A stretch of DNA of 31,851 nt from a virus, in IMG/VR virus record IMGVR_UViG_3300022540_000081, positions 1 to 31,851 of that record; one strand, given 5' to 3'. Under the pieces are notes generated by a model that saw only the letters and a list, made by a program, of their open reading frames with translations, made no database searches and was not told where the DNA came from. Position numbers and translations under genes: made by a program. Below, one piece after another: positions 1-31,851 of the stretch (its first letter is position 1; each line of letters opens with the position of its first letter).

Positions 1-36
1 GTTTAATTTTACAACTTTAAATAATTTAATTAAATA

Positions 37-255
37 ATGAGTTTAAAAAAGTGCATTTATTGTGGTTTTTTTCTATCGGGTAAGCAAAAAAAATTCTGCT
101 CTCCTGAGTGTGGCTGGATAGAAAATAATAAAAGAATGAACCAAAAAAAGCTAAATAGAATAACGAAAGAGGCAAAATGGGAAATGATAAAAAATAATAG
201 CTCAAATAGGGCTGTAACACAAATACAAAAACTAATGAAAGATGGAAGATTATAG
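37..255 (+). CDS. Small zinc-finger-like protein
   Basis: This 72-residue protein has four cysteines near its N terminus (C6, C9, C21, C25) in a CxxC...CxxxC arrangement typical of a small treble-clef or zinc-ribbon fold. A basic helical tail follows. Such proteins often bind nucleic acid, but no specific family is recognised. Its last 14 bases overlap the start of the downstream helicase gene, so the two are probably translationally coupled. No Shine-Dalgarno sequence precedes the ATG, as is usual in Bacteroidota. The zinc site is seen in the sequence; DNA binding is inferred. Confidence 0.6.
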   Translation: MSLKKCIYCGFFLSGKQKKFCSPECGWIENNKRMNQKKLNRITKEAKWEMIKNNSSNRAVTQIQKLMKDGRL

Positions 256-1612
256 TAAATTTTTGGAGGGTAAAAGGCATACCATAGGAAATTTTGGTTT
301 TGATGCCAACTACATACCCGACATGGCTTTTGATTTTCAGAAGCACATAATAGAAAAGGCGGTAAAAAAAGGACGTATAGCAGTATTCGCCGATACTGGA
401 CTGGGTAAAACATTGATTCAAATATCAATAGCGCAAAATGTAGTAAATCACACCAACAAAAAGGTGCTAATACTTACCCCTTTGGCGGTTGCTTTTCAAT
501 TTATTATTGAGGCTGAAAAGATGGGTATTGATGACATTGAATACTCTAAGGACGGTAAACACACTAAAAAAATAGTTATTTGTAATTATGAGCGGTTACA
601 CTATTTCGATTCTAAAGACTTTGAATGTGTTATTCTGGATGAAAGTTCTATTTTAAAGAACTTTGAGGGTAAGATTAAAAAAGAGGTAACAACTTTTGTT
701 AAGAAAATAAAGTATAGGTTTTTATCTACTGCAACACCTTCGCCTAATGACTTTATAGAATTAGGTACAAGTTCCGAGGCTTTGGGCTACATGGGTTACA
801 TGGACATGTTAAGTAAGTTCTTTAAAAATAATCAAGGAAGTATAGCTAAACAGACTAAGAATATAGGCGAAAAATACTATTTAAAGCCACACGCGGAGAC
901 AGATTTTTTTGCATGGGTTAATCAGTGGGCTATTATGGTTAAGATGCCTAGTGACTTAGGGTTTTCTAATGATAGGTACATATTACCCGAATTAATTGTT
1001 AATAAACACAAAATAACAAATAAATCTAGGGTAGAGCATGATGGTCAGGTAGGTATGTTCAATATAGAGGCTAAGACTTTTCAGGAAATAAGGCACGAAC
1101 AAAAACATACCATAACAGAAAGATGTGAGAAAGCTGTTGATTTAGCCAGTGATAAGACTTCTGTGTATTGGTGTAATCTTAACGAAGAGAGCGCACTAAT
1201 TAAAAGTTTGGATATAGAAGCTGTTGAGATACTTGGTTCAATGTCAATAGAGAAAAAAGAATCTATATTAATGGATTTCTCTAAGGGTAATATCAAGAGA
1301 ATAATTACCAAGGCTAAAATGACTGGTCAAGGTCTTAACTGGCAGCATTGTAATCACTCTGTATTTTTCCCTACTTATAGTTATGAACAATATTATCAAG
1401 CTATAAGAAGGTTTTGGAGATTCGGACAAACAAAAGATGTAACTATTGACATGGTAATATCTGATGGTCAAGGTAGAGTTATAAAGGCTTTAGAGCAAAA
1501 AACACAAAAGGCAATAGAGTTATATGAAAACCTAACGAAAAACGTAAACCAAACATTTACCGAAAACAAAAAACAATTTAATCAACAAATAATAACCCCT
1601 AAATTTTTATAA
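242..1612 (+). CDS. SNF2/DEAD-like superfamily 2 helicase
   Basis: This 456-residue protein is a superfamily 2 ATPase. Motif I (Walker A, ADTGLGKT) is at residues 50-57, motif II is the DES at 133-135, motif III is STATP at 162-166, and motif VI (QAIRRFWRFGQ) with its arginines is at 386-396. The RecA-like lobe 1 covers about residues 25-180 and lobe 2 about 300-410. Phage members of this SNF2-like group are usually annotated as DNA helicases and often sit beside DNA methyltransferases, as here: the methyltransferase starts two bases after the stop. No nuclease domain is visible, so this is not an obvious restriction subunit. A role in replication, recombination or anti-restriction is inferred. 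Confidence 0.9.
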   Translation: MEDYSKFLEGKRHTIGNFGFDANYIPDMAFDFQKHIIEKAVKKGRIAVFADTGLGKTLIQISIAQNVVNHTNKKVLILTPLAVAFQFIIEAEKMGIDDIEYSKDGKHTKKIVICNYERLHYFDSKDFECVILDESSILKNFEGKIKKEVTTFVKKIKYRFLSTATPSPNDFIELGTSSEALGYMGYMDMLSKFFKNNQGSIAKQTKNIGEKYYLKPHAETDFFAWVNQWAIMVKMPSDLGFSNDRYILPELIVNKHKITNKSRVEHDGQVGMFNIEAKTFQEIRHEQKHTITERCEKAVDLASDKTSVYWCNLNEESALIKSLDIEAVEILGSMSIEKKESILMDFSKGNIKRIITKAKMTGQGLNWQHCNHSVFFPTYSYEQYYQAIRRFWRFGQTKDVTIDMVISDGQGRVIKALEQKTQKAIELYENLTKNVNQTFTENKKQFNQQIITPKFL

Positions 1613-1613
1613 A

Positions 1614-2624
1614 ATGGATAAAGTGAAAGATCAAGTACACGAAGAAAATTACAGTCTATATAATTCAGATTGTATGTACGTGTTACAAACTATGGAAGAT
1701 AAAAGTATTGATTTGTCGGTGTATTCTCCACCGTTTGCGGGATTGTACAATTACAGTTCTAGTGAGAATGATTTCTCTAATTGTGAAACAAAAGAGCAGT
1801 TTTTGGAGCAGTATGATTTTCTCGTAAAGCAAATAGCCAGAGTTACAAAAGATGGTCGTATTACAGCTGTTCACTGTACAGATGTTTTTGATAACACTTG
1901 CCGACTTTGGGATTTTCCACACGAGATAATTAAAATACATGAAAAATACGGATTCGAATATCGAAATAGGATAACTATTTGGAAAGAGCCTTTAAAGGTT
2001 AGAATGCGTACTATGGTGCAATCTTTAATGCACAAATTTATAGTAGAAGATTCTACAAAGTGTTTTACTGCTATGCCTGACTACGTGTTAGTTTTTACTA
2101 AAAAGGGAGAAAACCAAGTACCAGTAACACACCCATACGGCATTAATAATTATGCGGGAGAAATACCGATTTTACCAAATATATTAAGGGCTTATAATAA
2201 TGCTAACAACACAGATTTTAATACGGATGAGCTTTGGAAGCATTTAAACGCAAAAAACGAAAGCGATAAAATAACAAAATTGAATCATTACATTTGGCAG
2301 CGATACGCCTCTTCTGTTTGGGATGACATAAGAATAGATAACGTACTGCCATTTAAAGACTCAAGAGAGGACGACGACGAAAAGCACGTACACCCTTTGC
2401 AATTAGATGTAATTGATCGACTTGTTGAATTATACTCTAATAAGGGCGAAGTAGTATTGACGCCTTTTATGGGTGTAGGCTCTGAGGTTTACTCCCCTGT
2501 TAGTTTAGGTCGTAAAGCTATTGGGATAGAATTAAAAGATTCTTATTTCAAACAGGCAAAACTAAACCTCAAAGAGGCTAATAATAGATTTCAGAATGAA
2601 GTTAAACAGGTTGAAATGTTTTAA
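1614..2624 (+). CDS. DNA N4-cytosine/N6-adenine methyltransferase
   Basis: The 336-residue product carries the catalytic motif SPPF at residues 38-41 (motif IV) and a SAM-binding motif I, TPFMGVGSE, at 283-291 near the C terminus. The order IV - target recognition region - I defines a beta-class amino-methyltransferase of the N6/N4 MTase family. The SPPF form occurs in both cytosine-N4 and adenine-N6 enzymes, so the methylated base cannot be assigned. Residues 60-270 probably contain the target-recognition domain. The gene directly follows the helicase and no cognate endonuclease is visible. It is most likely an orphan phage methylase that protects phage DNA from host restriction. Confidence 0.9.
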   Translation: MDKVKDQVHEENYSLYNSDCMYVLQTMEDKSIDLSVYSPPFAGLYNYSSSENDFSNCETKEQFLEQYDFLVKQIARVTKDGRITAVHCTDVFDNTCRLWDFPHEIIKIHEKYGFEYRNRITIWKEPLKVRMRTMVQSLMHKFIVEDSTKCFTAMPDYVLVFTKKGENQVPVTHPYGINNYAGEIPILPNILRAYNNANNTDFNTDELWKHLNAKNESDKITKLNHYIWQRYASSVWDDIRIDNVLPFKDSREDDDEKHVHPLQLDVIDRLVELYSNKGEVVLTPFMGVGSEVYSPVSLGRKAIGIELKDSYFKQAKLNLKEANNRFQNEVKQVEMF

Positions 2625-2626
2625 TT

Positions 2627-2884
2627 ATGACAGAGCAAGAAACTATAAGAGAGTGGAATATCCTAATAGGGTTATTCCGCTCAACTGTTGAACAGACAAA
2701 CATGCTAACAGGTGAAACAAAAAGAGAGGCTAAAATGATATTTAACAGATGGACAAAAGAAGGATATAAACTTGTAAATCTGATTGAAAAAGAAAGCTAC
2801 GATTTAGACTTGGAAGAGGTAACAGAAATAATAGAAAATTCCGTACATGAATTAAGAACTAAAACGCTAAAATTAATCGAATGA
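2627..2884 (+). CDS. Hypothetical 85-residue helical protein
   Basis: The 85-residue product is charged and predicted to be almost wholly helical, with leucine/isoleucine spacing that suggests a small helical bundle. No catalytic motif or metal site is seen and no family is recognised. It starts two bases after the methyltransferase stop and overlaps the next gene as ATGA, so it belongs to the same early operon and is probably co-translated with the MazG-like protein. Confidence 0.7.
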   Translation: MTEQETIREWNILIGLFRSTVEQTNMLTGETKREAKMIFNRWTKEGYKLVNLIEKESYDLDLEEVTEIIENSVHELRTKTLKLIE

Positions 2885-3183
2885 AAAAGCTAATAAACGA
2901 CAATTACGACAGCATAGTAAAGAGGGGTTTAATTACCCCTCAAACTAACGCGTTTGATTTTGTTGAAAAGATCAAAGAAGAAACGGAAGAGCTTGAAAGG
3001 GAATTAATAATACTTAAAAATGTTCCTATGGCACGGCAAGAAAATTTTGACAAAATAAATGAAGAGTTATCCGATGTTATATTAACCTGCCTAAATATGG
3101 CTAAACATTTTGATATTGACATAGAAAAAGAGATGTTAGGTAAAATTAATGTGAATTTTAACAGGGCTAAAAATGGCAAATAA
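2881..3183 (+). CDS. MazG-like nucleotide pyrophosphohydrolase
   Basis: This 100-residue protein shows the all-alpha NTP pyrophosphatase signature: an acidic cluster EETEELE at residues 33-39 and a second EELSD at 61-65. In MazG and dUTPase-like enzymes these supply the glutamate and aspartate ligands for magnesium. Single-domain MazG proteins hydrolyse nucleoside triphosphates to monophosphates. In phages they may clean the nucleotide pool or lower (p)ppGpp-type signals. The length fits the short phage form. It overlaps the preceding gene by four bases (ATGA) and the following small gene by 11 bases. The family is well supported; the substrate is unknown. Confidence 0.78.
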   Translation: MKKLINDNYDSIVKRGLITPQTNAFDFVEKIKEETEELERELIILKNVPMARQENFDKINEELSDVILTCLNMAKHFDIDIEKEMLGKINVNFNRAKNGK

Positions 3184-3352
3184 ATACAAAAATGGAGATA
3201 TAGTAATAGATACTGTATACAGACAATTATTCATTTATAATGAAAAAGTGGATGGATGGATGGCAAAAAATAAGCCTGAACAATTAAAATTTGCTAATAA
3301 AGAACAAAGAGAAAAGTTAATTAAAAAGGGAACTACATTTATTTATTATTAA
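3173..3352 (+). CDS. Hypothetical 59-residue protein
   Basis: This short reading frame begins at the ATG inside the last codons of the MazG-like gene and ends one base before the next ATG. It encodes 59 residues with a KNGD turn near the start, a tryptophan-containing middle (DGWM) and a lysine-rich C-terminal half. The tight packing between two genes of the operon supports a real gene. No family is recognised. The start gives an 11-base overlap with the upstream gene. Confidence 0.6.
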   Translation: MANKYKNGDIVIDTVYRQLFIYNEKVDGWMAKNKPEQLKFANKEQREKLIKKGTTFIYY

Positions 3353-3353
3353 A

Positions 3354-3548
3354 ATGGGAAAAGAAAATTTAAAAACAGTCAAAAACTACGCGAACAGCGT
3401 TATATTAGATAGCACTGGGAATAACCCCACGGTGCAATACATTTACAAATTAATAGATTCTGGGGCAGTTACTAGTAAAGAAATTGATGGAGTTAAGTTT
3501 ATTGACTATTCTCTAGATGTTAAGGGAATAAGTAAAATAGATAATTAA
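3354..3548 (+). CDS. Excisionase-like helix-turn-helix protein
   Basis: The 64-residue product resembles the small winged-HTH group of excisionase/MerR-type DNA-binding proteins. It has an N-terminal TVKNYAN helix, a YIYKLIDSG recognition-helix segment, and then a beta-wing reading EIDGVKFID. In excisionases the order YVYKLIxxGxL...xxGxxFI is typical. Such proteins act in excision or as small repressors. No integrase is seen in the window, so a regulatory role is equally possible. It is the last gene of the early operon before a 180-base non-coding stretch. Confidence 0.55.
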   Translation: MGKENLKTVKNYANSVILDSTGNNPTVQYIYKLIDSGAVTSKEIDGVKFIDYSLDVKGISKIDN

Positions 3549-3626
3549 AACAAAATCACTAAATAATTTGGATTATTGATTGATTAGTCAGTAATTAGCA
3601 AAACAGAATTCGGAAAATTCAAAAGC

Positions 3627-3662
3627 ATGAGAAAATTTAAAAACTTTATTAATACGCTTTAA
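3627..3662 (+). CDS. Possible 11-residue leader peptide
   Basis: An ATG at 3627 opens an 11-codon frame (MRKFKNFINTL) whose TAA overlaps the first bases of the hairpin at 3661-3708. A very short peptide ending exactly where a stem begins is the layout of transcription attenuators. There is no independent support that it is translated, so confidence is low. Confidence 0.25.
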   Translation: MRKFKNFINTL

Positions 3663-3710
3663 GCCTGCGAGGTGGCACTCATGCGCCAATCCGAAACCTC
3701 AAGGGCTTTT
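3661..3710 (+). promoter_or_regulatory. Structured leader or terminator hairpin
   Basis: The 5' arm AAGCCT (3661-3666) pairs with GGGCTT (3703-3708). After a 2x2 internal loop, GAGGT (3669-3673) pairs with ACCTC (3696-3700). A smaller apical hairpin can form from GGC...GCC inside. Only four T residues follow, so it may be a weak terminator, an attenuator or a structured leader of the next gene. Confidence 0.5.
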
Positions 3711-3729
3711 AGTGTCTAAACGTTAGATT

Positions 3730-4338
3730 ATGTCCTGTAAAACGTACTACCATCAAGAATGCGCTTGCCTTTTTACTCAAGATGTGATGAGCGATAGATG
3801 TTTAAAGAGATTTTATCGTGTAAGAGATGTAAAGAATGACAATTTTAAGAGAATTGCAATTTGTAATGAGTATGTTAGGTTAAGGGTGAATAATTTAATC
3901 GCTGCTGATGAGTATCGGTGTGAAAATTATTTGGCTAGAGAGGCAGTAGAACAAATATTGTCTGAGCATGTCGAAATAAAAAAAAGAAACACACTTATAT
4001 TTGGTTACCAAAATAACGATCTCCTTGAATCAGATGTAAGTATCTGTGTATGTGATAGACCGTATATCACATCTTATTACAATGTAAGAGAAGCTGCGAA
4101 AATGGCTATAAACGGAAACAGAATAATAACTCAACCTCTCATGGATTACATTAGTAACTACCTTGAGAGAATGCAGTATAAAAAATACAAAACGAGATAT
4201 AAGTTAATTAACTCTTTAATGAAGAAAATAGAAAGAGAGTATGATGACCAAACGCGTTCGTTAATGATAAATGAAATGTTTATCGAATTATGGAAGATGG
4301 ATATAAATAACAAAAAGCAAGCAATTAATAAAAACTAA
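3730..4338 (+). CDS. Hypothetical 202-residue protein with N-terminal cysteines
   Basis: This 202-residue protein has cysteines and histidine clustered in its first residues (C3, H8, C11, C13, C24), which could bind a metal. A later segment reads CVCDRPYITSYYN. The C-terminal 80 residues are basic and helical. No known family is recognised. Being first after the leader hairpin and ahead of replication-type genes, it may begin the middle operon. A nucleic-acid-related role is only inference. Confidence 0.7.
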   Translation: MSCKTYYHQECACLFTQDVMSDRCLKRFYRVRDVKNDNFKRIAICNEYVRLRVNNLIAADEYRCENYLAREAVEQILSEHVEIKKRNTLIFGYQNNDLLESDVSICVCDRPYITSYYNVREAAKMAINGNRIITQPLMDYISNYLERMQYKKYKTRYKLINSLMKKIEREYDDQTRSLMINEMFIELWKMDINNKKQAINKN

Positions 4339-4349
4339 ACTTTAAATTT

Positions 4350-4580
4350 ATGAAACCAGTTAACACTAAAAGTATGTTTTCCGTATTATGTGATTATATG
4401 GAAAAACTAGATAGAGACGAAATCGATGTTGCCAAAGCTTCTGCAATGAGTAAATTGATGGGGCAAGCTAATAACCTTCTTAATTATGAATTAAAAAGGG
4501 CTGCACTTATGACAAATGCAAGTTTCAAGGAAGAGCACAGGCATCTTGAGGTTAAAAATTTTGACTCATTACCTCAATAA
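4350..4580 (+). CDS. Hypothetical 76-residue helical phage protein
   Basis: The 76-residue product has a central helix (DVAKASAMSKLMGQANNLLN) of a kind seen in small proteins near replication genes of Bacteroidota phages. No enzyme motif is present. It lies 11 bases after the preceding gene and is followed by a strong terminator, so it ends that transcription unit. The function is unknown. Confidence 0.65.
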   Translation: MKPVNTKSMFSVLCDYMEKLDRDEIDVAKASAMSKLMGQANNLLNYELKRAALMTNASFKEEHRHLEVKNFDSLPQ

Positions 4581-4597
4581 ATTCTACTTTAGTTTGG
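4561..4597 (+). promoter_or_regulatory. Possible Bacteroidota promoter
   Basis: TTGACT at 4561-4566 resembles a -33 element. Two overlapping -7-like boxes, TACTTTAG (4585-4592) and TAGTTTGG (4590-4597), follow at spacings of about 18-23 bases. Neither fits TAnnTTTG exactly, and the terminator at 4672-4724 lies downstream, so the assignment is weak. Confidence 0.25.
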
Positions 4598-4671
4598 AAT
4601 ATTAAACAATAATTGCAATATTGCAGGAACAAATCTAAAATACCCTACATAATGAAAATTTTATACATAAG

Positions 4672-4724
4672 AACCTATTCTCGGAATGCCTGTAGGGGGC
4701 TACTGGGAGTAGGTTTTTTGTTTT
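4672..4724 (+). terminator. Rho-independent terminator
   Basis: AACCTATTCTC (4672-4682) pairs over 11 positions, with two G-U pairs, with GGGAGTAGGTT (4705-4715). The stem runs into six T residues (4714-4719) and then another four. The 22-base loop contains a further GCC...GGC pairing. This separates the unit ending at 4580 from the replication genes that start at 4739. Confidence 0.8.
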
Positions 4725-4738
4725 AATTCGATATAAGA

Positions 4739-5479
4739 ATGGCTAAAGACAAAAAATCATTTCTTTTTTATGTCGATTGGGGCGAAACATTTGACGAACT
4801 TTCAAACGAAGACGCAGGTAAATTAATAAAGCATCTTTGTGATTACGTGAGAGATAAAAGCCCCGAAACTGACAGCGTTTTAATAAAGGCTGTATTCGCC
4901 AATATGAAAAGCACTTTGAAAAGAGATTTAGATAAGTGGAGGACTAAGTCTCTGAAAAACAGCGAGAACGCCAAAAAGCGATGGCATGCGAACGCATACG
5001 AACGCAAAAAAACGGATGCGAATCATGCCGATAGAGATAAAGTAATAGTTAATGATACAGATACAGTTAATGATAATGGTAATGGTAAAGAAACAGACAT
5101 TAAAAAAGTGTACTCTTCCGAGGTACACGATTGTTTTGAAAAGTGTTTAAATGAATTTGATGATCATTTAAGGCCATCTAAGGAGGCTGCAAAAAATAAT
5201 TGGATGGATACGATCGACAAATTGAATCGGATTGATAATATACCTTTTGAAATGATTCACCAGATCACTAAACACATTCGAAAAGATGATTTTTGGAGTA
5301 AAAACTTCTTATCATTAACTAAGCTAAGAAAAACTAACGGCGACGGAGTGAAGTATGTAGTCGTTTTTTATGAAAAATTAAAATCAAATAACAATGGGAA
5401 AAACAAATCTACCAGCTCTGAGGACATGCGAGATTATATTGCAAAAAAACGCGCTGAATCTGGCAAAGCACACAGCTAA
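4739..5479 (+). CDS. DUF6291-like replication-associated protein
   Basis: The 246-residue product starts with a FLFYVDWGETFDELSNED segment and an NAKKRW motif near residue 80. This is the pattern of the DUF6291-type phage proteins found at the replication-initiation position of many Bacteroidota and Firmicutes phages. A low-complexity Asp/Asn linker (about residues 95-120) separates this from a C-terminal helical domain, an architecture typical of replisome organisers. Its end overlaps the next gene by 86 bases in another frame. The family assignment is from memory of sequence pattern; the replication role is inferred from context. Confidence 0.65.
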   Translation: MAKDKKSFLFYVDWGETFDELSNEDAGKLIKHLCDYVRDKSPETDSVLIKAVFANMKSTLKRDLDKWRTKSLKNSENAKKRWHANAYERKKTDANHADRDKVIVNDTDTVNDNGNGKETDIKKVYSSEVHDCFEKCLNEFDDHLRPSKEAAKNNWMDTIDKLNRIDNIPFEMIHQITKHIRKDDFWSKNFLSLTKLRKTNGDGVKYVVVFYEKLKSNNNGKNKSTSSEDMRDYIAKKRAESGKAHS

Positions 5480-5903
5480 ATTGACAGTAAAAACAGCACT
5501 ACAAGGCGAGCAATTAAGTAAACTAAGCCGAGAAAACGAGGACATGACTATTGATGTTATTTGTGAGGTTCTTAGGAGTTTGAATGATTCAATTAATATA
5601 GGGAATAAGATGGTAGTAGAGCAAATTTACGAATGCGCTGTGTCGATAATGGCTGAATACTGGCATTTTAAAATTGATGAAATATTGAATTGTTTCAAGA
5701 TGGTTAAAAATGGACAGCTAGGAAAGGTTTATGGTTTAGATCAACCGAGCGTAATGGGTTTCCTTCACCAATACGATACAGAGATTAAGGCAAAGTATTT
5801 CGAAGACAATAAAACAATCCATCAAAATAGATCAGTAGACGAATCTAGTGATCCTAAACACATTTCATTGTCGGTAGATGACATTAAGAAGCTGAATAAA
5901 TAG
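5394..5903 (+). CDS. DUF6633-like replication-associated protein
   Basis: This 169-residue protein has a core reading VVEQIYECAVSIMAEYWHFKIDEI followed closely by a FKMVKNGQLGKVYG segment. That pattern is common in short proteins encoded next to replication genes of Bacteroidota phages (DUF6633-type). The chosen ATG overlaps the upstream gene by 86 bases. An alternative internal start is the methionine at residue 51 (position 5544), but the N-terminal segment LPALRTCEIILQKNA looks genuine. The C terminus is acidic and probably disordered. The biochemical function is unknown. Confidence 0.6.
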   Translation: MGKTNLPALRTCEIILQKNALNLAKHTAKLTVKTALQGEQLSKLSRENEDMTIDVICEVLRSLNDSINIGNKMVVEQIYECAVSIMAEYWHFKIDEILNCFKMVKNGQLGKVYGLDQPSVMGFLHQYDTEIKAKYFEDNKTIHQNRSVDESSDPKHISLSVDDIKKLNK

Positions 5904-5936
5904 AGTTTCAGAAAGTAAAACTAAAAACAAATAACT

Positions 5937-6125
5937 ATGCAAATAATAACAATACAATCAAACGGCTTTGAATCTTATTTCAAACGCGGTTTTACTGGGA
6001 AGCTGCCGAGAACAACCCAAAGACACGAGGCAAGTATTTACCAAAAGCGATCAAGCGCAGAAAGGAAGGTGAGAGCATTAAGAAAAAACCACCCTAACAA
6101 GGTGTTCAGGGTGGAGGATTATTAA
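5937..6125 (+). CDS. Small basic hypothetical protein
   Basis: The 62-residue product is rich in arginine and lysine (KRSSAERKVRALRKNHP in the second half), which suggests nucleic-acid binding. No family is recognised. It sits alone between the replication genes and a long structured intergenic element that ends in T6. Confidence 0.5.
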   Translation: MQIITIQSNGFESYFKRGFTGKLPRTTQRHEASIYQKRSSAERKVRALRKNHPNKVFRVEDY

Positions 6126-6143
6126 GGGAAATAATATGAAAAC

Positions 6144-6232
6144 GCTGGGATAAGTAGCTACAATTTATCGAACAGCACAAAATTAACATAGTAGCAAGCT
6201 GTTTAATAAGACCCATAACACCCAGCTTTTTT
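6144..6232 (+). terminator. Structured terminator with nested hairpin
   Basis: GCTGGG (6144-6149) pairs with CCCAGC (6221-6226), which is followed by six T residues (6227-6232). Inside the 71-base loop, AACAGC (6171-6176) pairs with GCTGTT (6198-6203). The closing stem is short for so large a loop, so it may be a multibranched RNA or a recombination-type hairpin rather than a plain terminator. GTTATGTGA, the edge of a cassette-like unit, begins ten bases after the T-run. Confidence 0.45.
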
Positions 6233-6241
6233 ATATTTAGT

Positions 6242-6584
6242 GTTATGTGACGTTAAATTATGAGTACAAAATCACATTTTATATATGAAGATGGCGTGGA
6301 GGGGTTTGAAGAAACTTCTGAACCACAAAGTATATTTGGTAAATGGACTGGATATAATGCTTATTTGATTATTGATAATAGCATATTAAAAGAATCTAGG
6401 TTAAAAGGAGAATATTTAATAATAGAAACAAAAAACACCGAGTATTTGCCTAATAAGTTTCAATTGTGGGGTGATGCAATTATAGAGGCTGAATGGGATG
6501 AAAAAGGTTTAATGGTAATATTGAAGGGGGGGCATCATATAACTAAAAAGATTATAAATAATGATTACCCTAATGCCAAATAAC
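6242..6584 (+). mobile_element. Cassette-like unit 1 (imperfect edges)
   Basis: GTTATGTGA (6242-6250) before the gene and CCAAATAAC (6576-6584) after it are inverted repeats matching at 7 of 9 positions. The stop codon TAA lies within the right repeat. A strong hairpin follows. This resembles an integron gene cassette, in which the left core is complementary to the start of the attC site. The integron RRRY consensus is not respected and no integrase is present. Confidence 0.4.
6260..6583 (+). CDS. Hypothetical 107-residue cassette-borne protein
   Basis: The 107-residue product is acidic in its first half and has alternating hydrophobic strands (AYLIIDN, EYLIIET, GLMVILKGG), suggesting a small beta-rich soluble fold. 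No family is recognised. The gene sits alone, has a short leader after GTTATGTGA, and its TAA stop is embedded in the TAACG that begins the following hairpin element. That arrangement suggests accessory cargo. Confidence 0.6.
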   Translation: MSTKSHFIYEDGVEGFEETSEPQSIFGKWTGYNAYLIIDNSILKESRLKGEYLIIETKNTEYLPNKFQLWGDAIIEAEWDEKGLMVILKGGHHITKKIINNDYPNAK

Positions 6585-6634
6585 GAGGTAGTATATGAGC
6601 CTATTTTAATGGCTTATATACATTTTTGTATACT
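6581..6634 (+). repeat. attC-like hairpin after the 6260 gene
   Basis: TAACG at 6581-6585 is followed by GTATATGAGCC (6591-6601), which pairs over 11 positions, one of them G-U, with GGCTTATATAC (6611-6621). An overlapping TATACA...TGTATA pairing offers a second fold. Few T residues follow the stem, so a terminator is less likely. No clear GTT core closes it on the right. Confidence 0.45.
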
Positions 6635-6680
6635 GTGCTTATTAACTAAATAGACTTAAATAAAATTAAATAGCAAAGAA

Positions 6681-7268
6681 ATGAAACGCCGCCTTACAAA
6701 AAACAAAAAATGCAAAAACAAAGAATGTGATAAACGATTCGATCAAAAGCAATTTGGTCAAGTCGTTTGTGATACAAAATGTGCGGTTGCGTATGCAGAA
6801 CAAAGAAGAAAGGCCAAGCAGGATGAGGAATTTAAGAAATTTAAAAGTAAAATTAAAGAGAGTCATAAAAACAAATCTTATTACATACAGGCACTACAAA
6901 AGGTATTCAATTCCTTTATTCGAGAGCGAGATAAAAACAAGCCATGTATTAGTTGTGACGCGAAAGCAGGAGAGTATAAACTTACGGCTGGACACTTTTA
7001 CCCTACAACATACGGTGTTTTAAGGTTTAATGAAGATAACGTTCACGGGCAATGCTGGTATTATTGTAATAAAAACAAGCATGGAAATATTAACGAGTAT
7101 CGAATACGTTTAATTGATCGTATAGGCGTTGAAAGGGTATCATATTTAGACGATATTAGGCATCAACGCATGGAACTATCAATAGAGCAATTAAAAGACA
7201 TGATAGCTTATTATAAAAATAAATTAAAACAAATGAAAGATGACGAGAAAAGATCAAATACTAATTGA
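6681..7268 (+). CDS. ninG: NinG/Rap-like recombination protein
   Basis: The 195-residue product matches the lambda NinG (Rap) family. It has an N-terminal zinc ribbon (C11, C16, C30, C34), a basic linker, then the conserved core with CISC (C89, C92), AGHFY (H105), an HGQCWYYCN cluster (H122, C125, C129) and the HGNINEYRIRLIDRIG segment at 134-149. Rap acts as a structure-specific endonuclease on recombination intermediates such as Holliday and D-loop structures, promoting phage recombination. The length is close to lambda NinG. The next gene starts 29 bases before its stop. The assignment is well supported by the order of motifs. Confidence 0.87.
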   Translation: MKRRLTKNKKCKNKECDKRFDQKQFGQVVCDTKCAVAYAEQRRKAKQDEEFKKFKSKIKESHKNKSYYIQALQKVFNSFIRERDKNKPCISCDAKAGEYKLTAGHFYPTTYGVLRFNEDNVHGQCWYYCNKNKHGNINEYRIRLIDRIGVERVSYLDDIRHQRMELSIEQLKDMIAYYKNKLKQMKDDEKRSNTN

Positions 7269-7524
7269 AAAGCTAAAATCTAACGGATTATCAACTAAAA
7301 TAATTCCAGATACTTTGTTTTGGAATGTTATTACCGATTGCATGCAGCAGTATTGCGATGAAAAGGAGTCAGAATTCGATAAGCAAACCATTTCTGATGT
7401 TGTAAATTTGAAAGAGTTTGAAGCGAAAAAGGAGAAAAAACCCCATGAACATGAATGGTTGTATTGTGGATATGGCTTTTATATTTGTGCAGACGAAAGT
7501 TGCGGGGAATATTTACAAAAATAA
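7240..7524 (+). CDS. Small protein with C-terminal zinc-finger-like motif
   Basis: The 94-residue product overlaps the NinG-like gene by 29 bases and is likely co-translated with it. Its C terminus contains HEHEW followed by cysteines at about residues 76, 83 and 88 (LYCGYGFYICADESCG), a pattern resembling a small zinc ribbon. The N-terminal half is helical and acidic. No family is recognised. Coupling to the recombination gene suggests a DNA-related role, which is inference. Confidence 0.6.
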   Translation: MTRKDQILIEKLKSNGLSTKIIPDTLFWNVITDCMQQYCDEKESEFDKQTISDVVNLKEFEAKKEKKPHEHEWLYCGYGFYICADESCGEYLQK

Positions 7525-7532
7525 AAGTTGGC

Positions 7533-7633
7533 CTAAATGTTTTTAACGTTTAGTGTAAATGCCGTGCTAAACTAAAAACTTTCAAATTACAACGGCTATT
7601 AATTGCATGGTCATTTTACACCGTGTTATCATT
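7533..7633 (+). repeat. Intergenic hairpins and left edge of cassette-like unit 2
   Basis: CTAAATG (7533-7539) pairs with CGTTTAG (7547-7553), and GCCGT (7561-7565) can pair with ACGGC (7592-7596). The stretch ends with GTTATCATT (7625-7633), which recurs inverted after the next gene. No gene is seen in it. The structure suggests a recombination-type or regulatory element. Confidence 0.4.
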
Positions 7634-7933
7634 ATTTATTTATGGAAACAGTAAAATTAAAAAACATATTAGATTATCATTGGGTAAATGAAATAATAGA
7701 TTTAAAGGCTAAATTTTCCGCTTATGATAAAGGGGATGATTGTACTATGTTTACGGTTTATCACAAAGAATATAATACGCCTCTATTAGAAATCTGTATT
7801 TATGGTTATTCGCAATCTTTTTTTGATGTAAATGATATTTCTGATTTATTAACGGAGGATAGTAAATGTATTACGATTGCAGAACACTATCACGAAAATG
7901 GAAAAATGTGGATTTGGAATAGTTAATGATAAC
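7625..7933 (+). mobile_element. Cassette-like unit 2 (perfect 9-base inverted edges)
   Basis: GTTATCATT (7625-7633) is the exact reverse complement of AATGATAAC (7925-7933). The pair encloses a single gene whose stop codon lies at the right edge. Exact complementarity between the cassette start and the beginning of its downstream hairpin element is the hallmark geometry of integron cassettes. No integrase or classical GTTRRRY core is present, so the label is descriptive. Confidence 0.5.
7642..7926 (+). CDS. Hypothetical cassette-borne protein
   Basis: This gene encodes 94 residues from the ATG at 7642. A longer reading from 7603 is possible, but its first 13 residues would be encoded by the repeat element, so the downstream ATG is preferred. 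The product is acidic, with short beta-like segments (MFTVYHKEY, LLEICIYGY) and no recognised motif. It is the only gene inside the perfectly bounded cassette-like unit and has no visible promoter. The function is unknown. Confidence 0.6.
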   Translation: METVKLKNILDYHWVNEIIDLKAKFSAYDKGDDCTMFTVYHKEYNTPLLEICIYGYSQSFFDVNDISDLLTEDSKCITIAEHYHENGKMWIWNS

Positions 7934-7958
7934 GTTGAATCTATGGGTAGTTATTGCC
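7925..7958 (+). repeat. attC-like element between units 2 and 3
   Basis: The element begins AATGATAAC-G, contains the small hairpin GGGTA (7945-7949) / TGCCC (7955-7959), and includes GTTATTGCC (7950-7958), which could start the next unit. It is much shorter than classical attC sites. Confidence 0.35.
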
Positions 7959-7977
7959 CGACTAAATACGAATAAAG

Positions 7978-8277
7978 ATGGATATTGAATTATTTATAAA
8001 ACAAAGAGGCTTGAACCCACAAGAAAAGCTAGACAATGATACTGGTGGATATTGGGAACTTAAAGACTTATTAGAAGATTTTGTTGAATGCCAAAATGAA
8101 GGGCAAGCATTACCTTTAGTTGATGTTAATGCTTGTTTGCCCAATTTACAAGACTTACAACACAAACACGACTTAAACAACTCTACGGGGTGGACTTCCC
8201 ATCCTGACGATTGTTACTTAGAGGGAGTTGAGGAAACTTACAAGGCTATTAAAAAGGAACTAAGCAATAAGTACTAA
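7978..8277 (+). CDS. Hypothetical 99-residue cassette-borne protein
   Basis: The 99-residue product is acidic and mostly helical. It contains a WELKDLLEDFVECQNEG segment and a C-terminal GVEETYKAIKKEL helix, with three cysteines that do not form a clear metal site. No family is recognised. Its TAA stop forms the TAACG that opens the next hairpin element. The left edge is uncertain: GTTATTGCC upstream only partly matches an inverted sequence near the gene end. It is probably accessory cargo. Confidence 0.6.
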   Translation: MDIELFIKQRGLNPQEKLDNDTGGYWELKDLLEDFVECQNEGQALPLVDVNACLPNLQDLQHKHDLNNSTGWTSHPDDCYLEGVEETYKAIKKELSNKY

Positions 8278-8328
8278 CGAAAAAGCTATGAGGCTGTACT
8301 TGTATGCCTTATAGCGGATGTTGTAGGT
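8275..8328 (+). repeat. attC-like hairpin element between the 7978 and 8368 genes
   Basis: TAACG (8275-8279) is followed by GCTATGAGGC (8285-8294), which pairs over 10 positions with GCCTTATAGC (8306-8315). The element ends with GTTGTAGGT (8320-8328). A second hairpin uses GTAGGT (8323-8328) and GCCTAC (8335-8340). No T-run follows the main stem, which argues against a simple terminator. Confidence 0.5.
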
Positions 8329-8593
8329 ATGTAAGCCTACGGATTTTAAACTTAAAAACTTAATTATATGGATTGGCAAGAAGCAATACAGAAAAGCACA
8401 AAAGGAACTGCGACAAGAATTGAAAAGAAAGGGAGCAAGAGATATACTACTGTAAGGTACAAAGACGGTAGTGGCTTTGTGCTTGTTGGTGAAAACCACA
8501 AGGTAGATTTTAGTAATAGCCGTGAAGCAACCTCAAAGGATTTGAACGGATTTACAGATTGGCTACCAAGCGAGTAGGCTTATTACCTACAAT
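8320..8593 (+). mobile_element. Cassette-like unit 4
   Basis: GTTGTAGGT (8320-8328) and ACCTACAAT (8585-8593) are inverted repeats matching at 8 of 9 positions, enclosing one small gene. The single mismatch is in the AAC/GTT core. A long structured element follows immediately. Confidence 0.45.
8368..8577 (+). CDS. Small cassette-borne protein, faintly Tad2/DUF2829-like
   Basis: The 69-residue product begins MDWQEAIQKSTKG and ends with KDLNGFTDWLPSE, with a basic beta-rich middle (RYTTVRYKDGSGFVLV). The start and end faintly recall DUF2829/Tad2-type proteins, which open with a WxEAL helix and close with a DL...DW segment. Some of these sequester Thoeris signalling nucleotides. The present protein is shorter and the similarity is by eye only. 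It is the sole gene between the inverted repeats of this unit. Confidence 0.55.
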   Translation: MDWQEAIQKSTKGTATRIEKKGSKRYTTVRYKDGSGFVLVGENHKVDFSNSREATSKDLNGFTDWLPSE

Positions 8594-8661
8594 GCGGAAC
8601 TAAACGAGCCTGCGCGAACGTTACGAGGAACGAGTAATGTCGTTTAGTGGGTGTTATAAAT
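8585..8661 (+). repeat. attC-like structured element after the 8368 gene
   Basis: ACTAAACGA (8599-8607) pairs perfectly with TCGTTTAGT (8640-8648). Inside it, CGTTAC (8619-8624) pairs with GTAATG (8634-8639) with one G-U pair, stacking directly on the outer stem. The element runs from ACCTACAAT to GTTATAAAT, 77 bases, which is within the usual attC size range. No T-run follows. Confidence 0.5.
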
Positions 8662-8670
8662 TTTGAAAAA

Positions 8671-8778
8671 ATGAAACAGTACAGCATTTTTGATTACTGC
8701 CTATGCCACGGGCATGTAAATATTATGATGGACGAAGATTTTAACGTAATTTGCGTTGAGTGTAAAAAATTAATTTGA
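8671..8778 (+). CDS. 35-residue zinc-binding-like peptide
   Basis: A short frame of 35 residues contains C10, C12, H13 and H15 followed by C28 and C31, enough ligands for one zinc ion. It starts 15 bases after the GTGTTA edge of the preceding element and stops two bases before the next ATG. Compact zinc ribbons of this size are common in phages. The function is unknown, and only the ligand pattern and the packing support the call. Confidence 0.5.
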   Translation: MKQYSIFDYCLCHGHVNIMMDEDFNVICVECKKLI

Positions 8779-8780
8779 TT

Positions 8781-8987
8781 ATGAACACTAAAAGATTAGC
8801 ATGGCACGGAAATAAATTGATATTTATTGAATACGACATAACAAAAGAAAGACCGTTAATAGATGTGGATTCTGATTTTTTAATAATAGCTGAAAGGGGG
8901 TGCGTTAGAGTTGAAGTTTATGTATCTGGATTTCCCGTTATGATTACACCAGAAGAGGCCGCGAATGAGTTGATTTTAAGGAATTAG
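8781..8987 (+). CDS. Hypothetical 68-residue protein
   Basis: The ATG at 8781 is preferred over an in-frame TTG six bases upstream because it follows directly on the stop of the preceding small gene. The 68-residue product has several hydrophobic beta-like segments (KLIFIEYD, FLIIAE, VRVEVYVSG) and an EEAANELI helix at the C terminus. No family is recognised. No inverted repeat partner was found after it, so it does not form a complete cassette-like unit. Confidence 0.6.
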   Translation: MNTKRLAWHGNKLIFIEYDITKERPLIDVDSDFLIIAERGCVRVEVYVSGFPVMITPEEAANELILRN

Positions 8988-9033
8988 TATGAATTCTAAA
9001 ATTGATTATATACCTTTATATCCTAAAAATCAA

Positions 9034-9041
9034 TACATTTG
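9034..9041 (+). promoter_or_regulatory. Possible -7 promoter box
   Basis: TACATTTG matches the Bacteroidota -7 consensus TAnnTTTG and lies eight bases before the ATG at 9050. No TTG-type -33 element is seen at a suitable distance. Confidence 0.3.
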
Positions 9042-9049
9042 ATATTTAG

Positions 9050-9220
9050 ATGAGCAAAGCAATATTCGTAGAGCTATTTTTTGAAGGCGACGAAACAGAC
9101 AAATTCATAAAAGATTTAATAGCTAACGGATGGAATCAATTAGCCGAAAGCATGGCACACCAAGTTCAAAGACAATGTAAATGCGTAGATTGTAAATGTG
9201 GATTAAGTCAAGTTGAATAG
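9050..9220 (+). CDS. Small protein with C-terminal cysteine cluster
   Basis: The 56-residue product ends with a tight CKCVDCKC cluster (C43, C45, C48, C50) that could bind one metal ion. The first 40 residues are an acidic helical segment containing a FFEGDETDKFIKDLIANGW stretch. No family is recognised. Its last base is shared with the GTG that may start the next small gene, so coupling is plausible. Confidence 0.55.
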   Translation: MSKAIFVELFFEGDETDKFIKDLIANGWNQLAESMAHQVQRQCKCVDCKCGLSQVE

Positions 9221-9324
9221 TGACGAAAATTGAAATATCATTTACAGTATTGGTAATAGTGGCATTATTTGCTATCTACATGGTACACAAGGCAAAGGAT
9301 ATAATAAACGGAGAAGATGAATAA
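9220..9324 (+). CDS. Small single-span membrane peptide (GTG start)
   Basis: Starting with GTG at 9220, one base into the preceding stop, this frame encodes 34 residues. A hydrophobic segment (about residues 7-22, FTVLVIVALFAIYMVH) is followed by a charged C terminus. It would be a single-pass membrane peptide. The start codon is uncertain because no in-frame ATG precedes the hydrophobic part. The role is unknown. Confidence 0.4.
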   Translation: MTKIEISFTVLVIVALFAIYMVHKAKDIINGEDE

Positions 9325-9338
9325 AATAAAAAATAGTT

Positions 9339-9650
9339 GTGGAAGTAAAGGTTGCCGAATACGCATTATATTGCCTCACGATAGCGGGGTTAAGTATGTT
9401 TCTTCAAGAGTGTTACAAAAAGCCAATGATACTAAGAAGATATTACAACCTAATAGCAATAACTTATTTAAAATCGCCGCGTAAATGGATAAAAGAGTTA
9501 ATGAAACCTCTGGGGCTTTGCGTTTACTGTCAGTCATTTTGGATAAACGTAGCTGTATATCCGTTGTGCTTTCCCATAAACATTAGCGCAATACTAAGCA
9601 TTGGAGGAGTATTTATCTCGATAGAATTAATAAGATGGATGAAGAAGTAA
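9339..9650 (+). CDS. Membrane protein with CxxCxxFW motif, DUF1360-like
   Basis: The 103-residue product uses a GTG start. It has an N-terminal hydrophobic helix (about residues 8-24), a basic middle, then the motif GLCVYCQSFW at about 59-68 followed by two short hydrophobic stretches. The CxxCxxFW core beside membrane helices resembles DUF1360-type phage and sporulation membrane proteins. It overlaps the small terminase gene by 16 bases, a position where such proteins occur in Bacteroidota phages. The function is unknown. Confidence 0.6.
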   Translation: MEVKVAEYALYCLTIAGLSMFLQECYKKPMILRRYYNLIAITYLKSPRKWIKELMKPLGLCVYCQSFWINVAVYPLCFPINISAILSIGGVFISIELIRWMKK

Positions 9651-10087
9651 ATAAAAAAGGGAGGCCATCAATCTACTCAGAGGAAATAGTAGATGAAATA
9701 TGTGAACAAATCGCAACAACATCACAAGGGTTAAACGAAATATGCAAAAGAGAGGGAATACCTAGTTTTAGAACGGTATTCAATTGGTTAAATGATGGAA
9801 AACATAATGAATTTTTGCAGAAATACACGCGCGCGCGAGAACAGCAAGCCGATTTATTAGCCGATCAAATAATTACAATAGCCGATGACCACGCAAACGA
9901 CACAATTATTAATCCTAATAGCGGTGAGCCTCAAATGAACGCAGAATGGGTAGCTCGTTGTAGAGTTCAGATTGACGCTCGTAAATGGAAAGCATCAAAG
10001 TTAGCTCCCAAAAAATACAGCGATAGAGTTGTTCAGGATGTTAATTTAAACACTGAACCTCCTTTATTCCCAGAAAATAAGGATTAA
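9635..10087 (+). CDS. Terminase small subunit
   Basis: The 150-residue protein opens with a GRPSIYSEEIVDEIC segment and an HTH region (about residues 9-56, with SFRTVFNWLN) that would bind packaging sites. An oligomerisation helical region and a conserved RVQIDARKWKASKLAPKKYSD-type ending, at about residues 110-131, follow. This is the pattern of Sf6-type small terminases. It directly precedes and overlaps by one base (TAATG) the large subunit gene. It recognises phage DNA and loads the motor. Confidence 0.88.
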   Translation: MDEEVNKKGRPSIYSEEIVDEICEQIATTSQGLNEICKREGIPSFRTVFNWLNDGKHNEFLQKYTRAREQQADLLADQIITIADDHANDTIINPNSGEPQMNAEWVARCRVQIDARKWKASKLAPKKYSDRVVQDVNLNTEPPLFPENKD

Positions 10088-11232
10088 TGTTCCAACGAAC
10101 GACCGCTATAAATAAAATCCTAAAGCTAAATAAAAGGACTAAGGCTATACAAGGCGGTACAAGTGCAGGCAAAACATACGGAATACTTCCAGTTTTAATA
10201 GATAAGTGTTTAAAACAAAAAGGTCTAGAAGTTTCAGTAGTAGCCGAAAGTGTGCCACACCTTAAGAGAGGAGTAATAAAAGATTTTAAAAAAATATTGG
10301 AATCAACCGAGCGATGGAGTCGCGAACAATGGCATAGCACCGATAGCAGGTACACATTCAGAAATGGTTCTTATGTTGAGTTTTTTAGTGCCGATGATAA
10401 CAGCAAGTTAAGAGGGGCTAGGAGGGATATTTTGTATGTTAACGAGGCAAACAATATAGAATTTGAGTCATATTCGGAATTATCAGTAAGAACTAAGCAG
10501 GAGGTTTATTTAGATTGGAATCCTACTCATCGATTTTGGTATCATGAACACTTAGAGGGTGACGACGATTTGGATTTTTTAATATTAAATTACTTGGATA
10601 ACGAAAGTTGCCCTCAGTCTGCAATTGAATACATACTGAAAGCTAAAGAAAAAGCAAAAACAATACCTTACTGGGATAATTGGTATAAGGTTTATGGTTT
10701 AGGTCAGACTGGAATGTTACAAGGTACGGTATTTAGTAACTGGACTACAGGAGAATTCGATATATCGCTACCATATTGCCACGGCTTAGACTTTGGTTTT
10801 AACCCAGACCCTTGCGGACTTGTAAAGGTTGCCGTAGATCAAAAGTCAAAAAAAATATATTTGGAGGAAAAGGCATACTTAACCAATCTTGGAACAGACG
10901 ACATAGAGGCTCTTTTAAAAAATCGAATAGAAAATAATGGTTTAATTATAGCCGATAGCGCGAGCAAACTAACTATACATGATTTGAGGCAAAGAGGAAT
11001 TAACATGCAAGCTTGCATAAAAGGGGCTGGGAGCATACTTGCAGACCTTAAATTAATGATGGATTACGAATTAATTATTTGCGGGGAAAGCCGAAATTTA
11101 AAAATGGAACTAAATAACTACATTTGGAACGACAAAAAAGCGGGAATACCCATAGATAAATACAATCACTTAATTGACCCAGCTAGATACGCTTTCAGGC
11201 GGCTTAGTACATCGGTTAATATTTGGGGTTAA
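10087..11232 (+). CDS. Terminase large subunit
   Basis: This 381-residue packaging motor has a Walker A motif GGTSAGKT at 23-30, a Walker B-like ILYVNEA at 115-121 with the catalytic glutamate, and a C-terminal RNase H-like nuclease with acidic residues D235 (GLDFGFN), D290 (IIADSA) and D364 (HLIDPARYAF). The set matches PBSX/Terminase_3-type proteins. It cuts concatemeric DNA and pumps it into the prohead through the portal encoded next. The length is slightly short but complete. The assignment is secure. Confidence 0.95.
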   Translation: MFQRTTAINKILKLNKRTKAIQGGTSAGKTYGILPVLIDKCLKQKGLEVSVVAESVPHLKRGVIKDFKKILESTERWSREQWHSTDSRYTFRNGSYVEFFSADDNSKLRGARRDILYVNEANNIEFESYSELSVRTKQEVYLDWNPTHRFWYHEHLEGDDDLDFLILNYLDNESCPQSAIEYILKAKEKAKTIPYWDNWYKVYGLGQTGMLQGTVFSNWTTGEFDISLPYCHGLDFGFNPDPCGLVKVAVDQKSKKIYLEEKAYLTNLGTDDIEALLKNRIENNGLIIADSASKLTIHDLRQRGINMQACIKGAGSILADLKLMMDYELIICGESRNLKMELNNYIWNDKKAGIPIDKYNHLIDPARYAFRRLSTSVNIWG

Positions 11233-11250
11233 AAAAATGTTTTAACTTTG
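11222..11250 (+). promoter_or_regulatory. Bacteroidota-type promoter before the portal gene
   Basis: TAACTTTG at 11243-11250 exactly fits the -7 consensus TAnnTTTG. TTTG at 11222-11225 can serve as the -33 element with 17 bases between. Only five bases separate the box from the portal ATG at 11256, implying a very short or absent 5' leader. Confidence 0.55.
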
Positions 11251-11255
11251 CTTAA

Positions 11256-12515
11256 ATGGCTTGGTGGAATTTTAAAAATTGGCAGAGAATTGGTTTTAAA
11301 GATGAAACCAATCACAATGTAATCGGATTCGAAAAAAAGTATCGAATATCACAAGACGTAAAAGAGTGGGCATTTGAAGAGGCTTATGCCAGAACAACTG
11401 ACGTTTACTCCATAACCAATAAGATTGTCGACAACGCAAAGACTGTTCCTTGGATTCTTAAATTAAAAAGAGGCGACGATATAGAAAATGTCACTCAAGG
11501 TGAATTATACGACCTTATACAATATCCGAACCCAGAGCAATCTAGATTAGAATACACCGAGTCAGGATTAAAGCAGTTACTTATCGGAGGCAACATGTTT
11601 TACAAATCATTAGTTCCCTTTGGGATGACTAAACCCACTCAGACTATGTTTTTGCACCCTCAGAATATCGAGATCAAAACAATGCTTGAAGGAATGGTAA
11701 TGCGTCCTAAAGGTTATATCTACCGAATAGATGGCAAGGAATTTAAAATTGAACCCGAAAAAATAACGCACGTCAAATATTGCAATCCTACAGATTATGG
11801 CATTGAATCGTTAGAAGGGCTTTCCCCTGTTGTGGCAGGAGCATTAACAGTAATTGGGTTAAATAATAATCAAACGGCTAGCGCGTCTATATTAGAACAT
11901 CAAGGAGCGGCGGGTATATTGTCAAATGAAAGCGAATATCCCTCTACTGCGGAGGAGCAAGAAAAGCAACAAGAAAATTTTGATCGAAAAATGGCTGGTG
12001 CTACACTTTTTGGCAAAATTATTCAAGCTGCGAGCAAAGTAAAATATACTAAGCTAGGATTAGATCCAACTCAATTAAAGATTATTGAAAGCAAAGTATT
12101 AAAAATGCGAGACTTATGTAATATCTACGACGTAGATTCAGTGCTATTCAACGATAAAGCGGCAAGCACCTTCAATAATATTAAGGAGGCTAAAAAATCG
12201 TTGTGGACTGGTCCAGTTACCGCAGCGAATCAAATGATTATTAATGGATTTGACAAAGAGGTGGTCGAAAAATTCAACATTTCTGAATTCCCTAACGGCG
12301 AAGCAAAATATTATATTGAAGCAGATTATTCAGATGTCGAAGCTTTACAAGAAGATGACCTGAAAAATGCGAATAAGGGCAAAGCGATAAGCGAGATAAT
12401 AATTAAAATACTAACAGCCGAAATAACTACAGATGAAAAAGTAGCAGCATTAATGAAGTCTTTAAACATGTCAAGAGAGGAGGCCGAATCTCATGTGTCA
12501 ATAGTTGATAATTAG
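11256..12515 (+). CDS. Portal protein
   Basis: The 419-residue protein has the HK97-type portal pattern: an N-terminal region with TDVYSITNKIVDNAKTVPW, a YDLIQYPNPEQSRLEY segment, the GGNMFYKSL core, HPQNIEIKT, then the GAAGILSNES and FNNIKEAKKSLW segments near residues 218-315. Portal dodecamers form the DNA channel at one head vertex and dock the terminase and connector. Its place between terminase and prohead protease is canonical. A promoter-like box lies directly before it. Confidence 0.92.
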   Translation: MAWWNFKNWQRIGFKDETNHNVIGFEKKYRISQDVKEWAFEEAYARTTDVYSITNKIVDNAKTVPWILKLKRGDDIENVTQGELYDLIQYPNPEQSRLEYTESGLKQLLIGGNMFYKSLVPFGMTKPTQTMFLHPQNIEIKTMLEGMVMRPKGYIYRIDGKEFKIEPEKITHVKYCNPTDYGIESLEGLSPVVAGALTVIGLNNNQTASASILEHQGAAGILSNESEYPSTAEEQEKQQENFDRKMAGATLFGKIIQAASKVKYTKLGLDPTQLKIIESKVLKMRDLCNIYDVDSVLFNDKAASTFNNIKEAKKSLWTGPVTAANQMIINGFDKEVVEKFNISEFPNGEAKYYIEADYSDVEALQEDDLKNANKGKAISEIIIKILTAEITTDEKVAALMKSLNMSREEAESHVSIVDN

Positions 12516-12522
12516 AATTAAC

Positions 12523-12530
12523 TAAATTTG
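12523..12530 (+). promoter_or_regulatory. -7 promoter box before the 31-codon peptide
   Basis: TAAATTTG fits TAnnTTTG, and the next ATG begins five bases later at 12536, the same geometry as before the portal and tail-fibre genes. A TTG lies 15 bases upstream (12505-12507), slightly closer than usual for a -33 element. Confidence 0.4.
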
Positions 12531-12535
12531 TATCA

Positions 12536-12631
12536 ATGAAACAAAAAAATAAAATAGATAAAGAAGAGTTAAAAAGGCTTAAACGTATTAAAGGAAAGGC
12601 GATTAAAGAGCAAAAAATTGTAAAGAAATGA
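12536..12631 (+). CDS. 31-residue lysine-rich peptide
   Basis: This frame encodes 31 residues of which nearly half are lysine or arginine, forming a likely basic helix. Its stop overlaps the protease ATG as ATGA, so it is probably translated and couples to the protease. A promoter-like box precedes it at a fixed five-base distance. It could be a capsid-interior DNA-binding peptide or simply a leader for the protease. No family is recognised. Confidence 0.5.
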   Translation: MKQKNKIDKEELKRLKRIKGKAIKEQKIVKK

Positions 12632-13449
12632 GAATAAAACTACCTGAGTTTTCTAGTAATAAAGAATTGCATAAATACATTATAGAAAACAAAAAAAGCC
12701 TTATTGACCAGAAGAAATCTATGCCCATTTTTTCTGATTGCGTTAGTTATGGAGTTTCTCAAATAAGCAAAGCTGGTCAAGTTTCGACTAAAGCTAATTT
12801 ACCTGTTCAAGGAGATCAGGACACTTTACGTGTAAGGGTTGTAGCAAATACAGCTAATTGGATTGATTCTCATGTGGACATGTTGCTGCCAGATTCTGCG
12901 AGTAAATCAATTTCAGAAAGAAAAAATATCATACCTCATTTACATGACCATATACACAAAATAGAGGCTAAGGTAGGTGAAGTAGTAGATATTACCACGC
13001 CTAATTTGAGTTTTAGTGAATTAGGTATTCAAGGTGTAGGGTCAACACAAGCAATTGTATTTGAAACAGATATAATGAAATCCTACAATGAAGCAGTATT
13101 TAATCAATATAAGCAGGGGCGAATAAACCAGCATTCTATAGGCTTGCAATATATGAGATTGGATGTTGCTATAAACGACGAAGAAAGCGAAAAAGAGTTT
13201 GATTTTTGGAATAAGTATTACCCTCAAGTAATTAATAAGCAGGCCGCCGATGAAAGAGGGTTTTTCTGGGTAGTTTCAGAAATTAAATTGATTGAAAACT
13301 CAGCGGTGCTATTTGGGTCAAACGAAATAACACCTACGCTGGATAACAATGTAAAAGTATTGGCGCCGTCTAACGACACCCCAAATCAAGAGCCGCTTAA
13401 CAGCACTCAATCTAATTTGAAAACAATTTTATTAAACACAAATAAATAA
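12628..13449 (+). CDS. HK97-type prohead protease
   Basis: The 273-residue product carries the serine-histidine pattern of the HK97 prohead (herpesvirus assemblin-fold) protease: a histidine cluster HLHDHIH at 104-110 and INQHSIGLQYM with H169 and S170 as the likely catalytic serine region. A following SEIKLIENSAVLFGSNE segment is typical of the family. It would cleave the scaffold part of the capsid protein encoded directly downstream during maturation. The C-terminal Asn/Ser-rich tail may be self-cleaved. The location between portal and capsid supports the assignment. Confidence 0.85.
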   Translation: MRIKLPEFSSNKELHKYIIENKKSLIDQKKSMPIFSDCVSYGVSQISKAGQVSTKANLPVQGDQDTLRVRVVANTANWIDSHVDMLLPDSASKSISERKNIIPHLHDHIHKIEAKVGEVVDITTPNLSFSELGIQGVGSTQAIVFETDIMKSYNEAVFNQYKQGRINQHSIGLQYMRLDVAINDEESEKEFDFWNKYYPQVINKQAADERGFFWVVSEIKLIENSAVLFGSNEITPTLDNNVKVLAPSNDTPNQEPLNSTQSNLKTILLNTNK

Positions 13450-13455
13450 TTAAAA

Positions 13456-14775
13456 ATGATTTGGATAAAAGACGGTAAGTTTACAAAGCTTACTAATGAG
13501 CAAATTGAAGCCCTTTCAGAAGAAGAGGCTTTGAAGTACGCCAACGCTTTAAATGAATATAACATTAAGGCAGGCGAAGAGATTGGCAAAAAAATTAATG
13601 AGCTAATGTCTGACAAGGAGAAAAACGCGGAAGAAATTAAAGCTTTGCAAAATCAGTTAAACGGAGTTGATTTTAATATTTTAAAAGATACCGTTACAAC
13701 TGTTAAGGCAATGGCAGAAGAAATGACCCGAATGAAAGAAGAGGGTAATGATATTTCTGATTCTAGTTTTAAAGGAGCATTGAAAAAAGCATGGGATTCT
13801 AATATCTCTAAGTTTGAGGAAGCTTCTAAAAGCAGAACGCACCACACTATTGAAGTAAAAGCTACACAGACTTACGGAGACATCTCTGATGGTGAAGATT
13901 TTGCTCAGTTTAGACCAGGGATTGGCGATGTTCCAGTTCGTATGCCTAAACTTAGACAGTTGTTTAGAACTATTCCAGTATCTACTGAGTTCTTAAAATA
14001 TACTGAGCAAGATACGGTTGTTCGAGATGCACAAAACGTTGCTAAATGTGCGGAAGTAACTTCATCTACTAAAGAAACAATTATTGTTAGAGACATTCAG
14101 ACAAAAGTAATTAAAGATCAAATCGATTTTTGCCGATTGTTTATTTCTGATTACCCTTTTATGGAATCAAGAGTTAACAAGCTGTTGAATGAGAGTTTAG
14201 CACTTCGAGTTGAGGAACAAATCCTATTAGGAGATGGCACAGGAGAAAATACATTCTCTATTGATTCTGTTTCATCTACGTTTAACGCTGCAAACGCTGC
14301 TTGTGATATTTCAGCAAGTGTTCAGGCTGCAACTTATGTTGATTTGATTCTTGGAATGGAAACTCAGATTGTAGAATTAGGAGATCAAAATGCATACGTT
14401 CCTGACACGGTATTAGTGAACAAATGTGATTGGTTTGTTTTCGTTCAATCTCGAAAAGATTTGAACAATAACTACTTAGATGGAAGGGTAACCATGGTTA
14501 ATGGTGTTCCTACTGTTGGTGGTATGACTGTTGTTTGGTCGCCTCTAATTCCTCAAAACGAGGTTTACGTATTCGATTCAACTAAAGGTGAAATCGTAGA
14601 TCGTCAGTCTTTGACTATTGAGGTAGCCTTTGAGAATAAGGATAACTGGGAAAAAGAAATTGCCACTATCAAAGGGATGGAAAGGTTAAATTTCTTAGTA
14701 TTGAATAACAATGCTAACGCGTTTATGCACGCACCAGATGTTGCAGCAGCTATTACAGCTATTACAGCACCTTAA
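13456..14775 (+). CDS. Major capsid protein, HK97 fold
   Basis: The 439-residue protein has an N-terminal coiled-coil region (about residues 15-97) resembling the HK97 delta/scaffold domain, then a flexible linker and the mature capsid domain. In that domain ESRVNKLLNESLALRVEEQILLGDGTG, at roughly residues 238-264, is the typical spine-helix segment. The upstream protease would remove the scaffold, probably before about residue 130. It assembles into the icosahedral shell. A hairpin with a short T-run lies directly after the gene. Confidence 0.92.
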   Translation: MIWIKDGKFTKLTNEQIEALSEEEALKYANALNEYNIKAGEEIGKKINELMSDKEKNAEEIKALQNQLNGVDFNILKDTVTTVKAMAEEMTRMKEEGNDISDSSFKGALKKAWDSNISKFEEASKSRTHHTIEVKATQTYGDISDGEDFAQFRPGIGDVPVRMPKLRQLFRTIPVSTEFLKYTEQDTVVRDAQNVAKCAEVTSSTKETIIVRDIQTKVIKDQIDFCRLFISDYPFMESRVNKLLNESLALRVEEQILLGDGTGENTFSIDSVSSTFNAANAACDISASVQAATYVDLILGMETQIVELGDQNAYVPDTVLVNKCDWFVFVQSRKDLNNNYLDGRVTMVNGVPTVGGMTVVWSPLIPQNEVYVFDSTKGEIVDRQSLTIEVAFENKDNWEKEIATIKGMERLNFLVLNNNANAFMHAPDVAAAITAITAP

Positions 14776-14789
14776 TACTAACTAGAATT

Positions 14790-14811
14790 GGGGGCGGGTT
14801 AGCCCCCTTTT
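14790..14811 (+). terminator. Weak terminator after the capsid gene
   Basis: GGGGGC (14790-14795) pairs perfectly with GCCCCC (14802-14807) around a six-base loop, followed by four T residues. Leaky terminators behind the capsid gene are common and would raise capsid mRNA relative to downstream genes. Confidence 0.65.
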
Positions 14812-14826
14812 CACTTTACTTTAAAT

Positions 14827-15201
14827 ATGTTTATTGAATTTGTAAAAGATCACCCTCAAGGAGTTAAAAAAGGTACTTTAGCTAAAGTAACGCCAATAGC
14901 AGGAAAACGGCTTATTGATAGCGGATACGGAAAAGAAGTTGAAAAAGGCGACTATCAAGCTTATTCAGAGCTTATGAAAGATATGGCTTCGTCTAGAGTA
15001 AAGGAATTTGCAAAGATTAAAGCGAAAAGATCATTGGATGCTAGAAAAAGAGCGAATGGTGAAAAGTTTACTGGGGAAAAAAAAGTAGGCAAGCCAGACG
15101 ATGGTAAAACTTCTGAGGCTCAGGATAAAAAAATCGCAAAAGCAAAAAAAGGCAAAGAGGCTAGAGATAAAGTAACTAAATCAAAAGCCGCTAAAAAATA
15201 A
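14827..15201 (+). CDS. Lysine-rich head-associated protein
   Basis: The 124-residue product has an N-terminal segment (residues 1-40, FIEFVKDHPQGVKKGTLAKV and a VDKGxA-like turn) of the kind seen in short phage proteins next to capsid genes. An extremely lysine/alanine-rich disordered tail follows from about residue 60. The tail would bind nucleic acid or the acidic capsid interior. It lies between capsid and connector genes, so a virion role such as decoration or head completion is likely but not shown. Confidence 0.55.
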   Translation: MFIEFVKDHPQGVKKGTLAKVTPIAGKRLIDSGYGKEVEKGDYQAYSELMKDMASSRVKEFAKIKAKRSLDARKRANGEKFTGEKKVGKPDDGKTSEAQDKKIAKAKKGKEARDKVTKSKAAKK

Positions 15202-15203
15202 TA

Positions 15204-15743
15204 ATGGGTAAATTCGTAACAACGGATGACTTTATTGATGGTCAGGTTAGAATAAGCCAGACCAACAACAGTAAAAAACAGCTAAACACTGTTATTGATA
15301 TTCAAGAGGTTTATGTGCTTGAAGAGTTGATGGGAAGTGAATTATATGCGCTTTTTATAGCTGATTTAGATATTGATAATCAACCGCAAACACAACGATT
15401 TATAGATATATTCGACGCGTTTTATGATGATTCGAACGTTTCTAACTATTACGGGTGTTGGTGTGGCAAGGCATACAGATCGGAAGGTATACCGCAAATG
15501 CTTCAATGGTTTATTTATTGGGAGTTTGCCAAAGACCAGCCCTTTCAGAATACCGCAGTAGGAACAGTTAGGAACGTAGAGGAGAACAGCGACATAGTTA
15601 ATGGTAGCAAATACGGATTACCTATGCAATACAATAAAGGGGTAAAATCTTATCAAGCCATAGCTAGGTTTATGATAGACAACTCAAGCGATTATCCAGA
15701 GTACAACGGAATCGCTAAAAATGAAATTGTAGCAGTTTTGTAA
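15204..15743 (+). CDS. Head-tail connector-like protein (DUF6712-type)
   Basis: The 179-residue product begins MGKFVTTDDFIDGQVRI and has a helical centre with an EVYVLEELMGSELYALFIADL segment and MLQWFIYWEFAKDQPF. This layout is seen in DUF6712-type proteins found between capsid and tail-tube genes of Bacteroidota phages, where head-tail connector adaptors are expected. It overlaps the next gene by one base (TAATG). The assignment rests on pattern memory and position. Confidence 0.6.
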   Translation: MGKFVTTDDFIDGQVRISQTNNSKKQLNTVIDIQEVYVLEELMGSELYALFIADLDIDNQPQTQRFIDIFDAFYDDSNVSNYYGCWCGKAYRSEGIPQMLQWFIYWEFAKDQPFQNTAVGTVRNVEENSDIVNGSKYGLPMQYNKGVKSYQAIARFMIDNSSDYPEYNGIAKNEIVAVL

Positions 15744-17317
15744 TGGCTGTTTTACCCAGAAATACGGTTGATATTATAGAGCAAATAGTGTCAGAAATGA
15801 CTCCTGACTTTGTAATAGGCAGCAAAATAACTAATCCAGATGGAACTTACACGCTAACCACAACCAATACATACTGGCTCCATGCTAATCAAGATATAGT
15901 AATTGGAGGTAACAAATACACAATTGTTGATTTTATAATAAACGAATCAATAACAATTAAAGACATTAATTCGGTAGGCGAGCCAGTTGCTACAGTTTTT
16001 GCAATTCCAGCTCCTTTATTTATTCATGGGAAGACAGTTAAAGCCTCTAAAGAGCTAGCTGAGCAAAAGGATGTATTCCTTAGACTTCCTTTTATATGGC
16101 TGTATGAGGTATTAAGTGAAACAACAATAATAGACAGGCTTAACCCGTGGGGCTTAGAATCAACTCCTATAATTTATTTTATGGACGAGGCACAATCTGA
16201 AAACTGGACTAGTGCCGATCATAAAGTACAGATACTTGATCCAGTGCGTCAAATGATGGAGTATTTTATGTTCGTTGTAGAAAGCAATAGGGCGTTTTAC
16301 AGAAAGCCTGACTCATACGACACCGAAGCTAGGGCTAACTGGGGTAAATTCGTAACCGATAAAGGGGCGGTAGGTCGTTTTTTTCACGATCAATTAAGCG
16401 GGCACAAATTAGATTTTGAGTTAGTAGCAAGTAAAAAGGCTTGTGATCCTCGGTCTGAGGGTGACCCGTGCGTACTGGGGGTTGGTGTATCAACTACACC
16501 AGAGAGCGCAATAGGTGCAGGTGATGGTACAGCAACAGCGAATCCGACAAACTCTCAGGGGGCAGTAAATTACTTATGGGATGCAGCCGCAGGTAACCAG
16601 ATCACACAAACGGCTGTCGGGTTATCGGCTGGGACATATTCTGTTCTCATATCGGACGAAACGGGATGCACTGCACAGGCTAGTGGCACGGTTGAAGTGT
16701 CGGCTGTAAATAACGCGCTTAGATTTAACGGTTCTAATAATTATGTGGCCTTTACCAGTTCTATTAATATTCCATTAGGCGGTGATTTCACGATTTGCTA
16801 CGAATTTAACCCAGATGCATTGAATAATAAGTATGTGATGAATGGTCTTTCTGGTCATAGTATCTATCATCGGTTTGGGAATACTCAGTATAGAGTAACG
16901 ACTAGTACAGGCACGTCATCTAGTGGTATCGTACTGCCAGCCGTAGGAGTATGCACGAAGGCTGTATTAAGACGTATAGGCGGCACGATGCAACTGTTTT
17001 TAAATGGACTTGCCAGCGGATTTACCGCTGCTAATAACGGAGCGATTCAGTTAGACTTTTTAGCACAGCAAATACCACAATTCGCAGGCCTTTTAGATAA
17101 CGTTAATATTCTTTCTGGCACAGGAGCTAGTTTAGCTCAGATAGCCGCACTAACGGCTGGTGTTGATTTTATCACAGTAATGGGATCGGCTGATTTACAA
17201 TATTTAATGAATCAAACAGGAAGTGACCCAATTGCAATCGACACGAGTAGCAATGGGAACAACGGAGTATTAACTAATTACATATTCACACCATCACCAT
17301 GGGAAACGGGCTGCTAG
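15743..17317 (+). CDS. Neck protein fused to SprB-like repeat and LamG-like lectin domain
   Basis: This 524-residue protein has three parts. Residues 1-235 resemble a head-tail joining or tail-terminator protein by position and composition. Residues 258-319 match the SprB repeat pattern (GDGTATANP, NYLWDAA, GLSAGTYSVLISDETGCTA), a domain of flavobacterial gliding adhesins. Residues 325-515 read as a LamG/concanavalin-like jelly roll (ALRFNGSNNYV, DFTICYEFNPD, MQLFLNG). A hand count of two 60-base lines in the added part gives about 52% G+C, against about 37% near the gene start, suggesting acquisition. The extension would project from the virion neck and could bind host surface glycans. The neck function is inferred. 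Confidence 0.75.
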   Translation: MAVLPRNTVDIIEQIVSEMTPDFVIGSKITNPDGTYTLTTTNTYWLHANQDIVIGGNKYTIVDFIINESITIKDINSVGEPVATVFAIPAPLFIHGKTVKASKELAEQKDVFLRLPFIWLYEVLSETTIIDRLNPWGLESTPIIYFMDEAQSENWTSADHKVQILDPVRQMMEYFMFVVESNRAFYRKPDSYDTEARANWGKFVTDKGAVGRFFHDQLSGHKLDFELVASKKACDPRSEGDPCVLGVGVSTTPESAIGAGDGTATANPTNSQGAVNYLWDAAAGNQITQTAVGLSAGTYSVLISDETGCTAQASGTVEVSAVNNALRFNGSNNYVAFTSSINIPLGGDFTICYEFNPDALNNKYVMNGLSGHSIYHRFGNTQYRVTTSTGTSSSGIVLPAVGVCTKAVLRRIGGTMQLFLNGLASGFTAANNGAIQLDFLAQQIPQFAGLLDNVNILSGTGASLAQIAALTAGVDFITVMGSADLQYLMNQTGSDPIAIDTSSNGNNGVLTNYIFTPSPWETGC

Positions 17318-17523
17318 TATTTGGATATATAAAAGACATTGACCTTTACGGGACTCACAAAGGTGATTTACGGTGGGACTTCGTTAGAGAGGAGGAAAAT
17401 GGGGGTAAAAAGCATTATTTCGGTATACAAACCGCACGCGATGTTTCAGGTGACGAAAATGTTGAGGTTATAGGCAGTAGCGAAGATTTTCAAGAGTGGA
17501 TAATTGAGTTCATGGAGACTTAA
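17299..17523 (+). CDS. Hypothetical 74-residue protein
   Basis: The 74-residue product overlaps the preceding gene by 19 bases. It contains aromatic beta-like segments (GLLVFGYIKDIDLYG, LRWDFVREE, KHYFGIQTA) and an acidic C-terminal helix. Its place between neck and tail-tube genes suggests a small tail-completion factor, but no family is recognised. Confidence 0.6.
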   Translation: MGNGLLVFGYIKDIDLYGTHKGDLRWDFVREEENGGKKHYFGIQTARDVSGDENVEVIGSSEDFQEWIIEFMET

Positions 17524-17545
17524 AAAGCGTAAAATTTTAAATGAC

Positions 17546-17553
17546 TAACTTTG
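17546..17553 (+). promoter_or_regulatory. -7 promoter box before the tail-tube gene
   Basis: TAACTTTG matches TAnnTTTG exactly and lies 25 bases before the tail-tube ATG at 17579 in an otherwise non-coding gap. No good -33 TTG is visible. A short A-rich leader would result. Confidence 0.45.
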
Positions 17554-17578
17554 GAATTATTAATTAAAAACAGATAAA

Positions 17579-18523
17579 ATGAATAATATAGCAACTTGTA
17601 GCTGCGGAGATGGTAGCAGTATAAGTAATTACGGCTTAGCTAACTGCCTAAAGGGGTTAGATGTTGCCGAAGATGTTATCTTTATGGAGATGACAAAAGT
17701 AGACGGATCGAGCAATGGTATTAATTTATCGACAGACGTTTTAGATCAAACATTTTTTGATAGTAAGTTTGGAGCTGTTGATGCACGTGAAAGATGGTTA
17801 ATTGCTAAGAATGTCGAGGACTTTCAAAGCACGCCAGCCGATGCAAATACATTTACATTCCCTAGCGGTCGAATTATTAAGTTATCAGAAGGGATAAGAG
17901 AAGTTGTAATGACTTTCCCTATCGATGACCCTTATAAATTAAAAGCTAAGATGGATGCAATGGATTGTAGAAACTTAGGCGTAATGTATAAGGATAGAAC
18001 AGGTTCATTAGTTGGTGAATGTTCAGGAGATAACTTTATTCCTAGAAAAATTGCTAATGGTTCACTAGACGTGAAAGCATTTGATAAAACAGACACAGAA
18101 GCGGCAAGGGTTGAAGTATCATTCCAATATGACAGAAGCGCAGCTGACAGGGATGTTGATTTTATCGAAGAATCTTCTTTTATTAATTATTCTTTAGATG
18201 AAGCAGAAGCGTTAAACGATGTAAATATTGAGTTTGTATCTACTACTACTACAGCAGCTACTTATAAATTATATCTTGATTGGGGTGGTGCTAAATCTCG
18301 CACACCTGCTGGAGGTTTAGAAGCTAACCTTGATGTAACTGCGGATGATGTTGTTGAGCCTACTTCAAGCCAGACTGAAACTGTGGCGGGAACTTATGTA
18401 TCCACGTATTCAACTCCTTTATCAGGTGGTGAAGTTATCGAAGTACGAGGTATTGGCGGTGTTTATGTTCAGTTGTCGTACGACCTGAAAAGGTTAATAG
18501 GTAAAACTAGCGTAACGGCTTAA
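17579..18523 (+). CDS. Major tail tube protein
   Basis: The 314-residue protein has the size, beta-rich pattern and position of a siphovirus tail tube subunit, lying between neck genes and the tape-measure region. An N-terminal CSCGDGSSISNYG segment opens the protein. A central domain contains GRIIKLSEGIREVVMTFPID, and the C-terminal part (about residues 210-300) is Thr/Ser-rich and probably an Ig-like or surface domain (TPLSGGEVIEVRGIGGVYV). It should polymerise around the tape measure. A -7-like box just upstream would give strong expression. Confidence 0.72.
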   Translation: MNNIATCSCGDGSSISNYGLANCLKGLDVAEDVIFMEMTKVDGSSNGINLSTDVLDQTFFDSKFGAVDARERWLIAKNVEDFQSTPADANTFTFPSGRIIKLSEGIREVVMTFPIDDPYKLKAKMDAMDCRNLGVMYKDRTGSLVGECSGDNFIPRKIANGSLDVKAFDKTDTEAARVEVSFQYDRSAADRDVDFIEESSFINYSLDEAEALNDVNIEFVSTTTTAATYKLYLDWGGAKSRTPAGGLEANLDVTADDVVEPTSSQTETVAGTYVSTYSTPLSGGEVIEVRGIGGVYVQLSYDLKRLIGKTSVTA

Positions 18524-18525
18524 TT

Positions 18526-18768
18526 ATGGTTAAGAAAACACATGCGAAAATAGGGGGTATTAACTTTGTTCTTCAAGGTGTGGCTAGGTCATCGAGGGAG
18601 GCTTTTAATAAGTCTTTTGGGTCGCCTAACAGTTACCACAAATTAAAACCGACGCAATTAGATAGAGTATGGAACTCATTGCAAGAGGTTTTGATTAAAG
18701 AAGGTTACAAAGAGACTCCTAAAAAGGAAAAAGCAAAGACTAAAAAATCCAAGAAAAAGGGAAATTAG
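18526..18768 (+). CDS. Small basic tail-region protein
   Basis: The 80-residue product has a folded N-terminal part (INFVLQGVARSSREAFNKSF) and a lysine-rich tail. It starts two bases after the tail-tube stop. No family is recognised; its location suggests tail assembly. Confidence 0.6.
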   Translation: MVKKTHAKIGGINFVLQGVARSSREAFNKSFGSPNSYHKLKPTQLDRVWNSLQEVLIKEGYKETPKKEKAKTKKSKKKGN

Positions 18769-18771
18769 TGA

Positions 18772-19215
18772 ATGTTTGACCCAATCAGAAAATTAGTAAA
18801 GAACATGCAGGAAATTAACACCGAGCGTGTTCTTACTATTCTGATAGAACGCCCTGAACTTGAAGATTTAATTATCGAGCTAAACACCGAAGATCAATTA
18901 TTTAAGCGAGGGGTAGATTCAACAGGTAAAAGCCTTGGAGAGTACGCATCATCAACTAAGATATTAAAACAGGATGACGGCTTACCGTTTGACAGAGTTA
19001 CTTTGTTTCAGGAGGGCGATTTTTATAAGACGTGGCGTGTTTTTATGCGAAACGGTGATATAATTATTGAAGCCGATGGAGACAAGGACGATAAAAATCT
19101 TTTTGATGTTTACGGGGAAGAGGTAGTTGGATTAACCGAGGAAAACTTGCAAATAGTAATAGATGAGATTAAAAAACAAACTCCTGAATTGGTTAAACAG
19201 CTTCTTTTTGCCTGA
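18772..19215 (+). CDS. Tail assembly protein, candidate chaperone or minor tail protein
   Basis: The 147-residue product contains IIELNTEDQLFKRGVDSTG, a SLGEYASSTKILK stretch and FDRVTLFQEGDFYKTW, a pattern recurring in short proteins upstream of tape-measure genes in Bacteroidota phages. It is followed, with a 53-base overlap, by another gene that runs directly into the tape measure. In many siphophages this pair encodes tail-assembly chaperones, sometimes joined by ribosomal frameshift. The function is inferred from position. Confidence 0.55.
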   Translation: MFDPIRKLVKNMQEINTERVLTILIERPELEDLIIELNTEDQLFKRGVDSTGKSLGEYASSTKILKQDDGLPFDRVTLFQEGDFYKTWRVFMRNGDIIIEADGDKDDKNLFDVYGEEVVGLTEENLQIVIDEIKKQTPELVKQLLFA

Positions 19216-19702
19216 ACTACATGACGATTTGCATGAAATGCCAGTTGTGTTGTGGTGGAGAATTCAAAAAGAGGGTGACGCTTTACTATTAATTAAAGGT
19301 AGGAAGCGTTCATCTAATCGAGTTTTAAATTATTGCGTATCTCAATGGGAGAAATTGAACGATGACTTTACTGATTATTTCGGAATACAAAAGCGGCAAA
19401 GGGAGTATTTGCGACTACTTGGATTGCATCAGTATTATGTCGCTCAATATGCTATAACTAAGAACCATTTTTGGACAACTAAAAGATTAATAATTGAAGC
19501 CCAATTAGAGGAACACAGACCAGAAGAAATAGGCGAATTTAATGAATACGAAGAATTGAGAAATATATCTATTTCTTTGGACGGTGCAAACATGAACCCA
19601 CGAGAAATGAGTGTTATTCAGTATTATTCAGATCGAAATCTAGCAGTAAAAAGAAACAAGAAAGCAAAGCAAGAATCTAACCGTTTAAAAGCTAAGAAAT
19701 GA
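19163..19702 (+). CDS. Candidate tail assembly chaperone upstream of tape measure
   Basis: This 179-residue protein starts at 19163, overlapping the previous gene by 53 bases. A later in-frame ATG at 19238 is an alternative, but the preceding LPELHDDLHEMP segment looks conserved-type and is kept. The protein is helical and charged, with WWRIQKEGD near residue 31 and an Arg/Lys-rich C terminus. Its stop overlaps the tape-measure ATG as ATGA. Tail-assembly chaperones usually occupy this site, so that role is likely. Confidence 0.55.
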   Translation: MRLKNKLLNWLNSFFLPELHDDLHEMPVVLWWRIQKEGDALLLIKGRKRSSNRVLNYCVSQWEKLNDDFTDYFGIQKRQREYLRLLGLHQYYVAQYAITKNHFWTTKRLIIEAQLEEHRPEEIGEFNEYEELRNISISLDGANMNPREMSVIQYYSDRNLAVKRNKKAKQESNRLKAKK

Positions 19703-22635
19703 CAGCAATTAAGCGTAAAGACATATTTGGGAAAAAAGTATTTACCGAGCCGCAAGAAGAGGCCGAGGACTTACTGAAAACACTTGATTTAATTCAAGAA
19801 ACATTAAAAAAAACAGCAAAACAAGCTGCGGAATTCGCAAAAGGGTTTAAGGTAGTTGATTCTAATGATATTAAAGCTTTTAACGAGGCTTTAAGCAAGA
19901 GTAAAAAAGCGGTAAGCGACTTAGATAAGTTTGAGAAACAAAGGATTGCTACTATAAAAAAGCTAAATGAAGCAAATAGTGATCGAATACAAGACATAAC
20001 AGAGCTTCAAGTACAGCTTCAAGAGCAAAGAAAAGTTAACAAGCAGATAGCAAAAGAGAATTTAGGCCTAGTAAGTGCTTACCAAAAAGAGTCGAAAAGG
20101 CTTAATGATTTACGTAAAGAATATAAAGATTTAGCTGTTCAAAATAAAGAGAATACAAAAGAAGGTAAAGCTCTATTAAAAAACATAACCCAATTAGATA
20201 AGAAGCTAAAAGATGTTGATGAGACAGTTGGGCAAAACCAAAGAAGCGTAGGGGGTTATAAGACAGCGGTAGAGGGATTAAATTCGACATTAGGTAAATT
20301 AGGTATAGTAGCCATTATAGCAAAAGGTTTTGACTTGCTAAAAGATGCTTTTGGAGACACTAGGGAGGGGGCATTAGCTTTACAGATAGCATTTTCTAAA
20401 TTTACAGAATCGGCAAGGGTTTTTATTAACAATGTAATAGATGCGGGCTCTGGTGTTAAAGATTTATTTTCAGCTATTTTCGACTCTGTTGAATCTTTAG
20501 GATTAAAAACGGAAAGGGCTTTTTTGAAAATACAATTAGCTTCATTAGAGTTGTTGAACAAAAATCCTTTAGCTGATTACTCACAAGAAATAAGCATTTT
20601 AAATAACGAACTCAACAGTTTAAATGACCAAATTAAAGATTTAGAAGAATCAAGTGTGTCGGATTCTATCGATAAAATAGCTCAAGCCTTTCAAGGAACA
20701 ACTGAAACAGCGTCAAGAGCGATAGATGCACAAGAGAAGTTTTTAAAACTACAACTTGAAACTCGGATAGAGATAGAAAGACAGGAAAAGGCCTTGGCAG
20801 GACTAGCCGAAAAGCGTCAGATATTGCAGGATATAAGCGACGATGATACTATTGGATTTGTTACAAGGGCAGAGGCCGTTCAAAAGGCACAGAAAGCAGC
20901 AGAAGAGTTCGCTGAATTAGAATTGAAACTAGCATTAACTAGAGAAAAACTAGCATTTACAGCAATTAAACAGGACTTAATACGCGCTGACATATCTGTT
21001 AAGTCTTTAGAAGCGCAGGAAAATCAAGCTGATAAGAGCAGGGAGTTAATAAGATTGTTAGAGCAAGACAATATAGCCCGTAAAGTTTCAGACGAAAACG
21101 ATGAAGCGTTTACAGCCGCGTTCATAGAAAGGCGTAACAAACAAGTAGAAGCCGAAGCATTTGCAAGGGATCAAGAAGAAAAAAATAGAAAAACTGCAAG
21201 AGATTCTTTTGAGCAACAATTAGACATAATAGAAGAGTTTACTGAAAAAAGAATATCAACTAATGAGCAAGTAATTAATAGCGACAAAGCATCCCTCGAT
21301 CAGCGAAGATCAGCATTACTTGAAAATCAAAAATTAGAAATTGAGCTATTTGAAGAAAGTATAGACCTAATTTTAAAGCAAGGGAAAGCATCACTTGATT
21401 TAAGAAAAGACTTAACAGATGCGGAAAAAGAGCAACAAAAGGAATTATTAAACAGGCAGGCAATACAGCAAATTCTTAACGAGCAGGATGCAGAGGAGCA
21501 GTTCAACTTAATAAGAAAGTTAAATCTAGGTGAAATAGAGGAAAAACGTCTGAAAGAAACTCTTAAAAGAAAAAAGGAAACATCCGAAATAAACGAGGAA
21601 TCTTTAAAAGTAGAAGAAGAAGCCGCTAGAAAAACAAAGGAATTAAACGAAGATATCTCACTACAAGAAAAAGTTTTAGCTGGTGAATTAGTTGACTTAG
21701 AGAATGAAAGAATAGAAAATGAAAAAAAGAACCTTCAAGAAAGAATCAATTTACTAGAAAAAGATTCAATAGAAAGACTAGAATTAGAAAAAGAGCTAAA
21801 CGACAAACTGATTGATGAGCAGGAAAAAACAAAAGAGCAACAGGATAAAATAAGAGAGGAGCAGATATCAGAAGCTCAAAACTTAGCTAACGAATTGTTC
21901 GATATAGTTACTAATTCGATAAAAAAGCAAGATGATGCTAGGTCTGAATCTTTAGATAACGAAATAGAACAACAGCAAGCCCTTATTAATAAATTAAGGC
22001 AAAACGCCGTTGAAGGTTCAGAAAAAGCACTAGCATTTGAGGAAGCACAGCTTGAAAAACAAAGGTTAGCTCGTGAGCGTGCCGCCGAAAAAGCAGCAAG
22101 GAAACAACGTGTATTAGAATTAGCTCAAATATTCCTGAACCAAGTAGCAGAACAGACGAAGGAAAACCCAGATACGGCTATAGCGGAGGCTTTTAAAAAC
22201 ACATTTTTAGCCGAAGCAATTGCACAAGGTATTTCAGGATTTTACGAGGGTACTGAAAACGTGGCAAAATCACTAGGCAAGCCAGATGTAAAAGGCAAAG
22301 ATGGTTACATTATTCGGGTCGACGGTCAGGAAAGGATATTAAACCCATCACAAAACGCATCTATACCGAGTGGAATGTCAAACGAAGAATTAGTTAGAGC
22401 AGCACAAGAATATCAAGCTGGGAACACATGGTCATTTATGCCCAAAGTAACACCAGTACAAAATATAAACAATATCGACTTGTCCGAGGTAGTTGCTAGT
22501 AATGATAGGGTTGTTAAAGCCATACAAGATAATAAGGTTGAGATTTCAAACGATTATCACGGCTTACATGAATGGATTGAAACAAGGATTAAGAAAGGTC
22601 AAAAAGAAATTATTAAACACATGCTAAAGCGTTGA
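19699..22635 (+). CDS. Tape measure protein
   Basis: At 978 residues, mainly long coiled coils (about residues 50-180 and 400-760, rich in Glu, Lys and Leu), this is the tape-measure protein that sets tail length. It contains the QRSVGGYKTAVEGL segment common in tape measures of Bacteroidota phages, followed by hydrophobic stretches around residues 195-255 that could enter the host membrane. At the usual scale of about 1.5 angstroms per residue the tail would be near 145 nm. It follows two candidate chaperones with an ATGA overlap. Confidence 0.9.
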   Translation: MTAIKRKDIFGKKVFTEPQEEAEDLLKTLDLIQETLKKTAKQAAEFAKGFKVVDSNDIKAFNEALSKSKKAVSDLDKFEKQRIATIKKLNEANSDRIQDITELQVQLQEQRKVNKQIAKENLGLVSAYQKESKRLNDLRKEYKDLAVQNKENTKEGKALLKNITQLDKKLKDVDETVGQNQRSVGGYKTAVEGLNSTLGKLGIVAIIAKGFDLLKDAFGDTREGALALQIAFSKFTESARVFINNVIDAGSGVKDLFSAIFDSVESLGLKTERAFLKIQLASLELLNKNPLADYSQEISILNNELNSLNDQIKDLEESSVSDSIDKIAQAFQGTTETASRAIDAQEKFLKLQLETRIEIERQEKALAGLAEKRQILQDISDDDTIGFVTRAEAVQKAQKAAEEFAELELKLALTREKLAFTAIKQDLIRADISVKSLEAQENQADKSRELIRLLEQDNIARKVSDENDEAFTAAFIERRNKQVEAEAFARDQEEKNRKTARDSFEQQLDIIEEFTEKRISTNEQVINSDKASLDQRRSALLENQKLEIELFEESIDLILKQGKASLDLRKDLTDAEKEQQKELLNRQAIQQILNEQDAEEQFNLIRKLNLGEIEEKRLKETLKRKKETSEINEESLKVEEEAARKTKELNEDISLQEKVLAGELVDLENERIENEKKNLQERINLLEKDSIERLELEKELNDKLIDEQEKTKEQQDKIREEQISEAQNLANELFDIVTNSIKKQDDARSESLDNEIEQQQALINKLRQNAVEGSEKALAFEEAQLEKQRLARERAAEKAARKQRVLELAQIFLNQVAEQTKENPDTAIAEAFKNTFLAEAIAQGISGFYEGTENVAKSLGKPDVKGKDGYIIRVDGQERILNPSQNASIPSGMSNEELVRAAQEYQAGNTWSFMPKVTPVQNINNIDLSEVVASNDRVVKAIQDNKVEISNDYHGLHEWIETRIKKGQKEIIKHMLKR

Positions 22636-24437
22636 GATTAGTATTTGAAATAGGAGAGCAAGAAGTTGAAAACGCGATAAATAGTGGTGACGTTCGAATA
22701 CAATTGAATTTCGATACTTTAGACCCGCAAGCGATTGGCACGCCCTCTACAAATAATTTTCAATTCACAATAGATGGTTCTAAAATAATAAATCAATACG
22801 TTGCCGATGGTAAAACAGGTGGAGTCGGTGTTTTTGAAGGATTGCCTTCTAGTTTAAAAGGAGAGGAGAACGGCGAAATACTACCAATAATTGACGGTTA
22901 CCTAGACCTATCAGCCTCTAACGTAGAGTTCGAATGTGATTTAGTTAGTGCTAGCATGATCCAAAAAGGGGGTAATGATTGGTATGAGCGGGGTAAAAAT
23001 TCTTTTACCTATGCTTTTTTGTTTTCACTAGAAGAAGGTCAAGCAGGAAAAATTAGTACTAAGGACTGGGTGCAAATGCCTTACGTTGTGTCATCAATAC
23101 CTGACAATATTGAAATCGCAATGATTTCATTAATGTTGTTTAGTGTAGTAACTGAGGTTAGGAGCGAATTAAGCAAATTAAGTGAAATTGCTTTTGACTT
23201 TACCAGTGTAAGAGGTATTATATCTTCTATATTAAAATTGGTTGTCAGAATAGCTTATTTAATTATACTTCTATTGGCGGTTATAAACCTAATTCGAGAC
23301 ATGGTCGACACTTTAATTCAGCCCGTTAAATACCATGCTGGCATGAGGTTAGTAGACTTGTTAAATAAAGGTGCGGAGTATATGGGATTGAAGGTTGAAT
23401 CTACCATATTGGACGACCCTTTTTGGCATGATGTGGTAGTTATCCCGCCTAAATACCAAAGTTTTAACGATCAAAACAGGCTTGGTATAAGGGGGTTTAA
23501 AAGACCTAAACCAGAAGTTCAAACTGGATATTACAATGGAACTTTTGGTGATATAGTAGAATTATGCAAACGGCTATGGAACGCACGCGAAATAGTTGGT
23601 AATGGAGTTTTAAGACTTGAACGAATAGATAAAAACGTAGGAAGTGCCAATTATGTAGTTCCTGACGTAGAGATATTAAAAACAGCCATAAACGCCGATG
23701 ATTTAAAGTCAAACACACAAATTCGATTTTCTACCGACATAACTGAATCAAATACTATTGATGAATATAAAGGTACTTTGACGAGCATAGTAGTTGAACC
23801 ACAAGCTATAAATAATAGAGATATGGTTTTAATGAAAGGCTTTGAAGAAATTATAATCCCATTTGCTCAGACGAAAAGAAAAAACAAATTAGGAAAGGTC
23901 GAGGAGTTTTTTAAAGATGCATTAAAAACAATTGATAGGGCTATTAATGGCTTAAATAAAGTAGTTCAATCCGTAAGCAAAAAAAGCCTTCCAAAAACTA
24001 ACTTTGCACAAATAATCGAAAAGCGTTTAGGAATGGCTAAACTGGAAAAAGATTATTTCCAAGTACCTAAAGTTGTGGCTTTAAATATCAATAAAACTCC
24101 TTCCAATACTAAAATTAAAGACGAAAATTCAACTAGATTAACATCTATTGGACTTTGGAATGAATCATATTTTGTTAATTCTTTTGTTCCATCACAGCAA
24201 CTTCCCGCCCCTAATCAATGGGAAAAATACATTACGCCTACCCCTATCAAATTCTGTTTTGAAGATTATAAAAAGGTCATTAATAATAATGTTATCTTTG
24301 ATTCACTTGGAAGAGAGGGCAAGATAATTTCGCTTGAATGGACACCAGAAAAGCAAGAAGCCACCCTTGAATACTGGGTTAAAGAGATTTATACTACTAA
24401 TTTAAAGGAAACTATAGATACGCCAGATGGGTTTTAA
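22632..24437 (+). CDS. Tail hub or distal tail protein with internal hydrophobic segment
   Basis: The 601-residue product starts at a TTG overlapping the tape-measure stop. It opens with a beta-rich domain of hub/distal-tail character (LVFEIGEQEVENAI, IGTPSTNNFQFTIDGS), and its far C-terminal part looks like a beta-rich module (ISLEWTPEKQEATLEYWV). Unusually, residues 160-176 and especially 196-221 (IISSILKLVVRIAYLIILLL) are as hydrophobic as a membrane helix. This could be a fusion or channel segment released on infection. The hub role is inferred from its place after the tape measure. Confidence 0.65.
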   Translation: MRLVFEIGEQEVENAINSGDVRIQLNFDTLDPQAIGTPSTNNFQFTIDGSKIINQYVADGKTGGVGVFEGLPSSLKGEENGEILPIIDGYLDLSASNVEFECDLVSASMIQKGGNDWYERGKNSFTYAFLFSLEEGQAGKISTKDWVQMPYVVSSIPDNIEIAMISLMLFSVVTEVRSELSKLSEIAFDFTSVRGIISSILKLVVRIAYLIILLLAVINLIRDMVDTLIQPVKYHAGMRLVDLLNKGAEYMGLKVESTILDDPFWHDVVVIPPKYQSFNDQNRLGIRGFKRPKPEVQTGYYNGTFGDIVELCKRLWNAREIVGNGVLRLERIDKNVGSANYVVPDVEILKTAINADDLKSNTQIRFSTDITESNTIDEYKGTLTSIVVEPQAINNRDMVLMKGFEEIIIPFAQTKRKNKLGKVEEFFKDALKTIDRAINGLNKVVQSVSKKSLPKTNFAQIIEKRLGMAKLEKDYFQVPKVVALNINKTPSNTKIKDENSTRLTSIGLWNESYFVNSFVPSQQLPAPNQWEKYITPTPIKFCFEDYKKVINNNVIFDSLGREGKIISLEWTPEKQEATLEYWVKEIYTTNLKETIDTPDGF

Positions 24438-24645
24438 TACAAAAGAAAAAACGGATAAATTTAACAAGCTTTTCAATTCTACCTTAAATGGTGCTATTGA
24501 TCTTGCTGAAATGGTAGAGGAGTATAAATCAGAATATTTAGACGAAAAAGGACGCGCCGAGCTAGAATTATTGATGAAAGATAACGAAGTTATTAAGAAA
24601 GCTAGGGAAATGGTTAAAAATTACGGATTAGATATTAAGTTATGA
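24427..24645 (+). CDS. Small helical tail-region protein
   Basis: The 72-residue product is helical and highly charged. It overlaps the hub gene by 11 bases and the next gene by four (ATGA). The size and coiled-coil-like heptads suggest a small adaptor or chaperone in tail-tip assembly. No family is recognised. Confidence 0.6.
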   Translation: MGFNTKEKTDKFNKLFNSTLNGAIDLAEMVEEYKSEYLDEKGRAELELLMKDNEVIKKAREMVKNYGLDIKL

Positions 24646-27167
24646 GCGTAATAATTGAATCAATACAAACTTACGACAATATAAGCGGCTCATCTGATAA
24701 GACGCCGTACATGGCTGCAAACACAAATTCTATTCAGTTCGTTGAGGTTCAAATACGATTTGAAACATATCTTTTAACAAAGTCTACCAGCGAAACAACA
24801 TTGCCAGACTACTTTATACAAGTAAATCCCTTGTCTAGGTACACAGGCAAAGTTCAGGATAACAGAGCTATTTATACAAATAAGCTAGAAGGATGGGGTG
24901 AAGATTACAAAGTTGGTGACACCTTTACAATATCAGGAACAGCGAGCAACAATGTTTCAGGTACAATTATTGAGATTTATGAGGACGGGCAAACACTCAT
25001 AACAGATCAAACATTTACGTTAGAAACCTTTCCTTTGGGTGCTTATGTAGCTATAACCACCCCACAAACATCTATTGAATACTTATTTAACCTTATAGAG
25101 AACGAAGAGCCTATAAATTATAATTCTAAGGTAGATGGAGACGAACAGCGAGCCTCTATTTCGCAATTAGTTTACACGGACACAGTAACTCAACGTATTG
25201 CTACCTTGCTTGGCAATAGGTCGTGGCAATTTGGAAGCATAACGGTGAAAGGTAATGGTACAGGAAACGGAGACAGCTCATTGGTATCTGGTGCTATTCA
25301 GTCCTTTTTAATAACTCACGAAGTAATAATAAGTCCGTTAATGTTATTTGATGAGTGGGATGACATACAACAAGGCATAAAGCCAGACAGGTTTTTAGAT
25401 GGTAACGCGCTAAAGTACGTTTTTAGCACTTCCTTATCTCAGCAAGCAAATAACCCTAATGATTTAACCACTGTTGAAGAGTTCGAATTGTTAGGTAATA
25501 CGGGCTGGTTTAATGAGAATTTAAACGGTAAGCCGAATAATTATACTTTTTCTGACCTAGTGTACAAGCGATTAGATAACACTATAAATCCTTCTTTAGA
25601 ATTAACCACTAATCAGACAAAGATTGAATTTAGCGTTCTTAACGCGACAGATAACCCGTTCTCTACAGGAAATAGCAAGTTAATATTTGGGATAAATTTC
25701 GCACCCTCTGACCCTTCGCAATACCGAGACATTCCAGCGGCCACGACCCAAACAATGGATTATAATTACATATTTGACCAAGTAGTTGAAACATTAGAAG
25801 ATGGAACGCAAGTTCCTAGGCAGTTTGGCACTGATTTACAGGTTATACTTGATGTTCAGTCCACATTAGTAAGCCCATCGAAAATAGATGTTGTTGCTAA
25901 TATTCAGATGGCAAGTGACGTGGTTAGCAGGATTGGAGCTAATAGTGTTCAACAATACATGATTTATGTTGAGGTAGCCGACCATACACTTGATAGATCG
26001 GAAACGGATAAAGTACAATTATTGTTAGATGCTAATAATTACTATACGGATTTTTCCGATGATGGAATGATCGTTATGAGTCAAACTTTTTTGACCCATC
26101 CTTATAGCGACATTGAAACTGAAACAAATGATTTTCCAAATTCTTTTATTGAATCCGACATATTAGGAATCAACAACTTTTACATTGACAAAAATGGAAG
26201 AGAATCGGACGAAATAAAATTAACAGGCATAACGAGCCAAATAATAGCTAGAAAAAATACGGGGGCTAGTTTTGTGCTGGATTCTAGTTTTAGAAGTTTG
26301 TCGGCTTTTCCTTCGATTGAATACGCTACTTATGGGAGTATTCCTAATGCTAATTTTGTAGAACCAAGGGGTTTTAAAACACCTGTCGACGATAACAGGG
26401 CAAATTTTAGACTTTTGAGGAACTACGACTCAGATTCAGCAGGCCTATTTTATTTTAGGTCTCAATTTCCCACTTACATAGGGTGGGATTCCTACACGGC
26501 TGTTACGGGTGTAAATGATGAGTTTTTTGATCCAAATCAACCTAATGATGGTTTTAATAACAACTGGATTAGATATGATGCGGCCTCGGCTTGGAGTATA
26601 TATTACAGAACTATTGTAAATGCTACAAAAAACGGAAACCCTTTGAGTTATGAAAGTATTTCTCAAATTATAACACATGATTACACCGCTGGCGATGAGT
26701 GGGATACTGAAGAGATAAGATCATTTGACGAAAACGATGTTGATATAACTGGATTTGGCATTAAGTATGCAGATGGTAAGGTTCAGGCTAACTTTACTTA
26801 TATTGGTGCTGCGCCGAATCCATCGATTAGTGATATTGTAATAGATTTTCATATTTACGTATTTCAGGAGGGTACATTAAAGAGTGTTTATACCTTGTCC
26901 AGTGCGTATGATGCACATCCTAATACATATTTTAAAAGCATAGACAACAGTAATAGAACTGTTGTAACTAACCCAGTATCTAACGTATTTAGGGGCGAAG
27001 CTTTAATTCAAGGCTCTTTATTACCTAATAAAAATAAGTTTCAGGTCAGTGCGATACTGTACGATAAGAGGGCAGCTGTACCGCCTCCACCGCCTGCCGT
27101 ACCTAAACTAATGGAAGATGGAACAGCGAAGATAATGGACGGGGCAACTTTTAAAATAATGGAATAA
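24642..27167 (+). CDS. Large distal tail/baseplate protein with C-terminal short repeats
   Basis: The 841-residue product is beta-rich, Asn/Thr/Ser-rich and lacks catalytic motifs. Its position after the hub and before the tail fibre supports a tail-tip or receptor-facing role. The C terminus has a run of prolines and then three short repeats: LMEDGT, IMDGAT and IME. Similar DG repeats end many phage tail-tip proteins and may be an attachment or trimerisation tag. No enzymatic activity is evident. Confidence 0.65.
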   Translation: MSVIIESIQTYDNISGSSDKTPYMAANTNSIQFVEVQIRFETYLLTKSTSETTLPDYFIQVNPLSRYTGKVQDNRAIYTNKLEGWGEDYKVGDTFTISGTASNNVSGTIIEIYEDGQTLITDQTFTLETFPLGAYVAITTPQTSIEYLFNLIENEEPINYNSKVDGDEQRASISQLVYTDTVTQRIATLLGNRSWQFGSITVKGNGTGNGDSSLVSGAIQSFLITHEVIISPLMLFDEWDDIQQGIKPDRFLDGNALKYVFSTSLSQQANNPNDLTTVEEFELLGNTGWFNENLNGKPNNYTFSDLVYKRLDNTINPSLELTTNQTKIEFSVLNATDNPFSTGNSKLIFGINFAPSDPSQYRDIPAATTQTMDYNYIFDQVVETLEDGTQVPRQFGTDLQVILDVQSTLVSPSKIDVVANIQMASDVVSRIGANSVQQYMIYVEVADHTLDRSETDKVQLLLDANNYYTDFSDDGMIVMSQTFLTHPYSDIETETNDFPNSFIESDILGINNFYIDKNGRESDEIKLTGITSQIIARKNTGASFVLDSSFRSLSAFPSIEYATYGSIPNANFVEPRGFKTPVDDNRANFRLLRNYDSDSAGLFYFRSQFPTYIGWDSYTAVTGVNDEFFDPNQPNDGFNNNWIRYDAASAWSIYYRTIVNATKNGNPLSYESISQIITHDYTAGDEWDTEEIRSFDENDVDITGFGIKYADGKVQANFTYIGAAPNPSISDIVIDFHIYVFQEGTLKSVYTLSSAYDAHPNTYFKSIDNSNRTVVTNPVSNVFRGEALIQGSLLPNKNKFQVSAILYDKRAAVPPPPPAVPKLMEDGTAKIMDGATFKIME

Positions 27168-27176
27168 AATAATAAT

Positions 27177-27184
27177 TAACTTTG
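27177..27184 (+). promoter_or_regulatory. -7 promoter box before the tail-fibre gene
   Basis: TAACTTTG matches TAnnTTTG and ends four bases before the ATG at 27189, giving an almost leaderless transcript if used. No clear -33 TTG is seen, as before the tail-tube gene. Confidence 0.42.
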
Positions 27185-27188
27185 CAAT

Positions 27189-28460
27189 ATGGCAACTACA
27201 GGAAGAGTAAGTGACTATGATAACGAACTGGTAAACGAGCCAGCCGATGACGATTTATTAGATGTAACGGTTAAAATATCTACCGCGCCCGACGTTTGGC
27301 AGTCTCAAAAAATGAGGTATGCAGAAATAAAAGCTAGTGCTAGTTCTGCTTGGGGGTTTGTTAGTGGTTCAACCCTATCCGACCCTATATACAGGGAAGG
27401 TAATGTAAATATTGGAACGAACACAGATAATAATTCCTTGCTTTATATTGAAGCGGATGCAACAGAACAATTTCCTTTATATGTTTATAGCGAATATTCT
27501 GGGGGTGTTAATCATTCATCTGTATACGCTCAAGCTGACGGGGTAAACTCAGCTAATAATATTGGGGGTGAATTTCGCGCCAATAACGGCAGTAATAATA
27601 TCGGTGTTGAATCTAAGGTAGGAGGTACGGTAGCATCGTCAGACCCTAGTATAGTTGGCTTAGATAACGTAGGGGTTTTTGCGTCCGCTAACAAGATTGG
27701 GGCGGGTGTAGCGGCTGGTGTTTATTCATATTCAAGATTAACTGGCGCTGGCACTTCATATTCAACTTACTTGGTATCTAGGCATAGTTCTACGGGCGAA
27801 GCAATTGGGATTTACTGTGATGCTTCTACTGTTGGTGGGACTTCATACATAGGGCAATTCAAAGACGGCAACGAAGGTGCTGGAAAAATTATTAAATCCG
27901 TCACCGCAGACGGTAAATCTCAATGGACTAATCCTGAATTTTCCGATTCTTTATTTAAGATTCAAGACAATTCAGACCCTAGTAAGCAGATCTCATTTGA
28001 GGCCTCAAATATAACCACCTCAACAGAAAGAACTATCACAATGCCTGACGGTGATGTTGATTTAGGGTTGATTGGGGGTTGGTATGGCTCTCAAACTAGA
28101 ATTAAAATAGCTCCGTGGGATGTTGTTTCTTATGCTGATCGTGATGGTGTTTATAACGATAATAATGGTGGTATTGTTAATGATTCAGTTTCCAAAATCA
28201 CCACAATGATAACAGGCGTTTACATTCCAACAGGTTATAGGGCAACGGCATTTATGATAAATGCAAGCGCGAATGTAGCTATTGAGTTGTTTGAAAACCA
28301 AATAGACGATGCAACGGCAGTTTCAAAAGGCTCTGGAAATGCAAATACGGAAGTTAACATAACCAACGTGAACTCCACCGATACAAATTACCTATCGATA
28401 ACTATTGTTGAGGCTGGTAATGATATTTACGGGGGTTACATAACAATAGAAAAAATATAA
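27189..28460 (+). CDS. Tail fibre or receptor-binding protein
   Basis: The 423-residue product has the composition and repeats of a phage tail fibre. It is rich in Gly, Ser, Asn and Thr, with a NVNIGTNTDNN-type segment near residue 73. A segment near residues 255-295 (LFKIQDNSDPSKQISFEASN, then TITMPDGDVDL) is widespread in fibre shafts. The C terminal third is a compact beta domain that could be the receptor-binding head. It overlaps the next gene by one base. A promoter-like box lies immediately upstream. Confidence 0.8.
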   Translation: MATTGRVSDYDNELVNEPADDDLLDVTVKISTAPDVWQSQKMRYAEIKASASSAWGFVSGSTLSDPIYREGNVNIGTNTDNNSLLYIEADATEQFPLYVYSEYSGGVNHSSVYAQADGVNSANNIGGEFRANNGSNNIGVESKVGGTVASSDPSIVGLDNVGVFASANKIGAGVAAGVYSYSRLTGAGTSYSTYLVSRHSSTGEAIGIYCDASTVGGTSYIGQFKDGNEGAGKIIKSVTADGKSQWTNPEFSDSLFKIQDNSDPSKQISFEASNITTSTERTITMPDGDVDLGLIGGWYGSQTRIKIAPWDVVSYADRDGVYNDNNGGIVNDSVSKITTMITGVYIPTGYRATAFMINASANVAIELFENQIDDATAVSKGSGNANTEVNITNVNSTDTNYLSITIVEAGNDIYGGYITIEKI

Positions 28461-28807
28461 TGCAAGAAACATACCCACACTTAAAAAATCAATGTTGTCG
28501 ATTGAAAACACAAATAGGCGACGAAACGCTGCAAAGAATTATAAAAAATGCAGAAAACAATAATTCGGATGTTTACCCAGCACAAGACCCAGGTAATTTC
28601 ATGCAGTTTGATATGACTAATGAAGTAGACGGATACCCTTGTGTACATTTGGGTGAAGAGGGCTGCACGATTCACCCTACGCGCCCTTCGCAATGTGCTT
28701 CTTTTCCTGTAATGGAAAAAAGCATACAATTTTGTGTAGGTTGTAATTATTCTTTTGATTCAGAAGGTGTAAGGTCAGGGGATTGTAATGGTTGTAATGT
28801 AGTATAG
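28460..28807 (+). CDS. YkgJ-like CxxCxxCC-type cysteine-cluster protein
   Basis: The 115-residue product contains a C-terminal cluster resembling the YkgJ-type zinc or iron-chelating family: CC near residue 12, YPCVHLGEEGC at about 59-69, IHPTRPSQCASFP at about 71-83, and FCVGC. In that family several cysteines and the RPxxCRxFP-like segment hold a metal. It starts at TAATG of the fibre gene. Its presence between a fibre and a structural gene is unusual. It may be a metal-bearing virion part or a fibre-processing protein; the role is unknown. Confidence 0.65.
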   Translation: MQETYPHLKNQCCRLKTQIGDETLQRIIKNAENNNSDVYPAQDPGNFMQFDMTNEVDGYPCVHLGEEGCTIHPTRPSQCASFPVMEKSIQFCVGCNYSFDSEGVRSGDCNGCNVV

Positions 28808-29731
28808 ATGGCAATTAGGGGAGACGCAGTAACGACAACATTAACATTTTTATCGAGCCGTATTGACGAGCAAATAGATGACACAGTATTTTTGAGTCCA
28901 AACACTGTTGATTGTTGTTACGAATTACCTGTATTTGGTTCTCAATCAGATTCAGACTCGTTAAAAAACGATGTGACAAGATTTTTAAGGGGTTATGAAG
29001 AATCTATTACATTGGTTAATTTGTTTTTAACTAAACCGAGCGATTCTTCATTTAGCGAAATATCTTTGATTGACAACTCGTACGGCGAGTTTTTCCCATT
29101 AGGATTTCATACAGATGAACTTTTGCGAAATTACGTAGGTTACAAGGTGGATTGGCGCACCGTTTTAGCAGCACACGGTGAAGGAACTTATCAGATTAGA
29201 GCAGATAAAACAGGCATACTACCTAACCTTCCAAGTGATTATGATTTTAGGTATTGCGCAGGTAATTTCTCAGCGCAAAGGGCTAACATGACTATCCGTT
29301 TTTCTTTTTCTAACTCTTATATACTAGGCGATAGATTTGATGTTCGAAAACGCGTATATTTTCCTGAAAACTGGAATAATCAACTTAGGGTAGAAGGTTT
29401 TTTTGGTGGAGACAATAGCACATATGAGAAAACATTTACAAAGTACAGAGACGAATCATTAAGAACCGTACAGGATAGGCAGGTTGAAAAATATTTTATG
29501 AGAGTAAATCAAGCCCCTTCATTGGTTCACAACTACATAAAAACAGAAATACTACAGGCTGACGATATAACAATAACGGATTACAACCAAAACAATCCAA
29601 ATAGACACATTGAAACACCTGTTAGAGAGCCAGAAGGTTACGAGCCAGCATATAGGGAAGATTCTCTTCTGGCAAATGTTGACGTATCTTTAACCAGTAG
29701 ATTTGACAATAAACTAAAAAAACATTGTTAA
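28808..29731 (+). CDS. Tail-tip structural protein of unknown type
   Basis: The 307-residue product is beta-rich with no recognised enzymatic motif. It directly abuts the preceding stop and ends in a TAATG overlap with a small cysteine-rich gene. Segments such as FPLGFHTDELLRNYVGYKVD and RFSFSNSYILGDRFDVRKR suggest a soluble virion domain. Position after the fibre supports a fibre-associated or tail-tip role. The family is unknown. Confidence 0.6.
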   Translation: MAIRGDAVTTTLTFLSSRIDEQIDDTVFLSPNTVDCCYELPVFGSQSDSDSLKNDVTRFLRGYEESITLVNLFLTKPSDSSFSEISLIDNSYGEFFPLGFHTDELLRNYVGYKVDWRTVLAAHGEGTYQIRADKTGILPNLPSDYDFRYCAGNFSAQRANMTIRFSFSNSYILGDRFDVRKRVYFPENWNNQLRVEGFFGGDNSTYEKTFTKYRDESLRTVQDRQVEKYFMRVNQAPSLVHNYIKTEILQADDITITDYNQNNPNRHIETPVREPEGYEPAYREDSLLANVDVSLTSRFDNKLKKHC

Positions 29732-29895
29732 TGAATGGATCAATTAATTGTATTCATTGCAAAAGCCTTTGTGATATCGACTTATTGCTATCAATTAATA
29801 TATCGAGGTATGGACGCTTTTATAAGGATGCAATGGTTTGCCTTCATTTATGTAATACAACCTTGGAAGTATTACCCTCGAAACATTCAATTTAA
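29731..29895 (+). CDS. 54-residue cysteine-rich protein
   Basis: An ATG sharing the last A of the previous stop (TAATG) opens a 54-residue frame with CIHC at residues 7-10, a further C14 and a CLHLC pair at 37 and 41, suggesting a small zinc ribbon. A competing longer frame begins four bases later but would encode an aromatic-rich sequence of implausible composition. This frame then leads cleanly, four bases after its stop, into the next gene. No family is recognised. Confidence 0.6.
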   Translation: MNGSINCIHCKSLCDIDLLLSINISRYGRFYKDAMVCLHLCNTTLEVLPSKHSI

Positions 29896-29899
29896 TAAC

Positions 29900-30238
29900 A
29901 TGAAGACAACTATATTAGAATACAGTAGTTACGGCCTAGTGATACTTTCTAATAGTGTAAACGATGGAAGCCCTGTTAATGATTTTTTACCTGAATTTAT
30001 GAAGCTTAGTGAGGTTTTTGGTGACCTAGGTAGTATATTAGCTGTGTGGGGTAGCGTTTTGGTAATGGCTAGCGTAATTTATATGAACTATTGGACAACT
30101 AAGAAAACACAAAGTGAAATCGCGGCGAATGAACGAAAAAACATGATTGCCCCAATGACAAAAAAACTAGACGAATTAACTAAAATGATTAAAAAACATG
30201 AAAAAACAGATAAAAAAGGGGATAACGCAGATAGCTAG
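29900..30238 (+). CDS. Single-span membrane protein, possible lysis or anchoring role
   Basis: From the ATG at 29900 this gene encodes 112 residues with one strong membrane segment at about residues 43-65 (ILAVWGSVLVMASVIYMNYW). A long basic, probably coiled-coil C-terminal domain follows. The in-frame extension to 29735 is rejected because that stretch reads better as the preceding cysteine-rich gene. Its size, single span and location near the end of the late operon fit a holin-like or spanin-like protein, but there is no specific motif. Confidence 0.55.
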   Translation: MKTTILEYSSYGLVILSNSVNDGSPVNDFLPEFMKLSEVFGDLGSILAVWGSVLVMASVIYMNYWTTKKTQSEIAANERKNMIAPMTKKLDELTKMIKKHEKTDKKGDNADS

Positions 30239-30416
30239 AGTAGTTGATAGCGCAATAATGGGAGGTATAGTCTTTAACATGAATGACGATACTGAAAATT
30301 ACCCTAGAGGAACTATTGACATTAATAAATTGATACGCGATTTAATTATAACGGCTTTAATTATTTATGGTTATTCAGGCAAAGGCATGGAATTAATTTC
30401 TATATTCGCCAAATAA
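30198..30416 (+). CDS. Small membrane-associated protein
   Basis: The 72-residue product overlaps the preceding gene by 41 bases. It has a basic N terminus, a flexible middle and one hydrophobic helix at about residues 46-58 (LIRDLIITALIIYGY). Small single-span proteins like this occur in the lysis region of Bacteroidota phages. The function is inferred only from position and hydrophobicity. Confidence 0.55.
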   Translation: MKKQIKKGITQIARVVDSAIMGGIVFNMNDDTENYPRGTIDINKLIRDLIITALIIYGYSGKGMELISIFAK

Positions 30417-30430
30417 CTAATAATTAAACT

Positions 30431-30766
30431 ATGAAAAAACTACTTTTATTAGCCGTTTTGGCTCTCTCTGCGTGCAGCAAAGATAATGTTTGCAGTGTTT
30501 GCACCTTAACAACAGAAATAACATCAGATCATCCGTATTTAAGTTATTCCGATATAGGGGTTGAACAGTACAAAGAATCGGAAACAGAAAACGACTGTTC
30601 TTTGAGCGTTGAGGCTTACGAAATAAAAGCTAAGAGACTTGCAGAAAATGACGTGGACGGCTTGAATGCAATGAACCCATTAATGGACATTGACCCAGCA
30701 ACAGGAGAACAGATAATTTACAATTTAGTAACTGAAATAATTTCTTTTGAATGTTCTTATGATTAA
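30431..30766 (+). CDS. Phage-encoded lipoprotein
   Basis: The 111-residue product has a basic N terminus, a hydrophobic signal segment and a lipobox LSAC with C15 as the acylated residue. After signal peptidase II cleavage it would start C-S-K-D, close to the Bacteroidota lipoprotein export signal of acidic residues after K, so surface exposure is possible. The mature part has C21, C24 and C56 and is acidic. It may act in superinfection exclusion, as a spanin-like outer subunit, or in host modification. It is the last gene before a strong terminator. Confidence 0.7.
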   Translation: MKKLLLLAVLALSACSKDNVCSVCTLTTEITSDHPYLSYSDIGVEQYKESETENDCSLSVEAYEIKAKRLAENDVDGLNAMNPLMDIDPATGEQIIYNLVTEIISFECSYD

Positions 30767-30818
30767 TTATATTTGCTAGGCAATCGAAATTCTTTGGTTG
30801 CTTTGTAGTTTTAATTTG

Positions 30819-30849
30819 AGCCTCGGCGTTATTCGTCGGGGCTTTTTTT
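30819..30849 (+). terminator. Rho-independent terminator ending the late operon
   Basis: AGCCTCGGCG (30819-30828) pairs over ten positions (two G-U) with CGTCGGGGCT (30834-30843) around a five-base loop, followed by seven T residues. The surrounding gap 30767-30964 holds nothing else that is convincing. Confidence 0.85.
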
Positions 30850-30964
30850 GTTTCTGTAATCCTTTCTAGTCAACAATCTTAAAAATAAATTAATATTTTC
30901 TTGTTTTACTGAATCCTTAATTTTATTATTGCTGTATAATTACCTACAAATTAAAACTTAAATA

Positions 30965-31195
30965 ATGAAAGACTACAACATATTAGAGGACATGTACAAG
31001 GTTCAAGGCAGCATGTTAGACGCGATTCATGCCGAGGCTGAGTTAGATCATTTTAAAAATAAAATACTAGGAACTGCGATCAGCGACGAGCAAATGGATA
31101 AACTCGACAGGTTGGAGGAAGCCAAAGAAAAGGCTTACAAGAAAGTCCACCACGAATTAAAATTAGTAACACAGAAAGTAGAACGTAAAATTTAA
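30965..31195 (+). CDS. Small helical charged protein
   Basis: The 76-residue product is wholly helical by composition, with heptad-like spacing suggesting a coiled coil. No family is recognised. It begins after the terminator and lies three bases before a LuxR-type regulator, so the two probably form a small operon of their own. Confidence 0.6.
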   Translation: MKDYNILEDMYKVQGSMLDAIHAEAELDHFKNKILGTAISDEQMDKLDRLEEAKEKAYKKVHHELKLVTQKVERKI

Positions 31196-31198
31196 CCA

Positions 31199-31546
31199 AT
31201 GAAAGTAACAAAAAGAGAGATAGAAATAATTAAATTGATAGCAGACGGCAAAACATCTAAAGGAGCTGGCGATAATTTAGGCATATCAAAAAGAACGGTT
31301 GAAGCGCACATGAATAACGTTAGAATGCGTAACGGGCTAAATAACATTAAGGAGGTAATTAAATTATCGTTACAGCATGGAGTATTAAACGTAAGAAAGG
31401 TGAAGGATTACAAATTGGTAAAGGGGCTGAGTAAATCGGAACGCAACAAGGTTGCAAAAGAGTACGCAATAAAAACGGGCAACCCTAATATTAAGCTAAT
31501 AGAAAAAACTTTTAAGGCTGGTTATGATTACCATGCATCTCTTTAA
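31199..31546 (+). CDS. LuxR-type HTH transcriptional regulator
   Basis: The 115-residue product starts with a GerE/LuxR HTH: TKREIEIIKLIADGKTSKGAG, about residues 4-24, followed by LGISKRTVEAHMNNVRMRNG with the recognition helix at about 30-43. Unlike full LuxR proteins it lacks a ligand or receiver domain. A basic C-terminal extension replaces it. In a phage it could control lysogeny or late transcription. The neighbouring small helical gene may be a partner. Confidence 0.75.
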   Translation: MKVTKREIEIIKLIADGKTSKGAGDNLGISKRTVEAHMNNVRMRNGLNNIKEVIKLSLQHGVLNVRKVKDYKLVKGLSKSERNKVAKEYAIKTGNPNIKLIEKTFKAGYDYHASL

Positions 31547-31550
31547 AGTT

Positions 31551-31619
31551 AAGCGCAACGGTTTGGCTATGCACCGTATGAAGCATAGCGTAATATGGGG
31601 TATAGGTTGTGTTAGCACC
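31551..31619 (+). repeat. attC-like hairpin element
   Basis: AAGCGCAAC (31551-31559) is followed by GCTATGC (31566-31572) pairing perfectly with GCATAGC (31583-31589), and the element ends with GTGTTAGCACC (31609-31619). It has the same layout as elements at 8275 and 8585. There is no T-run, so a terminator is unlikely. Confidence 0.5.
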
Positions 31620-31850
31620 TGTACGGATTAAATAGTAACAAATAAAAATATATAATTATGAAAACAGTAATAGGAATTTTGACAATATTAATTTTATTCC
31701 CGATTAGAATTTATTTAATGTGGTATTTATTAAAAGCAGTTGGGGCAACTGAATTACCAATGTTTATCTTTTGGGTGTCTGTACCTTTTGGATTGTTGAT
31801 AGCAATACTTTCAGAGGTAGCTAAAAAGAATGTTTAGTATTGGTGCTAAC
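31611..31850 (+). mobile_element. Cassette-like unit at window end (perfect 9-base edges)
   Basis: GTTAGCACC (31611-31619) is the exact reverse complement of GGTGCTAAC (31842-31850). The pair encloses one membrane-protein gene. The unit repeats the geometry of the units near 6-9 kb, more than 20 kb away. Confidence 0.5.
31658..31837 (+). CDS. Small two-span membrane protein in cassette-like unit
   Basis: The 59-residue product has two hydrophobic segments (about residues 4-24 and 34-52) joined by a short loop and a charged end (SEVAKKNV), suggesting a small inner-membrane hairpin protein. It is the sole gene of its unit, starts 38 bases after the left repeat, and its stop lies four bases before the right one. 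No family is recognised. The function is unknown; small membrane proteins are common cassette cargo. Confidence 0.6.
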   Translation: MKTVIGILTILILFPIRIYLMWYLLKAVGATELPMFIFWVSVPFGLLIAILSEVAKKNV

Positions 31851-31851
31851 G

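Follow-up and report, generated by a model that had tools for sequence, protein, structure and literature searches.

Probable integron gene cassettes in integrase-less arrays of a phage of Bacteroidota-type hosts, and cassette replacement among related phages

The window, 31,851 bases long, is an entire IMG/VR virus record (itself possibly incomplete) and carries groups of small genes that are, with high probability, integron gene cassettes in integrase-less arrays (CALINs) of a phage of Bacteroidota-type hosts, where an integron integrase (IntI) of the host would act on them in trans. The terminase of the window has its nearest counterpart, among named records, in Flavobacterium phages (45%). 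The cassettes lie beside ninG and upstream of the terminase genes, and again at the right end of the record; ninG itself (6681..7268, + strand; PF05766, E 1.7e-43) is a core phage gene with cassette arrays on both sides. Each unit starts at a G|TT edge, passes through one small gene and reaches an AAC edge complementary to its own start, with a hairpin (attC) behind it. The original prediction had proposed integron cassettes without an integrase, a reading supported here by the geometry, by edges that are specific to their partners, by a shared hairpin family and by whole-unit replacement at G|TT in relatives. Two same-strand attC sites within a few kb, as CALINs are defined, are present at 8269-8328 and 8584-8661, with a further covariance-model match at 6575-6633, 1.6 kb upstream; no integron integrase occurs within this possibly incomplete record (TIGR02249, PF00589), so one may be encoded elsewhere in the phage.

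Recomputing the three GTT/AAC edge pairs proposed earlier reproduced all of them. The R' edge at 6242 (GTTATGTGA) is complementary to 6576-6584 at 7/9 positions, that at 7625 (GTTATCATT) to 7925-7933 at 9/9 (10/10 when extended), and that at 8320 (GTTGTAGGT) to 8585-8593 at 8/9. A fourth pair, absent from that prediction, joins R' at 31611 (GTTAGCACC) to R'' at 31842-31850 (GGTGCTAAC) at 9/9 positions—so that R' is complementary to its own R'' in four window units. Each unit holds a single short ORF ending at R'', in a common orientation (6260-6583, 7642-7926, 8368-8577 and 31658-31837), and the first three have their stop codons in or beside the right repeats, as had been noted. To set a chance level, we took as background the 34,233 GTT..AAC/AAT pairs with a spacing of 150-1200 bp within the window: 6/6 complementary positions beyond GTT/AAC occur in 0.07% of them, and 4/6, the level of the pair 6242/6584, in 4.3%. 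The first pair is therefore weak alone and the second and third are notable. The window cores (GTTATGT, GTTATCA, GTTGTAG, GTTAGCA and GTTATAA) deviate from the classical GTTRRRY, also in agreement with the earlier description.

The hairpins were assessed with a covariance model, R1, trained on 23 aligned sites from other Bacteroidota phages, with the sites of the window and of a close relative (L001) left out. Training sites came from relatives found via ninG and terminase, from the phage P12002L and from edge scans; the model was run on the window without filters, and its E-values are rough, owing to a short calibration. The four best matches were 31550-31619 (34.1 bits, E 1.1e-4), 8269-8328 (33.9 bits, E 1.2e-4), 8584-8661 (21.4 bits, E 0.036) and 6575-6633 (21.3 bits, E 0.037), and all four lie at cassette edges; the suggested covariance-model check came out in favour of the prediction. 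The remaining window matches have E-values of 1.8 or worse, including weak ones at 7924 and 7545. Hairpins had been predicted to follow the right repeats, and they do so at 6582-6622 (with a decayed GTT, G-TATAC, behind it) and 8590-8656, with another at 8276-8323; downstream of 7933 the hairpin is degenerate.

Upstream of ninG, all on the + strand, a 62-aa ORF without family match (5937..6125) may be the first cassette of array A. It is followed by a weak attC-like element (6123..6250; stem 6133-6149/6221-6237, 88% complementary) that ends in the R' edge at 6242 and that R1 does not recognise in + orientation. Next comes a cassette ORF of 107 aa without family (6260..6583) and its attC (6575..6633), in which AAC is followed after six bases by GTATATGAGCC...GGCTTATATAC and the R' box has decayed to GTATAC. 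On the other side of ninG, again with every element on the + strand, folding and a stem scan indicate a weak attC at 7545..7633, consisting of AAC, five bases, GTGTAAATG...CATTTTACAC, three bases and GTTATC, which R1 scores at only 10.7 bits; its R' edge (7625..7633), matched 9/9 with 7925-7933 in the pair computation, opens a cassette with a 94-aa ORF (7642..7926) that has no convincing family. A Pfam match of this ORF to an autophagy domain (E 0.00095) lies under the curated cut-off and was judged spurious. Behind it lie an R'' edge and a degenerate attC (7925..8001; 12.6 bits, E 1.8), and then a 99-aa ORF (7978..8277) whose right end carries a good attC but which lacks a matching left edge. 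That attC (8269..8328) reads AACGAAAAA GCTATGAGGC...GCCTTATAGC GGAT G|TTGTAGGT and folds on both strands. The next cassette ORF, of 69 aa (8368..8577), is replaced by another ORF in L001 and has no relatives among the phage records, viral contigs and genomes searched; its attC (8584..8661), whose core is common to L001, has the R'' box TACCTACAAT and the stem ACTAAACGA/TCGTTTAGT, and ends in G|TTATAAAT.

Close to the right-hand end, a LuxR-type HTH/sigma-like ORF (31199..31546, +; phrog_3282, E 1.2e-7) stops just short of the strongest attC in the window (31550..31619, +). This site precedes the fourth unit (31611..31851, +), in which R' is followed by the leader GTACGGATTAA, an ORF of 59 aa (31658-31837) and R''; the record ends one base past that R''. 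Searches of PHROGs and PADLOC with the window cassette ORFs gave no match, and an Rfam search of the window returned zero matches.

Beyond the window, the 23 training sites define an attC family: an imperfect hairpin whose unpaired R/L box spacers are mostly 5-6 and 3-4 nt long. Covariation in the helix reached 0.62 versus 0.20 in shuffles, and cells changed on both helix sides numbered 74 versus 28. In place of the bulged extrahelical bases that determine which strand of an attC site recombines, most sites (15/23 and 16/22) have a conserved G.T mismatch at the same register, reading C.A on the bottom strand; by inspection it is also present in 3/4 of the best window sites. A run of R1 over phage loci and other Bacteroidota loci, 882 kb in total, gave matches at array sites: the 27 with E<=1 occur only in L003, L053, L054, L087, L091, L093, L101, L104 and P12002L, and 6 of these 27 are non-training sites, including three further ones in P12002L. 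The model returned no hit with E<=5 across 317 kb of proteobacterial loci and none at class 1, Vibrio and IntI-locus attCs; since these escape it, R1 captures a single attC family and is not a general attC model.

These results bear on a sceptical reading, namely that the edge complementarity arose by chance or that the hairpins are intrinsic terminators separating small phage genes (morons). In its favour, the first edge pair does no better than a 4% chance match, and several of the hairpins are weak when folded as single strands. Also weighing against the cassette reading, DNA folding z-scores are not unusual for 2/4 of the best window sites, and two sites of arrays A and B are weak or degenerate by stem scan and R1. 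An initial stem-only scan of the window remained at shuffle level and was superseded. However, a model built from other phages lands on the same window places, and the partners themselves are specific. In an integron, the start of a cassette pairs with the end of its own cassette and not with the ends of others. With consecutive partners and edge coordinates taken from R1, a cassette start matched its own end at >=5/6 positions in 12/18 partners, versus 37/1034 non-partners (Fisher p about 4e-13)—a test that is not fully blind, because edge complementarity helped to find part of the training set. An earlier version, with sites picked by the inner stem alone, pointed in the same direction (>=5 in 9/38 versus 4/314), whereas a first combined cassette scan (258 versus 181 in shuffles) was too loose and was superseded by R1 and the partner test. 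Terminators, moreover, do not predict that the edges flanking a gene should match each other or that exchange should fall at G|TT; because the matched edges go unpredicted, we reject the terminator reading, and we regard this whole explanation as extremely improbable.

The cassette reading then raises the question of the recombinase. A search for integron integrases (TIGR02249) in the record and eight related records found none, nor did one for tyrosine recombinases (PF00589) in the record plus seven of these, among them P12002L, which is complete, and L104 at 41.6 kb; the statement that no integrase is visible is thereby confirmed, and the window, having no intI, is not a complete integron. 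Among 396 Bacteroidota genomes, 105 encode an IntI above the curated cut-off, and these are candidate enzymes in possible hosts. R1-type sites occur in 28/396 genomes, positioned away from the IntI genes, and in none of 20 Bacteroidota IntI loci searched, from which we conclude that the phage attC family differs from the attCs beside those IntI. This distinctness would suit a different, unrecognised recombinase of phage or host, that is, a non-IntI cassette system imitating attC geometry. Such a system is nevertheless very unlikely given that PF00589 is absent from the phages, the complete P12002L and L104 among them, and that one of the two assayed P12002L attC sites recombines with the class 1 integrase IntI1, according to the main text of PMC9892861.

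Related phages show which part of the arrays changes, and the comparison that had been suggested, a search for exchange of whole units, found replacements in L001, in L003/L053/L054 and in P12002L/P12002S, exact to G|TT in L054. L001 is 98% identical from window position 8591 onward and has a different ORF upstream; its edges R' GTTAGCTACA and R'' TGTAGCTAAT, compared with GTTGTAGGTA and TACCTACAAT in the window, are both changed and still mutually paired. Shared sequence here starts at the R'' box and takes in the whole attC core, which is compatible with G|TT exchange and not diagnostic of it. The exact stem GGAACTAAACGA..TCGTTTAG recurs among viral contigs in L001 and in four near-identical contigs; in those four it lies inside a coding gene and was set aside as coincidence. 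L003, L053 and L054 have a common right flank from G|TTATCGCG (G|TTATCGCGTCGTTTTAATGCGCG) on, preceded by three different last cassettes. A homologue of window ORF 9339-9650 comes after this flank, so the array occupies the same place as the second array of the window. L003 and L053 have their attC core in common; the attC of L054 is unrelated to theirs, and identity returns exactly at G|TT—a whole-unit replacement with the crossover at G|TT. A fourth cassette, with yet another attC, is found in L279, where the junction opens with the same GTTATCGCGTCGTTTT and the surrounding context differs.

The Polaribacter phages P12002L and P12002S have backbones that are 99.7% identical but differ completely in the cassette block adjoining ninG: identity ends directly behind the R'' box ...CTTACAACGT and returns at AACAACGG. 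The differing blocks encode methyltransferases, with a Mom-like gene in P12002L. Contigs that end at cassette edges (the window at 31851, and L001 and L280 at their starts) would fit population-level variation.

One could read these differences as the work of homologous recombination between phages at shared hairpin cores, acting on true cassettes captured in the past and involving no IntI today. Homologous exchange explains equally well the window/L001 and L003/L053 comparisons, in which the common sequence runs from the R'' box across the entire attC core; the identity of P12002L and P12002S likewise ends at R'' boxes, and the phages have no integrase. Yet L054 differs throughout its attC and rejoins L003/L053 exactly at G|TT, and the two edges of new units still pair mutually, so that we consider this account unlikely overall. 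Cassettes that come without a moving enzyme, together with other genes at the same points in relatives, lead us instead to cargo swapping by a host-supplied enzyme as the probable explanation, with host IntI recombining the phage cassettes in trans. Mechanistically, phage DNA would become single-stranded in the host cell, allowing the attC bottom strand to fold; host IntI would cut at G|TT during phage replication, and cassettes could thereby be inserted, removed or swapped. Swapping would let a phage change small accessory genes, anti-restriction genes for instance. That the system serves to stock the phage with accessory genes, as the original prediction put it, is a plausible purpose.

Phage CALINs have been known since 2023, and the window is a further case: 17 were described, P12002L among them, and 5/6 phage attC sites recombined with IntI1 in an assay that included two P12002L sites, one of them active (Qi et al. 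2023, main text of PMC9892861). The coordinates of the assayed P12002L sites are absent from that main text, and the sites may differ from those used here. P12002L resembles the window in carrying attC sites and single-gene cassettes next to ninG in a phage without an integrase, and the two have the same hairpin family, R1 finding P12002L sites outside its training set. The cargo differs, P12002L having methyltransferases and a Mom-like gene and the window cassettes no known family. Special divergence of the window sites, as supposed earlier, is contradicted by their membership in one attC family with P12002L, 1/2 of whose assayed sites recombine with IntI1 (PMC9892861, main text). Sedentary chromosomal Bacteroidota integrons (L229, L233) share with the window the complementary G|TT/AAC edges within a cassette and hairpin attCs, and their R' cores, such as GTTATG and GTTATA, resemble those of the window; unlike the window, they have an IntI gene and an attC core GCGTTT...AAACGC, and give no R1 match. 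Since these IntI-bearing loci also use GTTATN cores, GTTRRRY does not define the attC family, and of the proposed 'divergent cassette system' the cassette system stands and the word divergent is unnecessary. Mobile class 1 integrons have the same cassette geometry and G|TT crossover, whereas the window has no intI, no recognised attI, R' boxes other than GTTRRRY and no resistance genes.

Within the literature searched, three observations appear to be new: cassette replacement in near-identical phage pairs, the location of arrays adjacent to ninG and upstream of terminase in several phages, and an attC family marked by a conserved G.T mismatch. P12002S figures in the main text of PMC9892861 only in the reference list, and exchange between close phages therefore apparently lies outside that study. 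Phage CALINs have so far been reported as static annotations plus an IntI1 recombination assay; sister phages with whole-cassette differences, one of them exact to G|TT, suggest that lytic phages change accessory genes by integron recombination. Some of the genes exchanged between P12002L and P12002S are DNA methyltransferases that may counter host restriction, and the two phages, reported to infect one Polaribacter strain, form a directly testable pair. A more speculative extension, which we think somewhat doubtful, is that a separate cassette pool is shared among Bacteroidota phages, with a distinct attC family (a mismatch in place of the bulge, common cassette end motifs) circulating among lytic phages, fast exchange in trans by host integrases and near-identical phages of the same host differing mainly in their cassettes. 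Separately, in a chromosomal phage-like region (L255), an R1 site was found with a copy of a group II intron inserted, an arrangement reminiscent of group IIC introns, which are known to favour attC sites.

Cassettes from several phages have two elements in common: a 5′ leader similar to GTT-N6-AGTACGGATTATTAA, and the end motif GTAGTATT-N6-AAC. Cassettes of this kind lie at L001:5, L003:1904, L093:4205, L093:4468 and L104:5203—loci of other phages and related records—and at 31611 in the window, and in sequence they look as if they were built on a single pattern. Cassette edges also coincide, exactly or within a few bases, with contig ends (window 31851, L001:1 and L280:1), which fits assembly forks arising from variable cassettes. 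At the right-hand side of the arrays, two separate cassette arrays of the Polaribacter phage P12002L end in an identical 68-base segment (37265-37198 and 29239-29172 in the coordinates of its L137 record), and GTTATCGCGTCGTTTT is common to L003 and L279 in differing contexts. Could these repeated right-end segments represent a mobile array terminus?

Most phage attC sites retain a G.T mismatch at a fixed stem position (TATG / YTATA; columns 23-50 and 29-45 of the attC alignment A4), with the window stems at 8276, 6582 and 31556 listed among those carrying it. On the bottom strand, this conserved mismatch becomes C.A. The G.T mismatch may take the part of the extrahelical base in phage attC sites.

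Separately, virus Rctr41k (L132, KX853513.1, 4680-5678) encodes an integrase with 45.5% identity to IntI1, with methyltransferase genes downstream, and is possibly a complete phage integron. A chromosomal phage-like region (L255, G107:C1:248000-264000) contains a group II intron in three near-identical copies; one copy sits within an attC of the type described by R1, a covariance model of one phage attC family. Finally, near-identical lambda-like ninG loci (L144-L150) occur in genomes that carry the labels Oceanobacillus, Neobacillus, Streptomyces and Leeuwenhoekiella, among others, and probably stem from contamination of the assemblies so labelled.
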